Source: an uncultured bacterium (GTDB lineage Bacteria; Verrucomicrobiota; Lentisphaeria; Victivallales; UBA1829). From it: 64,000 nucleotides of DNA. This document shows, piece after piece, positions 1-64,000 of this stretch. Positions within the stretch are counted from its first letter, which is position 1. Every line of letters begins with the position of its first letter. The translations under genes and the position numbers were made by a program. The DNA lies in NCBI GenBank assembly GCA_949297765.1, contig CASFTV010000020.1, positions 1 to 64,000 on the forward strand, in the 5' to 3' direction. The notes beneath the pieces are model-generated. The model saw nothing but the letters and a program-made list of their open reading frames with translations. It was not told where the DNA came from and ran no database searches.

Positions 1-981
1 CTCAATATAGCCGTTGAACTGGGAAAAGAAAGTCTTAATGGTACCTGATGGCACCTTTCAGGGGGAATTTGAGGTAAAAAATGGCTCCGGCAGCTGGATC
101 CGGAAACCCCGATTGAAATTGAAACCGCTCTGTTCGATTATGAATGGACGGAAGCGGTCCTCAAAGCGGGACTGGCAGCGAAAATTGATCGGATCGGCGT
201 TCACGTCTACAAGGAACTGCGGGGACGCGACACGTTCCCCGAAGCGGCCGGCGCCGTCAGCAGAAACGGAAAACGGTTTTACGCGGGCCCCTGGCGCGAT
301 TACGCAGAACAGATCGCTTTCCTCCGAAACAGGATCGGGCAATACAATCCGCGTCTGAGAATTACGGTGAGTGAAACGGGAGTCAATACCGGAGACAATC
401 CGGAAGGGGGATCCCATTATGTTTCGGAAACATCGCAGGCGAAATTCCTTGCCCGCCTCTACACGTTTCATGTTCTCCACGGGATCGGACCGACCTGCTG
501 GTGGTCGCTTGAACCGGTGAAAACCGGACAGTTCCAGTGGGGGCTGATTGCTCCGGACGGCAGACGGAAAGAGGCCTGGATGGCTTTGCGCAATGTCGCC
601 GCCGTTCTGGACAACTCCTGTCAGCCGGCTTCGGATCTTTTCTGCCGTCCGGTCCGGAAGATTGACGATCTTCTCTGCCGCGTTCTGCGGACCGGCCGCG
701 ACGGTGAATATCTGATCCCGTATTGGCGCATCGTGAAAATGCGGGATGGAAACACCGGCTCCCCGGCGGATTTTCTGCTTTCCGGACAGGAGATCCTCCA
801 TATCGAGGCCATCGACACTCTTTCCGGGACGGTCCATCCCGTCCGCTTTGAACAGAAAGACAGTTCCTTCTGCCTGAACAATATGGTTGTCCGCGATTAT
901 CCGGTCATCCTCCGCGTTCAGGTCCGCAAGGACAGACAGAAAGCCGGAATCCCTCCCGCCGCCCCGTCCGCAGTGGATTAA
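1..981 (+). pseudogene. Decayed clan GH-A glycoside-hydrolase-like gene (3' part)
   Basis: Frame 1 is open from 73 to the TAA at 979-981 and encodes about 300 residues typical of the C-terminal half of a TIM-barrel glycosidase: a VSETG motif (the Glu resembles the clan GH-A nucleophile), then GIGPTCWWSLEP and a C-terminal beta-rich tail. Upstream, frame 1 has TGA at 46-48 and 70-72, while similar-looking protein sequence (VPDGTFQGEFEVKNG) continues in frame 2 over roughly 14-110. No good start codon lies in frame 1 before a GTG at 367. The simplest reading is a gene broken by small indels near its window-edge portion; the true 5' end is outside the window. It precedes a prepilin-like gene, a common pairing in Lentisphaerota. 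Confidence 0.55.
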
Positions 982-993
982 CCTCCCCTCACA

Positions 994-1008
994 TGGAAGC
1001 GCTTGCAA
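994..1008. promoter_or_regulatory. LacI-family operator-like palindrome
   Basis: TGGAAGCGCTTGCAA is a near-perfect dyad around a central CG (TGGAAGC / GCTTGCA, one mismatch) and matches the general LacI/GalR/CcpA-type operator form. It sits 20 bases before the ATG of the prepilin-like gene and just before its ribosome binding site, so a bound repressor would block transcription. No LacI gene is adjacent here; the cognate regulator is unknown. Confidence 0.5.
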
Positions 1009-1027
1009 CCAACAGGAGAATGTATTT

Positions 1028-1774
1028 ATGAACAGCAAAACAGGAAAATCAACAGGAAATGGAGTCTGTTTTACCCTGATAGAACTCCTGATCGTCATTG
1101 CGATCATTGCCATCCTCGGCGCGCTTCTTCTGCCGGCATTGAACAAGGTGCGTCAGGAGGCGTACAGCATCAAGTGCATCAACAATCTCCGCCAGATCGG
1201 GACGGGAATTTTCCTTTATGCGGGGGACTGCGACGGAAAAATGCCTGCAACCCTCTCCACCGTGGAACCCGGATACGGCGGACAATATGAAGGGAAATAC
1301 CTGATGTTCACGCAATACGGCGGACTCGGTCTGGTCGCGGCAAACGGCTATTTCGGCCGTCCTCTGGTCCGGATCTCCGGAGGAACGATCGTCAACCGCC
1401 CGGACATTCTGTATTGCAGGAATGCGGAACCCCGCATTGTCTGGAATACCGATACTCCGCACAACTCCTATCTGACCCACTACTGCTTCATTCGAGACAA
1501 TTACACGAACAATGTCTACGGCCAGAAATTCGACCGCGCTCTCGGATCCCTGAACAGCAGAGCCGCTCTCTCCTGGTGCCTGGGGACCGGTCCGTACGGA
1601 TTCCTCTACAGAGAAGGCCTTCACAACGGAAAACTTCCCGTCCTTCACGCGGGGGGCGATGTCCGCTCTCATGAATGGAACCGTTTCGACGACAAAGCTC
1701 ATCCTCCAATTCCAGATACCACCGCCTATTTCTATCGGACAAAAGCCATCGTTCCCGTCCTCGACACCTTGTGA
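1028..1774 (+). CDS. Prepilin-type N-terminal cleavage/methylation domain protein
   Basis: A 248-residue secreted or envelope protein. Residues about 14-40 hold the class III prepilin signal: [10 protein letters not shown] followed by a hydrophobic helix ([19 protein letters not shown]). After it comes [18 protein letters not shown], typical of the large prepilin-like families of Lentisphaerota and Planctomycetota. The C-terminal [13 protein letters not shown] corresponds to the usual F-x-DGHV ending. The ATG at 1028 follows AGGAGA by 9 bases. A LacI-type operator lies immediately upstream. The precise role is unknown: such proteins are usually annotated as type II secretion pseudopilins but occur in very high copy near glycosidases. 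Confidence 0.88.
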
Positions 1775-1901
1775 TTCCTCCGTCCAAGGCTTTTGCGCTC
1801 TCTCTGCTGTCCGCCTTTCCGAACAGAGATAAGGAGAATGAGAATTGTTATAAAATAAAATTAAATCTTTAATATTTTTTAACGATATTGCCGATCCTTC
1901 C

Positions 1902-1929
1902 TTGACAAATGGTCCCGTGAGGCTATATT
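1902..1929 (+). promoter_or_regulatory. Sigma70-like promoter of alkaline phosphatase gene
   Basis: TTGACA at 1902-1907, a 16-bp spacer and TATATT at 1924-1929, ending 40 bases before the phosphatase ATG. The 127 bases before it (from 1775) hold only AT-rich sequence with no gene. Confidence 0.7.
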
Positions 1930-1969
1930 GCCGATTCAGAACCCATGTTTTGGAGAGGAGAATCTGCAG

Positions 1970-3223
1970 ATGAACATCCGGTACGGTTTCCTGTCGGCAA
2001 TCCTGTTTTTCTGTCTGTCCAGCGGACCGGCCTTTGCCGCCGATCTTGTCCGCGCTCCGCGAAACGCCGGAGAGAAAATGCGGAAGACGGAGTACCGGCT
2101 GAAACAGAACTATCCCGCTCCGCTTCCGGCGGCTCCTGAAAAATATCAGCAGCTTCCGGCGGCAGGCGTGCCGCACAACATCATTCTGATCATCGGCGAC
2201 GGAATGGGCGCCGGAGCACTCCGGCTTGCGTCTCTTCATGCACACGGAGCTCCGGGAAAACTCGTGATGGAACAGCTCCCTGCAGCGGGACTGGTCCGGA
2301 CCGTTTCCGCAAACAGCAATGTGACCGATTCCGCCGCCGCGGCAACCGCACTCTCCTCCGGAACGAAGACCGACAACGGCGTGGTCGGAATGACGTCCGG
2401 GTTCGCCGTCTGCCGCAGCATTGCCGAAGCCGCCGCGGCGTCCGGCCGCTCCGTCGGCATTCTGACGACCGATTCTCTGACCGGTGCGACGCCTTCGGCA
2501 TTCTACGCCCATGTGAAAAACCGCAAAATGGAACCGGAGATTGCCGCGCAGACGCTCCTGTGCGGATTTGAACTCCTGATTGGAAACGAAACAAAAAAAC
2601 CGTTCCTTCCGAAATCAAACGGGGGAGGACGGTCCGACGGACGCGATCTCTGCGCGGAACTGACCGCAAAAGGATATGCCGCCGTCGGTTCGGAGCGGGA
2701 GCTTTCCGCCGTTCCCCGGGACAGAAAAGTCTTCGGATTCGTTTCGTTTCCGATTCACGATCCGGCCGTTCTCTCCCGGTTTGCCGGAGAGGCGATGGAA
2801 CGCCTGAATGCAAATCCGAAGGGGTTTTTCCTTCTGGTCGAGTGCTCGAATCCGGACTGGGGCGGACATCGGAATGATCCCGATCAGTCTGTGGCAGGCG
2901 TTCTGATGACGGATTTTGTCGTCCGCCGGGCGCTTGCGTTCGCGGAACAGCACGGAAACACGCTTCTTGTGGTCACCGCCGATCACGAGACCGGCGGCAT
3001 TGCCGCGGCTCCGAACCGGCGCGATCCGAAAACGCCGCATCTTTCCTACGGATCAGCCGGACATACCGGGACTCCCGTGGAGGTGTTCGCCGCCGGACCG
3101 GGGTCGGCGTTCTTCAACGGCGTGATCGAAAATACACAGATTCCGCGCCGGTTCGCGGAACTCTGGAAATTGAACATCGGATCCGGTGCCGATGGATCCG
3201 CGTCCTCCGGAAACGAGGGATGA
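1970..3223 (+). CDS. Alkaline phosphatase (PhoA superfamily), exported
   Basis: A 417-residue phosphomonoesterase with an N-terminal signal peptide (hydrophobic stretch ending in AFAAD, so periplasmic). IILIIGDGMG carries the first metal-binding Asp, VTDSAAAATAL contains the nucleophile Ser121, and VVTADHETGG plus a late GHTGTPV give the remaining zinc ligands. The length is close to bacterial PhoA-type enzymes. The ATG at 1970 follows GGAGAGGAG; alternative upstream starts would remove the signal peptide from the N-terminus. Own promoter at 1902-1929. No PHO-box-like repeat was evident. Confidence 0.9.
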   Translation: MNIRYGFLSAILFFCLSSGPAFAADLVRAPRNAGEKMRKTEYRLKQNYPAPLPAAPEKYQQLPAAGVPHNIILIIGDGMGAGALRLASLHAHGAPGKLVMEQLPAAGLVRTVSANSNVTDSAAAATALSSGTKTDNGVVGMTSGFAVCRSIAEAAAASGRSVGILTTDSLTGATPSAFYAHVKNRKMEPEIAAQTLLCGFELLIGNETKKPFLPKSNGGGRSDGRDLCAELTAKGYAAVGSERELSAVPRDRKVFGFVSFPIHDPAVLSRFAGEAMERLNANPKGFFLLVECSNPDWGGHRNDPDQSVAGVLMTDFVVRRALAFAEQHGNTLLVVTADHETGGIAAAPNRRDPKTPHLSYGSAGHTGTPVEVFAAGPGSAFFNGVIENTQIPRRFAELWKLNIGSGADGSASSGNEG

Positions 3224-3268
3224 GGAGGCGGCGGTTCCTCCGGGAGCCGCCGGCCGGGAGGAGGTTGT

Positions 3269-5122
3269 ATGAAAAAGGAATTGTTGAAAACTCTCGGACT
3301 GCTTGATGTGTTCTGCATCGCGACCGGCGCCATGATCAGTTCGGGAATCTTTATTCTTCCGGGAGTCGCATTTGAAAAGATGGGGCCGGCGATGATTCTC
3401 GGGTATCTGCTGGCCGGAGTCGCCGCCTGCATCGGCTCCCTGGCGACGATCGAACTGGCAACCGCCATGCCGCTCGCCGGAGGAATCTACTATTATACGG
3501 AACGCAGTCTTGGTCCGCTCGCGGGAACGATTTCCGGTCTGTTGAACTGGTCGGCGATAGCGCTGAAGAGTTCATTTGCCATTTTCGGCATGTCGGAACT
3601 TCTGTTTCATCTGTGGGGGATTCCGCGCATTCCGAGCGGAGTCGCCATGACGGTGCTGTTCCTTATCGTGAATCTGATCGGGACCAATGCCGCGGCATGG
3701 GCGCAGGACATCATGGTGTTCATCCTGCTGGCGGCAATGGGAATTTTCATTGTCAGCGGAGTGCCTCATATGGAGACGGCGCGCTTTCTCCCGTTTTTCC
3801 CGAACGGAGAGGCGTCCTTCAGCGATGTGGTCGGACTGGCGGCGTTTGTGTTTGTCGCGTTCGGCGGACTGCTGGATGTGGCCAGCGTGTCGGAGGAGGT
3901 CCGCAATCCGGTGCGCAACATCCCGGCGGGAATGCTGCGGGGAATCGTTTCGGTGACGGCAATCTATGTGTGCGGACTGGTGGTCACGGTCGGCGTGATG
4001 CCGGCGGAGGAGCTTGCCGGATCGCTGACGCCGCTTTCCGACGCCGCGCTCAAAACCGGACTCGGAAACACCGGATTCTGGCTGATTACCCTCGGCGCGA
4101 TGATGGCGTTTGTCACAACGGCGAATGCGGGCATCATGGCGGCGGCGCGTTTCCCGTTCGCCCTGAGCCGGGACAAACTCATTCCCTCGTTTTTCAGCCG
4201 CGTCTACGGACGCAAACAGCTTCCGCTTCCCTCCCTGCTGCTGACCGGCGGTGTGATGGTCGCGGCTCTCTTTCTGGACCTGGAGCGGCTGGTGACGGTG
4301 GCTTCCACGGTAATCATGCTCTCCTTCATCCTGACCAATATCTCCGTCATCATTTTGCGGGAGAGCGGGATTCAGAACTACCGGCCGACCTTCCGTACAC
4401 CGCTGTATCCGTTCCTGCCGCTGGTCAGCGTCATAGCGTTCCTGGCTCTGATTATCGAAATGGGAATCGGTGCGGTGCAGATCGCGCTGGGAATCATTCT
4501 CGCTGCGGTGATCCTTTATTTCCTCTTCGGACGGAAAGTGCAGCTGGAGTCCGCCCTGATGCACCTGGTCGCGCGGATTTCAAACTGCCGCATCAATATG
4601 AACGGCCTTGAAACGGAACTCCGGGAGATTCTCCGGAGCCGCGACGGCATCGTTCAGGACGGATTCGACAATCTCGTTGAACACTCCTCCGTAATGGTGA
4701 TCGACCACGCCATCACCATGCCGGATCTGTTCGATCTCGTTGCGCAGAAGATGGCTCCCCTGCTCGGATGTCCCGCAAAAGAGCTGGATGAAAAACTGCT
4801 GATCCGTGAATCCGAATCCAGCACGGTTCTGAACGAATTCGTTGCGATTCCGCATCTGACGGTCGAGGGGCAGTCCCAGTTCCGCATGATGCTGGTCAAA
4901 TGCGCGGAAGGCGTGGAGTTCTCGCCGGATGCCCAGAAGGTCTGCGCCGTGATTTTCCTCTTCGGAAGCCCCGACCGCAGAAACTTCCATCTGCGTGCGC
5001 TGGCGGCAATCGCCCAGACCATTCAGGGTCGCTCCTTTGAAAACCGCTGGCGCAGAGCGAAAACGCCGAATCAGATTCAGGATGTCTTCCTGCTCGGCAA
5101 ACGCCGCCGGGAGGTCGTTTAA
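3269..5122 (+). CDS. APC-family amino acid permease fused to PTS EIIA-like domain
   Basis: A 617-residue inner-membrane protein. Residues about 1-430 form a 12-helix APC permease: DVFCIATGAMISSGIFILPG near the start is the classic helix-1 signature. From about 440 a soluble domain resembles PTS EIIA type 2 (fructose/mannitol/Ntr): EFVAIPHLTVEG places His529 where the phosphorylated histidine of EIIA lies. Known EIIA-Ntr proteins signal nitrogen or potassium status, so this fusion may couple transport to phosphorylation; that is inference. The ATG follows GGAGGAGG. It starts 45 bases after the phosphatase and overlaps the convergent dus gene by 4 bases. Confidence 0.88.
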   Translation: MKKELLKTLGLLDVFCIATGAMISSGIFILPGVAFEKMGPAMILGYLLAGVAACIGSLATIELATAMPLAGGIYYYTERSLGPLAGTISGLLNWSAIALKSSFAIFGMSELLFHLWGIPRIPSGVAMTVLFLIVNLIGTNAAAWAQDIMVFILLAAMGIFIVSGVPHMETARFLPFFPNGEASFSDVVGLAAFVFVAFGGLLDVASVSEEVRNPVRNIPAGMLRGIVSVTAIYVCGLVVTVGVMPAEELAGSLTPLSDAALKTGLGNTGFWLITLGAMMAFVTTANAGIMAAARFPFALSRDKLIPSFFSRVYGRKQLPLPSLLLTGGVMVAALFLDLERLVTVASTVIMLSFILTNISVIILRESGIQNYRPTFRTPLYPFLPLVSVIAFLALIIEMGIGAVQIALGIILAAVILYFLFGRKVQLESALMHLVARISNCRINMNGLETELREILRSRDGIVQDGFDNLVEHSSVMVIDHAITMPDLFDLVAQKMAPLLGCPAKELDEKLLIRESESSTVLNEFVAIPHLTVEGQSQFRMMLVKCAEGVEFSPDAQKVCAVIFLFGSPDRRNFHLRALAAIAQTIQGRSFENRWRRAKTPNQIQDVFLLGKRRREVV

Positions 5123-6021
5123 GCGTTTCTCCCGCGGACACGGAACAGAAATTTCCGGAACTCCTCCGGCGGAAGCGCGCGGCGTGCAAATTCCCGCAGC
5201 GGTCCCTGCGGAGAACCGGCCCGTTCCATTTCCTCCAGCATGTCCGGCACGTCGGGGGAATCCGCTGCTCCGGTCCGGATCCGGTTGAGGAGGCCCGGCT
5301 GTTTCAGAAACGCCCGCGCAAGAGCGACTCCGGCACAGTCGGTCTGCTCCATCATCCGGACGGCGTCTTCCGGAGAGGCGATGTCGCCGTTTCCGAAGAT
5401 CGGAACGCGGCTCCGCCGGACCGCCTCCGCCAGGCGTTTCCATCCGTTTCCGACCGGCCGGTAGTTCTCCGTCACGGTCCGGTAGTGGAGAAGAAGGAAT
5501 TCCGCTCCCTCCACGGCGTCGAGAAGGCGGGGAATGTCGGGTTCGGAGTATCCCGCGCGGAGCTTGACGCTGAGGGAGGTCTCCTTCCGCAGCGCATCCC
5601 GGACCGCGCGGACAATCCGCCGGACATGGTCCGGATCGCGGAGAAGCGCGCCGCCGGCGCCGTGTGCCGTCACGGTCGGACTCGGACAGGCAAGATTCAG
5701 ATTGACTGCCCGGATCCCCAGCTTTTCCAGTGAAACGGCGCATTCCGCCAGCATCTCCGCCTCCCGTCCGATCAGCTGGACGATCAGCGGAAGGCCGGAT
5801 TCCGTATACGGAAGAAGACGTTTCCGAAGAACCGCGGGGGAGGGGATGCTCCCTGTGACGGAAATAAACGGCGTCAGCCACAGATCGGTCAGGCGCAGAA
5901 GATGGACGGCCCGGACGAACGGCGGAGTCATGACTCCTTCCATCGGGGAGAGAAGAACCCGCGAGGGAAGGAGAAATCCGCTGTCAAGAGGCAGCGGATC
6001 GGAAAAGTTTATCTGAGACAC
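5119..6021 (-). CDS. dus: tRNA-dihydrouridine synthase
   Basis: A 300-residue flavoenzyme reducing uridines in tRNA D-loops. The Dus signature VLLSPMEGVMTPPFVRAV is at the N-terminus, NLNLACPSPTVTAHGAGGALL carries the catalytic Cys, and IFGNGDIASPEDA is the FMN phosphate loop. The GTG at 6021 is chosen because it places the SPMEGV motif at the usual distance from the start; it overlaps the end of pepF by 13 bases, implying translational coupling. Starting at the ATG inside SPMEGV would delete part of the active site. The subfamily (DusA/B/C) cannot be fixed by eye. Confidence 0.85.
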   Translation of the reverse strand: MSQINFSDPLPLDSGFLLPSRVLLSPMEGVMTPPFVRAVHLLRLTDLWLTPFISVTGSIPSPAVLRKRLLPYTESGLPLIVQLIGREAEMLAECAVSLEKLGIRAVNLNLACPSPTVTAHGAGGALLRDPDHVRRIVRAVRDALRKETSLSVKLRAGYSEPDIPRLLDAVEGAEFLLLHYRTVTENYRPVGNGWKRLAEAVRRSRVPIFGNGDIASPEDAVRMMEQTDCAGVALARAFLKQPGLLNRIRTGAADSPDVPDMLEEMERAGSPQGPLREFARRALPPEEFRKFLFRVRGRNA

Positions 6022-7793
6022 GTTTCCAGCTCTTTCACCTGCTCCGCGAAGACGGTCATTGCGTCGCGGACCGGGGTGGGGGTTGTGAAGTCCACGCCCG
6101 CGTCCTTCATGATGTCGATGACCTCCTTCGAATCGCCGGCCCGCAGGAAGCGGAGGTAGCCTTCGGTGTCGCCCTGAAGAATCTTCCGCGAGAGTGCAAG
6201 CGCGGCGGAGATGCCGGTTGCATATTTGTAAACGTAGAAGTCGTAGTGGAAATGCGGGATGCGCGCCCATTCAAAGCGGATGTCGTCATCCGGTTTCACG
6301 GAGGGGCCGTGATAGACGCTGTTCAATCTGAAATAGTGTTCCGAGAGCGCGTCGGCGGTGAGCGGTTCGCCGCGTTCAGCCATCGCGTGGATGTCGCGTT
6401 CGAATTCGGCAAACATGGTCTGGCGGAAGAGGGTGCCGCGGATGGTGTCGATGAGGTGATTCAGAAGATACGCCTTGCGCGCCGGATCGGAGGTCTGCTC
6501 CACCATGCGGCGCTGAAGAAGAATCTCGTTGGTGGTCGAAGCAACTTCCGCAACGAAGATCTTGTAGCCCGCATAGTGGTAGTCGTTCGCCTGATCCGAA
6601 AAATAGGAGTGCAGGGAGTGTCCGAGCTCGTGGGCAAGAGTGAAGACACTGTCCAGCGTGCCGGAATAGTTCAGCAGAAGATAAGGCGGGAAGCGGTAGC
6701 AGCCGCTGGAATAGGCTCCGGAGCGTTTGCCCTTCGCTTCGGGAATGTCGATCCAGCGTTCGCGGAAGGCGCGGTCGAGAACGGAGGCGTAGGTGCTGCC
6801 GAGCGGCCGGAGCGCGTCCCGGACCAGCTCGACGGCTTCTTTCCATTCAAATTCCATGACCGTGTCGGCGACAAGAGGACAGTGGATGTCGTACATGTCC
6901 AGATGCCGGAGCTTCAGAACGCGGGCACGGAGCTTGAAGTAGTCGTACAGCGGCGCGATGTTCTCATGAACCGTGGAGATCAGGGATTCGTAAACACCGG
7001 CCGGCACCGCGTCCGCAAACAGCGAGGCCTCCAGCGCGGATTTGAATTTGTGCAGTTTCGCATCGACAACATGCGATTTCACCGCGGTGTCCAGAATCGC
7101 GGCAAAAGTGTTTTTGAACTGACCGTAGACGGAGTAGATTCCCTTGAATGCGTCGCGGCGGACAGTTCTGTTCCGCGATTCCAGAAGTTTGATGTAGTTG
7201 CCGTGCGTGAGGCGGACCTCGTTCCCCGCGTCGTCTTTTACGACGGGGAAGCGGAGATCGGCGTCGTTCATCACGGAGAAGGCCTTGTAGGGTCCTCCGA
7301 AGATTTCGGAGGAGAGTCCGAGCACCCGTTCCTCCGGCTCCGTGAGGGTATGGGGACGGTCGGCTTCAAGACGTTTCATCGTCAGCGCATAGAACTTCAG
7401 TTCGGGAGAGGCGGCGAATTGTTTGAATTTCCGCTTGTCGATCCGCATGATTTCCGGTTCGAACCATGCGGTTTCCCCGTCGATTTCGGCGGAGCGGGAG
7501 AGGATGCGGTCGACCCGTCCCCGGTTTTCCGAAAGCCCCGTATCCTCGTCCGAGCGCAGATGGGCGTAGGTGTGGAGCTTTTCCAGCAGGAAGGAGAGCG
7601 CATCCTCCGCCCGGAACGCTTCGGCGAGTGTCGCGGGGGAGTCGGCAAGGTGTCCTTTGAATTTCTGAAATTTGCGGAGCAGCCCTCCGATTTTCCGGAA
7701 GTCCTTTTCCCAGTCCTCCGCGGAGCGGTACATGGTTGACAGATCCCAGGTCATTTCCGGGGGGAGTTCGGAGTGTTTCGGCGGTTCTTTCAT
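6009..7793 (-). CDS. pepF: Oligoendopeptidase F (M3 family)
   Basis: A 594-residue cytosolic zinc metallopeptidase that degrades short peptides. LAHELGHSLHSYFSD holds the HExxH zinc site and a later EVASTTNE supplies the third ligand region. The N-terminal helical domain (TWDLSTMYRSAEDWEKDF) is characteristic of PepF. Length matches the family. ATG at 7793 is preceded by AAGGAGA. It is divergent from metG and probably cotranscribed with dus. Confidence 0.93.
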   Translation of the reverse strand: MKEPPKHSELPPEMTWDLSTMYRSAEDWEKDFRKIGGLLRKFQKFKGHLADSPATLAEAFRAEDALSFLLEKLHTYAHLRSDEDTGLSENRGRVDRILSRSAEIDGETAWFEPEIMRIDKRKFKQFAASPELKFYALTMKRLEADRPHTLTEPEERVLGLSSEIFGGPYKAFSVMNDADLRFPVVKDDAGNEVRLTHGNYIKLLESRNRTVRRDAFKGIYSVYGQFKNTFAAILDTAVKSHVVDAKLHKFKSALEASLFADAVPAGVYESLISTVHENIAPLYDYFKLRARVLKLRHLDMYDIHCPLVADTVMEFEWKEAVELVRDALRPLGSTYASVLDRAFRERWIDIPEAKGKRSGAYSSGCYRFPPYLLLNYSGTLDSVFTLAHELGHSLHSYFSDQANDYHYAGYKIFVAEVASTTNEILLQRRMVEQTSDPARKAYLLNHLIDTIRGTLFRQTMFAEFERDIHAMAERGEPLTADALSEHYFRLNSVYHGPSVKPDDDIRFEWARIPHFHYDFYVYKYATGISAALALSRKILQGDTEGYLRFLRAGDSKEVIDIMKDAGVDFTTPTPVRDAMTVFAEQVKELETCLR

Positions 7794-7833
7794 AAAATCT
7801 CCTTATTTTTGATCTTCTTTACTGTATACCCGA

Positions 7834-7862
7834 TTGGCATATTCCTCAAGTTGCATTATATT
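7834..7862 (+). promoter_or_regulatory. Sigma70-like promoter of metG
   Basis: TTGGCA at 7834-7839, 17-bp spacer, TATATT at 7857-7862, 35 bases before the metG ATG, in the 103-base divergent gap with pepF. Confidence 0.6.
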
Positions 7863-7896
7863 AATTCGGTGAATTTATTGAAAAGAAGGAGCCGCC

Positions 7897-9834
7897 ATGT
7901 CATCGTTTTATGTGACCACACCGATTTATTATGTCAACGACAAGCCGCACATCGGACACGCCTATACCACGATCCTCGGCGATGTGATCGCCGGTTACCA
8001 CCGCGGAATGGGGGAGGATGTCTGGTTCCTCACCGGAACCGACGAACACGGCCAGAAAGTCCAGAAGGCCGCCGCGGAACACCACATGACACCCGTCGAA
8101 CAGTGCGACAGCACCGTGGTCCGCTTTCAGGAACTCTGGAAGAAACTCGGAATCCGGAACGACGATTTCATCCGCACAACGCAGGAACGCCACAAGTCCG
8201 TGGTCCGCAAAATTCTCCAGGACCTCTACGACCGCGACCTGATCTACAAGGCTGAATACGAAGGCCGCTACTGCGTTCCCTGCGAACGCTTCTGCACGGA
8301 AAAGGATCTGGTGGACGGAAACCTCTGTCCCGACTGCCACCGGCCGACCAACCCCATCGTCGAATCCAACTACTTCTTCCGGATGAGCCGCTATCAGCAG
8401 TGGCTCATCGACTACATCAGGAGCCATCCGGATTTCATTCTCCCCGCGTACCGGGCGAACGAGACACTCGGATTTTTGAAGAAGCCGCTGGAGGATCTCT
8501 GCATTTCCCGTCCGAAATCGCGGCTTTCGTGGGGGATTGAACTGCCGTTCGATCCGGACTACGTCTGCTATGTCTGGTTCGATGCGCTGATCAACTATAT
8601 TTCCGCGATCGGGTACGGAACCGATCCGGAGCGCTGTGCAAAATACTGGAGCGCGGCGCATCACCTGATCGGGAAGGATATTCTGACCACGCACACCGTC
8701 TACTGGCCGACCATGCTCAAGGCGATCGGACTCGAACCGCCGAAAACCATTCTCGCACACGGCTGGTGGCTCATCGGACGGGACAAGATGAGCAAATCTC
8801 TCGGAAACGTCGTCAACCCGATGGAGATGGCGGATAAATACGGAGTCGATCCGTTCCGCTACTTCCTGCTCTCCGAGATGACGCTCGGGCAGGACTCCTC
8901 CTTCTCCGAGGAGGGATTCATCAAACGCTACAACAGCGATCTTGCAAACGATCTGGGCAATATGCTGAACCGCGTGGTGAAGCTGATTCTCCGCGGTTTC
9001 GACGGACGCATTCCCGCGCCCGGCTCCCTGCTCGAAAAAGAGGACAAGGAACTGCTCGCCGCCGCGTCCGACGCCGCCGACGTGATGGAACACGCCGTCC
9101 GGAACCTCCATCTCGACAAGGGAATCGAATGCGTGATGGATGTGGTCCGCAAGGCCAACCGCTACATGGAATCCACCGCGCCGTGGACGCTCGCAAAGGA
9201 AGGGAAAACGGAACGTCTCGCCACCGTGCTGTACTGCGCGGCGGAGACGCTGCGGGTCGTTGCCCAGCTCCTGCTGCCGGTGATGCCGGAAAAGATGACC
9301 GTCCTGCTCAAGACCATCGGCGCTCCGACGGAATTTTCGTTTGAACAGGCGAAAAACCACGGCGTCCTGAATCCGGGAACCGCCATTCAGGATATCAACG
9401 CCCTCTTCCCGCGCATTCAGCTCGAAGAGCCGGAAAAGCCCGCGCAGGAACCGAAGAAGAAAACGGAAAAGGTCCGGGCCGCCCGGGAGGAACCTGTCCT
9501 TCCGGAAGGCGTGATTACCATTGCGGACTTTGCCAAGGTCGAATTGAAGACGGCAAAGATCGTTCAGGCGGAAAAGATTCCGGATGCGGAGAAGCTCCTG
9601 AAACTTCAGGTGTCGCTTGGAGCGGAGACCCGGCAGATCGTTTCCGGCATCGCCCGCTTCTACACGCCGGAGGAGCTGATCGGAAAGACCATCGTTCTTG
9701 TGGCAAACCTGAAACCGGCAAAAATCCGGGGGGTGGACTCCTTCGGCATGCTGCTCGCGGCGAAAGACGGTGAGAATCTCCGTCTTGTGACGGTGGATGT
9801 CCCCGATTTCCCCGGCGGCGCGTCGGTCGGATAA
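7897..9834 (+). CDS. metG: Methionine--tRNA ligase with C-terminal tRNA-binding domain
   Basis: A 645-residue class I synthetase. The N-terminus FYVTTPIYYVNDKPHIGHAYT contains the HIGH box, WWLIGRDKMSKSLGN the KMSKS loop, and CVPCERFC...CPDCH a zinc knuckle. Residues about 540-645 form a Trbp111/EMAP-like OB-fold (ITIADFAKVELKTAKIVQAEKIPDAEKL) joined by a Lys/Glu-rich linker. This is the full-length MetG1 architecture. ATG at 7897 is preceded by AAGGAG. Confidence 0.97.
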   Translation: MSSFYVTTPIYYVNDKPHIGHAYTTILGDVIAGYHRGMGEDVWFLTGTDEHGQKVQKAAAEHHMTPVEQCDSTVVRFQELWKKLGIRNDDFIRTTQERHKSVVRKILQDLYDRDLIYKAEYEGRYCVPCERFCTEKDLVDGNLCPDCHRPTNPIVESNYFFRMSRYQQWLIDYIRSHPDFILPAYRANETLGFLKKPLEDLCISRPKSRLSWGIELPFDPDYVCYVWFDALINYISAIGYGTDPERCAKYWSAAHHLIGKDILTTHTVYWPTMLKAIGLEPPKTILAHGWWLIGRDKMSKSLGNVVNPMEMADKYGVDPFRYFLLSEMTLGQDSSFSEEGFIKRYNSDLANDLGNMLNRVVKLILRGFDGRIPAPGSLLEKEDKELLAAASDAADVMEHAVRNLHLDKGIECVMDVVRKANRYMESTAPWTLAKEGKTERLATVLYCAAETLRVVAQLLLPVMPEKMTVLLKTIGAPTEFSFEQAKNHGVLNPGTAIQDINALFPRIQLEEPEKPAQEPKKKTEKVRAAREEPVLPEGVITIADFAKVELKTAKIVQAEKIPDAEKLLKLQVSLGAETRQIVSGIARFYTPEELIGKTIVLVANLKPAKIRGVDSFGMLLAAKDGENLRLVTVDVPDFPGGASVG

Positions 9835-9881
9835 GCGGAGTTTGAAAATCAAACCTTTTTGCAGCAAAGGAGAAGAAGGAT

Positions 9882-11345
9882 ATGTTCAACTGTCTGGCTA
9901 TTGACATCGGCGCCGGAAGCGGCAGAATCATGAGATGCACCGTTTCGGATGCGGGAAAGGTCGATCTGACCGAGATCGCCCGCTTCCCCAACAACAGCCG
10001 CGAGGTGGACGGCGTCCTCCGCTGGGACATCGAAACCCTCATCGCCGACATCAAGGAAGGACTCGCCAGAGGCGCGGCGGAGATGAAGCCCGATGCCGTG
10101 GCGGTCGACACCTGGGGCGTGGATTATCTGCTCCTTGACAAAGACGGAAACCGCCTGGCCGATCCCGCCTGCTACCGCGATCCCCGTACCGTCGGACTCG
10201 ATGAAGAGTTTGCGGAGAAATTCGGCCGGGAACGTCTTCAGCGTCTGACCGGCATTCAGATCATGAACATCAACACCCTCTTCCAGCTCTATGCGGAAAG
10301 CCGGGCGAATCCGGACTACGCGGCAAAGGCTGAACATTTCCTGTTTGTGCCGGATTACATCGCCTACCGTCTTTCGGGGGTGATCGCGAACGAGTTCACA
10401 ATCGCCAGCACGTCCCAGCTGCTCGACTGCGCAAAGGCGGACTGGTCCGACGAACTGCTGGAAGCGGTCCGTCTGCCGCGCCGCTGCGTGAAGCCGCTGA
10501 CCCAGCCGGGAACCGGAATCGGAACCTGTGATTTCTCCGGCGTGAAGGGACTTGAGGGCGTTCCCTGCGTGATGGTCGGCTCGCACGACACCGCGTCCGG
10601 CGTGGCGGCCGCTCCGGCGACAGAGGGACGGAACTGGGCGTACGTCGCCTCCGGAACCTGGTGCCTGACCGGAATCGAATCCCCGAAGGCGCTGGCCACT
10701 CCGCTTGCCGCTGAACTGAATTTTACCAACGAGGGTGGCGTCGCGCACACCTACCGCGTGCTGAAGAACCTGACCGGATTCTGGATTCTGCGCGGACTCA
10801 AGGAGGATGTCGCAAAGGAGATCTCCTATAACGATATGATGGCTGCTGCGGAGAAAGCGCGCAAATTCCGCTGTTTCTACAATCCGAATCATGCGCTGTT
10901 CTTCAACCCGGAGTCGATGAAGGAGGCGGTGGACGAATTCATGCGGAAAAGCGGGCAGGTGCTCCCGGAAACGCCGGCGGAATATATCGAGACCTTCCTG
11001 GAAAGCCTTGCGCTCCTGTTCCGCCGGACCATTGCGGAGGCTGATTCGATCTCCGGGAAAAAGACGGAGGTCATTCACCTGATGGGCGGCGGAGCGCAGA
11101 ACTCCACGCTCTGCCAGTACACGGCGGACGCCACCGGATGTACCGTGATGGCCGGTCCCGTGGAGGCAACCGCGATCGGCAATGCAATGCTGCAGGCAAT
11201 CGCGATCGGGAAACTGGATTCGGTCGCCTCGGCGCGGCGTCTGATCCGCTCTTCGTTTGAACCGGAAGTCTACACGCCCCGCGCCGACTGCGCCGGACAG
11301 TGGGACGAAGCTGCGGTCCGGTTCGCGGACATCATGAAATTCTGA
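9882..11345 (+). CDS. rhaB: Rhamnulokinase
   Basis: A 487-residue FGGY-type sugar kinase phosphorylating L-rhamnulose. The N-terminus CLAIDIGAGSGRIM is the phosphate-1 loop, VAVDTWGVDYLLLD and TGIQIMNINTLFQL are characteristic of RhaB, and HLMGGGAQNSTLCQYTADATG is the C-terminal ATP site. The length matches RhaB. It lies 47 bases after metG with a good AAGGAGAAGAAGGA site and no other rha genes in the window, so rhamnose isomerase and aldolase must be elsewhere. Confidence 0.88.
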   Translation: MFNCLAIDIGAGSGRIMRCTVSDAGKVDLTEIARFPNNSREVDGVLRWDIETLIADIKEGLARGAAEMKPDAVAVDTWGVDYLLLDKDGNRLADPACYRDPRTVGLDEEFAEKFGRERLQRLTGIQIMNINTLFQLYAESRANPDYAAKAEHFLFVPDYIAYRLSGVIANEFTIASTSQLLDCAKADWSDELLEAVRLPRRCVKPLTQPGTGIGTCDFSGVKGLEGVPCVMVGSHDTASGVAAAPATEGRNWAYVASGTWCLTGIESPKALATPLAAELNFTNEGGVAHTYRVLKNLTGFWILRGLKEDVAKEISYNDMMAAAEKARKFRCFYNPNHALFFNPESMKEAVDEFMRKSGQVLPETPAEYIETFLESLALLFRRTIAEADSISGKKTEVIHLMGGGAQNSTLCQYTADATGCTVMAGPVEATAIGNAMLQAIAIGKLDSVASARRLIRSSFEPEVYTPRADCAGQWDEAAVRFADIMKF

Positions 11346-12373
11346 TGCCGGAGCTTCGGATGGAATACGATCCCTTCCCGGAGGAGGAGCTTCTTGTCCG
11401 CGCCGCGGAGGGCGACAGCGAAGCCCTCTGCACGCTGGATTCCATGGGATTCCTGCTGAAGGAGGGCGAGGATGCGCCCGGATATGTGGAACGGATCCGT
11501 TCCATGCACCGGCGGTATCTGCTTTTTCTGGAGAACACCGCGGATGGCAGGGAGTACGAGGTCTATTCCGGGATCCGGATCCGGGAGGATGCCCGCATTC
11601 CCGCCGCCATCATGGACGAGGCCGCCGAAGCAACCGAACAGCGCTACGGATTTTCCATTCACTGGGCGCCGGGCTATTTTCTGAGCGGAGGTCTCGGACC
11701 GCTGTGGGGCGGATGCGCTCTGTCGGACGACGAGCCGGATTCGGTTCCGGTATTCCTGATCCGGAAAAACTTCCGCGATTCCCGGAAATTTTTCATCTAT
11801 TCGCGTGACGAACTGCTCTCGCACGAGCTCTGTCATGCCGCGCGTGCGCCGCTGATGGACCGTATGCTGGAGGAGCATTTCGCCTATGCGATTTCGCACA
11901 GTCCGCTGCGCCGGTATATGGGCAACTGTTTTCAGACCGACCGCGACGCTCTTCTGTTTCTCGGTCCGGTTCTTCTGCTTCTTCTGGTTCAGATTCTGGT
12001 CCAGTTCGCGGGGTGGACTCTTCCCGTCTGGCCGTTCTGGATTCTGGCGCTTGCCTGGCCCGTCTATCTTCTGGTTCGGAATGCTGTTCAGCGGCGGATC
12101 TATTTCCGTGCGGAACGGAATCTGCGGGAATGCGGTTTCCGCCGTCCGTATGCCGCGCTGTTCCGCTGCACGAGTCCGGAGATCCGGCGTTTTTCGACGC
12201 TCCGGGGGGCCGACCTGGAAAAAGCTCTTGCGGATTCCGCGCAGACCAGTCTGCGCATGAACATCATACTGACACGTTTCCAACAGGAGAAAGGAGATCC
12301 TCCCCATGCCGACGATCCACGAAGTGAGTGCGTACCTGAACGAGATTCTGAATCTGGACGCCTTCCGGAATGA
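11345..12373 (+). CDS. Putative membrane zinc peptidase-like protein (HELCH)
   Basis: A 342-residue protein not recognised as a named family. SRDELLSHELCHAARAP contains an HExxH zinc-binding motif, and EEHFAYAISHSP 20 residues later could supply a third ligand Glu. Two hydrophobic helices follow as a hairpin (LLFLGPVLLLLLVQILVQF; LPVWPFWILALAWPVYLLV). The start codon shares one base with the rhaB stop (TGATG); an in-frame ATG at 11360 is an alternative. The 3' end overlaps the NIF3 gene by 68 bases in another frame, which is unusually long, so the last 20 or so residues may reflect drift of the stop codon. Confidence 0.65.
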   Translation: MPELRMEYDPFPEEELLVRAAEGDSEALCTLDSMGFLLKEGEDAPGYVERIRSMHRRYLLFLENTADGREYEVYSGIRIREDARIPAAIMDEAAEATEQRYGFSIHWAPGYFLSGGLGPLWGGCALSDDEPDSVPVFLIRKNFRDSRKFFIYSRDELLSHELCHAARAPLMDRMLEEHFAYAISHSPLRRYMGNCFQTDRDALLFLGPVLLLLLVQILVQFAGWTLPVWPFWILALAWPVYLLVRNAVQRRIYFRAERNLRECGFRRPYAALFRCTSPEIRRFSTLRGADLEKALADSAQTSLRMNIILTRFQQEKGDPPHADDPRSECVPERDSESGRLPE

Positions 12374-13079
12374 TTCCTCCAACAACGGACTCCAGTTTGA
12401 GGGGTCGCAGAATGTGACAAAAGCCGTGTTCGGCGTGGACGCCTGCGCCGGACTGTTCATGGATGCCGCCGATGCGGACGCCGATTTTGTTTTTGTCCAT
12501 CACGGCCTGAGCTGGGGCGGGAGTTTGAAACGGATCGCCGGAGTGGATGCCGAACGGATCTCCATTCTCGCGGCGAACAACATCTCCCTCTACGCGGCGC
12601 ATCTGCCGCTGGATGCAAATCCGGAATTCGGACACAACATTCTTCTCGCCCGGCTGCTGGGGCTGGAGAAGATCGGACCGTTCGGCAGCTACGACGGATA
12701 TAAAATCGGATTTGCCGGTCAGCTCCGCCAGATGGCCAAAGTGGAGGACATCGCGGAACTCCTGAATGAAAAACTGCCTTCGGAAGGGGATCTTTCCATC
12801 ATCGGGGACTCCGGCCGGAAGGTGAAGAACATCGGCGTGATCTCCGGCGGCGGAGCGTTCCCTGCACTGTTCAGCGAGATGCGTGCAAACGGGGTGGACT
12901 GCCTTGTGACCGGTGAATTCACCCACCAGTCATACCATTATGCGCTGGAGACCGGAATTTCCGTGATCGTTCTCGGTCATTACCGGACGGAGATTCCCGG
13001 TGTGCTCGCCGTGCGCGATCTGGTGGAGGAGAAGTTCGGCATCCCCTGCGCGTTCATGGATCTGCCCACCGGATTCTGA
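12306..13079 (+). CDS. NIF3/DUF34 family metal-binding protein
   Basis: A 257-residue protein of the Nif3-like dinuclear metal family. FVFVHHGLSWGG carries the paired His ligands, LYAAHLPLDANPEFGHN and LVTGEFTHQSYHYALETGISVIVLGHYRTE are the other conserved blocks (GTP cyclohydrolase I type 2 homologue). The biochemical role of the family is unsettled. It starts inside the preceding gene, behind AGGAGAAAGGAG. Confidence 0.9.
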   Translation: MPTIHEVSAYLNEILNLDAFRNDSSNNGLQFEGSQNVTKAVFGVDACAGLFMDAADADADFVFVHHGLSWGGSLKRIAGVDAERISILAANNISLYAAHLPLDANPEFGHNILLARLLGLEKIGPFGSYDGYKIGFAGQLRQMAKVEDIAELLNEKLPSEGDLSIIGDSGRKVKNIGVISGGGAFPALFSEMRANGVDCLVTGEFTHQSYHYALETGISVIVLGHYRTEIPGVLAVRDLVEEKFGIPCAFMDLPTGF

Positions 13080-13080
13080 A

Positions 13081-13938
13081 ATGCCGTTCTGGTCGGACGA
13101 GGATTATTATTCCACCGGACTCTATTTTCCGCTTGCGCCGCTCCATCTGCATGTGATGCTGGCCGGATGCGGATTCGAAAAACGCACGGACCACGCGTAT
13201 GACTGGAACGGTCTGCGGAGAGGAGAGAGTCCGATGTGCATCTTCCAGTGCACGGTGGACGGGGAGGGGGAACTGACGTATGAAGGGACCGTTCACCGTC
13301 TCCGGGCAGGGGATGCGATGCTTCTGGCGATCCCCGAGGATCACCGCTACTGCCTTCCTGCCGATTCCGGATTCTGGAAGCATGTGTATGTGAATCTGAG
13401 CGGATCGGAGGCCGTGCGGATCTGGGGCGAACTGAAACAGAAGTTCGGATCGGTTGTGCATCTCCCGGTGGACCGCTCGAAAAGTCTGGATGCCGCATTT
13501 GGAATTGTTTCCGCGGCGAAAAACCGGCGGATTCGCGGAGCACTCCATGCGTCGTCGCTCGCCTATGGTTTTCTGATGACGCTGTTTGAGGAGCTGACCG
13601 TGCAGGATATTGCGGAGTCGGAGGCGGGATTCGTTCTGGAGGCGGTCCGCTTCTGCATGGAACATTACGCGGAGGAGATCACCGTGGCGGACATTGCGGA
13701 TGCTGCGGGATACAGCCGCTGTCACTTTTCCCGGATGTTTTCGCGGATTCACGGGACGTCGCCGGGAGAATTCCTGCGCGAACTGCGCCTGGGACACGCC
13801 GCACGCATTCTGCAGATGGAAAACTGCAGCGTAAAGGAGGTCGCCTCCCGCTGCGGTTTCTCCGACGGGAGCTATTTCTGCCGCGCCTTCCGCCGCCGCT
13901 ACGGGACATCGCCGGATCTTTACCGGAAAAACCGCTGA
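13081..13938 (+). CDS. AraC-family transcriptional regulator
   Basis: A 285-residue regulator. The N-terminal half is a cupin-like effector domain (LHLHVMLAGCGFEKR...HRLRAGDAMLLAIPEDHRY). The C-terminal 100 residues hold two helix-turn-helix motifs: ITVADIADAAGYSRCHFSRMFSRIHGTSPGEFL and CSVKEVASRCGFSDGSYFCRAFRRRYGTSP. The ATG lies one base after the NIF3 stop with no clear Shine-Dalgarno, so it is probably translated by coupling. A sugar is the likely effector, by family habit; the target is unknown. Confidence 0.9.
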   Translation: MPFWSDEDYYSTGLYFPLAPLHLHVMLAGCGFEKRTDHAYDWNGLRRGESPMCIFQCTVDGEGELTYEGTVHRLRAGDAMLLAIPEDHRYCLPADSGFWKHVYVNLSGSEAVRIWGELKQKFGSVVHLPVDRSKSLDAAFGIVSAAKNRRIRGALHASSLAYGFLMTLFEELTVQDIAESEAGFVLEAVRFCMEHYAEEITVADIADAAGYSRCHFSRMFSRIHGTSPGEFLRELRLGHAARILQMENCSVKEVASRCGFSDGSYFCRAFRRRYGTSPDLYRKNR

Positions 13939-13976
13939 GAATGACGGGTTTTTCCCTCGGAATTTCCGGGAAGGAT

Positions 13977-14004
13977 TTGCAAATCCGCAAAACGATTGTA
14001 TTGT
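13977..14004 (+). promoter_or_regulatory. Possible promoter of isopropylmalate-synthase-like gene
   Basis: TTGCAA at 13977-13982, 16-bp spacer, TATTGT at 13999-14004, in the 138-base gap before the synthase ATG. No T-box or leader peptide was seen. Confidence 0.45.
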
Positions 14005-14076
14005 ATCACTTCCCGGTCCGGCGGAATCGGACCCGGGTCTGGTCAGTCAACGGAAGCAAAAACAGGGACAGAAGAA

Positions 14077-15615
14077 ATGAAAGAGAAAAACAGATTCGCC
14101 CGCTACGTCGAGGTGCTGGACACCACGTTGCGCGACGGCGAGCAGACTCCCGGCGTCGCGTACACTCCTGCAGAGAAGTTTGAAATCGCACGCCTTTTCA
14201 TTTCGCATCTGCATATTGACCGCCTGGAAATCGGATCTGCCCGCGTTTCGGAAGGGGAAATGACGGGGCTTCGCGCCATCCTGCAATGGGCGGAACACCG
14301 GAACTGTCTCGACCGCATGGAGATTCTCGGATTCGTCGACGGAGGAAAATCCGCCTCCTGGATTCGCGAATGCGGAGGAACCGTGTTCAATCTGCTTGCC
14401 AAGGGATCCGAAAACCACTGCCGGATCCAGCTGAGAAAAGAACCGGAAGAACATTTTTCCGATGTCTGCCGGGAGATCGAACAGGCCCGGAAAATGGGTC
14501 TTCGGGTCAATGTTTATCTCGAAGACTGGTCCAACGGGATGGCGAATTCCTTCCCGTATGTCTTCGCCTTCCTGCGGCGGCTGGCCGGAATGGAGATTGA
14601 ACGGGTGATGCTGCCGGATACGCTCGGAATCCTGACCCCGGAGCAGGTCTCCCGTTATCTGGACTGGGTCTACTCCGCCGCGCCCGGTCTCCGGGTCGAT
14701 TTCCACGGACACAACGATTACGGACTCGTGACGGCAAACAGTCTCGCCGCTGTCAAGGCGGGCGTCAGCGGGATCCATGTGACGGTCAACGGCCTCGGCG
14801 AACGAACAGGGAACCAGTCCCTGGCCCAGCTCGTCGTGGCGATCAATGACCACACCGACCGCAAAACCCGCGTTGCGGAAAAGGAGCTGCTCCACGCTTC
14901 CGAGATCGTTCAGACCATCTCCGGAAAACGCTATGCATGGAATGCTCCGGTCGTCGGCAGCGATGTCTTCACCCAGACCTGCGGTGTGCATGCCGACGGC
15001 GACAAGAAAGGAAATCTCTACGCAAACCGTCTCCTTCCCGAACGCTTCGGACGAAAACGCGACTACGCGCTCGGAAAACTCTCCGGGAAAGCCTCGCTCG
15101 ATCAGAATCTTCAGGCGATCGGCATGGCCGAGCTCGAACCCGGAGTCCGGGCCAAGGTGCTGCAGGAGATCGTCCGGCTCGGCGACAAGAAAAAACAGGT
15201 CTCCGCGGCGGATCTGCCGTTCATCATCGCCAGCGTTCTGCGGACGCCGATCAGCGGACGGGTCCGGGTCGTCGATTATCAGATCGAAACCCGCATGAAT
15301 GTCCTGCCGAAAGCCACCGTCAGAATCGAACTCGACGGAACCCCTCTCTCCGAAACTTCCAGCGGAGACGGCGGATACGACGCATTCGTCAAAGCCCTTC
15401 GGAAACTGCTCCGGAAACAGGGAATCACCTTCCCGCGTCTGGCCGATTACCAGGTCCGCATCCCGCCGGGCGGAAAAACCGACGCCCTCGTCGAAACCAC
15501 CATCAGCTGGGAGCTGCCCGACAGCAAGAAGCTCACCACAACCGGCGTCGACAGCGACCAGATCGCCGCCGCAATCGTCGCAACCGAGAAAATGCTGAAT
15601 CTGGTGATTCAGTAA
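14077..15615 (+). CDS. 2-isopropylmalate/citramalate synthase-type enzyme
   Basis: A 512-residue acetyl-CoA condensing enzyme. VLDTTLRDGEQTPGVAYTPAEKF is the HMGL-like catalytic start (Arg-Asp-x-Glu), DFHGHNDYGLVTANSLAAVKAG provides the HxH metal ligands and VTVNGLGERTGNQSL the glycine-rich signature. Residues about 390-512 are a LeuA-type regulatory domain ending in TTGVDSDQIAAAIVATEKMLN. Isopropylmalate, citramalate or homocitrate synthase activity cannot be separated by eye. No other leu genes are adjacent. ATG at 14077 is preceded by GAAGAA. Confidence 0.82.
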   Translation: MKEKNRFARYVEVLDTTLRDGEQTPGVAYTPAEKFEIARLFISHLHIDRLEIGSARVSEGEMTGLRAILQWAEHRNCLDRMEILGFVDGGKSASWIRECGGTVFNLLAKGSENHCRIQLRKEPEEHFSDVCREIEQARKMGLRVNVYLEDWSNGMANSFPYVFAFLRRLAGMEIERVMLPDTLGILTPEQVSRYLDWVYSAAPGLRVDFHGHNDYGLVTANSLAAVKAGVSGIHVTVNGLGERTGNQSLAQLVVAINDHTDRKTRVAEKELLHASEIVQTISGKRYAWNAPVVGSDVFTQTCGVHADGDKKGNLYANRLLPERFGRKRDYALGKLSGKASLDQNLQAIGMAELEPGVRAKVLQEIVRLGDKKKQVSAADLPFIIASVLRTPISGRVRVVDYQIETRMNVLPKATVRIELDGTPLSETSSGDGGYDAFVKALRKLLRKQGITFPRLADYQVRIPPGGKTDALVETTISWELPDSKKLTTTGVDSDQIAAAIVATEKMLNLVIQ

Positions 15616-15699
15616 TTTCCCCGATCCGTGCTTTTGCGGAAACAAGGCGAACTTTCCGTCTCTCCCGTGTGTCCAACGTTTCAAACGGGAGAGCGGAAA

Positions 15700-16191
15700 A
15701 TGGATGAATCAACCTATCTATGGTGTGCGGAAACACGCTTCGGCCGAATGGGAATCAAGGAGCGCGGCGGCGCAATCCTCCGACTCTATCTTCCGGGGGA
15801 AATCATGGAAGAGGGCGTCTGCAGATGGCGCTCCGCACTTCTGGCGGAGGCCTTCCGCCAGCTGGAGGAGTATTTCGACGGTTTCCGGACTGTGTTCAAT
15901 CTGCCGCTCGCTCCGGAAGGAACGCCGTTCATGCGCTCGGTGTGGAATGCTCTTCTCGCCATTCCTTACGGAGAGACCGCGTCCTATAAGCAGATCGCGG
16001 AGGCGGTCGGAAATCCCCGTGCTGTCCGCGCGGTCGGCATGGCGAACAACCGCAATCCGATCCCGATCCTTATTCCGTGCCACCGCGTGATCGGCTCGAA
16101 CGGGGAACTGGTCGGATACGCGGGAGGACTCGATCTGAAGGCGGCTCTTCTGGCTCTGGAACACGACCGGCCATCCGGAGGCTCCCGTTGA
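15700..16191 (+). CDS. ogt: Methylated-DNA--protein-cysteine methyltransferase
   Basis: A 163-residue suicide repair enzyme for O6-alkylguanine. ILIPCHRVIGSNGELVGYAGG contains the acceptor Cys127, and YGETASYKQIAEAVGNPRAVRAVG is the DNA-binding helix-turn-helix with the Arg finger. The N-terminal ribonuclease-like domain is short. The ATG at 15700 follows GGAGAGCGG. It stands alone after the synthase gene. Confidence 0.94.
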   Translation: MDESTYLWCAETRFGRMGIKERGGAILRLYLPGEIMEEGVCRWRSALLAEAFRQLEEYFDGFRTVFNLPLAPEGTPFMRSVWNALLAIPYGETASYKQIAEAVGNPRAVRAVGMANNRNPIPILIPCHRVIGSNGELVGYAGGLDLKAALLALEHDRPSGGSR

Positions 16192-16212
16192 AGTCCCCTT
16201 TTGCCGGATTTT

Positions 16213-17139
16213 TCAGTTGTGCTTGGCGATCAGTTTGATAACCCAGAAAATGACCACCGCAAACAAGGTCATCAGGATCAGAAAGATCGTATAGGTCAGC
16301 TTGTAGTCGTGTCCGAATATTGCGGAAAATTCGGACATGCCCCCGACTCCGGCAAGAAACGAAGGAATCGCAATCGCAATCATGATCGCGTTCATGTTCT
16401 TCATCATGACGTTCAGGTTGTTGTTGACCATGGAGGCGCGGGCGTCCATCATGCCGGAGAGAACCTGGGAGTAGACTTCCGCCTGATCGAGAAACTGGCG
16501 GTTTTCAATGGAGATGTCCTCCAGCAGCTCGATGTTCTCCTCGGTGAATCCGAGCTTGAGTGCGGCGGCACGCATCCGTTCGATGACCCGGCGGTTCCCG
16601 TTGAGGGCGTTCACATAGTAGACCAGTCCTTTTTCCAGCGTGAACATGTTCAGGAGCTCTTTCCCGTCGTAGGAGCTGACGATCGCATGTTCGAGTTCAT
16701 CGCTGCACATGTTGATGACGCGCAGATGGCTCTCGAAGTGACGGATGGTCAGAAGGAGCGTTTTCATGATGACGTCCTGAACCGTGTGGACGTTGTTGGC
16801 GATCTTCCCGGTGAACAGCGGGACATATTCGTCAATAATGATGACCACACGGCTGGAAAAGACAAAAATTCCCATCGACTTTACCCGGAAGAGAAAATTG
16901 TCGTCCGCGGAATAGTTCTTGGGATATTTGAGAATGACGGCGGTATGATTGTCTTCAAATTCGATACGGGGCGTTTCGTCGGGGTCGATGGACGAGGCGA
17001 TGGTGTGCTCGTTCATTTCGTATTCGTCGATCAGCCTGGTGCGTTCGGCTTCATCGGGCATGATGTAGACTTCAACTTGGATGGAGCCTTCATCTCCCTG
17101 AACAATTCTGCCGTTCTGTACAGAATATTTTTGAAGCAT
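16213..17139 (-). CDS. CorA-family divalent metal transporter, GMN motif changed to GMS
   Basis: A 308-residue membrane protein with a long acidic cytosolic domain, a helical stalk (DISIENRQFLDQAEVYSQVLSGMMDARASMVNNNLNVMMKNMNAIMI) and two C-terminal helices, as in CorA. The pore motif normally written YGMNF reads GGMSEF here, replacing the selectivity-loop Asn. Members with altered GMN motifs may have different ion specificity, so Mg2+ is only a presumption. ATG at 17139 follows GGGGAGGA; a terminator of serC lies just upstream, so it should have its own promoter, which I could not locate. Confidence 0.85.
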   Translation of the reverse strand: MLQKYSVQNGRIVQGDEGSIQVEVYIMPDEAERTRLIDEYEMNEHTIASSIDPDETPRIEFEDNHTAVILKYPKNYSADDNFLFRVKSMGIFVFSSRVVIIIDEYVPLFTGKIANNVHTVQDVIMKTLLLTIRHFESHLRVINMCSDELEHAIVSSYDGKELLNMFTLEKGLVYYVNALNGNRRVIERMRAAALKLGFTEENIELLEDISIENRQFLDQAEVYSQVLSGMMDARASMVNNNLNVMMKNMNAIMIAIAIPSFLAGVGGMSEFSAIFGHDYKLTYTIFLILMTLFAVVIFWVIKLIAKHN

Positions 17140-17159
17140 GGAGCGATCCTCCCCGTTCT

Positions 17160-17203
17160 AAAAAACACGGTGCATATCGGATGTTGCCGTAATATGCACC
17201 GTG
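17160..17203 (-). terminator. Intrinsic terminator of serC
   Basis: On the minus strand a perfect 12-bp stem (arms 17203-17192 and 17177-17166, CACGGTGCATAT) is followed by six T residues (17165-17160). The loop contains a further 3-bp CGG/CCG stem. It separates serC from the CorA-like gene. Confidence 0.85.
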
Positions 17204-17246
17204 ATCGTTATGGATGCAAACGGTAAAACCGTTTTTAACGAAAAAC

Positions 17247-18326
17247 TCAGTTGGCTTTCTTGAAGTCGTTCATGAAGTTGACGAGCTTCTCGACCCCCTC
17301 CATCGGAACGGCGTTGTAGATGCTCGCGCGGATGCCGCCGACGGAGCGGTGTCCCTTCAGACCGATCATTCCGGCCGCCTTCGCCTCCTTGACGAACTTC
17401 GCCTCCAGATCCTCGTTCGGAAGACGGAAGACAACGTTCATTCTGGAACGGCTGTCCTTCTGGACGGGGCAGTTGTAGTAGCCGTCGGAACTGTCGATGG
17501 CCGCATAAAGCGCAGCCGCCTTGGCGTTGTTGATCTTTTCAATCGCGTCGATTCCGCCGATCTCCTTGATCCAGTCGGTCACGAGGGAGATCATGTAGAT
17601 CCCGTAGGTCGGAGGCGTGTTGTAGAGGGAGTTTTCCTTCGTGTAGGTCTCGTAGCGGAGCATGGTCGGAACGTTTGCCGGCGTTCTGGAGACCATGTCC
17701 TTGCGGATGATGCAGAGAGCAACACCGCTCGGTCCGAGATTCTTCTGAGCACCCGCATAGACCATTGCGAATTTGTTCATGTCGAACTTCCGGGACATGA
17801 TGTCGCTGGACATGTCGGCGATCATCGGGCATTTGCTGTCCGGGAACTCCCGGTACTGGGTCCCGTAGATCGTGTTGTTGCTGGTGATGTGGAGATAGGA
17901 CGCCTCTTCGGAGATCGGCTCCCAGGTGTTGAGCGCCGGAATGTAGGTGTACTTGTCCGCCTTGCTGGAGGCCACCGTGCGCACCTCGCCGAAGAGTTTT
18001 GCCTCTTTCATCGCCTTGGAGGACCATGTGCCCGTATCCGCAAACTGGGCGAAGCCGCCCTGCTTCATGAAGTTCATCGGGATCATCGCGAACTGCATGC
18101 TCGCGCCGCCCTGGATGTAGACCACGTCGTAATCGTCGGAGACACCGAGAATTTCCCGGACATTGCTGCTGGCGCGGGCGATGATTTCATCGAACAGCGG
18201 ACCGCGGTGGGAATGTTCCATCACGCCGCATCCGGTTCCCTTGTAATCGCAGAATTCCGCCTGTGCGCGTTCCATGACGACCGTCGGCAGCATTGCCGGC
18301 CCTGCACTGAAGTTTACAACTCTCAT
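17247..18326 (-). CDS. serC: Phosphoserine aminotransferase
   Basis: A 359-residue PLP enzyme of serine (and PLP) biosynthesis. VVNFSAGPAMLPTVVMERAQ is the SerC start, VYAGAQKNLGPSGVALCIIRKD carries the Schiff-base Lys, and GLKGHRSVGGIRASIYNAVP is the C-terminal signature. Length equals the family norm. ATG at 18326 follows GGAGGACACA. It diverges from lptF across a 195-base gap and is closed by a strong terminator. Confidence 0.97.
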   Translation of the reverse strand: MRVVNFSAGPAMLPTVVMERAQAEFCDYKGTGCGVMEHSHRGPLFDEIIARASSNVREILGVSDDYDVVYIQGGASMQFAMIPMNFMKQGGFAQFADTGTWSSKAMKEAKLFGEVRTVASSKADKYTYIPALNTWEPISEEASYLHITSNNTIYGTQYREFPDSKCPMIADMSSDIMSRKFDMNKFAMVYAGAQKNLGPSGVALCIIRKDMVSRTPANVPTMLRYETYTKENSLYNTPPTYGIYMISLVTDWIKEIGGIDAIEKINNAKAAALYAAIDSSDGYYNCPVQKDSRSRMNVVFRLPNEDLEAKFVKEAKAAGMIGLKGHRSVGGIRASIYNAVPMEGVEKLVNFMNDFKKAN

Positions 18327-18521
18327 TGTGTCCTCCGTAATATGGATGTTGCGAAATGTTTGAAAGCTATAATTTAGCGCATCTTTTTAAATTTACCAGA
18401 TCTTTTTTCCCGGAAGCGCAAGATTCTGCCGATTTTTCTTGTTTTCCCGCTTTTAAATCCATTGAAGATGTGCTACATTATGTCCATCGGGATTTTCATT
18501 GTTTAACGCAAAGGACCGGGA

Positions 18522-19631
18522 ATGCTCAAGACTCTGAATTTTTATGTTGCAAAGAACTTTCTCTATACATTCGTGATGGCGATGGGGGTTCTGACCTTCG
18601 GAATGACCGGTGCCCGTCTCGTCAAAGTGTTCGAATATGTTTCCAACGGCGTGGACATCGGAACGGCAATGATGTTCATGGTCTATGTGCTGCCGATTGC
18701 CATGGCATTCACGATTCCGTGGGCCGCGCTGGTTTCGATCATGCTCGTCTTCGGGCGCCTCTCCGCGGACAACGAGATCACGGCAATGCGGGCATGCGGC
18801 GTTTCCATTCTTCAGATCGTGGCGCCGATCATCATGATTTCGTTTCTGCTGACCTGTGTCTGTCTCTATCTCCAGCTGGAGGTGGGGCCGCGCTATCTCG
18901 GAAAGGCGCAGACCGTCGTGAAAAGCGTCGCCGTCGATCATCCGCTCGCCCTCTTCGAACCCGGCATTCCCATCGACTTCAATGACTTCAATATGTATAT
19001 CGACCAGAAAAATCCCGAAACCGGGGAGATCAAGGGAATCCAGGTCTACCGCCTCAACAAAAACAACCGCCGGATCGAACAGGATGTGACCGCTTCCTCC
19101 GGAAAAATCGTTGTCGACAAAGAGGCGCAGGTCATGAACATCATCCTGCAGAACGCCACGATCATCGCGTATGAAAACGACGACGATCCGCATCCCCGCC
19201 GCAGCTTCGGCAGAGAGATGTCCTTCTCCATCGAATACGGAAAGCAGTTCAACAGCAAACGAATCTCCCTCCGCGACAAGCATCTCGGATACGAAGGCCT
19301 TTATGCACGCTCCATCATGATGCGCCAGCGCAATGAGACGGAACGGATCTGCGAAATCGAAACGGAACTCAATCAGCGGGTCGCTCTGGCGCTCGCTCCG
19401 ATGGCGTTTCTGCTGCTCGGTCTGCCGACCGCCATCCGGACCTCCCGCCGCGAAACCTCCATCGGACTCTTCCTCAGCGTTCTGCTGGCCGGACTCTATT
19501 TCGGATCCGTGCTGGTTTCCGATTCGCTCAAATCCTTTGTCTGGGCATTTCCGCAGTATATTGTCTGGATTCCTCCCGCCCTGTATCAGATTTTCGGCGC
19601 CATTTACATTTTGAAAATCGCCCGGAGCTGA
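18522..19631 (+). CDS. LPS export permease LptF/LptG family
   Basis: A 369-residue inner-membrane protein with three N-terminal and three C-terminal helices around a periplasmic domain of about 170 residues, as in YjgP/YjgQ. The loop RLSADNEITAMRACGVSILQI after helix 2 is the LptB coupling region. Only one permease gene is present here; the second member and LptB are elsewhere. An extended -10 (TGCTACATT, 18471-18479) lies upstream without a good -35 box. The ATG is preceded by a weak GGAC. Confidence 0.88.
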   Translation: MLKTLNFYVAKNFLYTFVMAMGVLTFGMTGARLVKVFEYVSNGVDIGTAMMFMVYVLPIAMAFTIPWAALVSIMLVFGRLSADNEITAMRACGVSILQIVAPIIMISFLLTCVCLYLQLEVGPRYLGKAQTVVKSVAVDHPLALFEPGIPIDFNDFNMYIDQKNPETGEIKGIQVYRLNKNNRRIEQDVTASSGKIVVDKEAQVMNIILQNATIIAYENDDDPHPRRSFGREMSFSIEYGKQFNSKRISLRDKHLGYEGLYARSIMMRQRNETERICEIETELNQRVALALAPMAFLLLGLPTAIRTSRRETSIGLFLSVLLAGLYFGSVLVSDSLKSFVWAFPQYIVWIPPALYQIFGAIYILKIARS

Positions 19632-19690
19632 AGCGGAAAACCATCTCCCGGCGGCTTTGCCGACAGAATCCGCCGGGCCGTCTCGAACAC

Positions 19691-19725
19691 AAAAAAAGCG
19701 GGACGGTGTGTTTTCGCCGTCCCGC
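19691..19725 (-). terminator. Intrinsic terminator of the FKBP gene
   Basis: On the minus strand the 9-bp stem GCGGGACGG/CCGTCCCGC (19725-19717 with 19706-19698, 10-base loop) is followed by seven T residues (19697-19691), starting 20 bases past the FKBP stop codon. Confidence 0.85.
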
Positions 19726-19745
19726 CGAGAAAGATCTTCCGGATC

Positions 19746-20375
19746 TTATTTGGCGATGTCGAGCAGTTCGACTTCAAAGATCAGCATCTGATCCGGACCG
19801 ATGAGTTCACCGGCTCCGCGTTTCCCGTAGGCGAGGGCGGCGGGAATGAAGAGTTGGTATTTGCTGCCGACCTGCATCAGCTGGAGCGCCTCGGTCCAGC
19901 CGGGAATTACGCCGTTGACCGGGAAGGTCGCCGGCTGGCCGCGCCGAACGGAGCTGTCGAAGACGGTTCCGTCGGGAAGGGTCCCCGTATAGTGGACCGT
20001 GACAACGCTTTGAGACGTCGGCTTTGCGCCGTCGCCCTGCTTCAGGACTTTATACTGGAGTCCGCTTCCGGTGGTGACCACATCTTTGTCTTCTTTGTTT
20101 TTCGCGAGGAATTCCGCTTCCTGTTTCTGGTTTTCGGCTCCTTTTTCCGCGGCCTTTTTTTCGGCGGCGGAGCGGAGTTCCTGCTGGAACTTCCGCATCA
20201 GGGTTATGAATTCCTGTTCGGGAACTTGCGGAGTGTTTCCCTGAAACGTGTCGGTGATGCCGGCAAGGGCGGCCTCCAGATTGATGGAAAAGGGGAGTTT
20301 CCGGAAGGAGGCGCCGATGTCCATGCCGAGGCAGTAGCTGGTTTTGTCGCTGTCGTTCTGCAGTGTGATGCTCAT
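19746..20375 (-). CDS. FKBP-type peptidyl-prolyl isomerase
   Basis: A 209-residue protein in FkpA/Mip arrangement: a helical dimerisation region (about residues 10-95, Lys/Glu/Ala rich) then an FKBP domain with GSGLQYKVLKQGDG, VTVHYTGTLPDGTVFDSS, VIPGWTEALQLMQVGSKYQLFIPAALAYG and LIFEVELL. Unlike FkpA, no signal peptide is visible, so it appears cytosolic unless the start is misplaced. It has its own promoter and terminator. Confidence 0.92.
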   Translation of the reverse strand: MSITLQNDSDKTSYCLGMDIGASFRKLPFSINLEAALAGITDTFQGNTPQVPEQEFITLMRKFQQELRSAAEKKAAEKGAENQKQEAEFLAKNKEDKDVVTTGSGLQYKVLKQGDGAKPTSQSVVTVHYTGTLPDGTVFDSSVRRGQPATFPVNGVIPGWTEALQLMQVGSKYQLFIPAALAYGKRGAGELIGPDQMLIFEVELLDIAK

Positions 20376-20417
20376 GTTCTGATTCTTTCCTGGTTGGTTT
20401 TCGGGTGACAGTCGGAT

Positions 20418-20446
20418 AAGATACGCTCTCTTTCGCCGAGAGTCAA
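20418..20446 (-). promoter_or_regulatory. Sigma70-like promoter of the FKBP gene
   Basis: On the minus strand TTGACT (20446-20441), 17-bp spacer, TATCTT (20423-20418). The -35 box overlaps the stop codon of the preceding SHOCT-like gene. Confidence 0.7.
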
Positions 20447-21021
20447 GACCCTTTTCCGGGAAGATGACGTTTTTTCTCTTCTTCCAGTTCGTTTTCCGTC
20501 AGAATTCCGCGCCGGTGCAGTTTCCCCAGCAGAAGGAAGAAATCCGGAGAGTGCGGATCCGAATTCTTCTCCAGAAAAGAAGCAAAGCGGTTCGTCTGCG
20601 CAAGCTCTGTCCGGAGAGTATGGAGAAACTGTTTCTCCTCCCGTGAGCCTCTCCCTTCCAGAGCAAGAACATATTCTCCGCAAAGATTCCGAAGATAAAC
20701 GGTCCGTTTTTTTCTTTTCATCCGTCCGGCCAGATAGATTTCCGGGAGCAGAGTCAGCAGCACGGCAACGAAGACTCCGGGCAATGTCTCCGAATTCGAC
20801 CGAAACAGCAGCCCCGTCAGAAAGAACCCCAGCAGAACGACGCAGGGAATCTGAAGCAGAATCAGAAACCCGTTCCGGAGGCGGAAATCCTCCTCCACCT
20901 CCTCGAAAAACGGCAGCAGATCCGAAAGATCCCGCCGCAGCGGCGGAGCATGCGGAGGGGTGAAACGCAGCTCTCCGCTCTCCAGTTCCGCCTTTCCGTT
21001 CCGAAACACGCAGTGGATCAT
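20443..21021 (-). CDS. SHOCT-like membrane protein, second of a pair
   Basis: A 192-residue protein without a named function. Two hydrophobic helices lie at about residues 52-90 (FLILLQIPCVVLLGFFLTGLL; GVFVAVLLTLLPEIYLA). The C-terminus LLLGKLHRRGILTENELEEEKKRHL fits the short SHOCT domain, which often ends membrane or oligomeric proteins. The ATG at 21021 has GGAGG and overlaps the preceding gene's TGA (ATGA). It has the same layout as its upstream neighbour, suggesting duplication and divergence. Confidence 0.72.
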   Translation of the reverse strand: MIHCVFRNGKAELESGELRFTPPHAPPLRRDLSDLLPFFEEVEEDFRLRNGFLILLQIPCVVLLGFFLTGLLFRSNSETLPGVFVAVLLTLLPEIYLAGRMKRKKRTVYLRNLCGEYVLALEGRGSREEKQFLHTLRTELAQTNRFASFLEKNSDPHSPDFFLLLGKLHRRGILTENELEEEKKRHLPGKGS

Positions 21022-21644
21022 GCGTCCTCCTTCCGGAGAAATCCGATGTTCGGCCGCTCTTCTCCTGCGATTGCGTACCACTCTTCCAGCTCCCGCACCT
21101 CTTCCCCGGAAAGGATCGACTCTTCGCGGAGACGCCGCAGCTGAAGACGCAGTTTTTCCGGATCCCTGTCCGGTGACGGCATCTGAAAATGACGGACACT
21201 GAGGCGCGCAACTTCCTCCGCGAAGGCCTGCGCCTCTTTTCTCTTCTTTTCTGAAAACGGAATTTTCAGAGCATTGTTTTCCAGCGGCGAATCAAAGAAG
21301 AACGAGGAAAAACGCTCTCCCCGCGGCCGCTTTCCGAAGAAAAACGCCAGCAGAACGATCACAAAAATCCCGCATGCCGCATTCGGAGAGCCCGGATTGC
21401 GGAAAAACAGCAGAAAACAGCCGAATCCTCCCGCGGAAAGCAGAAACAGAAGTGCGTAATACCGGAGGAAATCCCACGGGGATCCGGGAACTTCCGCAAA
21501 GTCGGGATTCAGACATTGCAGCGGCAGCTCCCGACGCTGCCTCCATTCCCCTTTCCGGGTTTCGACAAGCAGCAGACGCCGTTCCCGGTCGATGCGGCAG
21601 TGTGTGCGGCAACGGCCGCTCTGAAACAGGTATTCATCCGTCAC
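21018..21644 (-). CDS. SHOCT-like membrane protein, first of a pair
   Basis: A 208-residue protein of unknown function. The start is taken as the GTG at 21644, which follows AAGGAG at good spacing and a strong promoter; longer reading would run into promoter sequence. The N-terminal third is beta-like (DEYLFQSGRCRTHCRIDRERRLLLVET), then two hydrophobic helices (FLRYYALLFLLSAGGFGCFLLFF; ACGIFVIVLLAFFF). The C-terminus LRLQLRRLREESILSGEEVRELEEWYA is SHOCT-like. It is coupled to the next gene by an ATGA overlap. Confidence 0.72.
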   Translation of the reverse strand: MTDEYLFQSGRCRTHCRIDRERRLLLVETRKGEWRQRRELPLQCLNPDFAEVPGSPWDFLRYYALLFLLSAGGFGCFLLFFRNPGSPNAACGIFVIVLLAFFFGKRPRGERFSSFFFDSPLENNALKIPFSEKKRKEAQAFAEEVARLSVRHFQMPSPDRDPEKLRLQLRRLREESILSGEEVRELEEWYAIAGEERPNIGFLRKEDA

Positions 21645-21689
21645 GAGGCGTTTCTCCTTCCTGTTTGTTTTCCGGGGGTAAATGCAGAG

Positions 21690-21718
21690 ATTATAGCATT
21701 GTTCCGGGAGGTTTGCAA
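21690..21718 (-). promoter_or_regulatory. Sigma70-like promoter of the SHOCT gene pair
   Basis: On the minus strand TTGCAA (21718-21713), 17-bp spacer, TATAAT (21695-21690), 45 bases before the GTG start. Confidence 0.75.
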
Positions 21719-21803
21719 GCCGGGGTGAATGGAATTTCCTCCCGGGCAGCGGATCGGGCGGCGCATGGAGGATAAAAAAAGTGGTTTTTCCCCCGGTTTC
21801 GCC

Positions 21804-21831
21804 TTGAAAAACGCGCGATGTGTGATACTGT
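21804..21831 (+). promoter_or_regulatory. Promoter of the iorAB-paaK operon
   Basis: TTGAAA at 21804-21809, 16-bp spacer, TACTGT at 21826-21831, 64 bases before the iorA ATG. An alternative -10 is the extended TGTGATACT at 21821-21829. Confidence 0.5.
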
Positions 21832-21894
21832 TTCAAAATCGTTTGAAAAGGAAACTTTCAGATACGGTGCACTCGGCACGGAGAGGTTGAAAAC

Positions 21895-23487
21895 ATGTCC
21901 CAGAAACGAATTCTCAGCGGAGACGAAGCCGTAGCCTACGGCGCGCTTGCCGCTTCGGTCTGTCTCGGGTCCGGCTATCCCGGAACGCCGTCGACGGAAA
22001 TTCTTGAAACATTCGCCGGAATCGGCGGAGCCGCGGAATGGGCTCCGAATGAAAAAGTCGCGCTGGAAGTCGGAATCGGCGTCTCTTTCGGCGGCGGACG
22101 GAGCATCGTCACCATGAAACACGTCGGGCTGAACGTGGCGGCCGATCCGCTGTTCACGCTGACCTACACCGGCGTCAACGGTGGACTGGTCATCGTTTCC
22201 GCGGACGATCCCGGGCTTGCTTCCAGTCAGAACGAGCAGGACAACCGCAACTATGCGAAAGCGGCCAAAATGCCGATGCTCGAACCCTCCGATTCCCAGG
22301 AGGCCTACGAGTTCACCATCCGCGCATTCGAGCTTTCCGAACAGTTCAATGTGCCGGTCCTGCTGCGGATGACGACCCGGGTCTGTCACTCGCAGGGCAT
22401 TGTGGATCTGGGCGAAAAGCCGACACCGGTCCCCCGGAAAAAATATGAGAAGAATGTGCAGAAGAACGTCATGGTTCCCGCCTTCGCGAAAAAAGCTCGT
22501 GTTCGGCTGGAAAAGACGATGAAGGATCTCGCCGAATTCGCGGAGACCACCGATCTTGAACAGGAGGAATCCGCTTCGCCGGAGATCGGCGTGATCTGCT
22601 CGGGAATTTCTTATCAGCATGTACGGGAGGCGATGCCGTCCGCGTCGGTGCTGAAACTCGGACTGACCTGGCCGCTCCCGATGAAAAAGATCGCCGCCTT
22701 CGCCAAATCGGTCAAACGCTGCGTGGTGATGGAGGAGGGGGACCGTTTCCTCGCGGACGCCGTTTCCGCCGCAGGAATCCCGGTCGAGGCGAAAGACGAT
22801 TCCCTGCTGTTTGGCGAACTCAACGTGAACCGCGTCCGGAAACAGCTGGACGGCAAATTCGATCCGGAAAAGACTCCGGTTCCCGGACGGCCTCCGCAGC
22901 TGTGCCCGGGATGTCCGCACCGCAAGACGTTCGAGACGCTGCGTGACCTCGGATGCATCGTGTCGGGCGACATCGGGTGCTATACGCTCGGCACACTCCC
23001 GCCGTTCAGCGCGATTGACACCTGCGTCTGCATGGGCGCGAGCATCGGCGTGGGACTCGGTCTCCGCCGTTCCCTGCCGGAGTCCGAAGCGCGGAAGGTG
23101 GTCAGCGTGATCGGCGACAGCACGTTCCTTCACAGCGGCATCACCGGAATCGTGGAAATGGTTTACAACCGTCCCGCGACCGGACATCTCGTGGTGATCC
23201 TGGACAACTCCACCACCGCGATGACCGGTCTTCAGGAGAATCCCGCAACGGGTCATCTTCTGAACATGGAACCGGCAACCGCGGTCAGTCTCGAAGCCCT
23301 CTGCCGCGCCTGCGGAACCGATCATGTGGATGTGCTGGATACGACGCTCGAATCGGAACGGTTCCGGAATCTGGTCGCCGAACGACTGAATTCCAATGAC
23401 CTCAGCGTGATCATCGCGCGGCGCCCGTGCATCCTGCAGATGAAGAAAATGGCAAAACTCGCGAAGAAGAAAGGCGGCGCAAAATGA
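21895..23487 (+). CDS. iorA: Indolepyruvate:ferredoxin oxidoreductase, alpha subunit, ferredoxin domain absent
   Basis: A 530-residue TPP enzyme subunit for oxidative decarboxylation of arylpyruvates to aryl-acetyl-CoA. The N-terminus GDEAVAYGALAASVCLGSGYPGTPSTEI is the pyrimidine-binding domain and QLCPGCPHRKTFETL...GDIGCYTLG...GDSTFLHSGITG the TPP/metal domain. Typical IorA continues about 70 residues with two [4Fe-4S] clusters; this one ends at RRPCILQMKKMAKLAKKKGGAK with no CxxCxxC motif. Electron transfer must therefore use another partner, or the enzyme differs. Overlaps iorB by ATGA. Confidence 0.9.
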   Translation: MSQKRILSGDEAVAYGALAASVCLGSGYPGTPSTEILETFAGIGGAAEWAPNEKVALEVGIGVSFGGGRSIVTMKHVGLNVAADPLFTLTYTGVNGGLVIVSADDPGLASSQNEQDNRNYAKAAKMPMLEPSDSQEAYEFTIRAFELSEQFNVPVLLRMTTRVCHSQGIVDLGEKPTPVPRKKYEKNVQKNVMVPAFAKKARVRLEKTMKDLAEFAETTDLEQEESASPEIGVICSGISYQHVREAMPSASVLKLGLTWPLPMKKIAAFAKSVKRCVVMEEGDRFLADAVSAAGIPVEAKDDSLLFGELNVNRVRKQLDGKFDPEKTPVPGRPPQLCPGCPHRKTFETLRDLGCIVSGDIGCYTLGTLPPFSAIDTCVCMGASIGVGLGLRRSLPESEARKVVSVIGDSTFLHSGITGIVEMVYNRPATGHLVVILDNSTTAMTGLQENPATGHLLNMEPATAVSLEALCRACGTDHVDVLDTTLESERFRNLVAERLNSNDLSVIIARRPCILQMKKMAKLAKKKGGAK

Positions 23488-23963
23488 ATACGATGGATAC
23501 GGTCAATGTTGTTTTTGCCGGAATCGGCGGGCAGGGCGTGATCCTCGCCAGCGATCTGCTGACAGCCGCCGCGTTCCGCAGCGGATACGATGTGAAAAAA
23601 AGCGAACTGCATGGAATGAGCCAGCGCGGAGGATCCGTCAGCAGCGACGTCCGGTTCGGAAAAAAGGTCTGGAGTCCGATGATCCCCGAAGGCGAAGCGG
23701 ATTTTCTGGTTTCGCTTGCGGAAGATCAGGTGGAGGTCTTCCGCCATCTGATCAAACCGGATGGAATCGTGCTTTCACCGTCGATGTTCGGGGAGTACGA
23801 TCCGGGACGCAGCATGAATCTTGCGATGCTCGGCGCTCTGAATGTCCATCTCCGGCTGGACGACGCCATCTGGGAACAGCTCCTGAAGGAGACCTTCGCC
23901 GATGAAGCGCTGCTTTCGGTCAACCGGGAAGCCTTCCGCAAAGGCGCGTCGTTTGTGAAATAA
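23484..23963 (+). CDS. iorB: Indolepyruvate:ferredoxin oxidoreductase, beta subunit
   Basis: A 159-residue gamma-type subunit of 2-oxoacid:acceptor oxidoreductases. VVFAGIGGQGVILASDLLTAAAFRSGYDVKKSELHGMSQRGGSVSSDVRFG is the family signature. It is somewhat shorter than many IorB proteins (about 190-200 residues). The start at 23484 overlaps the iorA stop; an ATG three codons further in is possible. Partner of the preceding gene and part of a four-gene arylpyruvate operon. Confidence 0.92.
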   Translation: MNTMDTVNVVFAGIGGQGVILASDLLTAAAFRSGYDVKKSELHGMSQRGGSVSSDVRFGKKVWSPMIPEGEADFLVSLAEDQVEVFRHLIKPDGIVLSPSMFGEYDPGRSMNLAMLGALNVHLRLDDAIWEQLLKETFADEALLSVNREAFRKGASFVK

Positions 23964-23980
23964 CAGGGGAGGGGTGTCCG

Positions 23981-25312
23981 ATGCTGTCCAAACACTACAA
24001 TCCGATCAGCGCGCAGGATTATATTCCGCGTCCGCTTCTCCGGCAGATCCAGCTCCAGCGGCTTCAGAAGATCGTTCAGCATGAATACCGCAACGTGGAG
24101 TTCTACCGCCGGCGCATGGATGAAAAAGGGGTCAAACCTTCCGATATCCGCAGTCTGGAGGATCTTTCCAAACTGCCGTTCATGATGAAGAAGGATCTGC
24201 GCGACACCTATCCGTTCGGCCTGTTCGCTCTGGATATGAAACAGGTGGTCCGGCTGCACGCGTCCAGCGGAACGACGGGCAAACCGATCGTGGTCGGTTA
24301 TACAAAAGAGGATATTGATGTCTGGGTCAGCTGCATGATGCGGGCGCTTGCCATGGGGGGAGTCGATCGCGGCGATATTATTCAGAACTCCTATGGATAC
24401 GGTTTGTTCACCGGCGGTCTCGGCGCCCACTACGGCGTGGAGGCTCTCGGCGCAACCGTGGTTCCGACCTCCGGAGGAAACACCGAGCGGCAGGTGATGC
24501 TCATGCGCGATTTCGGCGTGACGGGAATCTGCTGTACGCCGACCTATTTCATCCATCTGTGCGAGAAGGCCGGTCAGATGGGGGTGGATCTGCGGGATCT
24601 GCCGATCCGCGTCGGCTTTTTCGGGGCGGAGCCGTGGACCGAAGGCATGCGCAAACGGATCGAGGAACTTTCGGGAATCGAGTCGTTCGATATTTACGGA
24701 CTTTCCGAAATGAGCGGTCCGGGTGTCGGTGTCGAATGCAGCTGTCACAGCGGGATTCATATTTTCGAGGACCATTTCTATCCGGAAATCATTGATCCGG
24801 AAACCTGCGAGGTTCTGCCGGACGGAGAAGAAGGAGAACTGGTTTTCACGACGATCTCCAAATTCGCGATGCCGATGATCCGGTACCGGACGCGCGACAT
24901 CACGAGAATCATCTCCGAACCGTGCGCCTGCGGACGGACCCTGCGGAAAATCGACCGGATTTCGCGCCGGAGCGATGATATGTTCATCATCCGCGGCGTG
25001 AACGTGTTCCCGTCGCAGATCGAGACGGGACTTCTCGCCGTGGAAGGGGCGCTGCCGCATTACCGCATCGTTCTGACCCGCCGCGAGGACGGACTGGACG
25101 ACATGCTGATCGAAGTCGAGGTCAACGCCGATTCCGTCAGCGACAAGGTCCGCGCGATGGAGGAACTCCAGCACAAGTTCTCCCACTCGGTGGAACGGAT
25201 CCTCGGCATCCGCGCCCCCGTGAAAATTGTGCCGCCGAATACGATCCCCCGCAGCGAAGGCAAAGCAAAGCGGGTGTTCGATCTGCGCAACGAAACCAAC
25301 CGGAAATCCTGA
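23981..25312 (+). CDS. paaK: Phenylacetate--CoA ligase
   Basis: A 443-residue adenylate-forming ligase. LHASSGTTGKPIVVGYTKEDIDVW is the AMP-binding loop, FDIYGLSEMSGPGVGVEC the A5 motif, and RYRTRDITRIISEPCACGRTLRKIDRISRRSDDM the hinge with two Cys typical of PaaK. The C-terminal ACT-like lid is complete. Adjacent to iorAB, it likely interconverts aryl acetates with the aryl-acetyl-CoA made by Ior, giving ATP during aromatic amino-acid fermentation; that direction is inference. Confidence 0.94.
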   Translation: MLSKHYNPISAQDYIPRPLLRQIQLQRLQKIVQHEYRNVEFYRRRMDEKGVKPSDIRSLEDLSKLPFMMKKDLRDTYPFGLFALDMKQVVRLHASSGTTGKPIVVGYTKEDIDVWVSCMMRALAMGGVDRGDIIQNSYGYGLFTGGLGAHYGVEALGATVVPTSGGNTERQVMLMRDFGVTGICCTPTYFIHLCEKAGQMGVDLRDLPIRVGFFGAEPWTEGMRKRIEELSGIESFDIYGLSEMSGPGVGVECSCHSGIHIFEDHFYPEIIDPETCEVLPDGEEGELVFTTISKFAMPMIRYRTRDITRIISEPCACGRTLRKIDRISRRSDDMFIIRGVNVFPSQIETGLLAVEGALPHYRIVLTRREDGLDDMLIEVEVNADSVSDKVRAMEELQHKFSHSVERILGIRAPVKIVPPNTIPRSEGKAKRVFDLRNETNRKS

Positions 25313-25327
25313 AAGGAGGCCGTGAAA

Positions 25328-25765
25328 ATGAAACTGAAACAACTCTCCGTTTTTGTGGAAAACAAGCCCGGCTCAGTGAGCCGTCCCTGCAAAGCCCTCG
25401 CGGACGCGGGCATCAACATCACCACGCTGACCCTCGCCGATACCAAGGATTTCGGAATCCTCCGCTTCATCATCGACGACTGGAGAAAAGCCTATGGTGT
25501 GCTGAAGGAGAAAAATTTCGCGGTCAGCGTCAACGATGTGATCGCTCTGGAAGTCAGCGATGTCCCCGGCGGACTCTCCTCGGTTCTGGAGAAACTGGAG
25601 GAACGCGGTTTGAATGTCGAATACATGTATGCCTCCGTCTATGGAAGCAACAGCCGCGCCGTCCTGGTCTTCCGCTTTGACGACACCGATTCCGCTCTTG
25701 AAAAACTGGATGGTTGCCCCGAACTGAAAATCGTCAGTTCCGCGCGCTTCTTTTCCCTGAAATAA
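25328..25765 (+). CDS. Tandem ACT-domain protein
   Basis: A 145-residue protein of two ACT domains: KQLSVFVENKPGSVSRPCKALADAGINITTLTLADT and VIALEVSDVPGGLSSVLEKLEERGLNVEYMYASV. ACT domains bind amino acids. In many anaerobes such a gene follows iorAB-paaK, so it probably senses aromatic or related amino acids for this operon. AAAGGAGG at 25313-25320 favours the ATG at 25328 over the closer GTG at 25322. Confidence 0.9.
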   Translation: MKLKQLSVFVENKPGSVSRPCKALADAGINITTLTLADTKDFGILRFIIDDWRKAYGVLKEKNFAVSVNDVIALEVSDVPGGLSSVLEKLEERGLNVEYMYASVYGSNSRAVLVFRFDDTDSALEKLDGCPELKIVSSARFFSLK

Positions 25766-25780
25766 CTTTGGAGGTCCAAG

Positions 25781-26626
25781 ATGAAACTCTGCAAACCACT
25801 CATTCTCGCCGGTGCGGCCGCTCTGCCGCTGCTGTTTTCCGCCTGCTCCACCACGGAACCCGCTCCGTCCGCTCTTTCCGAGGCCGAACAGAAAAGTCTG
25901 ATTATCGACGTTCCGCTTCAGGACAAGATCGCGGTGGAATTCATCCGCACATGGCCTTCGGAAAACGGACTGACCAAGGTCCTGATCCGCGCCCGCATCA
26001 AAACCTATTCCATGTGGGACTGGATCTTCCACTCCTATCAGAGCCTGGATATCGCTTACCGGGTCGCGTGGTACAATGACAAAGGCGTGGAAGTGCCCGA
26101 AGGGAAAAAGCCCGCATGGAACTATCTGAATGCGGAATATGGCGAGGAGCTCGGCTTCGGCTCCATGGCTCCGGCTCCCGAGATCAAGAACTATAAGCTG
26201 TTCATCCGTCTTTCGAAACCGGAAGAGCCTCAGACCGCCGTACAGCCGGCAAACCCGGTTCAGGAACCGGCCAAATCCGAAGATCCTTCGAAACCTGCAC
26301 CGAAAACCGCTCTTGAGGTGAAAACTCCTCCCAGTTCCGTGACGCCGATCAAACAGGAGGCCAAACCCGCTCCCGCCGTGAAGAAGGCAGAAGAGTCTCA
26401 GACCGCTGCTCCGGCAAAATCTGCTCCGGAATCGGTCAAACCTGAAGATTCTGCGAAATCCGCGCCGACAACCGCTCTTGAGGTGAAAACTCCTCCCAGC
26501 TCTGTGACACCGATCAAGCTGGAGGTGAAACCCGCTCCCGCCGTGAAGAAGGCGAAGACTCAGGCGGAAGAGGAAGCTGAGGCGGACGCCGCCGCAATCC
26601 GTCAGGCGACTCCGGCAAAGAAATAA
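25781..26626 (+). CDS. YcfL-like lipoprotein with duplicated Pro/Lys-rich tail
   Basis: A 281-residue lipoprotein: signal peptide with lipobox LLFSAC (lipidated Cys about residue 23). Residues about 35-145 resemble the YcfL/DUF1425 fold ([24 protein letters not shown]...[22 protein letters not shown]). The tail consists of two near-identical 55-residue units containing [16 protein letters not shown] and KPAPAVKKA, followed by an Ala/Glu-rich end. The tail is Pro/Lys rich and probably unstructured, perhaps spanning to peptidoglycan. Close behind the ACT gene, so possibly cotranscribed. Confidence 0.85.
26222..26551 (+). repeat. Two in-frame tandem repeats in the lipoprotein gene
   Basis: Units begin at 26222 and 26390 (EEPQTAV / EESQTAA). 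The most conserved part, encoding [16 protein letters not shown], recurs after 165 bases (26306 and 26471) with few base changes, so the duplication is recent. Confidence 0.85.
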
Positions 26627-26673
26627 AGACCAGGAATGACTGTGCTCCAATAACCAGAAATAAGGAAAAAAGA

Positions 26674-27051
26674 ATGATTCAACTCGATTTTGCAAAGGGC
26701 GGCGGTCTGCTTCCGGCGATTGCCCAGGACTGGAAAACCGGCGATGTTCTGATGCTTGCGTACATCAACGAGGAAGCATGGAATGAAACGCTGAAAACCG
26801 GAAACGCCACCTACTGGACCCGCTCCCGCCAGAAACTCTGGAGAAAAGGGGAAGAGTCCGGAAACGTCCAGAAGGTCAAGGAAATCTACGTCGACTGCGA
26901 CGCGGATACCGTGATTTTCAAAGTGGAGCAGATCGGCGGCGCCGCCTGTCATGAAGGATATCATTCCTGCTTTTTCCGGAAATATGAAAACGGTGAACTG
27001 GTCGTGGTCGGGGAACGCGTTTTCGATCCTGCAAAGGTCTACAAGAAGTGA
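26674..27051 (+). CDS. hisI: Phosphoribosyl-AMP cyclohydrolase
   Basis: A 125-residue enzyme of histidine synthesis, opening the purine ring of [43 protein letters not shown] is the family signature, VDCDADTV gives the Mg/Zn Asp-Cys-Asp cluster and [11 protein letters not shown] the remaining Cys/His zinc ligands. No fused HisE domain. It is not with other his genes but is coupled to murB-ddl by a GTGA overlap. Confidence 0.96.
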
Positions 27052-28892
27052 GAAGGGATCTCCCGCGCATTTTTTCTGAAAAACTGCCGGGAGTGAAGAT
27101 TCATCCCTCCGCCGGCTGGGCGGAGTATACATCCATGGGAGCCGGAACGGCGGCGTTTTTCCTCGCCGAACCGGAGACCATGGATGAACTGTTTTCCGTG
27201 ACGGCGCTCTGCCGTTCTCTTTCCGTTCCGGTGTTTCCGCTCGGGGGCGGGACCAATCTGGTCGGAGCCGACGGGGAACTGGACATCTGTCTGATCCGGC
27301 TCGGCTCGGGATTCCGAACCATGTCCGCGGAGGGGAGGGCGGTGTTCGCCGGAGCAGGAATGAAACTTTCCGCGCTGCTGGATTCTCTGGCGGAACGGGG
27401 TCTCGGCGGAGCTGCGGCTCTGTCGGGGATTCCCGGAACGGTCGGCGGTGCGCTCCGGATGAACGCCGGTGCCAACGGACGCGAGATTGCCGACTTCCTT
27501 TCGGAGGTGGAATATCTCCGCGGAGGAGAGCTTTTCCGCGTTCCGGCGGATCGCGGAGAGTGGCGTTATCGGACCTCGCCTCTGCCGGAAGAGTGCATCA
27601 TCACGGGGGCTCTGTTCCGGCTGGAGCGGGTCGATCCGGCAGAGGAAAAGGCGCGGATCGCTCAGGAACGGCGACGGAGGGCGGAACGGACGCCGAAAGG
27701 ACGTTCCGCCGGGAGTGTTTTCCGGAATCCGTCACCGCAGCTTCCTGCGGGGCGTCTGCTGGAGCGCTTCGGCGCGAAAGGGCTGGTCTCGGGCGGCGCG
27801 GAGGTCAGTGCGGAACATGCCAACTGGATCGTCAGTCGCTGGAAACAACAAGTATCGGAATCGGACTGCGCGGCTCTGATCTCCCGAATGGCTCTCAATG
27901 TGAGAACCGGATGCGGAATCGCGCTGAAGACGGAATTGAGGTTTGTCAATATGGAAACACAGAAGAAAGCGGAATCTTCCGCTGCACCGCTGAACATTCT
28001 CCTCCTGAAAGGGGGAACAAGTGCGGAACGGGAAGTTTCTCTGGAATCCGGCGCGGCGGTGGCGGCCGCTCTGCGCGCGGGCGGACACTGCGTTCGGGAA
28101 TACGATATCACCGAACTCAAAGTGACCGATGAAATGCGTGCCGCCGATGTGATCTATCCTGTCCTACACGGCGGCTTCGGCGAGGACGGGTCCCTTCAGA
28201 AAATGCTGGAGGAGGCCGGATTGAGATTTGTCGGATCCGGTTCATGCGCCTGCGTGAAGATCATGGATAAAATCGCCAGCAAGAAAATCATGGACCGGTG
28301 CGGAATCCGGAATCCGAAAAGCATCGTTGTGGACGATCTTTCGGCACCATGCCCGAAGGAACTCGGTTTTCCGCTGATCGTCAAACCGCCGAAAGAGGGA
28401 TCCACGTTCGGACTCTCCCTGGTGACGGCGGAAGAGGAGTGGCGCCCGGCTCTTGAACTGGCGTTCCGCCACGGAGGCCCCGCGCTTGTCGAACAGTATA
28501 TCGACGGCGTGGAGGCGACGGTCGGCATCCTCGACGGGAAGGCGCTTCCTCTGGTCGAGATCCGCTATCCCGGAAAACTCTACGACTATGACGCCAAATA
28601 CACCCATGCCCATGGAGAGACGGTCTATCTCTGTCCGCCCGCGGGAATCCCGGATGCGGCTCAGAAGGAAGCGCAGGATCTGGCGCTGAAGTTCTATCAT
28701 GCCGTCGGCGCGCGCGACATGCTCCGGGTGGACGTTCTGATCTCCCGGAAAGACGATTCCGTCTGGGTACTGGAAGGCAACTCGCTCCCGGGCTGCACCT
28801 CCAGCAGTCTGCTGCCGAAAGCCGCGGCTGCGGTCGGAATCTCCTTCCCGGAAATGTGCTGCATGCTGGCCGCCGCTGCGGCTGTCCGGTGA
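27048..28892 (+). CDS. murB-ddl: MurB--D-alanine ligase fusion protein
   Basis: A 614-residue bifunctional peptidoglycan enzyme. Residues 1 to about 300 are Mur[17 protein letters not shown] and [23 protein letters not shown] bind FAD, and [10 protein letters not shown] carries the catalytic Ser. Residues about 310-614 are D-Ala--D-Ala ligase: [56 protein letters not shown] and [15 protein letters not shown]. The reading frame is uninterrupted. An in-frame ATG at 27951 (codon 302), 9 bases after GAGG, sits exactly at the junction and could allow free Ddl to be made. The GTG start overlaps hisI. Confidence 0.92.
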
Positions 28893-28902
28893 GGTGATCC
28901 GG

Positions 28903-29445
28903 ATGCGCGGAGACGGAAAAAAAATCCACTCCTGCCTGCTGACCGGCGGAGCTCTTCTGCCGGAAATCCCTCCCGGTGTAACGGTACGCTGTGCGGCGCG
29001 CGAACCGCACAGCGGCGATTTTGTCGCCTATTTCCCGAACGAGGGCGGAGAACCGATCTTCCGCCGCTATGTGGAAAAGGAGAACGGAATGGTTCATCTG
29101 GAGTCGCTGAACTCCAGATTTGACAGTTTTTTTGCGAAAAAATCGGAACTTCTGGCGCGCGGGACTCTGGAGGTGATCCTCTCCTTTTCCAGAACGTTTT
29201 ACGCGTCGGAATCCTCCGTCCGGATCTCCGGCGACGACGGCTTGCTGACCTTCTCCGAAGCGGCAAAGCTCCTGAAGGTCGGACGCACCCGGATGTACGC
29301 CATGCTGCAGAGCGGCGAACTGCCGGCGGTCAAAGTCGGAAAACTCTGGAGAATCCGCCGCTCCGACATCGGGTGCTGTCTTTCGGAGGTCCCGGATCAG
29401 CTCCAGCGGACTCCCAGTTCGGAGGGAAGCAGTTCCCTGCGGTAG
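28903..29445 (+). CDS. S24-like fold plus excisionase-type HTH protein
   Basis: A 180-residue probable DNA-binding protein. Residues about 30-90 (SGDFVAYFPNEGGEPIFRRYVEKENGMVHLESLNSRF) look like the LexA/S24 beta-fold, but the catalytic Ser/Lys cannot be confirmed. Residues about 110-165 are an excisionase/MerR-type helix-turn-helix (LLTFSEAAKLLKVGRTRMYAMLQSGELPAVKVGKLWRIRRSDI). This is the reverse of LexA order. ATG at 28903 is preferred over the GTG at 28894 because GAGGTGAT lies before it. The 3' end overlaps the convergent oxidoreductase by 49 bases. Confidence 0.75.
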   Translation: MRGDGKKIHSCLLTGGALLPEIPPGVTVRCAAREPHSGDFVAYFPNEGGEPIFRRYVEKENGMVHLESLNSRFDSFFAKKSELLARGTLEVILSFSRTFYASESSVRISGDDGLLTFSEAAKLLKVGRTRMYAMLQSGELPAVKVGKLWRIRRSDIGCCLSEVPDQLQRTPSSEGSSSLR

Positions 29446-30545
29446 CCTTCTTCAAAGACCTCTTTCACCCGTTCCAGCACAAATTGTCCGTGTTCGGGCA
29501 GACGGACCGCCGATTGATGAAGCTCAACCGGTTTCAGATGCTTCGTCAGCAGTTCAATGCAGTGCGTGTGCTCCTTTGCGATTTCAAGCGAACAGCGGAA
29601 CACCGGTTCTCCCCCGACCCGGCGCAGAACATCCATAAACATATCCCGGTGAGGCGATTCGACGACTCCGGAGTAGAGAACTTTTCCATCTGCGGAACGG
29701 ATGTTCCAGGTGTCGTCAAGCCTCCAGTAGACACTTCCCCGTTCGCAGTTCAGGCGGATGACCGGCTGATCGTTCTCTGCGGCGGTATGGGTGAGCATGG
29801 TCTGGATGCGGATGCCCGAGTTGGTCGTGAAGCGGAGCGCGCAGGTGTCGAAGGTCTCAATCGTCGGCCTTGCCCGGTAAAGCTCCCCTTCGACGGATTC
29901 CGCGTGGGCCGATTGCCCGAATTTCTCCCCGCAGAGGAAAAGCTGGAGATTCAGGTAGTGGGCGAAGGCGTTGTTGATCGGGGAATCGAGAATCGGTGTT
30001 CCATCCGCCGCCGCCAGTTTTCCCGCCCAGTTGTTGCGGGAGTAGTACTGGTCGTCCCGCGGCCAGATCCCCCGGCAGACGGTGCTTTTCACCCTGCCGA
30101 GCCGCCCGGAAAGAAGATACTGCTTGATGAACTGGATTTCCCGCGCATAAAAATGCTGAAATCCGACGGCGACAAATTTACCGGACGCCCGTTCCGCATC
30201 CATCATCCGTTCGATCGCCGCAGTGGACCCCGCCGCCGGTTTTTCCACCAGAACGTTGGCGCCCGCGCGAAGCGCCTGAAGGGTCATCGGTTCATGGAAG
30301 GCTATGCCGGTCGGAATGCAGACCAGGTCCAGCGCTCCGGAAAAGTCGGCGAACATTTCATCCATTCCGGAATAGATCCGGGTACCCTCCTTCCGGAGAA
30401 TCGCCAGTTCGTTCTGTACCTGATCCGGATTGATGACCACAGCGGCGGAGAACTCCGCAAGTCCGCGCTGCACAAGATTCCGGATCTGGGTAAAATGAAC
30501 CTTCCCGTATCCGGAAATGCCAATCAGAGCGATTTTTAATTTCAT
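29397..30545 (-). CDS. Gfo/Idh/MocA family oxidoreductase (downstream of pair)
   Basis: A 382-residue NAD(P)-dependent sugar oxidoreductase. KIALIGISGYGKVHFTQIRN is the Rossmann loop (changed GxGxxG), NVLVEKPAAGSTAAIERMM carries the conserved EKP Lys, and the C-terminal half is the beta-sheet substrate domain. The substrate is unknown. ATG at 30545 follows AGGAGGGAAA. It lies 13 bases after a second family member and shares its promoter; the two may act on one sugar in sequence. Confidence 0.88.
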   Translation of the reverse strand: MKLKIALIGISGYGKVHFTQIRNLVQRGLAEFSAAVVINPDQVQNELAILRKEGTRIYSGMDEMFADFSGALDLVCIPTGIAFHEPMTLQALRAGANVLVEKPAAGSTAAIERMMDAERASGKFVAVGFQHFYAREIQFIKQYLLSGRLGRVKSTVCRGIWPRDDQYYSRNNWAGKLAAADGTPILDSPINNAFAHYLNLQLFLCGEKFGQSAHAESVEGELYRARPTIETFDTCALRFTTNSGIRIQTMLTHTAAENDQPVIRLNCERGSVYWRLDDTWNIRSADGKVLYSGVVESPHRDMFMDVLRRVGGEPVFRCSLEIAKEHTHCIELLTKHLKPVELHQSAVRLPEHGQFVLERVKEVFEEGYRRELLPSELGVRWS

Positions 30546-30558
30546 TGGATTTCCCTCC

Positions 30559-31542
30559 TTAAAAATGAATCATTGTGCCGCTGTCGGCGGCTTCCCGAGC
30601 GAGCAGGCAGGCGCGGGTCAGCTCAAACGTTTCCTCGTCGCTGACAAGGGCCGGGCGTCCGCCGGAGAGTTCCAGGAGAAAGTCGGAAAACAGGCGGCGA
30701 TCCGGTTGTTCCGGGATGATTTCCCGTTCGCCGTTCCGGTCGATCAGATGGATTTTTCCGTCGCGGACCTCCAGGACTCCTTCCGTTCCGGCTGCCCGGA
30801 CCCGGTCGTCTCCGTGGGTCGGCGCGCTTCCCGGGCGCAGATAGTCTATACTGGCCGATGCCAGAATTCCCGATCTCATCCGGAACTGGCAGAGCGCGGC
30901 GATTTCCAGATCCCCGTTGCCGAAGTTGTCCTCCGCGCTCTGGACGGCCGTGACCGACTCGAAGGTGTCGCCTGAAAAATAGAGAATCCAGTCGAATGCG
31001 TGGCTGCCGACCCAGGGGATGGTTCCTCCGTAAGTCTCCCGGTGTTTGTAGAAGTCCGGACGGGTCCCGAGCTTGTAGGACTTCTGCGCCCGGATCAGTT
31101 TCAGTTTCCCGATCGCTCCTCCGCGCACCATCCGTGCTCCCTGCAGAAATGCCGGTTCATAGCGAAGTCCGACCATGGAAACGATCCGGGCGGAACTCTT
31201 CCGGTGTGCCGCGCGGACCATCTCCAGCTGATCGAGAGTCAGCGCGATCGGTTTTTCACAGAAAACATGGATTCCGCGTTTCAGCGATTCCGCACACATC
31301 TCCGCATGGAGTTCAAACGGTCCGTCGATGCAGACCACATCCGGCTTCAACTTGTCCAGCATTGCGCGCCAGTCGGAGCAGACCTCCGGATGAAAACCGT
31401 TCCGCTCCGCAAGATCAAGCAGTCTCTGCGGACTGTCTCCGCAGCCGGAGGAGATGCCGGGCAGACTCATGCCGGGAATTTCATGAATGCTCTCAAAAAC
31501 ATAGTACGAGTGCCCGCGGCTTCCGATCATGCAAAGTTTCAT
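30559..31542 (-). CDS. Gfo/Idh/MocA family oxidoreductase (first of pair)
   Basis: A 327-residue member of the same family: KLCMIGSRGHSYYVFESI in place of the classic Rossmann GxGxxG, HVFCEKPIALTLDQLEMV with the EKP Lys, and GGTIPWVGSHAFDWILYFSGD with the conserved His region. Its start differs from typical members by lacking the usual Gly triad, so cofactor binding may be altered. It leads a two-gene operon with a strong promoter at 31577-31604. Confidence 0.86.
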   Translation of the reverse strand: MKLCMIGSRGHSYYVFESIHEIPGMSLPGISSGCGDSPQRLLDLAERNGFHPEVCSDWRAMLDKLKPDVVCIDGPFELHAEMCAESLKRGIHVFCEKPIALTLDQLEMVRAAHRKSSARIVSMVGLRYEPAFLQGARMVRGGAIGKLKLIRAQKSYKLGTRPDFYKHRETYGGTIPWVGSHAFDWILYFSGDTFESVTAVQSAEDNFGNGDLEIAALCQFRMRSGILASASIDYLRPGSAPTHGDDRVRAAGTEGVLEVRDGKIHLIDRNGEREIIPEQPDRRLFSDFLLELSGGRPALVSDEETFELTRACLLAREAADSGTMIHF

Positions 31543-31576
31543 AGCGTATCTCTCCGGTGATTATATCAGCAGGGAT

Positions 31577-31604
31577 AGTGTAGCACGCTTTCAAAAAAAG
31601 TCAA
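31577..31604 (-). promoter_or_regulatory. Sigma70-like promoter of the Gfo/Idh/MocA pair
   Basis: On the minus strand TTGACT (31604-31599), 16-bp spacer, TACACT (31582-31577), 35 bases before the ATG. The remaining 130 bases up to the next gene's stop at 31739 hold nothing I can assign. Confidence 0.7.
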
Positions 31605-31738
31605 GGGTTTTCGTACGGAATGGCGGGAAAAGAAAAAGAGTACATGTTCTTTGCCGTTCTGCGGGTCGAACCGGCGGAAACACAAGTCCGTCCGCTCCGG
31701 GGAAGCCGCACTTCGGAGCGGGAGTTCGCGGAAGAGTT

Positions 31739-32227
31739 TCACCGGAGCGTTGCCGGAAGAAAACGGGGAAAGCTGACCAGCGCCATGGGACGGACCAGAA
31801 CAATGGCAAACGGGGTCTGGTCGCGGTCAGCGACTCCTTTGCGGCGGGCTTCGTTCTTCAGCGATCCTTCCATGCCGCGGATGTGGGCGACAAACCAGTT
31901 TTTCAGAAATGCCGTCAGCTCCTCGGCGCGTTCTCTGTGCGCTTCAAGTGCCGCCGAGGCGCGGCCGATCTCGCAGAGAAAGTAGTGATGGGATTTCTTC
32001 TGCCGTTCCGGCACCGTGAACCGGTGTTCTTCCAGCCAGCGTTCCTGCTCTGCAAAATAGAGCTTGAACTTCCTCGTCAGCCTGACAATTTCTTTCCGGA
32101 ACGAGTGGTCAATGCTGAGCTGTCCGCGTTTCAGTTTCCGTTCCAGTTCGGCGATGTCCCGCAGGAGTTCCTCGTTCATGCGGTCCAGGGTCCGGATTCC
32201 GAGTGAGGTGTGTTCCAGATTTGTCAT
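31739..32227 (-). CDS. Degenerate bacteriohemerythrin-like protein
   Basis: A 162-residue all-helical protein. The layout follows bacteriohemerythrin: LTRKFKLYFAEQERWLEEHRFTVPERQKKSHHYFLCEI...LTAFLKNWFVAHIRGMEGSL, matching the HFxxEE...H...F...Wl..HI...D pattern. The first His-Phe is Tyr-Phe, EE is QE and the final Asp is Glu, so several di-iron ligands appear lost. It may not bind O2. Start at 32227 follows GGAGGGAG at good spacing, so the upstream ATG at 32242 is less likely. Own strong promoter. This fold assignment is from pattern only. Confidence 0.62.
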   Translation of the reverse strand: MTNLEHTSLGIRTLDRMNEELLRDIAELERKLKRGQLSIDHSFRKEIVRLTRKFKLYFAEQERWLEEHRFTVPERQKKSHHYFLCEIGRASAALEAHRERAEELTAFLKNWFVAHIRGMEGSLKNEARRKGVADRDQTPFAIVLVRPMALVSFPRFLPATLR

Positions 32228-32288
32228 GGCGGCTCCCTCCATGTTATGATGTTGAACAGTCGAATATCATGGGGTCTCTCTGCGGTCC

Positions 32289-32317
32289 AATATAACAAAG
32301 ATTTCCGGAAAAGTCAA
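32289..32317 (-). promoter_or_regulatory. Sigma70-like promoter of the hemerythrin-like gene
   Basis: On the minus strand TTGACT (32317-32312), 17-bp spacer, TATATT (32294-32289), giving a leader of about 55 bases. Confidence 0.72.
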
Positions 32318-32364
32318 ATCGCTTTTCTGGAATTTTCCTCTTTTCCCGGAAAAGAGACCGCCGG

Positions 32365-32408
32365 ATGGTTCACATTGAAATCCCGGCCGCAGACAATGGT
32401 TCATATTG
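32365..32408. repeat. Direct repeat ATGGTTCAyATTG upstream of SDR gene
   Basis: ATGGTTCACATTG at 32365-32377 recurs as ATGGTTCATATTG at 32396-32408, start-to-start 31 bases (three helical turns). Each also contains an inner dyad (TTCA...TGAA). This suggests a binding site for a dimeric or AraC-type regulator in front of the SDR gene. Confidence 0.4.
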
Positions 32409-32525
32409 TGAAAAGATGGTTTTTTTATGAAAAGAGCAGAGGAAAAAGAATTGAAATCCTTTCCGGGAACGGATACTGTAACTCCGGAACACAAGGGCAT
32501 TTACAAGATACAGGAGGAATGGAAA

Positions 32526-33278
32526 ATGAAAGATCTGGAAGGCAGAATTGCACTGGTGACGGGGGCATCCCGCGGACTCGGCCGCGGTGTCGCAGCGGTC
32601 CTTGCGGAAAAGGGGGCGGAGGTGATCGTGAACTACCGCACCGATTCCGCTCATGCGGAAAGTCTCTGTTCGGAGATCGCTTCTCAGGGCGGAAAGGCGG
32701 TCCCGTTTCAGGCCGATGTCGGGAAAAAAGAGGAGGTCGGCAGACTGTTCGACTTTGTCCGCTCAACCTTCGGCCGTCTCGATATTCTGGTCAACAACGC
32801 CGGCACCACCAAGGCCCAGGATATCTTTGAAACAACGGAGGCCGACTGGGATTTCATCCTTCAGACCAATCTGAAAAGCGTTTTCCTGATGTGCAAATCC
32901 GCAATGGAGCTGATGCGCGCCCGGAACAGCGGACGCATTATCAACATGTCGTCGATTGTCGCCTACCGCGGCGCGCTGTTCGGACACGTTCACTATGCGG
33001 CGACGAAAGCCGGAATTCTCGGATTGACCCGGACCCTTGCCCGGACCGGCGCTCCCTACAATATCACGGTCAATGCGCTTGCCCCCGGAATCATCGAAAC
33101 GGAACTGCTTTTCCAGACGCACGGACCGGAGGGCGTGGCAAAACTTGCGAAAACTGTTCCGCTCGGACTCGGAAAGGTTCGGGATGTCGGCCTGGCCGCC
33201 GCATTCCTCGCCGGGGAGGGCGGGCGCTATCTGACCGGAATCTGTCTGGACATCAACGGCGGAATGAATTTTCACTGA
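32526..33278 (+). CDS. SDR-family oxidoreductase (FabG-like)
   Basis: A 250-residue short-chain dehydrogenase. IALVTGASRGLGRG is the cofactor loop, ILVNNAG the NNAG motif, IINMSSIVAYRG supplies Ser and HYAATKAG the YxxxK pair; SPTWNINGGM-type ending is GICLDINGGMNFH. It resembles 3-oxoacyl-ACP reductase but sits away from fatty-acid genes, so a sugar or other carbonyl substrate is equally possible. AGGAGG at 32512-32517 decides the ATG at 32526 over an upstream in-frame ATG at 32427. Confidence 0.88.
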   Translation: MKDLEGRIALVTGASRGLGRGVAAVLAEKGAEVIVNYRTDSAHAESLCSEIASQGGKAVPFQADVGKKEEVGRLFDFVRSTFGRLDILVNNAGTTKAQDIFETTEADWDFILQTNLKSVFLMCKSAMELMRARNSGRIINMSSIVAYRGALFGHVHYAATKAGILGLTRTLARTGAPYNITVNALAPGIIETELLFQTHGPEGVAKLAKTVPLGLGKVRDVGLAAAFLAGEGGRYLTGICLDINGGMNFH

Positions 33279-33328
33279 GTCCGGACCGCGCCGTTTTGCC
33301 GCTGAGTCGTCCCTGCGGAGGGACAGGA

Positions 33329-34159
33329 TCAGATTTCGTCGGCGAAACGGCGTTCCATCGAACGGAACGTGAAGTAGCCCGCCGCCAGCAGAAGCACGGA
33401 AAGAACCACGGACAGTCCCAGCGAAGGAAGATAAAGCGGCGTCCCGAAAAGACACCAGCGGACGCCGTCGATGATCCCTGTCAGAGGATTCAGACTGTAC
33501 AGCAGTCTCCATTTCTCCGGGACGATTCCGCTGATGAATCCCACCGGCGACAGATACACACCGATCTGGAGCGCAAACGGCACCGCATGCCGGAAATCCC
33601 GGTATTTCACATTCCATGCGGAGATCAGGTAACTGACTCCCAACGAAACCGCCGCCGTCAGAATAAGAAAAAACGGCAGAAAGACAATTCTCCCGTCGGG
33701 AAGAATCCGGTACCACAGAAACAGCGGAATGAAAAGCACTGCCGAAACCGCAAAATCCGCCAGGCTGACCGTCATTCCCGTCGAAGGTATGATAAGACGC
33801 GGAAAATACACCTTCGAAATCAGATTCGTATTCGTCACCAGCGATTCCCCTCCGAGCGTGACCGTGCTGCTGAAAAACTGCCAGATCAGCATCCCGGAAT
33901 ATGCGATCAGCGGATATGGAATCCCCTCCGACGGAAGATTCGCAATCCGGCCGAACACCAATGTGAAAACCAGCATCCCGAGAAGCGGACGCAGAACACT
34001 CCACAATATTCCGATCACCGTCTGCTTGTACCGGACGATGATATCTCTCCATGCCAGGATCAGGAACAACTCCCGGTATTCCCAGAGATCGCGCAGATAG
34101 CGCGAATGGGGAGCTCCCGCCTTGATGATCAGAATCTGTTTTTCCGCATTTTTCCGCAT
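33329..34159 (-). CDS. ABC-2 type polysaccharide export permease
   Basis: A 276-residue membrane protein with six predicted helices. DLWEYRELFLILAWRDIIVRYKQTVIGILWSVLRPLL is the typical cytosolic N-terminus of Wzm/TagG/KpsM permeases, and SPVGFISGIVPEKWRLLYSLNPLTGIIDGVRW the C-terminal block before helix 6. Such permeases export O-antigen or teichoic-type polymers with an ATPase (Wzt). No ATPase or glycosyltransferase is nearby, so it is an orphan. Shine-Dalgarno is weak (GGAAGA). Confidence 0.88.
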   Translation of the reverse strand: MRKNAEKQILIIKAGAPHSRYLRDLWEYRELFLILAWRDIIVRYKQTVIGILWSVLRPLLGMLVFTLVFGRIANLPSEGIPYPLIAYSGMLIWQFFSSTVTLGGESLVTNTNLISKVYFPRLIIPSTGMTVSLADFAVSAVLFIPLFLWYRILPDGRIVFLPFFLILTAAVSLGVSYLISAWNVKYRDFRHAVPFALQIGVYLSPVGFISGIVPEKWRLLYSLNPLTGIIDGVRWCLFGTPLYLPSLGLSVVLSVLLLAAGYFTFRSMERRFADEI

Positions 34160-34318
34160 GGTCTTCCGCTTTTCCGGTCAATATACCATCCGTTTCCTTT
34201 TTTTCAACAGTTCCGCATTCTTTTTTCCGCGATGCGGAACGGTTTCTTATTTTCCCGCTTTCTCCGTTCCCGGATCCTCTTTTTTCCGGAGTTTTTTGAA
34301 AAAAAATACAATTTAAAC

Positions 34319-34348
34319 TTGCAAAACGGAAAAACACTGCCATATTAT
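34319..34348 (+). promoter_or_regulatory. Promoter of the tRNA-Gly pair
   Basis: TTGCAA at 34319-34324, 18-bp spacer, TATTAT at 34343-34348, 13 bases before the first mature tRNA. The 159 bases between the ABC permease start and this site hold only T-rich sequence. Confidence 0.6.
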
Positions 34349-34361
34349 GGGACACACTCGG

Positions 34362-34436
34362 GCGGGCGTAGCTCAGTGGTAGAGCATCACGTTGCCAACG
34401 TGATGGTCGAGGGTTCGAATCCCTTCACCCGCTCCA
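34362..34436 (+). tRNA. tRNA-Gly (GCC), copy 1
   Basis: A 75-base gene with encoded CCA. Anticodon stem TCACG/CGTGA around loop TTGCCAA gives anticodon GCC; the T-arm is GAGGG-TTCGAAT-CCCTT. The acceptor is GCGGGCG with CACCCGC, so pair 6:67 is a C-A mismatch while the other six pairs form. Reads glycine codons GGC and GGU. Confidence 0.97.
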
Positions 34437-34456
34437 TTTTTTCTGCTTGTCTTCAA

Positions 34457-34531
34457 GCGGGCGTAGCTCAGTGGTAGAGCATCACGTTGCCAACGTGATG
34501 GTCGAGGGTTCGAATCCCTTCACCCGCTCCA
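34457..34531 (+). tRNA. tRNA-Gly (GCC), copy 2
   Basis: Identical to copy 1 over all 75 bases including CCA and the C6-A67 mismatch; separated by 20 bases and likely cotranscribed. Seven T residues follow immediately (34532-34538), which may end transcription. Confidence 0.97.
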
Positions 34532-34569
34532 TTTTTTTGTTTTCGTCCGGTTTGTATCCGTCCTTTCGA

Positions 34570-34660
34570 ATTCCCGTATGGTGTGCGGGGAGAGGGGTTC
34601 TGCATGACCCGTTTCTCATCAACGCGGGAAAAGCCGGATTCCCGTATGGCGTGCGGGGAG
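34570..34660. repeat. Two copies of a 23-base hairpin-forming repeat
   Basis: ATTCCCGTATGG-type 23-base units at 34570-34592 and 34638-34660 differ at one base (T/C) and each can form a CCCG...CGGG stem. They lie between the tRNA pair and the stop codon of the convergent gene at 34665; no gene is seen in this 133-base gap. Confidence 0.6.
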
Positions 34661-34664
34661 GGGA

Positions 34665-35321
34665 TCAGGAGCGGGTTTCCAGTGCGCAGAGAGAGGAATA
34701 GTAACGGCCGAATTCCTGTTCGGAACGGCGGTAGCGTTCCTGATCGTTTTTGGAAAGAAGGCGCCTGCGGAGTTCGGCCCCCTTCTGCATCGGCTGGGAG
34801 AGAATTTCAAACAGTTCGCTGACGCTGTGAAGAAGACTGACCTCCGTGTCGCCGATGGAGTCATCGACCAGACGGCTTTTGGCAATTGCCAGAGCTCCGG
34901 CAAACGTTTCGATTCCGTGTTCGTTTTTTGCCATTTCGATGGAGGTTTCCGCGGAAATTTTCAGAAGTTCCAGAATCTTCCGGCAGGAGAGCAGGAGCGG
35001 CATGCAGGGGTCCTCCGTCTTTTTGACGGCGGCGGAGACCGGCGAGTGTTCCCGGTAGATGAAGGTCAGATTGTCGATCACCACGTTTACCAGAGTCAGA
35101 CCGAGCGTATAGTAGCGGTAGCGTTCGGAATCGTCCAGCATGTAGAGTTTGGATTTGAAGAGTGCGGTCAGACTGTTGTAGGCGGTGTCGCAGCGGGCGA
35201 GACGGGCGGGCAGATTCAAACCGCTGATCTGACTTTTCCGGACCGTCGATCCCGATTCAAATGCGGTCATGATGCCGCGTTTCACTTTTTCCAGCACTCC
35301 GGGGGAATCTTTGTCCTGCAT
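34665..35321 (-). CDS. Hypothetical helical protein
   Basis: A 218-residue protein that I do not recognise. It looks all-alpha and soluble, with no signal peptide or membrane helix; charged helices occur at about 20-60 and 170-215 (KGAELRRRLLSKNDQERYRRSEQEFGRYY). It starts 10 bases after the uracil-DNA glycosylase stop codon, so it is very likely cotranscribed, but nothing in the sequence ties it to repair. Confidence 0.7.
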   Translation of the reverse strand: MQDKDSPGVLEKVKRGIMTAFESGSTVRKSQISGLNLPARLARCDTAYNSLTALFKSKLYMLDDSERYRYYTLGLTLVNVVIDNLTFIYREHSPVSAAVKKTEDPCMPLLLSCRKILELLKISAETSIEMAKNEHGIETFAGALAIAKSRLVDDSIGDTEVSLLHSVSELFEILSQPMQKGAELRRRLLSKNDQERYRRSEQEFGRYYSSLCALETRS

Positions 35322-35331
35322 GGCATACTCC

Positions 35332-36192
35332 TCAATGATTTCGACGGGGATAGACTTTTCCGAACACCTTCATGACCTGCTGAAGATCGCTCCAGGCATC
35401 GCGTTTCGCCGCTTCGTAACGCAGCAGATAGGCGGGATGGAAGGTGGGCATCACCTTGATCCCCTTGTAGTCGAGCCACTGGCCGCGGAGCCGGCTGATG
35501 CCGCCGCGCTTCATCAGTCCTTTCAGCGCCACGTTGCCCAGAAGAACGATCACCTTCGGCGAGACCAGCTGAATCTGCCGGTTCAGGTAGGGAAGGCAGG
35601 AATCCATTTCATCATCGGCCGGATTCCGGTTGCCCGGAGGACGGCATTTGACAATATTGGCAATATAGACTTCCGATCGCTGAAACTGCATCGCCGCGAT
35701 CATTTTCGAGAGCAGCTGACCGGCTTTCCCGACAAACGGGACTCCCTGGGCATCCTCGTCCGCTCCGGGTCCTTCCCCGATAAACATGAGATCCGCCTGT
35801 TCCGATCCGTCTGCAAAAACCACATTGTGACGTCCTTCGCAGAGGCGGCAGGCCCGGCAGTTCGCGGTTGCGGTTTTCAGCTGATCCCAGTTCATCGCCG
35901 CGATTTCCGCAAGATCCAGCGGGGAGTAGGCGCGTTCGAGCGGTTCTCTGCTTTCCTCCGGAGCTCTTTCCGGAAAATACGGGCTTTCCCGGCGCGGCGC
36001 GGAAACTGCCGGCCGATCGGGCGGCGCCGCTGTTCGCCGCTCTTCCCGCACGGCGGAGGACGGCGCGGAGGGGGCGGACGATGCTGAATTCCGGTAGAAC
36101 TCCGTCAGGTTTTTTCTGCTGATGTAGATGCTTCCGTCCGCAGACTGCTCCCGGCGGAGGCATTGAATGATTTCATCGAAAATATCCGTCAT
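35332..36192 (-). CDS. Family 4 uracil-DNA glycosylase
   Basis: A 286-residue base-excision repair enzyme. CRACRLCEGRHNVVFADG starts the [4Fe-4S] Cys set, completed by VKCRPPGNRNPADDEMDSC; FIGEGPGADEDAQGVPFVGKAG is motif A and TFHPAYLLR motif B with the catalytic-site His. An N-terminal tail of about 100 residues, Ala/Pro/Arg rich, is extra and probably flexible. ATG at 36192 with GGAGAA is favoured over the in-frame ATG at 36246. Confidence 0.93.
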   Translation of the reverse strand: MTDIFDEIIQCLRREQSADGSIYISRKNLTEFYRNSASSAPSAPSSAVREERRTAAPPDRPAVSAPRRESPYFPERAPEESREPLERAYSPLDLAEIAAMNWDQLKTATANCRACRLCEGRHNVVFADGSEQADLMFIGEGPGADEDAQGVPFVGKAGQLLSKMIAAMQFQRSEVYIANIVKCRPPGNRNPADDEMDSCLPYLNRQIQLVSPKVIVLLGNVALKGLMKRGGISRLRGQWLDYKGIKVMPTFHPAYLLRYEAAKRDAWSDLQQVMKVFGKVYPRRNH

Positions 36193-36373
36193 TGATTCTC
36201 CAGAAAAATAAAAGGCATCGTTGGCAATGTATTCGTTTCCTTTCAAGTTTCAAGAAGAAAACGGAAAAAAACGGAAAAAAACTCAATCTTTTGCGGAGCG
36301 GTCCGCGGAAGCGTCAGAAGCAGCGCCGTTCCTTCGATGAAAACGGCGCTGCCGGAGAAGTTGAGATGATCGT

Positions 36374-36694
36374 TCAAGCGCGGAAGGAACGGTCGCCGAA
36401 TGCGGCGCGGTCGCGTCCGCCGCCGAATGTACGGGGGCCGCGGGGACGTTCTTCTCTCGGACGGGCTTCGTTGACGACCAGTCTGCGTCCGCCCTGTTCG
36501 GAGCCGTTCAGTGCGGCGACGGCCGCGTTCGCTTCCGCCGTTTCCGGCATTTCGACGAAGCCGAATCCTCTCGGACGGCGGGTCTCGCGATCCAGAGCAA
36601 GACTTGCCCCCGTTACGGTTCCATACGCTTCAAAAACGTTTCTGAGTTCCTCTTCCGTCATTGCGTACGGCATGTTTCCGACGTAAATTCTCAT
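36374..36694 (-). CDS. RRM-type RNA-binding protein
   Basis: A 106-residue protein with one RNA recognition motif: RIYVGNMPY is RNP2 and RPRGFGFVEM RNP1. The C-terminal 25 residues are Arg/Gly rich (GGGRDRAAFGDRSFRA), as in cyanobacterial Rbp and other small bacterial RRM proteins thought to act as RNA chaperones. Start at 36694; the longer open frame upstream lacks RRM-like sequence. A small hairpin GGGCT/AGCCC (36709-36721) lies in its leader close to the ribosome binding site. Confidence 0.9.
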   Translation of the reverse strand: MRIYVGNMPYAMTEEELRNVFEAYGTVTGASLALDRETRRPRGFGFVEMPETAEANAAVAALNGSEQGGRRLVVNEARPREERPRGPRTFGGGRDRAAFGDRSFRA

Positions 36695-36964
36695 TTGATC
36701 TCTTTTCCGGGCTTTCAGCCCTTTTCCCTTTTTCTCATACCATTGTGTGCGGATTGCTTTTACAACTTCCGGATGGACAGGAAAAACTGTTTCGCGGATC
36801 GTTATGAAACGTTGCAGACCGGCACTGTTTCCTTCCCGCATACCGCAGAGGAACGATGGATCCGGCATCGGTTCCGGTCCGCCGGACGGCGGAGGAGGCC
36901 TGTACGCGAAAACAATTCATTCTCTATGATATATTGTTTCAGACACACTGCATATTTGCAAACA

Positions 36965-36983
36965 CCGGCCGCACCGCGGCCGG
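36965..36983. repeat. GC-rich hairpin in the RRM/zinc-ribbon intergenic gap
   Basis: A perfect 8-bp stem CCGGCCGC/GCGGCCGG with loop ACC. The 445-base divergent gap (36695-37139) otherwise holds T/A-rich tracts at 37031-37060 and the promoter at 37060-37088; no gene is seen. The hairpin has no T-run on either strand, so a terminator is unlikely. Confidence 0.55.
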
Positions 36984-37059
36984 ACACACAACAACTTTAT
37001 ATAGTCTACACTGCAAAGAGGCAAATACAAGTTTTTTTCGGGAAAAAAGAGTTTTTTTA

Positions 37060-37088
37060 TTGAATTTTGTCCGGAAGGTGTCTATTGT
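37060..37088 (+). promoter_or_regulatory. Promoter of zinc-ribbon/AsmA-like operon
   Basis: TTGAAT at 37060-37065, 17-bp spacer, TATTGT at 37083-37088, 52 bases before the ATG at 37140. Confidence 0.55.
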
Positions 37089-37139
37089 ATTTTCTGAATG
37101 CAAATCCACCGGTACCGGAATGTTTGAGAGGAGTTTGAA

Positions 37140-37373
37140 ATGGCGATCAAAACCACCCGCGTGAATCCGTCCGATCAGCTGAAACGCAATAAGAATATCC
37201 GGATTTTTCAGACGCGCTGTCCGTCGTGCTCTTTCCGGGAGTTTCTCACCCTGTTCGACGGAGAGGAGCTTCCCGATTCGAAAATCGGACGGCCTGTGAC
37301 GGAACTGCCGACGCGCTGCCCGCACTGCGGCGCCGAAATCACCGCAACGGAATTCCCGTTGTTCACCAGATAA
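37140..37373 (+). CDS. Small zinc-ribbon protein
   Basis: A 77-residue protein with two Cys pairs, RCPSCSF and RCPHCGAE, 32 residues apart, forming a zinc ribbon. Family and role are not recognised; such proteins may bind nucleic acid or other proteins. ATG follows GAGAGGAG. It leads the AsmA-like gene by 18 bases. Confidence 0.75.
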   Translation: MAIKTTRVNPSDQLKRNKNIRIFQTRCPSCSFREFLTLFDGEELPDSKIGRPVTELPTRCPHCGAEITATEFPLFTR

Positions 37374-37391
37374 ACGGGAGGAGTGCTCATT

Positions 37392-40300
37392 ATGGCTGTA
37401 CAGAAAAAAAAGAAATCAAAACGAATTGGCTGGATCATTTTTGCGGCAGTGCTCCTGCTCCTGATCGGGGTGTATCATCTTCTGCTTTCGCCGTTCATGA
37501 TCCGTTCGCTCTGGCTGCCGATGGCGGAACGGAAAAGCGGATTCGAAATCGGGGCGTCGAAAATCTCCGTCTCGCTTCTCTCCTCGCCGACCCTTTCCGC
37601 AAAAGATCTGAAACTTGTCCGGAAAGACGGCGTGACGGCAACATTCGGAAAGGTGCGGCTGGAGGCGAATCCTCTCTCCTGTCTGATTTCCCGGCGTCTG
37701 GAAATTTCGAATCTGGAGATCGTGAAACTTCAGCTTGATGTCCGCTCGGGGGAAAATCCGCAGCTCCCGGCAAAATCCTCCGCTCCCGGGGAGAAGAAAC
37801 GCCAGGAAAAAGCCCGCGCGGATCGGAAAAGCTCCATGGAGATCGCCGTAGGAAAGGTCAATATCTACGACGGAACGATTGTGGTCTCCGGAAAGGAAGG
37901 TCGCTGGGAATTGAATGGATTCTCCTTTTCCGCTTCGGATTTCATGCGGGGCGCGTCGCCGTCGGTCAAGTTCAGTTCATTTCTCACGGCCGACTGGAAC
38001 AAGTGGACCGTGACCAATGCCAAACTGGAAGGCGGAATGGATCTGCGCCTGCCGCAGGATACGCTTCTTCCCGATTTCGTGAAGATCTCTCTGGATCTGG
38101 GAAAATCGGCCATTGCGTTCAACGGAACCTCGATGGAGATCGGCCTTTCCTCCGTGCTGAGCATGACAAAAAAGGGCGACATCATCTCCATTTCCGATTC
38201 CAGACTCCGCGTTACAGGACCTGATTCCAATGAGCTGGTGAAGGGATTCGTGGATGCGTCGTTCCATCGGATCAGCCATGCCGGGAAGTTCAAGCTGACC
38301 TGTCATTCCGCCCGTTCGGCGCTGACCGATGCGCTGTTTTCCGCGCTGGTCTCATCTCCGGTGAAGGGGGCGGAGCTGGATGCGGCTCTTTCCGCGGATG
38401 TCGCCGCAGGGTTCTCGGAGGTCGCGGCGGACGGAAAACTTTCCATCCGCGCGGATCGTCTGATGGCGGATGAGATCCGGTCGCTCAACTCCAATTTCGC
38501 CGTCCGCGCCGCGAAGAAGGGAAAGAGTGTGGCGGTTTCTAAATTTGATTTCTCTTTGCGCGACGGGTCCGGAAAACTCAATCTGGATGTTGCTCTGCCG
38601 AAAAAAATCATTTTCCGCACGTCGCCGCTGGACATGGTGCAGGGCCAGATCGTTCTCCGTTCCGACCGGATGAATCTGCCGCTGCTGGCGGAGATTGCCG
38701 GATGGAACAAATGCGTTCCCGTGAAATCCGGTCTGCTCTCTCTGATGCTCAAACTGAAATTCGGCGATCGTTCCGGCCCCTGCATTGCCGATGGATCGTT
38801 TACGGTCTCCGCGCTCCAGACGGCGTATGGAAACCGGGAGACCGCTCCTGCCGATCTCTCCGCCGGATTCCTCGCGATCCTTGACGGGAAACGGAAAATC
38901 CTCTTCCGGGGGAATCTCTCGGGACGCGCCAACCGGAAGCAGATGCTTTCGATGGACTGCCGCGCTGAAATCCCCTCCGCCTGGAAGGAAAAACCGGCGA
39001 TCACTCTTTCCAATGTGGACATCAATCAGGAGGTGCTTTCCGTTCTTCCGTTCCCGGATGCCGGATTCTCCGGGGTCAAGCGGTTTCGTCTGACCGGAAA
39101 CGCTTCCTGGAGTGCGACCGCACCGGAAAAACAGAATCTTTCCGCCGCGTTCAAGCTCGCCGATGTCGCAGCTGCCGGATCGGAACAGCCGCTGACCTTC
39201 CATTTCTCTTCCGACGGTTCCTTCACAAAAACCGGAATCGAATTCCGCAAATTCCTGCTGACCGCGCTGGAAAAGGAGAATCAGTTCTTTGATCTCGGTC
39301 TGGGCGGAGTCTATGTGTATGACGCTTCCGGAAAGAAGAAAAACAATCTGACGGTCTCCTCCAACTACATCGACGCCAGAAAACTTCAGGAGCTTGTCCG
39401 GAATTTTTCACCGTCTTCCGTTCCGGAGAGTTCCCGCGGATCCGCCCCGGACAGCGGAGAACGGTCCGCACCTTCCTCCGCCGGAGCTTCTCCGCGCGAA
39501 CCCGGCATCCTGGATCTTTCCCGTTACAGCGGCGTTATCAAGTTTGCTCTGGCGCAGGTCCGGTATACGGACGATCTCTGTGCGAGTGTCAGCGGTCCGG
39601 TCTCCATCGGGAAGACCTCGGTGCGGCTCGACAATCTGAAGTTCACCGTCAACGATTCTCCGGCCGCCCTCCGCTTCCGGATCAACACCGGATTCACGGA
39701 CGGCTATACCTACAATGGATCGCTTTCCGTGAAAAATCTGGCACTGCCTCCGCTGATCAAGGCGGCGGGAAACGGGGATGATTCCGGAGTGACCGGCTCA
39801 TTTTCGGCGCTTCAGCTGAACTTTTCCGGGAAAGGGGTGACCTCATCGAATTTCAAGAGAAATCTGAAGGGAACTCTGACCGCCTCGACCAGAGATCTTT
39901 CCTTCCCGGCGAAATCGGTTCAGACTGTCCGGGCGCTGGATCTTCTGATGATTCCGCTTGCCGCCGTTCCGGGGCTTTCCGAAGCGCTTTCTTCCGACGT
40001 TCTGCCGGCGGATTTGAAACAGCTTCGTACCACGGTTATGGAGATCCTGGAGGGGCGCCGGAATGTGGAATTCCGTCAAGGTGTTCTGAACGCCTCCGCT
40101 TCAAAAGGGGTTGTTGTGCTGAAGCAGTGCCAGTTCGAGGGGGGAACGCTGAAACGCGAATCCGTGACCGGAAGTGTGAATCTGCTTTCCGGAAAACTGA
40201 ATCTGAATACTGTTCTGGATCTCGGTTCTCTGATTGTTCCGCTTCCTGTCCGGGGCTCTCTTGCAAAGCCGAAGCCCGATTATAAGAAATTTCTCGTCGA

Positions 40301-40427
40301 CTTCACCCGCCGGAACATCAAGGATGCCTTGAAACCCGAAAACATCGAAACAACCATCCAGAACGTGGACGGAATCATCGACCTGTTCAAAAAAGAGAGA
40401 AAAGAACGGAAGGAAAAGACGAAATAA
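37392..40427 (+). CDS. AsmA-like envelope protein
   Basis: A 1011-residue protein with one N-terminal membrane helix (IGWIIFAAVLLLLIGVYHLLL) and a long periplasmic beta-rich body. The start (WLPMAERKSGFEIGASKISVSLLSSPTLSAKDLKLV) and repeated GxLxLD-type strands fit the AsmA/TamB superfamily of lipid-transfer bridges. A Ser/Pro-rich linker lies at about residues 675-705. Phospholipid transport to the outer membrane is inference from the family. GGGAGGAG at 37376 decides the ATG at 37392 over the GTG at 37383. Confidence 0.75.
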   Translation: MAVQKKKKSKRIGWIIFAAVLLLLIGVYHLLLSPFMIRSLWLPMAERKSGFEIGASKISVSLLSSPTLSAKDLKLVRKDGVTATFGKVRLEANPLSCLISRRLEISNLEIVKLQLDVRSGENPQLPAKSSAPGEKKRQEKARADRKSSMEIAVGKVNIYDGTIVVSGKEGRWELNGFSFSASDFMRGASPSVKFSSFLTADWNKWTVTNAKLEGGMDLRLPQDTLLPDFVKISLDLGKSAIAFNGTSMEIGLSSVLSMTKKGDIISISDSRLRVTGPDSNELVKGFVDASFHRISHAGKFKLTCHSARSALTDALFSALVSSPVKGAELDAALSADVAAGFSEVAADGKLSIRADRLMADEIRSLNSNFAVRAAKKGKSVAVSKFDFSLRDGSGKLNLDVALPKKIIFRTSPLDMVQGQIVLRSDRMNLPLLAEIAGWNKCVPVKSGLLSLMLKLKFGDRSGPCIADGSFTVSALQTAYGNRETAPADLSAGFLAILDGKRKILFRGNLSGRANRKQMLSMDCRAEIPSAWKEKPAITLSNVDINQEVLSVLPFPDAGFSGVKRFRLTGNASWSATAPEKQNLSAAFKLADVAAAGSEQPLTFHFSSDGSFTKTGIEFRKFLLTALEKENQFFDLGLGGVYVYDASGKKKNNLTVSSNYIDARKLQELVRNFSPSSVPESSRGSAPDSGERSAPSSAGASPREPGILDLSRYSGVIKFALAQVRYTDDLCASVSGPVSIGKTSVRLDNLKFTVNDSPAALRFRINTGFTDGYTYNGSLSVKNLALPPLIKAAGNGDDSGVTGSFSALQLNFSGKGVTSSNFKRNLKGTLTASTRDLSFPAKSVQTVRALDLLMIPLAAVPGLSEALSSDVLPADLKQLRTTVMEILEGRRNVEFRQGVLNASASKGVVVLKQCQFEGGTLKRESVTGSVNLLSGKLNLNTVLDLGSLIVPLPVRGSLAKPKPDYKKFLVDFTRRNIKDALKPENIETTIQNVDGIIDLFKKERKERKEKTK

Positions 40428-40472
40428 GTCTTCTCCTTCCGTCTCCGTTCCGTCTGTCCGGCGGGCGGGGCT

Positions 40473-41540
40473 TCAGAGCATTCGCTTCAGCCGGTCGGCG
40501 ATCCGTTCCGCCATGAGGACTGCCCCGTAGTCGTTCGGATGGCAGCAGTCCTGCGTGCACTCTTCGCGCCAGGGACCGGCGAAGAGGGTTTCGCCATCGA
40601 GAAACTCCACATGCATGTCGCCCGCATTGACTGCGTTCATCCAGGTCTTCTGAATGATTCTTCGGCGGATCGGGCTTTCGCCGTCCGGATAGAAGTCGCA
40701 CTGCGACATCATCAGAACAGGGGTGTCGGGCCGGCGGGAGCGGTAGCGCCGGAAGAACGGTTCATGGCGTGCCGCCAGAAAGTCCGGATCCGGAGCGTTG
40801 TGGTCAAACTCCAGAACGAGTGCGGCGATATCGAGTTCGGCAATGGTATCGGCAATGCAGAGTTCGCCGCGGCAGGAGCCGCTCAGCCCCATGTTGATCA
40901 GCGGGAAATCCATCCGGCGGGCGATGATGGAGGGGTAGACAAGTCCCGGCCGTCCCGCCGATCCGCAGTTCGTGATCGAGGAGCCGTAAAACACGACCGG
41001 TTTTGCAATCCGGTGCGGGGTCGGCGCTTCGACCGTGCAGCCCGGAAGAATCCCGATCGCAATCGACGAAGTCGCACAGTGGTAGGGAAAATAGAGCGCG
41101 TAGTCGTGAAGCTGGCCGTCCGCCGGAAGATGGAGCGTGTAGAGCGCGTCGATCCGGTCGGCTCCGACAGGGAGCATCCGGTTGCCGAGAAATTTCGATT
41201 CCTCCCCGATTCCGAGATAGAGATCGAATCCATCGCTTCCTCCGCGGTTGTTTCCGTTGAAAACCTCCGAGAATTCCGCGCAAATCCCGATTTTCGGGGA
41301 GTTCGTCCGGAAACGGATGATTTCTCCGGCTCCCTGCATGCTCATCGGGTAGACTCCCTCCTTTTCGCACTGCGCCGCAACGGAGAGCGGAAGACGGCTT
41401 CGGCGTCCCTGATCGTCCCTGTAGGGAAATCCCTCCAGAACGAACGGCGCGGAAAACCCGTCGAAAAAGTTCAGGACCGTCTCTCCGATTTCGCGGGATT
41501 TGAAGTTGGGATCAAGATCGGAAAACATTTTTTCTTTCAT
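40473..41540 (-). CDS. SGNH/GDSL-type hydrolase
   Basis: A 355-residue esterase-like protein with no signal peptide. Residues about 1-160 form a beta-sandwich-like N-terminal region; VVFYGSSITNCGSAG is block I (Ser in place of the GDSL motif), INMGLSGSC block II, and DCCHPNDYGAVLMAE block V with the Asp-x-x-His pair. Domain order resembles sugar- or peptide-deacylating SGNH enzymes. The ATG at 41540 is chosen as the first Met before conserved sequence (MKEKMFSDLDPN); the longer frame extends into low-complexity DNA. Confidence 0.82.
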   Translation of the reverse strand: MKEKMFSDLDPNFKSREIGETVLNFFDGFSAPFVLEGFPYRDDQGRRSRLPLSVAAQCEKEGVYPMSMQGAGEIIRFRTNSPKIGICAEFSEVFNGNNRGGSDGFDLYLGIGEESKFLGNRMLPVGADRIDALYTLHLPADGQLHDYALYFPYHCATSSIAIGILPGCTVEAPTPHRIAKPVVFYGSSITNCGSAGRPGLVYPSIIARRMDFPLINMGLSGSCRGELCIADTIAELDIAALVLEFDHNAPDPDFLAARHEPFFRRYRSRRPDTPVLMMSQCDFYPDGESPIRRRIIQKTWMNAVNAGDMHVEFLDGETLFAGPWREECTQDCCHPNDYGAVLMAERIADRLKRML

Positions 41541-41708
41541 GGTCAATGCCTTTCTGCCGGCGGCTCCCGGAGCCTTTCCCTGCGGAAGCCGTCCTGATGT
41601 TCGGGGTTTGGGGAAAGGTACATCGCAATTCGGAAAAAGCAATCCGGAAATGTTTTTTCTTTTAAAACAACCCACCTCTCCATTTCCGGAAAAAGTCGGG
41701 AGAAGAAC

Positions 41709-41739
41709 TTGAAATTTAGATATAACTAATTATATTATC
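41709..41739 (+). promoter_or_regulatory. feoAB promoter with Fur-box-like element
   Basis: TTGAAA at 41709-41714, 16-bp spacer, TATATT at 41731-41736. The 21 bases from 41719 to 41739 begin GATATAA and end TATTATC, an AT-rich imperfect dyad similar to GATAAT-type Fur boxes and covering the -10 box. Leader is about 130 bases; nothing else assignable was seen in 41541-41875. Confidence 0.5.
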
Positions 41740-41875
41740 CCATATCTCCCGCTCTTCCGCGGGATTTTTCAGGTATCAAAACTTAGGCATTTCTAACAAT
41801 TTTGCTTTCCATTGTCTGGAAGGTTTCCGGAATTCCGCTGGAGGGGTTCCGGGAGGAAGGGAAAAGGGGAACGGT

Positions 41876-42145
41876 ATGAAAAAGAGGAAAGAGAAGGGCG
41901 GCGGCAGCGGGGAACTGACGCTGGCGGAACTTCCGATCGGAGCTGCGGCGACTGTCGTTAAAGTGGCACCGCAGCTGCGGGGCAGAAAGAAATTTGCGGA
42001 TGTAGGAATTGTTCCCGGAAGTGAGCTGATGATGGAAGCACATGCGCCGTTCGGCGGACTTCTGCGGGTCAAGGTGATGGAAAGCAGTCTTTCGCTCCAT
42101 CGCGATGATGCGGTCAACATTCTTTTGAAAGGCAGTGCAGAATGA
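41876..42145 (+). CDS. feoA: Ferrous iron transport protein A
   Basis: An 89-residue SH3-like cytosolic protein: LTLAELPIGAAATVVKV, ADVGIVPGSELMM and RVKVMESSLSLHRDDAVNILL are the FeoA beta-strands. It assists FeoB. The Lys-rich start (MKKRKEKGGGSG) is an extra tail. It ends in an ATGA overlap with feoB. Confidence 0.92.
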   Translation: MKKRKEKGGGSGELTLAELPIGAAATVVKVAPQLRGRKKFADVGIVPGSELMMEAHAPFGGLLRVKVMESSLSLHRDDAVNILLKGSAE

Positions 42146-44304
42146 AACCATTGCTTCGAGTTGCTCTTGCGGGGAATCCGAACTGCGGGAAGACAACGAT
42201 TTTCAATCAGCTCACCGGAGCCCGGCAGCATGTCGGGAACTATCCCGGGGTGACCGTGGAAAGCAAATCCGGACATTGTTCGCTGGAGGACATGGAAATA
42301 GAACTGATTGATCTTCCAGGAATCTATTCGCTTTCCTCCAGTTCGCCGGAGGAGGAGATTGCGTTCCGGGTCCTGACGTCCCGGGGGATTGATCTGATCC
42401 TGAACGTGATCGACTCTTCCGTTCCGCAGCGGAATCTGTATCTGACAACGCAGCTGGCGGAACTGGGGATCCCGATGCTTCTGGTGTTCAACGTTGCAGA
42501 CGAGGCGGAAAAAAAAGGACTTCAGTTCGATTTTCCCAGACTGGAACGTTATTTCGGGGCGGACATCGTTCAGACGGTCGGTTCCCGGGGAAACGGCATT
42601 GCCCGTCTGAAGGAGTCGGTCCGAAACATGCTCTCCCGTCCGGACTGCCGCTGTGCGCCGAAGCTGGAATACGGTCCCGATGTGGACGACGCAATCCGTG
42701 AAATCTCCGGACGGATTGATGCGCTGCACAGTGCGGCGTTCTCCCACATTCCCTCGCGCTTTTTCGCGATCAAACTTCTGGAACACGACACATCCGTCTG
42801 GAAACTTCCGGATTTCGATTCCGTCCATACGGAGGTGGAGAACCAGATCCGTCACCTCTATGCGAAACATGCGATTCAGGCGGATACCTTCATGGCGGAC
42901 TGCCGGTATGCCATGCTGGCCGGCGCATGCCGCGACGCGATCACGGTCACCCGGGAACGCCGACAGGAAATCTCGGATAAAATCGACTCCGTCATGACCA
43001 ACAAAGTGATCGGTCTTCCCCTGTTCTTTCTCATCATGTACGCGGTCTTCACCTTTACGTTCACCTGTGCCGATCCGATGATCGGCTGGATTGAAAGCGG
43101 ATTCGGCGCGCTCGGCGACGCGGTCGGATCCGTCTGGCCGGAGACAGAACTTCCGTTCCTGCGGGCTCTCCTGATCAGCGGTGTCATCGACGGTGTGGGC
43201 GGTGTGATCGTTTTCCTGCCGAACATTCTTTTCCTGTTTCTTGCCATCGCCTTTCTGGAGGATTCCGGCTACATGGCCCGTGCCGCGTTCGTGATGGACG
43301 GCGTGATGCGCAAATTCGGTCTGCACGGGAAGAGTTTTGTCCCGCTTGTTCTCGGCTTCGGCTGCACCGTTCCCGCGATCATGGCAACCCGCAGCATCGA
43401 ATCGGAAAAAGACCGGACAACCACGATCATGGTTCTTCCTCTGATCAGCTGCAGCGCGCGGCTTCCGATCTATGCTCTGATCATTCCGGCGTTTTTTGCC
43501 GTGCGGTATCAGGCGTTTGTGATGTGGCTGATCTATGCGGTCGGCATCGTGATGGCTCTGGCTGCGGCGCGCGTGATGAAATCCACGCTGTTCAAGGGGG
43601 ACGGCGAAGTCTATCTGATGGAGCTTCCCCCTTACCGGGTCCCGACTTTGAAAAGCGTTTTCCTGCACATGTGGGACCGCTGTGTGATGTATCTGCACAA
43701 GGCGGGAACCATTATTCTGGTCACCTCCGTGATTCTCTTTATTGCAAACACCTGGCCGGAGAAGACGGAGTTCCGCTCGGATTCCGCCTCCCGGACAGCG
43801 CAGATGGAGACGGTCCGCTCACCGGCGGGCGCAACGGATGCGACTGCACCGGAATCTCCCGAATCCCTCCGCCTTGCCCGCGCAGCCGAAGCAATGGAGA
43901 ATACGCTCTCGGGACGGATCGGACGGTTTCTGGAACCGGTGTTCAAACCCCTCGGATTCGACTGGCGGGTGACGACCGCCGCAATCGGCGCTCTCGCGGC
44001 AAAGGAGGTGTTTGTCTCGCAGATGGGAATTCTCTATTCGGTCGGCGAGGCGGACGAGGAATCCGCTCCGCTGCGGCAGCATCTCCGCGAAAATTATACG
44101 CCGCTTCAGGCATTCTGCATGATGATCTTCTGTCTGCTTTCCATTCCGTGTCTCGCGACCCTTGCGATCATCAAACGCGAGTTGAATTCGTGGAAAATGG
44201 CGTGCTGCGAGGCTCTCGGGCTGTTTGTCCTGGCGTATCTTGTGACGTTTCTGGTGTATCAGACCGGGACGCTTCTTCAGATCGGAACCCGTCTCCTGAA
44301 CTGA
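42142..44304 (+). CDS. feoB: Ferrous iron transport protein B
   Basis: A 720-residue inner-membrane Fe(II) transporter. GNPNCGKTTIFN is G1, GNYPGVTVE the switch, DLPGIYSL G3 and NVADEAEKKG G4; then a helical GDI domain and two Gate domains (FGCTVPAIMATRSIESEKDR holds the Cys motif; AAKEVFVSQMGILYSVGEADE). A C-terminal hydrophobic helix ends the protein. No FeoC was found downstream. Translationally coupled to feoA. Confidence 0.97.
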   Translation: MKPLLRVALAGNPNCGKTTIFNQLTGARQHVGNYPGVTVESKSGHCSLEDMEIELIDLPGIYSLSSSSPEEEIAFRVLTSRGIDLILNVIDSSVPQRNLYLTTQLAELGIPMLLVFNVADEAEKKGLQFDFPRLERYFGADIVQTVGSRGNGIARLKESVRNMLSRPDCRCAPKLEYGPDVDDAIREISGRIDALHSAAFSHIPSRFFAIKLLEHDTSVWKLPDFDSVHTEVENQIRHLYAKHAIQADTFMADCRYAMLAGACRDAITVTRERRQEISDKIDSVMTNKVIGLPLFFLIMYAVFTFTFTCADPMIGWIESGFGALGDAVGSVWPETELPFLRALLISGVIDGVGGVIVFLPNILFLFLAIAFLEDSGYMARAAFVMDGVMRKFGLHGKSFVPLVLGFGCTVPAIMATRSIESEKDRTTTIMVLPLISCSARLPIYALIIPAFFAVRYQAFVMWLIYAVGIVMALAAARVMKSTLFKGDGEVYLMELPPYRVPTLKSVFLHMWDRCVMYLHKAGTIILVTSVILFIANTWPEKTEFRSDSASRTAQMETVRSPAGATDATAPESPESLRLARAAEAMENTLSGRIGRFLEPVFKPLGFDWRVTTAAIGALAAKEVFVSQMGILYSVGEADEESAPLRQHLRENYTPLQAFCMMIFCLLSIPCLATLAIIKRELNSWKMACCEALGLFVLAYLVTFLVYQTGTLLQIGTRLLN

Positions 44305-44314
44305 AGATTCCCTC

Positions 44315-44356
44315 TTCCGCCGTCGTCCGGAGACCGTTCAACGGGCGACGGCGGAA
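44315..44356. repeat. 11-bp inverted repeat between feoB and flavoprotein gene
   Basis: TTCCGCCGTCG at 44315-44325 pairs perfectly with CGACGGCGGAA at 44346-44356 across a 20-base loop that itself contains short complementary parts. It spans the convergent gene ends, so it could end transcription from both sides, though there is no T-run. Confidence 0.45.
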
Positions 44357-45702
44357 ATGGCGTGTTCGAAAATGCGGCGGATCAGTTCCCGTCGCGGACA
44401 CTCCGGAAGCGCCAGTGCTTCCCGGTATCCGAGTTCGAGCTCTTCGCGGGAGCTGAGCGGATCGAACCGGCGGTCGAGAAGTTCGGCCGCGGCTGGGAAA
44501 AAGTCCGCAGGTTCGGACACAGGAGAGAATGCGGCGGATCCGTTTCCCGCAGAGGAGTGCGTTGCCGCGTAATGCGCCGCCGAATGTCCGGCAATCCGGC
44601 CGAAGACGAGCACTTCCAATCCGGCATTGCCCCCGAGCCGGTCCCGTCCATGGAGTCCGCCCGCCGCTTCGCCCGCCGCGAACAGACCGGGAATCCGCGT
44701 GGAGGTGTCCGGCGCGATCCGAATTCCCCCGAGCGTTGTGTGCGCACCGGGACGCACTTCAAAACAGAGATCGTTGAACCGCGGTGAAAGGCGCTGGAAG
44801 CGGGCATGATATTCGGGATATTTCCGGGCGAATGCCGCTTCGTCGACGTCTCGGAAGTCGTAGAGAATTCCACCGTGCGGACCGCCCCGTCCCGCGCGGA
44901 TCTCGCGCAGAATGCGTTCGGCAAGCTCCCGTTTCCGCGGGACTGTCTCTCCCGGTGCAAGAAGGGATTCGCCGCGGCCGTTCCGAAGTTTCGCTCCTTC
45001 ATGAAGGACGGTCGTGATGACCGGAAAACCGGAAAGACGGGCCGGATGGACCGTGACCGTCGGTTCAAACTGTACGAATCCGGGATCGCGCAGTTCACCT
45101 CCGGCCTCCAGCGCGAGCAGAGCGCAGTCTCCGCGCAGATTCTTGCTCCATGTGCTGAATTTCCAGAGACCGGCGAATCCGCCTCCCGCCAGAATGACCG
45201 CTTTGCAGCGGATGAATTCGCCGTTTTCACACCACGCCCCGCGGACTCCCTCCGCATCGACGAAAAGGTGGACGATCCGGATCGGTTCCGTCCGGACCCG
45301 GAGGCGTTCCAGCACCTGCTTTCCCGTTGTCGTTCCCGAGTGGACGACGCGCGGACAGGAGGAGCCGACCGCGTTGACCGTGTCGAACCGTCCGTCCGGC
45401 GTGCGGTCGAAGACGATTCCCATGCGGATCAGCCGCTCCAGTTCGGGGATCGCCCGTTCCGCAAGAACCCGTACCAGATCCGGATCGGAGAATCCTCCGC
45501 CGGAGCGCAGTGTGTCCTGCCGGAAAAGTTCCGGGGAGTCCGGCGGATTCACCGGAGCGGAAAATCCCATGATCTCGCTTGACGCGCCTCCGCCGGCATC
45601 GGCTGTGAGAAGGCGCAGTGCCGGATCAAGATCGCGGATCTCCGCCGCCGCGCAGCATCCGGCAAGACCTCCGCCGACGATCAGAATGTCGCACTCCCGC
45701 AT
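44338..45702 (-). CDS. FAD-binding fumarate reductase/aspartate oxidase-like flavoprotein
   Basis: A 454-residue flavoprotein. ILIVGGGLAGCCAAAEI is the FAD Rossmann loop, VVHSGTTTGKQVLERL the SdhA/NadB-like second block and GAHTTLGGIRIAPDTSTRIPGLFAAGEAAGGLHGRDRLGGNAGLEVLVFG the capping signature. It is shorter than SdhA or NadB at the C-terminus. As last gene of a sugar-acid operon, it may oxidise a sugar-derived acid or dehydrogenate a C4 acid; the substrate is unknown. ATG at 45702 follows GGGAG. Confidence 0.8.
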   Translation of the reverse strand: MRECDILIVGGGLAGCCAAAEIRDLDPALRLLTADAGGGASSEIMGFSAPVNPPDSPELFRQDTLRSGGGFSDPDLVRVLAERAIPELERLIRMGIVFDRTPDGRFDTVNAVGSSCPRVVHSGTTTGKQVLERLRVRTEPIRIVHLFVDAEGVRGAWCENGEFIRCKAVILAGGGFAGLWKFSTWSKNLRGDCALLALEAGGELRDPGFVQFEPTVTVHPARLSGFPVITTVLHEGAKLRNGRGESLLAPGETVPRKRELAERILREIRAGRGGPHGGILYDFRDVDEAAFARKYPEYHARFQRLSPRFNDLCFEVRPGAHTTLGGIRIAPDTSTRIPGLFAAGEAAGGLHGRDRLGGNAGLEVLVFGRIAGHSAAHYAATHSSAGNGSAAFSPVSEPADFFPAAAELLDRRFDPLSSREELELGYREALALPECPRRELIRRIFEHAISAVAR

Positions 45703-45725
45703 TGCAGGCTCCCGGTGTTTTCCGT

Positions 45726-47393
45726 TCAGAATTCCCAGACCGCTCCGTTGGCGAGCGATCCCGCATTTCTGGCAAACAGGCGCAGGAACGGCGGAATTCC
45801 TGTCGGATCGAATTTCCACGACCACTTTTTCCGACGTTCCTCCAGTTCCGATTCCGGAACGTCGAGGTCGAGGGTTCGTTCGTCGAGATCAATGCGGATT
45901 CTGTCGCCGTCCTGTACCAGCGCGAGAGGACTTCCCAGCGCGGCTTCCGGAGAGAGATAGCCGATCGAAAGTCCGCTGCTGCCGCCGGAGAATCTTCCGT
46001 CGGTGACGATTGCCACATCGTGCGCCAGTCCGCGTCCCTTCAGCTCCTTTTGGAACTGGTAGGAGGTGGTCCCGAACGCCCCTTTCGGCCCGAGGTACCG
46101 GAGAACGCAGACATCGCCTTTCCGAATTCTGTTCGCATCAAGTGCGTCAAGCGCGGAACGGAGCGAGTCGAAACATTTTGCCGGCCCGCGGAATTTCCGC
46201 ATCGACTCCTCCACCGCCGCGGCCTTGATGATGGCTCCATCGGGAGCAAGCGTCCCGTAGAGAACATAAAGCGCTCCCTCCCGCGAGACGGGATTTTCCA
46301 TCGGACGGATGATCTCCGGATCGAAGACAACGGCGTTTGCGCAGTTCTCCGCAAGAGTTTTCCCGGTGACCGTGAGCGCATCTCCGTGAAGTTTCGGCAT
46401 CAGGGTTTTGAGAATCGCGCGCGATCCGCCGGCCCGGTCGATCTCCTGCAGATGCCACGGTCCGCTCGGAGAGGCCCCGACCAGCTGCGGAATTTCGCGG
46501 GATGCCCGGTCGAAATGAGCCCACCAGCGGTCGCGCAGTCCCGCCTCGCTCGCGATCGCGGGAAGGTGCATGAAGAGATTGGTTGATCCGGCGGTCGCCA
46601 TGGTGATCGCGATTGCGTTGTCGATCGCTTCGGGTGTGAGGATCCGGCGTGCGGTGATGCCGTCTTCCAGAAGTTTCATGATCTGCCGTCCCGCCCGGTA
46701 GGCGGTCTGCAGCAGTTCGGAGGAGACCGCCGACATGCAGCCGTTGCCGGGAAGCGTCATCCCGAGCGCCTCCGCCGCAAGGCACATGCTGTTGGCGGTG
46801 GTCATGACGCCGCATGCGCCGCAGGGGGTGTACATCCGTTCGACTTCCCGTTCCGCCTGTTTCCGGTCGTATTCGCCCTGCATGGCTTTTCCGACGTTGT
46901 CCGTGAGTTCGATGTAGTTGACCGCTTTTCCGTCGAGGAACGGCATGGGCATGTATCCGCCCGTGACGAGAATGGCCGGAATGTCGAGCCGCGCGGCCGC
47001 CATCAGATGGCCGGGTACGATGGAATCGCAGGTGGAGAGCAGGACCATCGCGTCGAACATGTTGGCTTCGACGATCAGTTCCACCTCGTCCGCGATGCTG
47101 TTGCGGCTCGGAAGTTCGATGTAGCGCGGATTCTTCAGAACCATGCCGTCGCAGATTCCGCTGGTCATCACTTCGAAGGGGAGTCCGCCCGATTCCCGGA
47201 TTCCCTGTTTCACCCGTTCCGCCAGAGTCCGCAGATGGACATGGCCCGGATTGTATTCATTCCACGAGTTCACAACCGCGATGAGCGGACGGCGGAACTC
47301 CTCCTCCGTATAGCCCATTCCGCGGACCAGTCCCCGCCGGCACTCTCCCGCCACGCCGTAGGGAATTTCACTGCGTTCGTTGCATTTTTGCAT
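45726..47393 (-). CDS. IlvD/Edd-family dehydratase lacking the CDK lysine
   Basis: A 555-residue iron-sulfur dehydratase. ICDGMVLKN, STCDSIVPGH and CGACGVMTTANSMCLAAEALGMTLPGNG supply the three cluster Cys; VTDGRFSGGSSGLSIGYLSPEAALG holds the catalytic Ser and the metal Glu. The motif usually reads CDKxxPG; here it is CDS, losing the Lys that is carbamylated and binds Mg in structurally known sugar-acid dehydratases. Position in a sugar operon favours an aldonate dehydratase over branched-chain synthesis. ATG at 47393 follows GAGGTGA. Confidence 0.85.
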   Translation of the reverse strand: MQKCNERSEIPYGVAGECRRGLVRGMGYTEEEFRRPLIAVVNSWNEYNPGHVHLRTLAERVKQGIRESGGLPFEVMTSGICDGMVLKNPRYIELPSRNSIADEVELIVEANMFDAMVLLSTCDSIVPGHLMAAARLDIPAILVTGGYMPMPFLDGKAVNYIELTDNVGKAMQGEYDRKQAEREVERMYTPCGACGVMTTANSMCLAAEALGMTLPGNGCMSAVSSELLQTAYRAGRQIMKLLEDGITARRILTPEAIDNAIAITMATAGSTNLFMHLPAIASEAGLRDRWWAHFDRASREIPQLVGASPSGPWHLQEIDRAGGSRAILKTLMPKLHGDALTVTGKTLAENCANAVVFDPEIIRPMENPVSREGALYVLYGTLAPDGAIIKAAAVEESMRKFRGPAKCFDSLRSALDALDANRIRKGDVCVLRYLGPKGAFGTTSYQFQKELKGRGLAHDVAIVTDGRFSGGSSGLSIGYLSPEAALGSPLALVQDGDRIRIDLDERTLDLDVPESELEERRKKWSWKFDPTGIPPFLRLFARNAGSLANGAVWEF

Positions 47394-47402
47394 GGACTCA
47401 CC

Positions 47403-49127
47403 TCAAAGCCGGGTCATGGAGTACGGCGGATACGTTTTGCCGTCCAGTTCGCACGTCTCGCCGCCCAGGTTGAAGACCAGAACCGAGCCGTCGGAATAGG
47501 TGATCCGGAAGAGCTGATTCTCCTTCCGTTCCTCAAATTCTTCCATGAATTCGTACTGGAGATCGCTGATTGTGCGGTAGCGGTCGTAGTCGCGTTTGAT
47601 TTTCGCCACGTCCGCCGCAAGCTGTTCGGGGGTGCCGAACCGGAGGTCCTCCTCGCCCATCCAGTTGGTGCCCGAGGAGCGGAATTTCGCAAAGAAGTAC
47701 GACAGCGGCCGGCCGCCCCATGCCAGATTCAGAAGCGGAAGAACCGGATCGGATTTGATGCTGGCGTTCACCGTGTCGCAGAACGTGTTGTAGAGAACGA
47801 TTCCGTGGTACACCACATGCCAGAACGGAATGTGCTTATCGACCAGCGGACGTTCAAATTCGCCGTTCCGGTGGAAGACCGTGTAGAGAACATAGTCAAG
47901 ATCGCCGATGCAGAAGTCCCACGATCCCTCCGACGCGCTTGCGCCGACCTTCTCCCGGGCGAGCGCCAGCGTTTTCCCCCTCCAGATTCCCGCTTCCTTC
48001 CGGTTCAGCGGATGACGCGGATCGTAGCATTTCACCGGACGCAGAATGCTCATCACATCCAGATAGTGGGTTCCGCGGAAGCCGAGACGCTGCATGTCGT
48101 TCATATCCTGCTCCGCGTACTCCTCGTGTGCCTTCTTCGGACAGAGATAGTAGGAGTTTCCGCCGCCCCAGTTGCCCTGCTGATGGAGCGAGCCGTCCTT
48201 GTCGCGCAGGCAGTTTTCCTCCCGCCAGCGCCGGGCGATTTTGTACGAATCGAGCAGATTGGTGTGCGCGCTGATGAGGTAGCCGTAGCGTTTCGCCTTT
48301 TCCGTGACGCGCTTGAGTCCCTCCTCGCCGCCGAGCAGGGGTTCCACGGGGAAGAGATCGGGGAAGCGCCCGTCGTGTCCGGATTTGTTCCAGCCCACGA
48401 GGCAGAACTCCGCATGTTCGATTCCCTGTTTGTGGAATTCATCCAGAATCTGTTCGCACTGTTCGAAGGTGATTGCCACATGGATCGGCGGCTCGGTCTC
48501 CTCGGTCTGATCGGGAACAGGGGAGGGGACCGGTTTCCACGCCAGACGGACCCGCACCTCCGGTCCGAGCGCGGCTTCTCCGACTACCGGAAAGCGCTTC
48601 ATCCGCTCGCGGATCGGCGTGCAGGCGTTCCGCTCCAGCTGATAGCGCCGATAGCGCCGCGCGGCGCCGCACCAGCTTGCTTCGGAAGCGGTCAATTCGA
48701 AAAAGCGCACCTCAAGATCTTCGTATGCGCCTTCCCCGTTCAGGAGAAAACGCGGGAACATGTAGTAGAATCCGTCCCGGATTCCGGTCATCAGGCTGTA
48801 TTCGAGCGACATGCCCGAGACGACCGCAAGAAATGCGCTTTTCCCGTTGTGGAACACATACAGCGGCATGTCGTTGCAGTCGAATTCGATCTCCTGTTCG
48901 GCGCGCGGACGGAAGAAAATCTGTCCGGCATGTCCGTCGTTGTCGATGCTCGGAACCACATAAAACCCTTCGGAAGAGATTGCCGCTTTGCAGAAATCCG
49001 GAAGAAAATCCACGGATTTCGTCTCCGCCGGAATTTCTTCTTTGCGGAGAATTGCGCGGTTCCCGTTCATGACAACCGGAATTTCGCGTTCGGTGCCGTC
49101 CTGCATTCGGAGAATTGCTGTGTACAT
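47403..49127 (-). CDS. Putative glycoside hydrolase-like protein (DUF5696-like)
   Basis: A 574-residue cytosolic protein. Residues about 1-210 look beta-rich; about 230-480 look like a TIM barrel (EHAEFCLVGWNKSGHDGRFPDLFP, YLISAHTNLLDSYKIARRW, GTHYLDVMSILRPVKCYDPRHPLNR with possible acidic residues), then a C-terminal beta domain (LFRITYSDGSVLVFNLGGETCELDGKTYPPYSM). It resembles DUF5696-type proteins related to GH101 barrels; I am not certain. It lies between the IlvD/Edd and SDR genes in one operon, so it may release the sugar used there. Confidence 0.62.
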   Translation of the reverse strand: MYTAILRMQDGTEREIPVVMNGNRAILRKEEIPAETKSVDFLPDFCKAAISSEGFYVVPSIDNDGHAGQIFFRPRAEQEIEFDCNDMPLYVFHNGKSAFLAVVSGMSLEYSLMTGIRDGFYYMFPRFLLNGEGAYEDLEVRFFELTASEASWCGAARRYRRYQLERNACTPIRERMKRFPVVGEAALGPEVRVRLAWKPVPSPVPDQTEETEPPIHVAITFEQCEQILDEFHKQGIEHAEFCLVGWNKSGHDGRFPDLFPVEPLLGGEEGLKRVTEKAKRYGYLISAHTNLLDSYKIARRWREENCLRDKDGSLHQQGNWGGGNSYYLCPKKAHEEYAEQDMNDMQRLGFRGTHYLDVMSILRPVKCYDPRHPLNRKEAGIWRGKTLALAREKVGASASEGSWDFCIGDLDYVLYTVFHRNGEFERPLVDKHIPFWHVVYHGIVLYNTFCDTVNASIKSDPVLPLLNLAWGGRPLSYFFAKFRSSGTNWMGEEDLRFGTPEQLAADVAKIKRDYDRYRTISDLQYEFMEEFEERKENQLFRITYSDGSVLVFNLGGETCELDGKTYPPYSMTRL

Positions 49128-49147
49128 GGTGTTCTGTCCTTATGGTG

Positions 49148-49951
49148 TTATTTTTCGTATGCTTCGAGCATGGAGTCGATGCCGCCGTCGATGGACTGCC
49201 CCCCGTCGATCACGAAGGTCTGCCCGGTGATGAAGGCGGATTTTTCGTCGTCCGCCAGAAACAGCATCAGCGGGGTGATGTCGTCGACGCTTCCGAGCCG
49301 TCCGAGCGGAATTTTCCTCAGAAACGCATTCATATCCGCTTCCGAATACCGGCTGGAAAGTTTCGTCAGAATGAAGCCCGGCGCAATGCCGTTCACGTTG
49401 ATGCCGTATTTGGCCACTTCGCATGCCAGAGCCTTCGTGAACATGTTGAGTCCGGCCTTGCCCGGCGAGTAGGGGAGAAGTTTCCGCTTCACCCAGGTGA
49501 CCATGCTGTGGATCGAGCTGACATTGATGATTTTGCCGCGTGTTTTGCGGTCGATCATATCCCGCACCGCGATGCGCGAGGTGTAGGCCGCCGCATTCAG
49601 GTTGAGATCGATCTGTTTGTTCCAGTAGTCCAGCGGCATGTCGATGAAGCCTCCGCGGGGGATCTGGAGCGCTCCGCCCGCGTTGTTGATCAGAACGTCG
49701 ATGCCTCCGAACCGCCGGATGAAGCTGCCGACCATCGTTTCGCAGGCGGAAGCGTCGCTGACGTCCGCCGGATAGATCTCCGCATCGCATCCGAGAGAGC
49801 GGATTTTGGCGGCGGTCTCCTCCGCTCCTTCCGGGTTCCGGTTGCAGTTCAATCCGATGGCGCAGCCCTCTTTCGCAAACGCAAGAGCCGTCGCCGCACC
49901 GATCCCGTGCGACGATCCCGTAATCAGAACCCGCTTTCCTTTCACGCTCAT
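49148..49951 (-). CDS. SDR-family sugar dehydrogenase-like protein
   Basis: A 267-residue short-chain dehydrogenase. VLITGSSHGIGAATALAF is the cofactor loop, VLINNAGG the NNAG motif, INVSSIHSMV the catalytic Ser and YSPGKAG the YxxxK pair. It resembles glucose 1-dehydrogenase; together with the IlvD/Edd dehydratase, oxidation of an aldose to an aldonate is plausible. ATG at 49951 follows AAGGAGAA. A promoter and operator-like dyad lie just upstream. Confidence 0.9.
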   Translation of the reverse strand: MSVKGKRVLITGSSHGIGAATALAFAKEGCAIGLNCNRNPEGAEETAAKIRSLGCDAEIYPADVSDASACETMVGSFIRRFGGIDVLINNAGGALQIPRGGFIDMPLDYWNKQIDLNLNAAAYTSRIAVRDMIDRKTRGKIINVSSIHSMVTWVKRKLLPYSPGKAGLNMFTKALACEVAKYGINVNGIAPGFILTKLSSRYSEADMNAFLRKIPLGRLGSVDDITPLMLFLADDEKSAFITGQTFVIDGGQSIDGGIDSMLEAYEK

Positions 49952-49994
49952 GAGTTCTCCTTGTATTCTTCCTCTTTTTATCATGTTTGATATA

Positions 49995-50023
49995 AATATA
50001 TTCACCTTGCAGCTGAATGCAAG
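49995..50023 (-). promoter_or_regulatory. Internal promoter with operator-like dyad
   Basis: On the minus strand TTGCAT (50022-50017), 16-bp spacer, TATATT (50000-49995). The inverted repeat CTTGCA-N6-TGCAAG (50006-50023) overlaps the -35 box. It lies in the 89-base gap between the ROK gene and the SDR gene, a natural site for control by the ROK protein. Confidence 0.6.
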
Positions 50024-50040
50024 TCTCCGATCTGAAAAAG

Positions 50041-51177
50041 TCAGAAGAATTTTTCGTATGCGAGGCGGGCTGCGCCGATCGCGGCCTGATGCGGTCCGAG
50101 ATTGGTGATGTCGAGATGGCAGTCGCGCCGTTCTTCGGGGAGGATTTCTTTGAGTTTTTCGATGGTTTTCCGGAAGAGATATCCGTCGGGCCTGCTCTGT
50201 CCGCCGGAGAAGATCAGGGCTTCCGGAGCGTAGAGCTGGATCATGGAGGCGATGCCGATGGCGTTGTAGGAGGCCGCGGTGTCCAGAATGGCGGCTGCGT
50301 CGGGATCTCCGTTCGCGGCGGCGCGGTCGAGCGCGGGCGCCGAGTGCAGTTCCGGCCGGTCCGGGAGCTGTTCCGCCGCGATCCGGGCAAGATAGTTCGC
50401 TCCGGAATACGATTCCAGACATCCTTTGAATCCGCAGGTGCAGACATGGTTGTTGTTCGGGATGAGAATGTGTCCGATATACCCGACCGGCCGCTTCGGA
50501 TGGCTGATCAGCAGAAGATGGTTCGCCACGATGCCGGAGCCGATTCCGACGCCGAGTCCGATGTTGACCAGATTTCCGCATCCGGCCCGTTTTCCGAACC
50601 GGTATTCCGCGCAGACCGCGCCGACCTGTGTCGTGACCGCGTACACCGGAAGCCCGATCCGTTCCGAAAGCCCGGAGACCGGGATATTGGTCCCGAACTT
50701 CATTCCGAAGTTGCCGCCCGAGACGAGAATTCCGTTGTCCGAATCCACATTTCCTGAAACCGCCAGTCCCAGCGCATGGATTTTGCTCCGGTCCAGAGCG
50801 CTTTCCCGCACCCCGGTTTCGAAAATTTCCTCCGTCCGTTCGAGGAAGCGTTCCCGGCTCCGGAACGGTTCCGTCGCGCACTCCGTCCGGTAGAGGACAT
50901 TGAAATTCATGTCGCAGAACACCAGTTTCGTGTAGGCCGCGCCGATGTCGATTCCGCAGAAGGAGGCCGAGTCCGGATTGACGCACAGCGGAACGACCGG
51001 CCGTCCCGGCGCATGCGGCTTTTCCCGTCGGGCAAAGAGATATCCGCGTTTCAGCAGGGAGTCCGTCACCTTGCACATCGTTCCCCACGAGAGTCCTGTG
51101 ATCCGCTGGATCTCCTTCTTCGGGACGTTGTTCCGTCCGCTCCGGACGGCGTCCATCACTTTGACATTATTCGACAT
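50041..51177 (-). CDS. ROK-family transcriptional regulator
   Basis: A 378-residue NagC/XylR-type repressor. The N-terminal 70 residues are a winged helix-turn-helix (VPKKEIQRITGLSWGTMCKVTDSLLKRGYL); the rest is a sugar-kinase-like ROK fold with FCGIDIGAAYTKLV, GLGVGIGSGIVAN and the zinc motif CTCGFKGCLES. No kinase-only signature contradicts a regulatory role. It overlaps the MBL gene by 11 bases and precedes the SDR operon whose promoter carries a dyad. Confidence 0.92.
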   Translation of the reverse strand: MSNNVKVMDAVRSGRNNVPKKEIQRITGLSWGTMCKVTDSLLKRGYLFARREKPHAPGRPVVPLCVNPDSASFCGIDIGAAYTKLVFCDMNFNVLYRTECATEPFRSRERFLERTEEIFETGVRESALDRSKIHALGLAVSGNVDSDNGILVSGGNFGMKFGTNIPVSGLSERIGLPVYAVTTQVGAVCAEYRFGKRAGCGNLVNIGLGVGIGSGIVANHLLLISHPKRPVGYIGHILIPNNNHVCTCGFKGCLESYSGANYLARIAAEQLPDRPELHSAPALDRAAANGDPDAAAILDTAASYNAIGIASMIQLYAPEALIFSGGQSRPDGYLFRKTIEKLKEILPEERRDCHLDITNLGPHQAAIGAARLAYEKFF

Positions 51178-52057
51178 CCATTCCCCATTCTCTCCGGTAT
51201 TCCCGGACCGTGAAAAGCGCCATGAACAGATATGGCGGCATTGTGCCCCCGAGCGCGCGGATCAGATACTCCGCCTCGTCCGCCGGATCGGTGATTCCCT
51301 TCTCCAGCGCCTCCCGGATAAGTATACCGTATTTTTCCGTTAATTCAAGCGCTTCTTCGATCATTTTCCGTGCATTTTCCCCGTTCAGGACCGCCGTTCC
51401 CCACGGCAGATAGGCGTGTCCGCAGATCACTGTGCGGACATCCTCCGCGAGCAGACGGCGGAGCGCATTCCGGTAGCCCGGAAGATCCATACACAGTCCG
51501 CATCCCTGCAGTTCGGTTCCGTTGCCCTGGATCGAATCGCCCGCGATCAGCGTTCCGCTGACGGTGTCGAGAAAGCAGACGCAGTCGGAATCGTGTCCCG
51601 GCGTGTGGAGAATTTTCAGTCCGCCGACCACGTCTCCATCGCGGAATGTGAAATCCGGTTCGATTCCCCGCAGTCCCGCGGAGGGCGGCGGACTGTGCCG
51701 CGGAAACGGCGCACGGATGCGTTTGTTGTATTTCAGCGGATCGCGCAGCTTCTCCGCTCCCGACTCAAATACACCGAACCGGAGATCCTTCCGAAGTTCC
51801 CGAAGGCGGCAGTGTCCGCCGACATGGTCGCCGTGCGTGTGCGTGCAGAGCACCGCCGTGAGATCTCCGAGTCCGATCCCTTCCGCCTCCAGTGCCGGCA
51901 TCAGCGTCGAATCGACCGCTTCCGCCGACGCTCCCGAATCAATCAGAATCTTCTCTCCGCTCGTCCGCCGGATCAGCACAACACCGCTCCAGCTGCCGCA
52001 GAACGGCGTTTTCAGCAGCGCGGCCGATTCGTTGATCCATTCAAAGCGCTCCGTCAT
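51167..52057 (-). CDS. Metallo-beta-lactamase fold hydrolase
   Basis: A 296-residue MBL protein. LCTHTHGDHVGGHC is the metal-binding signature, LHTPGHDSDCVCFLD, LIAGDSIQGNG and ICGHAYLPWG supply further His/Asp ligands. A helical C-terminal region of about 60 residues follows. The substrate is unknown; lactonase or thioesterase-like roles are possible. ATG at 52057 follows GGAGAGG. It is the first gene of the minus-strand island operon. Confidence 0.88.
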   Translation of the reverse strand: MTERFEWINESAALLKTPFCGSWSGVVLIRRTSGEKILIDSGASAEAVDSTLMPALEAEGIGLGDLTAVLCTHTHGDHVGGHCRLRELRKDLRFGVFESGAEKLRDPLKYNKRIRAPFPRHSPPPSAGLRGIEPDFTFRDGDVVGGLKILHTPGHDSDCVCFLDTVSGTLIAGDSIQGNGTELQGCGLCMDLPGYRNALRRLLAEDVRTVICGHAYLPWGTAVLNGENARKMIEEALELTEKYGILIREALEKGITDPADEAEYLIRALGGTMPPYLFMALFTVREYRREWGMDVE

Positions 52058-52073
52058 TTTTTCCCTCTCCTTC

Positions 52074-52101
52074 TTGACTTTTTCCATCCGTCGTGTATAA
52101 T
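52074..52101 (+). promoter_or_regulatory. Promoter of DUF1116/epimerase operon
   Basis: TTGACT at 52074-52079, 16-bp spacer, TATAAT at 52096-52101, 41 bases before the ATG. It overlaps the minus-strand promoter. Confidence 0.78.
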
Positions 52102-52126
52102 ATAAATCGAAGTTGATATAATTCAA
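52099..52126 (-). promoter_or_regulatory. Promoter of the MBL-ROK island operon, overlapping the divergent one
   Basis: On the minus strand TTGAAT (52126-52121), 16-bp spacer, TATATT (52104-52099). Its -10 box shares bases with the plus-strand -10 box, so polymerase cannot occupy both at once. Confidence 0.6.
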
Positions 52127-52142
52127 GCGAAAGGAGAGGAAA

Positions 52143-53360
52143 ATGCAGGAAGCCAATCAAATTGCGTTTGATCGTCTGATCTCGGCGCGTCCGGTTCTGG
52201 ACGGATGCGGAAAAGCGGGGGAGCGGATTCCCGGGTTCCGGAGGAATCTGATTCTTCATTCGGGGCCTCCGGTGGAGTTTGCCGCAATGCGCGGGCCGCA
52301 TCGGAACGGCGTGATCGGCGCGGCTCTTTTTGAAGGCCTGGCAGACAGCGAATCGGAGGCGGTCGGCATGATCGAATCCGGGGAGATTGAGCTGGGATGT
52401 GCGAACGACTGGAACTCCGGCGGCCCGGGGGCGGGCATCACTTCGTGGTCGATGGCGGTGCTGACCGTCACGGAGCGGAACAGCGGAACGCGCGCCTTTG
52501 CCGCGCCGATCGAAGGGCCGTTCGGCGGAGGTCTCGGCGGATGGGGCGTCTACAATGAGAAGCTCGGCGAAAACCTCCGCTGGATGGGGGAAACCTTCGC
52601 TCCGCTTCTGGATCAGGCTCTGAAAGCGGCGGGCGGAATCAATATCGCTGAACTGTTTGCCTCCGGTCTGCTGATGGGCGACGAGGAACATACGCGGCAG
52701 GTCGCGACCGACCGTCTTTTTCTTTCCTCTCTGATCGACCCCCTGATGAATTCGCCTCTCTCCGATGCGGAGCAGCTTCTTCTTCTGCGGTATCTGAATT
52801 CCTGCCGGCGGTTTGTGCATCATGTCGGCTGTGCTTCGGCGGTCGCCTCGCTGAAATCCGCGGCGAATGTGCCCGGATCGACTCTCATCACGGCGATGGG
52901 CGGGAACGGCGTCGAATTCGGCGTGAAGGTCAGCGGACGCGGAGAACGGTGGCATACGGCCCCCGCACCGACCTTCCGCGGACGCTGTTTCCGTCCGTCC
53001 GACTCGCTGGATGATGCTGCCCCGTGGCTCGGCGACAGCTCCAATGTCGAAGCCTGGGGACTCGGCGGCATGGCCGCGGCCGCGGCCCCCGCTCTTCTCG
53101 CCGAGCGCGCCGAAACCCCCGCCGACGGCATCGCCCAATGCACGGAAATGGCGAAGATCTGTTTCGGACGCAATCCGCTGTTCCGGATTCCTCTTCTTCC
53201 GGAAACCTGTACTCCCGCCGGGATTCTGGCGGAGCGGGTGGCGGAGCTGGGGATCGTTCCGAAACTGCACGGCGGTATTCTCTCCCGCGTGACCGGAGGG
53301 CAGATCGGCGTGGGCTATGCCGGCGCTCCCCTGGAATGCTTCCGGAAGGCGCTCCTCTGA
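52143..53360 (+). CDS. DUF1116 (YahG/YlbE, AllG-like) protein
   Basis: A 405-residue protein of the DUF1116 family: LHSGPPVEFAAMRGPHRNGVIGAALFEG, CANDWNSGGPGAGITS and ITAMGGNGVEFGVKVSG are typical blocks. Family members normally stand beside FdrA-like and AllH-like partners in carbamoyl-oxamate metabolism, none of which is present here. A role in the neighbouring sugar pathway is therefore unclear. ATG follows AAAGGAGAGG. Confidence 0.85.
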   Translation: MQEANQIAFDRLISARPVLDGCGKAGERIPGFRRNLILHSGPPVEFAAMRGPHRNGVIGAALFEGLADSESEAVGMIESGEIELGCANDWNSGGPGAGITSWSMAVLTVTERNSGTRAFAAPIEGPFGGGLGGWGVYNEKLGENLRWMGETFAPLLDQALKAAGGINIAELFASGLLMGDEEHTRQVATDRLFLSSLIDPLMNSPLSDAEQLLLLRYLNSCRRFVHHVGCASAVASLKSAANVPGSTLITAMGGNGVEFGVKVSGRGERWHTAPAPTFRGRCFRPSDSLDDAAPWLGDSSNVEAWGLGGMAAAAAPALLAERAETPADGIAQCTEMAKICFGRNPLFRIPLLPETCTPAGILAERVAELGIVPKLHGGILSRVTGGQIGVGYAGAPLECFRKALL

Positions 53361-54307
53361 TGCCGTACCGGGTCGAACACGGGCGCGTGCTGTTCGAGAC
53401 ATCCGGATGGCTTGGCGAAATCGCTCTTGCCTCCACCGGAAATCTGATTCGTCTGCACCATCGGCCGACGGGGATGGAGATCTTCCGTTTTCCTGTGCCG
53501 GAGGCGGAGCTCGCGGATCATCCCGCGGTCTTCGGAATGCCGCTGCTGCTGCCGCCGAACCGGATTCGCGACGGCGTTTTCTCCGCCGGAGGACGGATCT
53601 TCCGCTTCCCGGTCAATGAAGCTGCGACAAACTGTTTTCTGCACGGCCTCTTTCTGGGCCTTCCGTTCGAACTGACCGCGGCTTCGGAATGCGGATCGTC
53701 GCTTCTGTTCCGGCTTTCCCGCGCGTTCACCGCCGATGACGTCCGCTTTTCCGGCTTTCCGTGCGAATTTTCCGCCGAGATTGTCTATGAGCTGACCTCT
53801 TCCGGCCTGTCGCACCGCCTGACCATCCGGAACCGGGGAGGGGAATCCATGCCGCTCGGCGTCGGATTCCATACCGCGTTCTGCACGCCGAAGTCCGAAC
53901 ATGTGACACTCGACATTCCCCGCGACCCCTCCGGACCCTGGGCGGTTCACGCGCTGCGCCGTCTCCCTTCCGGAGAGAAACGTCCGTGGACGCCTGCGGA
54001 GGAGGCTCTTCTCTCCGGCCGGAAAAGCGTGGAGGGAATCCCCGTTTCCGCGATGTTTTCTCTTCCGGAAGCGGCGCGCACCGTCCGCATTTACCGGAAA
54101 AACGGGACGGTCCGCTACGAACTGGATCCCCTCTATACGCATCTTGCCTGCTGGAACGACGGCGGAACAAAGGAGTTTTTCTGCATTGAACCGATGAGCT
54201 GGATGACCGATGCACCGAATGTTCCGCTCCCCGACCGGATCACCGGATTTTCCATGCTTCCGCCGGGATCGGCGCGGACCTTTACTTCTCTCCTCTCCGT
54301 GGAGTGA
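53360..54307 (+). CDS. Aldose 1-epimerase family protein
   Basis: A 315-residue galactose-mutarotase-like protein of beta-supersandwich fold. HGLFLGLPFELTA supplies the first His, LGVGFHTAFC the catalytic-type His and FFCIEPMSWMTDAPN the Glu. It interconverts sugar anomers, fitting the sugar operon. The ATG shares one base with the DUF1116 stop (TGATG), so the two are coupled. Confidence 0.86.
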   Translation: MPYRVEHGRVLFETSGWLGEIALASTGNLIRLHHRPTGMEIFRFPVPEAELADHPAVFGMPLLLPPNRIRDGVFSAGGRIFRFPVNEAATNCFLHGLFLGLPFELTAASECGSSLLFRLSRAFTADDVRFSGFPCEFSAEIVYELTSSGLSHRLTIRNRGGESMPLGVGFHTAFCTPKSEHVTLDIPRDPSGPWAVHALRRLPSGEKRPWTPAEEALLSGRKSVEGIPVSAMFSLPEAARTVRIYRKNGTVRYELDPLYTHLACWNDGGTKEFFCIEPMSWMTDAPNVPLPDRITGFSMLPPGSARTFTSLLSVE

Positions 54308-54334
54308 GGCTTCCGGAGAGGTCTCCGCCCGTTG

Positions 54335-55192
54335 TCACTTTGCGAAGAAGCGGGCGAAAATTCCGGCGGGAAGCTGCCGCGTTCCATCCGCTTCGGGAAT
54401 GAGCATTTCGCCGCATTCGATCTGCCCGGCGCTCTCCGGGAATACGGAGGCGAGGCAGCGGCCGAGCGAGACCGGCGAAAATCCCTGCGAATGACAGCTC
54501 AGAAGGAGAAAGTGCGGTTCGTCGAGATTCAGGATGGCGCGACAGTCGGTCAGCAGTTTTTCGAGTCCCTCTTCGATCTTCCAGATCTGCCCCTGCGCGC
54601 CGCGTCCGAAACTGGGCGGATCAAGCGCGATTCCGTGATAGCGGTTCCCGCGCCGCGCCTCCCGCGCCGCAAATTTGAGCGCATCGTCACAGATCCAGCG
54701 GACGCGGTTCTCCGTTTTCGGATTCAGCGCCTGATTTTTCTTTGCCCATTCGATGATTCCTTTCGAGGCATCGAGATGACAGGCCTCCGCGCCCGCTTCC
54801 GCCATGGCGAGGGTCGCTCCTCCGGAATAGGCGAAGAGATTGAGAGTCCGGGCGTGTCCGGGAATCCGGGCGATGCAGCTGCGCATCCAGTCCCAGTTCG
54901 GCGCCTGCTCGGCGAAGAATCCGAGATGTCCGAAGTTGGTCGGCCGGGCCAGCAGAGTGAGTCCGCCCCAGGCAAGATGCCACTCCTCGGCGTGTTTTCG
55001 TTTCCAGTTCCAGATTCCGCCTCCGGAGGATTCCCGGTGAAATTCGGCGTCGGCCTTCTCCCATTCGGAGCGGGGCAGGGCCGGTTTCCAGAATGCGTTC
55101 AGCGCCGGACGGATGATCCGGTAGGGACCGGCCTGTTCCAGTTTTCGGCAGTTGCCGGAGTCGAGAAGACGATAGGGGAGAAGATGTTCCAT
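54335..55192 (-). CDS. SAM-dependent methyltransferase, RlmI/RlmK-like
   Basis: A 285-residue class I methyltransferase. LNLFAYSGGATLAMAEAGA is the SAM loop, RWICDDALKF the acidic site and GIALDPPSFGRG the DPPS catalytic motif of RlmI/RlmK rRNA cytosine or guanine methylases. The usual N-terminal PUA domain is missing. Its ATG overlaps the nagA stop (TAATG). Confidence 0.86.
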   Translation of the reverse strand: MEHLLPYRLLDSGNCRKLEQAGPYRIIRPALNAFWKPALPRSEWEKADAEFHRESSGGGIWNWKRKHAEEWHLAWGGLTLLARPTNFGHLGFFAEQAPNWDWMRSCIARIPGHARTLNLFAYSGGATLAMAEAGAEACHLDASKGIIEWAKKNQALNPKTENRVRWICDDALKFAAREARRGNRYHGIALDPPSFGRGAQGQIWKIEEGLEKLLTDCRAILNLDEPHFLLLSCHSQGFSPVSLGRCLASVFPESAGQIECGEMLIPEADGTRQLPAGIFARFFAK

Positions 55193-56352
55193 TATTCTTC
55201 CGCCTTGTAGACGATGCGGCCGCGGATGACGGTCATTCGCACTTTATTGGTGTTGAGGTCGAGGAACGTGATATCGGCCTTTTTCCCGGGCTTGATCTCG
55301 CCGCGCGTGATGAGTCCGAGGTCGTGGGCCGGATTGCTGGTGAAACAGGCGGCTGTGAGCGTATCGGGCATGCCGGAGTAGTTGGTGAAGTGGAGCCATC
55401 CGGTTTCCAGGGTTGTCGCGGCTCCCGCGATGATGCCGTCGCTGGTGAGGACCGCTCCCTCCTCAAGGACGGTTCCGTGTTCCGCGGATGCGTGCACCCC
55501 GTTGCTGACGCCGATGAGCTTGTCCGCCGGTTTGACCCTGCTGGCGAGATCCACCATCCGCGGATGCAGATGGCAGCCGTCTGCGATGATCTCCACGGAG
55601 ACCCGGTTGTCCGTGAGCGCGATCAGCGTCAGATCGGGCCGTCTCTGATGGAGCGGAGGCATTCCGTTGAAGAGATGGGAGCATCGGCGCGCTCCCGCGT
55701 CGATGGCGTTGAGAACCTCTTTTTCCTGCGCCATGCTGTGTCCCATGGAGGGGATGACGCCGTTTTCCAGCATCAGCTGGATCAGTTTGTCGGCCCCGGC
55801 GATTTCAGGCGCGAAGGTCATCAGTTTGATGCGTCCCCGGCCGGCCGCGATGAGTTCCGCCGCGAAGACGGGGTCGAACGGATAAATGCACTCCTTCGCC
55901 TGCGATCCCGCCTTTTCCGGATTGATGAAGGGTCCTTCGATGTGGATGCCCGCGGGATCGGCGCCGTCGTGTTCCTGTTCGATCATGGAGGCGAGGATGT
56001 CCGCGGTTTTCACCATTGCGTCTTTCGGGGCGGAGGTCATGGTGGGGAAGAAGGTCGTGACGCCGTGGGAGGCGAGATCGACCGACATCCGGTTCATCAG
56101 CGCATTGTCGTTGACCAGAGCGCGGGAGGCGTCGAATCCTCCGGCTCCGTGCACATGGCTGTCGATGAATCCCGGGACCGCGTAGGCACCTTTCAGCGCG
56201 ATGATCTCCAGCCCCGGCTCCCGGACGAACGCGGATGCTCCTCCGGTGGCGATGATTTTATCCCCTTCACAGAGAATCGCGCTGGATGGAATATTCTCGT
56301 GCGGGGTCAGGCAATGGTCTGTCAGAAACAGTTTTCGGTTTTTCGACGGCAT
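55192..56352 (-). CDS. nagA: N-acetylglucosamine-6-phosphate deacetylase
   Basis: A 386-residue amidohydrolase. PGFIDSHVHGAGGFD carries the HxH metal site, GIHIEGPFINPEKAGSQ the Glu ligand, SMGHSMA and CSHLFNGMPPLHQR the His residues, and SNGVHASAE-type loop is present; the final Asp is in LTSDGIIAG. It removes acetate from GlcNAc-6-P; NagB is not in the window. Promoter on the minus strand at 56405-56434. Confidence 0.93.
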   Translation of the reverse strand: MPSKNRKLFLTDHCLTPHENIPSSAILCEGDKIIATGGASAFVREPGLEIIALKGAYAVPGFIDSHVHGAGGFDASRALVNDNALMNRMSVDLASHGVTTFFPTMTSAPKDAMVKTADILASMIEQEHDGADPAGIHIEGPFINPEKAGSQAKECIYPFDPVFAAELIAAGRGRIKLMTFAPEIAGADKLIQLMLENGVIPSMGHSMAQEKEVLNAIDAGARRCSHLFNGMPPLHQRRPDLTLIALTDNRVSVEIIADGCHLHPRMVDLASRVKPADKLIGVSNGVHASAEHGTVLEEGAVLTSDGIIAGAATTLETGWLHFTNYSGMPDTLTAACFTSNPAHDLGLITRGEIKPGKKADITFLDLNTNKVRMTVIRGRIVYKAEE

Positions 56353-56404
56353 AACAGTTCTCTCTTTTTCCGGAAACGGTTGGATTTGTTTTCCTTATTG
56401 GGGT

Positions 56405-56434
56405 ATAATATTGCAGAAAAGCCGGAGATTTCAA
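56405..56434 (-). promoter_or_regulatory. Promoter of nagA
   Basis: On the minus strand TTGAAA (56434-56429), 18-bp spacer, TATTAT (56410-56405), 52 bases before the nagA ATG. Confidence 0.5.
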
Positions 56435-56576
56435 ATTCAAAACGTCACAGAGAAGGGTTTTTTCCGATTTTTTCCGTTCCCTTTTCTATTTTATAGACGT
56501 CTGCGCGCTAGCAGGCTTTTCCGAAAATGCAAGTCCTTTTTGAAAGAAAGAATTTAATAAAAGTTTGGTTTCGGAC

Positions 56577-56590
56577 TTGCGAATTCGCAA
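56577..56590. promoter_or_regulatory. 14-bp perfect palindrome in nagA-dnaA gap
   Basis: TTGCGAATTCGCAA is fully symmetric and may be a protein-binding site; no regulator can be named. It lies about 55 bases before the DnaA-box cluster. Confidence 0.45.
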
Positions 56591-56639
56591 AAACGGTGCA
56601 AATTAAGTATGTTCGCATGCGGGGATCGCGAAGAATTTC

Positions 56640-56940
56640 CGGGATGTTGATAACTTGTTGACAAGTTTCGAAAATGTCAACAATTTCCGGACCGGAAAAA
56701 CGGTTTCTGCGTCGGACGGAAGAGGATGGCGTCAACTCTTCCCACAAGATGGGAAAAGACGCGGAATATTGTGGTTTTTTTGATAAAATTGCAATATTTT
56801 GAATTCAGTTTTTGAAAGATTGCGAAAAGGCAATGTCAAGGGCCTGTTTCGAAAAAAAACGGAATTTTTTTTGCAGAGGGGACTGGACAGGGGGCTTGAA
56901 ATTACTGGAAGTCCGGTCAATGTCAATAACTTGTGACGGC
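56640..56940. other. oriC: Candidate replication origin (oriC) upstream of dnaA
   Basis: The 611-base gap before dnaA lacks genes. Close together on the minus strand are TTATCAACA (56653-56645, one mismatch to the DnaA box TTATCCACA) and TTGTCAACA (56664-56656), with ATGTCAACA on the plus strand (56674-56682). The last two are arms of an inverted repeat around TTTCGAAA. Further TGTCAA motifs occur at 56834 and 56921. A T/A-rich block at 56773-56817 could unwind. No classical TTATCCACA copy is present. Confidence 0.5.
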
Positions 56941-56963
56941 AACGGGAAAGAGTGGAGAGAGAG

Positions 56964-58361
56964 ATGACAACGGAGAGTGCGCACGGCGGCGCTTCCGAAT
57001 TATGGAGAAAAGCGTCCTCCATACTTCAGAATAAGGTCTGCAGAGACGCGTTTCAACAGTATTTTCAGCCGATTGTTCCGCTGGCGGTAACGGAAACCGA
57101 ATTGAAACTGGGGGTGTCGAGCGAATTCTTTGCGGAGTGGGTCGCGGAGAATTACGGATATTTGCTCAAAGAGGCCGTGGAGGAGGCCGCGGGAAAACCG
57201 TTCTCCTTTGTGATCGAGTCGGATCCCGGCTATCTTCCGCCGCGTCTTTCCCCCGAGCCGGAGTTTTCCGCCGACACTGCACCGCTCCGCCGGGAAACCT
57301 CCGTTCCGAAAGCGCCGGTTTCCGCACCCAACTGCAACTCGCGTTATACGTTTGAAAATTTCGTGGTCGGCGAGGAGAACCGCTACGCCTTTTCCGCCGC
57401 CCATACGGCCGCGACCGCGCCGGGAACATACAATCCGCTCTACGTTTACGGAGGGACGGGAATGGGGAAAACCCATCTGATGCAGGCGGTTGCGAACCAT
57501 GTGAAAAGCAACCATCCGGATGCGGTGGTGCGCTATACGACCTGCGAAGGATTCCTGAATGAATATGTCGATTCCCTGAAGAACCATACGTCGGCGGAGT
57601 TCCGGGATCATTTCCGCAATGTGGATCTGCTGCTGGTGGACGACGTTCACAACCTCAGCGGGAAAGAGGGACTGCAGGAGGAGTTCTTCAATACGTTCAA
57701 CGCCATTTACAACGCCGGAAAACAGATTATGATGACGTCGGACAAGCAGCCGTCGGAGATCAAAGGACTGGAGGCGCGGCTTGTTTCCCGCTTCCAGTCG
57801 GGGCTGACCGTGCAGATTACGACACCCTCCTACGAGACGCGTCTGGCGTTTCTGCAGATGAAGCAGAAGGGGGCGCTGGTGCAGCTTCCGGAGGAGTTTC
57901 TGGTCTATATGGCGCGTCGGATTTCGTCCTCGATCCGGGCGCTGGACGGGGCGCGGATGCGCCTGATCGCCTACGCCTCGCTGGTGGATACGACGGTCCA
58001 GCCGCTGACCATGCCTCAGGTGGAGTCGCTGCTGAACGATCTCCTGAACGAGGAGGCGGAACGGACGAAGGTTTCGGTGGACCGGATTCTGGAAGTCGTT
58101 GCGGCGCATCGGAATCTGAAAGTGCACGACCTTACCGGATCGAAACGGACCCGGGAGATTGCGGAATCCCGGATGCTGGCGATGTACCTGAGCCGGAATC
58201 TGACCGACCAGTCGCTGAAGGACATCGGTCAGGCGTTCGGAGGCCGCAACCATGCGACCGTGATCCATGCGGTCAAACAGGTCGAAAGCGACTGCCAGAC
58301 CAACGAGGAGCTCAAACGGACGGTCATCGCTCTCAAGCGGAAACTGCATGCGGGAGAGTGA
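56964..58361 (+). CDS. dnaA: Chromosomal replication initiator DnaA
   Basis: A 465-residue AAA+ initiator. Residues about 15-85 are domain I, then a variable linker, YVYGGTGMGKTHLM Walker A, LLLVDDVHNL Walker B and LVSRFQSGLTVQI sensor region. The C-terminal DNA-binding domain ends with IGQAFGGRNHATVIHAVKQVE, the DnaA signature. Start ATG 56964 follows GGAGAG; an in-frame GTG at 56952 is less likely. The HNL after Walker B replaces the common QFL. Confidence 0.97.
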   Translation: MTTESAHGGASELWRKASSILQNKVCRDAFQQYFQPIVPLAVTETELKLGVSSEFFAEWVAENYGYLLKEAVEEAAGKPFSFVIESDPGYLPPRLSPEPEFSADTAPLRRETSVPKAPVSAPNCNSRYTFENFVVGEENRYAFSAAHTAATAPGTYNPLYVYGGTGMGKTHLMQAVANHVKSNHPDAVVRYTTCEGFLNEYVDSLKNHTSAEFRDHFRNVDLLLVDDVHNLSGKEGLQEEFFNTFNAIYNAGKQIMMTSDKQPSEIKGLEARLVSRFQSGLTVQITTPSYETRLAFLQMKQKGALVQLPEEFLVYMARRISSSIRALDGARMRLIAYASLVDTTVQPLTMPQVESLLNDLLNEEAERTKVSVDRILEVVAAHRNLKVHDLTGSKRTREIAESRMLAMYLSRNLTDQSLKDIGQAFGGRNHATVIHAVKQVESDCQTNEELKRTVIALKRKLHAGE

Positions 58362-58365
58362 CGCC

Positions 58366-59196
58366 GTGCAGATTGCCGATCTCCATACGCACACGCGTCT
58401 CTGCCGCCATGCGGAGGGGGAACCGGAGGAGTATCTGGCCGCGGCGCTGGCGCGGGGGGAACGGTATTACGGGATTGCGGATCACTGTCCGTTTCCCGCG
58501 GGATTTGAACCTTCCTGGCGCATGGCGGAATCGGAATTTCCGGAGTACCGGCGGATTGTCGGAGAGATGCGCGAACGGGCGGCGGGGACGGATCTGACGG
58601 TGCTGTACGGAATCGAAATGGACTGGGTGCCGGGATGTCGCGGGGAGATTGAATCGAAACTTGCGGGAGAGAATCTGGATTATGTGATCGGGTCCATTCA
58701 CTGTGTGGACGGATTCTGTTTTGATGATCCCGCATCGCTTCCGGAATGGGAGCGTCCGGGAACGGCGGAACGGGTGTGGAAGGGATATCTGCGGGATTTG
58801 AAGGAGTTTGTATCGGAGTGGGAGTTTCAGATTCTGGGCCATCCCGACCTGCCGAAAAAGTTCGGGTACCGCGCGCCGGAGACGGTGGAATATGAGAAGG
58901 CGTACCGGGAGATTTTCGGGATTATGAAGGAGCGCGGAATTGCGCTGGAAGTGAATGTTGCGGGACTGTGGAATCCGGTGAAGGAGATTTATCCGTCGCT
59001 TCCGCTGCTTCGTCTTGCGCGGGAAGCGGGGCTTTCGGTGACGTACGGATCGGATGCACACAGTCCGTCGATGATCGGCCGGAATTTTCCGGAGGCGGTG
59101 CGCTGGGCGGAAAAGGCGGGCTTTGATTCGTTTTCGGTGTTTGTCCGCGGAGAGGGGAGTCGGCTTCCGTTTTCCGGAGAGGAAACGGGAAAATAA
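58366..59196 (+). CDS. PHP-domain histidinol-phosphatase-like protein
   Basis: A 276-residue metal-dependent phosphatase. ADLHTHTRLCRHAEG is the first PHP motif, YGIADHCPFP, YGIEMDWVPG, VIGSIHCVDG, ILGHPDLPKKF and VTYGSDAHSP give the other metal ligands. It resembles HisK-type histidinol phosphatase. GGGAGAG favours the GTG at 58366; an ATG at 58348 would overlap dnaA by 14 bases. T-rich sequence after the stop may help end transcription. Confidence 0.88.
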   Translation: MQIADLHTHTRLCRHAEGEPEEYLAAALARGERYYGIADHCPFPAGFEPSWRMAESEFPEYRRIVGEMRERAAGTDLTVLYGIEMDWVPGCRGEIESKLAGENLDYVIGSIHCVDGFCFDDPASLPEWERPGTAERVWKGYLRDLKEFVSEWEFQILGHPDLPKKFGYRAPETVEYEKAYREIFGIMKERGIALEVNVAGLWNPVKEIYPSLPLLRLAREAGLSVTYGSDAHSPSMIGRNFPEAVRWAEKAGFDSFSVFVRGEGSRLPFSGEETGK

Positions 59197-59209
59197 TTTT
59201 TTTTAATTC

Positions 59210-59237
59210 TTGCAATTTCAGGAAAGAGTTGTATATT
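59210..59237 (+). promoter_or_regulatory. Promoter of the alpha ribosomal operon
   Basis: TTGCAA at 59210-59215, 16-bp spacer, TATATT at 59232-59237. The leader before rpmJ is about 140 bases, room for autoregulation, but no defined protein-binding fold was identified. Confidence 0.7.
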
Positions 59238-59384
59238 ATAAAATTCGTGTGCAATCCGTCCCCGCCGATGCGTCGCGGCATCCGGCGGCATTCCAACTTT
59301 GGACACGGATGAAAGAGGGGCTGAATCCGGCAACGGAGAAGGCGGAACAATTCACCCAAACTTTTTTTGAAGGTTGTATCTGTT

Positions 59385-59501
59385 ATGAAAGTCAGAGCGT
59401 CCATCAAACGCAGGTGTGAATCCTGTCAGATAATCAAACGGAAGGGCGTTGTGAGAGTTGTTTGCTCTCGTAATCCTCGTCACAAACAAAAGCAAGGTTG
59501 A
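59385..59501 (+). CDS. rpmJ: Ribosomal protein L36
   Basis: A 38-residue protein: [20 protein letters not shown] opens it and [12 protein letters not shown] closes it. Cys11, Cys14, Cys27 and His33 form the zinc site, so this is the zinc-binding (C+) form. First gene of the alpha operon; 17 bases separate it from rpsM. Confidence 0.97.
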
Positions 59502-59518
59502 AACGGAGCGCGACAAGA

Positions 59519-59962
59519 ATGCCTAGAATTATCGGAGTCGACATCCCGGCCAACAAGCGTATCGAGTACGCAATTCAGTACCTCTACGGAATTGGTCCTA
59601 CGCTTGCCAAGGAAATTCTCAAGAGAGCGAAAATTAACCCCGGACTCAAAGCCAGCCAGCTGACCGATGAGAACATTTCGGCAATCACCACGCTGATCCA
59701 GAACGATTATGTGGTGGAAGGCGATCTCAGAAGAATGCTTGCGCAGGACATCAGACGTCTTCAGGCGATCAACTGCTATCGCGGGCTCCGTCACCGGAAG
59801 AGCCTGCCGTGCAGAGGTCAGCGGACCCGCACGAACGCCCGAACCAGAAAGGGCAAGAAGCAGACGGTCGGAGCGATCCGTGACAAAACGCAGAGACGCG
59901 TAGCGGCATCCAACGCGGATGCGAAAGCCGCAGCAGCAGCGGCTCCCGCCGGGAAGAAATAA
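59519..59962 (+). CDS. rpsM: Ribosomal protein S13
   Basis: A 147-residue small-subunit head protein: PRIIGVDIPANKRIEYAIQYLYGIGP at the start, and RHRKSLPCRGQRTRTNARTRKG near the end. The C-terminus is extended by an Ala-rich tail (about 20 residues) beyond the E. coli protein. ATG at 59519 lies 11 bases after GGAG. Confidence 0.97.
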   Translation: MPRIIGVDIPANKRIEYAIQYLYGIGPTLAKEILKRAKINPGLKASQLTDENISAITTLIQNDYVVEGDLRRMLAQDIRRLQAINCYRGLRHRKSLPCRGQRTRTNARTRKGKKQTVGAIRDKTQRRVAASNADAKAAAAAAPAGKK

Positions 59963-60007
59963 TTCACCGGATCTGATGATTTCAATTTGAGAAAGGTTTC
60001 CAGGAAA

Positions 60008-60469
60008 ATGTCTGAAAACAAAGAGAAAGCAACAGCACCCGCAGCGGAAGCGGCGCCTCAGGCCGAGGCGGCGGCGCCTGCCGCGGCTCCTGTGACGGAG
60101 AAACGGAGAAAAGGCGGACGCTATGTTCCGTCCGGAATCGCCTTCGTTCAGGCGACATTCAATAATACGAAAGTGACGTTTACCGACCTTCACGGCAATG
60201 TTCTCTGCTGGTCGACGGGCGGGAAGAACGGTTTCAAAGGATCCCGCAAGAGCACGGCGTATGCCGCGCAGGTCGTCGCAGCGGATGCGGCGAAGAAAGC
60301 GGAAGCGCTCGGGATGAAGGAAGTCGAGGTCCGGATCAACGGACCCGGAGCCGGAAGAGAATCCGCCGTCCGGGGAATCGCCTCGACGGGAATCGAAGTC
60401 AACGCCATAAAGGACATCACGCCCGTTCCGCACAATGGATGCAGACCGCCGAAAAGACGCCGTGTCTGA
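60008..60469 (+). CDS. rpsK: Ribosomal protein S11
   Basis: A 153-residue platform protein. Residues about 36-153 are canonical: ATFNNTKVTFTDLHGNVLCWST, GFKGSRKSTAYAAQ, INGPGAGRESAVRGIASTGIEV and the end CRPPKRRRV. The first 35 residues are an Ala/Glu/Pro-rich extension not found in E. coli S11, likely disordered. Start at 60008 is the only in-frame ATG before the conserved part. Confidence 0.97.
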   Translation: MSENKEKATAPAAEAAPQAEAAAPAAAPVTEKRRKGGRYVPSGIAFVQATFNNTKVTFTDLHGNVLCWSTGGKNGFKGSRKSTAYAAQVVAADAAKKAEALGMKEVEVRINGPGAGRESAVRGIASTGIEVNAIKDITPVPHNGCRPPKRRRV

Positions 60470-60498
60470 TCTGCCGTTTGCAAATGAATCGGAAATCT

Positions 60499-60513
60499 GC
60501 CCCGGAGCGGGGC
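60499..60513 (+). promoter_or_regulatory. Hairpin between rpsK and rpoA
   Basis: GCCCC/GGGGC stem with a five-base loop in the 80-base gap where rpsD would normally be. It may adjust rpoA translation or transcript stability; no T-run, so not a standard terminator. Confidence 0.4.
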
Positions 60514-60549
60514 GGAGAGTGATGGAAAAAATTTATGGAGGGTAAGACA

Positions 60550-61578
60550 ATGGCTGCCGCAAATGTATTTCCCATGCCGCAATCGCTGGTGATGGATGAA
60601 AGTACAGCAACAAATAAGTATGCGAAGTTTACCGCACAACCGTTTCAGAGCGGATTCGGACATACGATCGGCAATTCGCTCCGCAGAGTGCTGCTTTCCT
60701 CTCTTGAGGGAGCGGCGATTTCCGCGGTGAGGATCGACGGTGTGTCCCATGAATTTGCGACGATTCCCAGTGTGGTTGAGGATGTCACCGAGATTGTTTT
60801 GAATCTCAAAAGAGTCAAGCTGAATCTTCACGGGGAGGCCCCCAAACTTCTTGAAATCAAGAAAAACAAAGCCGGGGAAGTCACAGCCGCGGATATTGTC
60901 TGCGACGGAACGGTCGAAGTCCTCAATCCGGAGCAGGTGATCTGCACCCTGGACAAGGATGTTCCCTTCCGCGCGGAGATCGAGGTTTCCAAAGGGCGCG
61001 GCTGGGTTCCGGCGGAAAAGAACAAGCGTCCCGATCATCCGCAGGGAACGATCGTGATCGACAGTCTGTTCAGTCCTGTAACCCATGTGCGGTATCAGGT
61101 CGGCGCGGCCCGCGTCGGCGAGGAAACCGAGATGGACAGCCTCGTGATGGAGGTCTATACGGACGGACGAATCTCCGCCAAGGACGCCATTGAAAAGGCA
61201 GCCAAGATCCTGAAGGATCATCTCCGGCCGTTCATGGGATCTCAGGCGGCCGAGGACGACACCCTTTCGACCATCAGCGACGAGGATCAGAAGCTCTTCA
61301 AGATTCTTTCTCAGAATGTGGAAGTGCTGGATCTCTCCGTCCGCGCCATGAACTGCCTGAACAACGCCAATATCAAAACCCTCGGCGAACTGTGCATCAG
61401 AACAGAGAACAGAATGCTTAAATTCCGGAATTTCGGAAAGAAATCTCTTGATGAAATCAAGGAGAAACTCCACGGAATGAATCTTTCTCTGGGAATGACG
61501 TTCAGCGAAGAGCTGGTCAATGCGATCCAGGCCGAGGCGGATCGCGTGAACAACACCACCAAGAAAGAGGAGGCCTGA
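60550..61578 (+). CDS. rpoA: RNA polymerase alpha subunit
   Basis: A 342-residue subunit with complete N-terminal assembly domain (FGHTIGNSLRRVLLSSLEGAAI, VRYQVGAARVGEETEMDSLVMEVYTDG) and C-terminal UP-element/activator domain (LSVRAMNCLNNANIKTLGELC...NFGKKSLDEIKEKL). GGAGG at 60537-60541 with 8-base spacing selects ATG 60550 over ATG 60535. Confidence 0.98.
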   Translation: MAAANVFPMPQSLVMDESTATNKYAKFTAQPFQSGFGHTIGNSLRRVLLSSLEGAAISAVRIDGVSHEFATIPSVVEDVTEIVLNLKRVKLNLHGEAPKLLEIKKNKAGEVTAADIVCDGTVEVLNPEQVICTLDKDVPFRAEIEVSKGRGWVPAEKNKRPDHPQGTIVIDSLFSPVTHVRYQVGAARVGEETEMDSLVMEVYTDGRISAKDAIEKAAKILKDHLRPFMGSQAAEDDTLSTISDEDQKLFKILSQNVEVLDLSVRAMNCLNNANIKTLGELCIRTENRMLKFRNFGKKSLDEIKEKLHGMNLSLGMTFSEELVNAIQAEADRVNNTTKKEEA

Positions 61579-61584
61579 TCAATC

Positions 61585-62016
61585 ATGCGTCACCTTAAAC
61601 ATACCGCAAAACTGGGCCGCAACTGCGGTCACAGAAAAGCGCTTCTGGTCAACCTTGCATGCTCGATCATTGAGCACGAACAGGTTCGGACAACCATCCC
61701 GAGAGCAAAAGAGGTCCGCCGTATTGTGGACCGGCTTATTTCCTATGCGAAAAAAGGAACCGAGCATCATCGCAGACTGACGATTGCCAAGCTCAAGGTC
61801 AATACGCCTTCCGACAAGGCGCAGACCAAGAAACTGGTTGTCGAGAAGCTCTTCTCGGATCTTGCAAAACGCTATGCTGTGAGAAACGGCGGCTACACCC
61901 GCATCATTCGCACCGGCCATCGGATCGGTGACGGAGCGGAAGCCTGCCTCATCCAGCTGGTTGAAGCCGGAGAGCCCGCGAAAAAGGAAGCGAAGAAGGA
62001 AGAAGCTGCAAAGTAA
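61585..62016 (+). CDS. rplQ: Ribosomal protein L17
   Basis: A 143-residue large-subunit protein: MRHLKHTAKLGRNCGHRKAL at the start, IPRAKEVRRIVDRLISYAKKG and LAKRYAVRNGGYTRIIRTGHRIGDGAEACLIQLV. A short Lys/Glu tail follows. Last gene of the alpha operon, 6 bases after rpoA. Confidence 0.97.
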   Translation: MRHLKHTAKLGRNCGHRKALLVNLACSIIEHEQVRTTIPRAKEVRRIVDRLISYAKKGTEHHRRLTIAKLKVNTPSDKAQTKKLVVEKLFSDLAKRYAVRNGGYTRIIRTGHRIGDGAEACLIQLVEAGEPAKKEAKKEEAAK

Positions 62017-62051
62017 CTCTTTCCGAAGTTTGACTTCTGTCTTTTCGAAAA

Positions 62052-62090
62052 GCCGTCCTGACGGGAAATCCGTTCAGGGCGGCTTTTTTT
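62052..62090 (+). terminator. Intrinsic terminator of the alpha operon
   Basis: Arms GCCGTCCTGA (62052-62061) and TCAGGGCGGC (62074-62083) pair with one G-T pair, 12-base loop, followed by seven T (62084-62090). Confidence 0.9.
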
Positions 62091-62214
62091 CTAGCGGAGT
62101 TCGCGCAGAGAGGAGATCTGTTTTTTATTCTGAAGAAGGCGGCTTGTCAATCATCCGGAACAATAAATAAGATGGTTGCTTCCGGTTTTTTCACGAAATC
62201 TACACTTTGAGGTC

Positions 62215-62243
62215 TTGACTTTTTCCGGGAAATGTTGTATAAT
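62215..62243 (+). promoter_or_regulatory. Promoter of the LacI/prepilin module
   Basis: TTGACT at 62215-62220, 17-bp spacer, perfect TATAAT at 62238-62243. The start point should fall within the palindrome that follows. Confidence 0.82.
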
Positions 62244-62263
62244 TATATTAATCGATTAATATA
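62244..62263. promoter_or_regulatory. 20-bp palindromic operator at the LacI gene start point
   Basis: A perfect 20-base palindrome with core TTAATCGATTAA and a central CG, as LacI-family operators have. It abuts the -10 box and lies 36 bases before the LacI ATG, so the regulator very likely represses its own operon. Confidence 0.7.
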
Positions 62264-62298
62264 TATGGTTTCCGTTCAGAAGGCGGAGGAGGATAGGG

Positions 62299-63258
62299 AT
62301 GAGAGTGACGCTGAAGGATATTGCGAAAGAGGCGGGGGTATCCGCAGCTCTGGTCTCCTACTGTCTGAACGGGAGCAAATCGGGCTGGATGAGCGAAGAG
62401 ACCCGGAAACGGATTGAGGAAGCGGCAAAAAAGCTGGATTACAGGCCGAACCGTCTTGCACGTTCGCTTCGGACAGGAAAAACAAGAAGCATCGGCATGC
62501 TGGTCGGAAATATTTCCGATTCCTATTTCGGACATCTTGCTGAAGAGGTCCTTGAGGCCGCAAGAAAACGGGATTACTCCCTGGTCCTGGCGGTTTCAAA
62601 GCATGAAAATGAAGAACGGGAAAACGCTCTGGAATTTCTGATGCGCAATCAGATTGATGCACTTCTTACCTGTTCTTCCGTGGTCAATCTTCCAGAGGCA
62701 AAGAATTTGAAGAAAAACGGGATTCCTGTTGTTCGTTTTGGATACCCTGAACCTGATGCAATTTCTCTGCAGGATAATGTGGAGAGCGCTTTGAAAGATG
62801 CGTGTCGCTATTTGAAAGAGCGCGGTCACAGGAGCATGTTCTGTTTTTTTGATACGCCGCTTCCCTGGAACTCGCTGATTGCCGGAATTGCAGACGAAGT
62901 CGGAATAGAACTGGTTCACCGCACGTTTAATTCTTTCCGGGAGGCGCATGAAATTTTTCAATGGATTGAAAACAATCGTCCTTCTGCAATTCTGATGAAT
63001 GGACGGATCCTTTATCAACTTCTGGAGCGGATCCGGGGAATACCGGATTATTTCCCGGAAATCATCAGAGGCGTGGATGAATTCTATCATCAATGGGAGA
63101 CTCCGCTGGTTGCCGGCGGAATTCTCTCGAATACAACACTGAAAGCCCGGCGTGCTGTTGAAATTCTGATTGAGCGGCTTGAAAATCCGGATCTTTCCAG
63201 AGAGGGAATAATTCTGCTTCCCCCTTCAAGATTTATCTCTTACGAATCAGTTCAATAA
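62299..63258 (+). CDS. LacI-family transcriptional regulator
   Basis: A 319-residue repressor. VTLKDIAKEAGVSAALVSYCLNG is the N-terminal helix-turn-helix, YRPNRLARSLRTGKTRSIGMLV the hinge, and the rest a periplasmic-binding-protein-like sensor domain (sugar effector expected). ATG at 62299 follows GGAGGAGG. The prepilin-like gene starts 18 bases after its stop, so both share one transcript under the palindrome at 62244-62263. Confidence 0.95.
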   Translation: MRVTLKDIAKEAGVSAALVSYCLNGSKSGWMSEETRKRIEEAAKKLDYRPNRLARSLRTGKTRSIGMLVGNISDSYFGHLAEEVLEAARKRDYSLVLAVSKHENEERENALEFLMRNQIDALLTCSSVVNLPEAKNLKKNGIPVVRFGYPEPDAISLQDNVESALKDACRYLKERGHRSMFCFFDTPLPWNSLIAGIADEVGIELVHRTFNSFREAHEIFQWIENNRPSAILMNGRILYQLLERIRGIPDYFPEIIRGVDEFYHQWETPLVAGGILSNTTLKARRAVEILIERLENPDLSREGIILLPPSRFISYESVQ

Positions 63259-63276
63259 AAAGAAAAGGAGCGGAAA

Positions 63277-64000
63277 ATGCAGAAAAATGAGGGGAAAAAA
63301 ATTTTCTGTCAGAAAGAAAATTTTTCATTGATTGAACTTTTAGTCGTTATCGCAATTATTGCAATTCTTGCTGGACTTCTTCTTCCAGCCCTGAACAAGG
63401 CGCGAGAGGCTGCCCGGGCGGCGGATTGCCGCAGCAGGGAAAAACAGATCGGAACGGCGTTTTTCATGTATGCAAACGATTTCGATCAGTTTCTTCCGCT
63501 CTGCTATTCCGGTTACGGGACCTCCATCATGGAGTTCGATCCGCCGAATATCTCCTGGATGACGAAACTTGGATCGTATCTCAATACTCATCCGAACGAA
63601 GAGCAGCCCGGGAACGCGAATACGCCGGGAGACAATTCCAAGTACATGATGCGCAACTCCTTCTATTGGTGCCGCAGTCCGGTCGTCCCGACGGGTTTCC
63701 GTGTCAATCCCTATCCCTATGGCGGAGACGGAACGGACCGCTTCCGCTACGGCATGAACAACGAACTGAATGGAAAAGGATTCGGTGTGGCTCCTTCGGA
63801 GAGCGATTCAAGAAACGGATACAAGTCGATGAAGCTGGTCCGGACCCCAAGCGTGGCTCTGCTGGTCAGTGAAATCTACAAGGCAACTCCATGTTTTGAC
63901 GCATGGGGGTTCCATTGCGATAAGGGAAATGTTCCGCATGCCATGAAGGCCAACATGCTGTTCTGTGACGGTCATGTCGCCGCATACAGTCAGAACGAGG
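63277..64000 (+). CDS. Prepilin-type N-terminal cleavage/methylation domain protein (3' end outside window)
   Basis: An open reading frame of at least 241 codons reaching the window edge. [37 protein letters not shown] is the prepilin-type signal and helix; later blocks [14 protein letters not shown] and [19 protein letters not shown] are typical of the DGHV-ending prepilin-like family in Lentisphaerota and Planctomycetota. It is homologous to the protein at 1028-1774. AAGGAG precedes the ATG. Probable export by a type II/IV-pilus-like machine; function unknown. Confidence 0.92.

Follow-up and report, generated by a model that had tools for sequence, protein, structure and literature searches.

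In E. coli, activity of oxamate carbamoyltransferase (OXTCase) requires all three Alls, AllF, AllG and AllH, and AllG is a subunit of this AllFGH enzyme; activity of an AllG standing alone is therefore unproven. From oxalurate, the complex produces oxamate together with carbamoyl phosphate, which is the sole proven activity of the AllG family (PMC11326118). A 2,4-diketo acid is an isostere of oxalurate, as pyruvate is of oxamate and an acyl phosphate of carbamoyl phosphate, and this ties AllG to 2,4-diketo acids specifically. In known sugar pathways, the same 2,4-diketo-3-deoxy acids are formed by an NAD 4-dehydrogenase and hydrolysed by a hydrolase (PMC11199699, PMC6336799). The non-phosphorylating Route III for L-fucose, L-rhamnose and pentoses (4-dehydrogenase FucF/LRA5 and 2,4-diketo-3-deoxy acid hydrolase FucG/LRA6) proceeds through a sugar dehydrogenase, a lactonase, a dehydratase, C4 oxidation and cleavage to pyruvate and an acid. 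The cluster described here resembles Route III in these steps and the allantoin pathway (AllFGH and AllK) in its AllG, but sugar-acid genes replace the allantoin genes and AllG stands alone.

The window, a 64,000-nucleotide stretch of DNA from an uncultured Victivallales bacterium, holds eight genes at 44338-54307, six on the minus strand (transcribed in the order MBL-ROK-SDR-GHL-IlvD-FLAV) and two, AllG and an epimerase, diverging on the plus strand. All eight are open reading frames with Pfam matches, in agreement with the genes, coordinates and divergent layout given by an earlier sequence-only reading. GC content is 0.58-0.62 across the cluster versus 0.53-0.61 for most of the window. The idea of an 'island' as a foreign insert, examined by this base composition, is not needed. 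Genes on the NagA side (54335-56352) were considered as members and excluded, as they were not found alongside the cluster in relatives. Annotating the genes of relatives by tblastn, we found a recurring core of FLAV, IlvD/Edd, SDR, MBL and AllG in genomes from across the Lentisphaeria and also among Clostridia. AllG is present in 12 of 14 genomes carrying the signature FLAV described below versus 16 of 374 others (388-genome phylum sample; Fisher 1.2e-13, not corrected for kinship), the two FLAV genomes without it being G241 and G257. The sequence-only reading had proposed a search for conserved gene order in Lentisphaerota and named lack of co-conservation as grounds for refutation; gene order is kept far beyond the genus, and co-conservation holds in the relatives compared.

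Regulation by ROK and a two-way promoter had also been proposed. The ROK-family regulator (50041-51177, minus strand; Pfam ROK 1.4e-35) has the zinc motif CTCGFKGCLE, of the CxCGxxGCxE type, and is coupled to the MBL gene via an 11-bp overlap. The two-way promoter is present between MBL and AllG, with elements on both strands: a sigma-70-like promoter of AllG (52074-52101, plus strand; TTGACT-16-TATAAT, 11/12) and promoter-like sites in the opposite direction (52126-52097, minus strand) with 9/12 matches (5 sites in the stretch versus 0.6 in shuffles). A palindrome at 52103-52120 (TAAATCGAAGTTGATATA) lies between and overlaps the promoter elements of both directions, and a second occupies the ROK-SDR gap at 49977-49994 (TTTATCATGTTTGATATA). 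Their consensus, TWTATCA-N4-TGATAWA, recurs in seven other genomes, where it again marks these two promoters, and it also stands ahead of a separate AllF-AllG-AckL-AllH operon in G127 (for AckL, see below). The pattern with a 5-base spacer gave zero matches; the 4-base spacer is correct. With this palindrome at its own cluster, the regulator looks like a ROK repressor with predicted binding, and the palindrome is likely its operator, lending support to ROK control at both promoters; through the two sites, ROK would repress transcription in both directions. A search for a wider regulon returned one further perfect operator-like site (C44:8329, preceding a GH88 gene of an IclR-type cluster), but a control pattern also gave one match and we make no claim for it. 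We conclude that the eight genes are one regulated unit.

The early steps of the proposed route rest on family membership. GHL (47403-49127, minus strand; Pfam DUF5696 2.7e-32) is a GH129-like glycosidase that is also encoded at three other loci (L054, L028 and L112). A profile built from four homologues matches, over the barrel domain, the GH129 alpha-N-acetylgalactosaminidase NagBb (5WZN, E 1.5e-29), but the relationship is distant and glycosidase activity is predicted. GHL is probably cytoplasmic because no signal peptide was obvious on inspection by eye. It would free a rare aldose, to be mutarotated by the aldose 1-epimerase (53360-54307, plus strand; Aldose_epim 4.8e-24; H95, H171 and E274 in the expected contexts), whose start overlaps the AllG stop (TGATG) such that the two genes are coupled. 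The SDR (49148-49951, minus strand; adh_short 2.5e-49; motifs TGSSHGIG and YSPGK), whose closest solved structures by score are FabG-like SDRs and glucose 1-dehydrogenases, is a proposed aldose 1-dehydrogenase that would oxidise C1 to give the lactone. The MBL-fold hydrolase (51167-52057, minus strand; Lactamase_B 2.1e-23; metal motif HTHGDH) is a proposed aldonolactonase that would open the lactone to the aldonate. From this, the IlvD/Edd-family dehydratase (45726-47393, minus strand; ILVD_EDD 4.6e-106, N and C domains) would remove water to give a 2-keto-3-deoxyaldonate. Its CDK motif reads CDS in 20 of 20 cluster copies, while the other two of the three IlvD/Edd paralogues in this genome have the lysine; without it, the chemistry of this subfamily may differ.

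The second oxidation is assigned to FLAV (44338-45702, minus strand; FAD_binding_2 2.4e-39), a soluble FAD dehydrogenase like SdhA, FrdA and NadB. It keeps His355 and Arg390 (FrdA numbering) of that family, but carries the changes His232 to Glu, Glu245 to Thr, Arg248 to Leu and Arg287 to Lys, lacks His44 for covalent FAD and is only about 455 residues long. This signature is common to all 24 cluster copies and absent in unlinked relatives; among H232, R287, H355 and R390, two of four are changed in every cluster copy. Judged by these residues, FLAV is a distinct, new SdhA/NadB subfamily. Retention of H355/R390 on the carboxylate side with loss of H232 at the second carboxylate fits a substrate that has one carboxylate and a polyol tail. 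In a known side reaction, SDH forms enol-oxaloacetate from malate (PMC10825186), and we propose that FLAV is, by a like reaction, a 2-keto-3-deoxyaldonate C3-C4 dehydrogenase that would remove hydrogen at C3 and C4 to leave the 2,4-diketo-3-deoxy acid in its enol form. No electron-transfer partner or acceptor for FLAV is visible, and no report of an FAD-dependent 4-dehydrogenase was found in the literature searched, which was covered in part. A predicted FLAV structure (pLDDT 67, 4 sequences) was too poor for interpretation.

The remaining plus-strand gene (52143-53360; Pfam AllG 1.6e-55) had been given as DUF1116 by the sequence-only reading; its presence stands, but that name is outdated, PF06545 now being the AllG family of the OXTCase subunit. 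It keeps the motifs MGDExHxR and GDSxxxE, and 3CLQ is the sole PDB match of its predicted model (TM 0.93), with no distant fold relatives in the PDB. As regards the other OXTCase subunits, AllF was not found in this genome at E 1e-6 and there is no AllH in the cluster. We propose that this solo AllG breaks a C-C bond of the 2,4-diketo acid, and by this retro-Claisen cleavage would yield pyruvate and a short acid; without AllF, its role would be that of a hydrolase. The FAH-family hydrolase of Route III is absent from the cluster, and none was found in six solo-AllG genomes, whereas both FLAV genomes without AllG have an FAH protein. We treat this pattern as suggestive only, and not as proof that AllG replaces FAH, since AllF-type genomes carry an FAH protein too and this genome has one elsewhere. 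Glycerate was considered as the acid released in Lentisphaeria and set aside, as no MOFRL glycerate kinase was found in this genome or in the full-cluster genomes searched; lactate or glycolate, which need no kinase, are equally likely there.

Some relatives encode AllF-AllG-AllH together with an altered acetate-kinase homologue (AckL, outside this window), which takes the position of the carbamate kinase of the allantoin operon. Carbamate kinase is found in allantoin-type and yah operons, and an acetate-kinase family protein in the AllF-bearing sugar clusters; the exchange points to an acyl phosphate. AckL belongs to the acetate/propionate kinases (Acetokinase 3.1e-96; its top match among solved structures is a propionate kinase) but has a changed acyl pocket, with R91 to K and D148 to E in 13 of 13 members, while the controls, E. 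coli AckA and L123, are unchanged. In some rumen Clostridia AckL adjoins a MOFRL glycerate kinase, as expected for glycerate release. In such relatives AllF-AllG-AllH would use phosphate in place of water, giving pyruvate and an acyl phosphate from which AckL would make ATP. No report of diketo phosphorolysis was found in the partly covered literature searched.

Taken as a pathway, the cluster would be a ROK-regulated unit that takes a rare aldose through lactone, aldonate, 2-keto-3-deoxy acid and 2,4-diketo acid to cleavage by AllG, a reading to which we give a little under an even chance; the comparison shows the cluster, its conservation and the operator, and we infer the two final steps and the identity of the sugar, which may be L-fucose. 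The sequence-only reading had listed release, mutarotation, oxidation, lactone opening, dehydration and a second oxidation, which agrees with the gene families, but the cleavage step was missing from it. It also did not include the AllF, AllH and acetate-kinase partners, the operator or the altered FLAV and dehydratase active sites. The scheme varies Route III: by their motifs, an aldose dehydrogenase, a lactonase and a sugar-acid dehydratase (this one without the CDK lysine) occur in one cluster, but an SdhA-like flavoprotein is proposed for the second oxidation in place of the NAD enzyme and AllG for the cleavage, with a phosphorolytic variant and kinase in relatives. The window cluster has a single SDR and none to serve as the NAD-dependent 2-keto-3-deoxy acid 4-dehydrogenase; a second type of SDR occurs only at L056/L057, L152 and L155. 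More tentatively, the AllG family may consist of C-C cleaving beta-diketo acid enzymes to which AllF and AllH add a phosphorolytic retro-Claisen reaction, with AckL harvesting ATP and OXTCase a nitrogen-metabolism offshoot. Cleaving a C-C bond with phosphate in this way would be a new reaction.

There are other possible explanations for this gene set. Several FLAV and AllG clusters contain aldolases (Eda in L012, L058, L151, L152 and L155; DHDPS in L060) whose cleavage of the 2-keto-3-deoxy acid would require neither FLAV nor AllG, and aldolase and diketo routes coexist in known pathways. An ordinary non-phosphorylative Entner-Doudoroff pathway, with FLAV and AllG as a side branch or for a second substrate, nevertheless appears unlikely to us, as aldolases are missing from L149/L150 and from the majority of Lentisphaeria clusters, which still keep FLAV and AllG. 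The lysine-to-serine change in the dehydratase and the remodelled active sites of FLAV and the kinase point to unusual substrates, and together with the missing electron acceptor they leave some room for the same genes acting in another order or chemistry: FLAV could act on another intermediate or as an enoate reductase, or the CDS-type dehydratase could form another product whose C-C or C-O bond AllG cleaves. We consider this similarly doubtful, given that FLAV retains its carboxylate clamp and that isosterism points AllG to 2,4-diketo acids.

That AllG stays in carbamoyl or oxamate metabolism and diverges from a sugar operon by coincidence would accord with its approximately 36% identity to enterobacterial AllG-family proteins and with OXTCase being the only activity proven for them. 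It is very improbable, however, because AllF was not found in this genome, AllG has the same operator as the sugar genes and, in unrelated bacteria, lies in one operon with them, and an acetate-kinase homologue substitutes for carbamate kinase. Chance neighbours that do not form one pathway can be practically dismissed, the gene set recurring across phyla with one shared operator in both of the corresponding gaps.

The fold of AllG is an orphan, and its single known job is to complete allantoin fermentation. In these clusters AllG, AllF and AllH appear in a second setting that has a clear chemical interpretation, and the solo AllG is a version that allows the subunit to be studied alone. For a new subfamily of SdhA-like flavoproteins, and for a kinase otherwise annotated as acetate kinase, they also supply a function that can be tested. 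If phosphorolysis is true, anaerobic gut and rumen bacteria would gain ATP as they cleave the C-C bond of sugar acids, a substrate-level phosphorylation previously undescribed in sugar fermentation.

The sequence-only reading had proposed an island of divergently transcribed genes for sugar breakdown; the divergent genes are confirmed at 44338-54307, where eight intact genes fall into two groups. The minus-strand group is transcribed in the order MBL-fold hydrolase (51167-52057, with an HTHGDH catalytic motif), ROK regulator (50041-51177, overlapping the MBL gene by 11 bp), SDR (49148-49951, with a YxxxK catalytic motif), GH129-like protein (47403-49127), IlvD/Edd dehydratase (45726-47393) and FLAV, an SdhA/NadB-like flavoprotein (44338-45702). 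On the plus strand, AllG (52143-53360) precedes an aldose 1-epimerase (53360-54307, catalytic residues two His and one Glu) whose ATG overlaps the AllG stop. The label DUF1116 once given to AllG is outdated, the family now being Pfam AllG, an oxamate carbamoyltransferase (OXTCase) subunit. Genes for an RlmI/RlmL-like methyltransferase and an N-acetylglucosamine-6-phosphate deacetylase (54335-56352, minus strand) adjoin the cluster and were not seen with it in relatives. Elsewhere in the window, tandem tRNA genes (34362-34433 and 34457-34528) have identical Rfam scores.

Co-conservation, named as a check on that proposal, was found in Lentisphaeria relatives and in Clostridia. The gene set recurs in three congeneric genomes (L008-L010, L051), in other genomes of the phylum (G038, G050, G055, G222, G326, G202, G127, G291) and, outside the phylum, at Clostridia loci L012, L149, L150, L151, L152 and L155. 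In the most complete locus, L149, the genes for MBL, AllH, AckL (an acetate-kinase homologue), AllG, AllF, FLAV, IlvD/Edd and SDR are consecutive, and next to them are epimerase, putative glycosidase and, read by eye, transporter-like genes. In one sample of 388 phylum genomes, AllG is present in 12 of the 14 with a signature FLAV versus 16 of the 374 others (Fisher p = 1.2e-13, which overstates independence because the genomes are related); the Clostridia are an independent case of this association. The GH129-like gene is common to G222, G038 and G202, the epimerase occurs in most carriers and ROK in Lentisphaeria carriers, a patchy distribution that therefore points to an enzymatic core of FLAV, IlvD/Edd, SDR, MBL and AllG with a varying sugar-release end. 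Beside AllG in L011/L114, L028 and L112, a protein of ~200 residues with no Pfam match replaces the epimerase.

We aligned 24 cluster copies of FLAV with E. coli FrdA, SdhA and NadB and with two unlinked homologues (L063, L154). By E. coli FrdA numbering, all 24 have Glu for His232, Thr for Glu245 (Ser in two), Leu or Phe for Arg248 and Lys for Arg287; His355 and Arg390 are retained, His44 (covalent FAD) is gone, and both unlinked homologues have the standard residues. In fumarate reductase, His355/Arg390 bind one carboxylate and His232 the second, while Arg287 moves the proton. Since His355/Arg390 are retained and His232 is lost, the FLAV substrate should have one carboxylate and another group at the opposite end. 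No electron acceptor for FLAV is visible. Seven Clostridia matches carry the Glu variant. Six of these occur together with further genes of the cluster; the seventh, L153/L134, adjoins a GH129-like gene at a contig edge. The remaining readable Clostridia matches have His at this position, and the four examined neighbourhoods of non-Glu matches contain no cluster gene. The signature flavoprotein of G127 is fused to a carbohydrate-binding CBM9 domain (L053 7539-9608), and in two Clostridia the gene before FLAV encodes related Amidohydro_2-type proteins (L152 10427-11398, L153 3990-4895). L153 also has a PfkB kinase, which may act on KDG.

The dehydratase is likewise distinctive, reading CDS in all 20 cluster copies (the window's and 19 relatives) and CDK in both other paralogues of the window's genome and in the solved relative 6OVT. 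The Lys of this motif is carbamylated in IlvD/Edd enzymes and is a metal-ion ligand; its loss across phyla is a marker of this IlvD/Edd subfamily.

The window's genome (G000, 98.4% complete) has a single AllG, and AllF was not detectable at E 1e-6 there or in G001, G002, G003, G038, G222 and G326; the E. coli OXTCase requires all three subunits. Solo AllGs form one clade (support 100/100) apart from AllF-associated AllGs, E. coli AllG and YahG; the invariant motifs MGDExHxR and GDSxxxE are conserved in them. The sole PDB match of the structure model of the window's AllG (pLDDT 88.5) is 3CLQ. AllF and AllG together accompany the same sugar-acid genes in G050, G055, G127, L149, L150, L152 and L155, and AllF-type sugar clusters have AckL wherever the contig reaches, often with AllH. 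Carbamate kinase comes after AllFGH in allantoin-type operons (E. coli K-12, Enterococcus gilvus, an E. coli plasmid), and yahEFG is accompanied by the carbamate kinase yahI; in the sugar clusters, the acetokinase-family AckL takes its place. All 13 AckL proteins compared have Lys for the GHR-motif Arg (R91) and Glu for the FDT-motif Asp (D148), both unaltered in the controls, E. coli AckA and the unlinked homologue L123. The AckL substrate would thus most simply be an acyl phosphate rather than carbamoyl phosphate, and probably one other than acetyl phosphate.

A palindrome, TWTATCA-N4-TGATAWA, lies in the ROK-SDR gap (49977-49994), with a second copy, carrying a mismatch, in the MBL-AllG gap (52103-52120); counting both strands, the window has 3 matches versus 0.23 expected by chance. 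It recurs in the same two gaps of L008, L009, L010, L028 (weaker), L029 and L033 and in corresponding gaps of G222 (L113), suggesting operator-like ROK binding sites. In G127, the sugar genes and AllF-AllG-AckL-AllH are 3 Mb apart, with one palindrome 5′ of MBL and one 5′ of AllF, a link between the AllFGH and sugar operons that does not depend on gene order. A similar palindrome, which may be due to chance, lies 5′ of a GH88 gene in an IclR-type sugar cluster (G000:C44:8329-8346, L174).

The earlier pathway order, from sugar release through dehydration to a second oxidation, is supported in part, and is extended here by a proposed AllG cleavage step and the kinase partners of relatives. The comparison shows the genes, their conservation, the operator-like sites, the altered active sites and the exchange of kinases, from which the step order, the intermediate and the cleavage chemistry are inferred. 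The upstream enzymes would yield a 2-keto-3-deoxyaldonate, which FLAV would dehydrogenate at C3-C4, as an SdhA-type enzyme, to the enol of a 2,4-diketo acid; malate undergoes the analogous reaction on succinate dehydrogenase (PMC10825186). Three pairs of compounds are isosteric: oxalurate (H2N-CO-NH-CO-COO-) with a 2,4-diketo acid (R-CO-CH2-CO-COO-), oxamate with pyruvate, and carbamoyl phosphate with an acyl phosphate. AllFGH would cleave the diketo acid with phosphate, AckL then making ATP, and AllG alone would cleave it with water. Some carriers have aldol cleavage as an alternative, given the aldolase genes inside clusters L012, L058, L060, L151, L152 and L155. Two genomes with FLAV and no AllG (G241, G257) both have an FAH (2,4-diketo acid hydrolase family) protein, which would fit replacement of AllG, but FAH also occurs in AllF-type genomes.

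L-fucose is a tentative candidate for the sugar in the window. Alpha-L-fucosidase (GH29) genes adjoin the cluster in G001 (L009) and G222 (L054), and pyruvate plus lactate would be the products from L-fucose. Lactate would require no further kinase, in keeping with the finding that MOFRL glycerate kinase is absent from G000 and every full-cluster genome searched. Rumen and gut Clostridia (L013-L027) have AllG-AllF-AckL clusters without FLAV or the IlvD/SDR/MBL set; these also hold a 2-hydroxyacid dehydrogenase, a GHL6-type hydrolase, an alpha/beta hydrolase, and a MOFRL glycerate kinase and GarR-like reductase, the last two fitting a glycerate product from hexose. They probably represent a second sugar-acid pathway using the same AllFG-kinase module. 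The known Route III passes through the same intermediate by an NAD-dependent 4-dehydrogenase and a hydrolase (PMC11199699, PMC6336799), whereas the flavoprotein and AllG or AllFGH would take these steps here. The cluster would encode a pathway of a known kind in variant form, with a plausible new reaction in the relatives.
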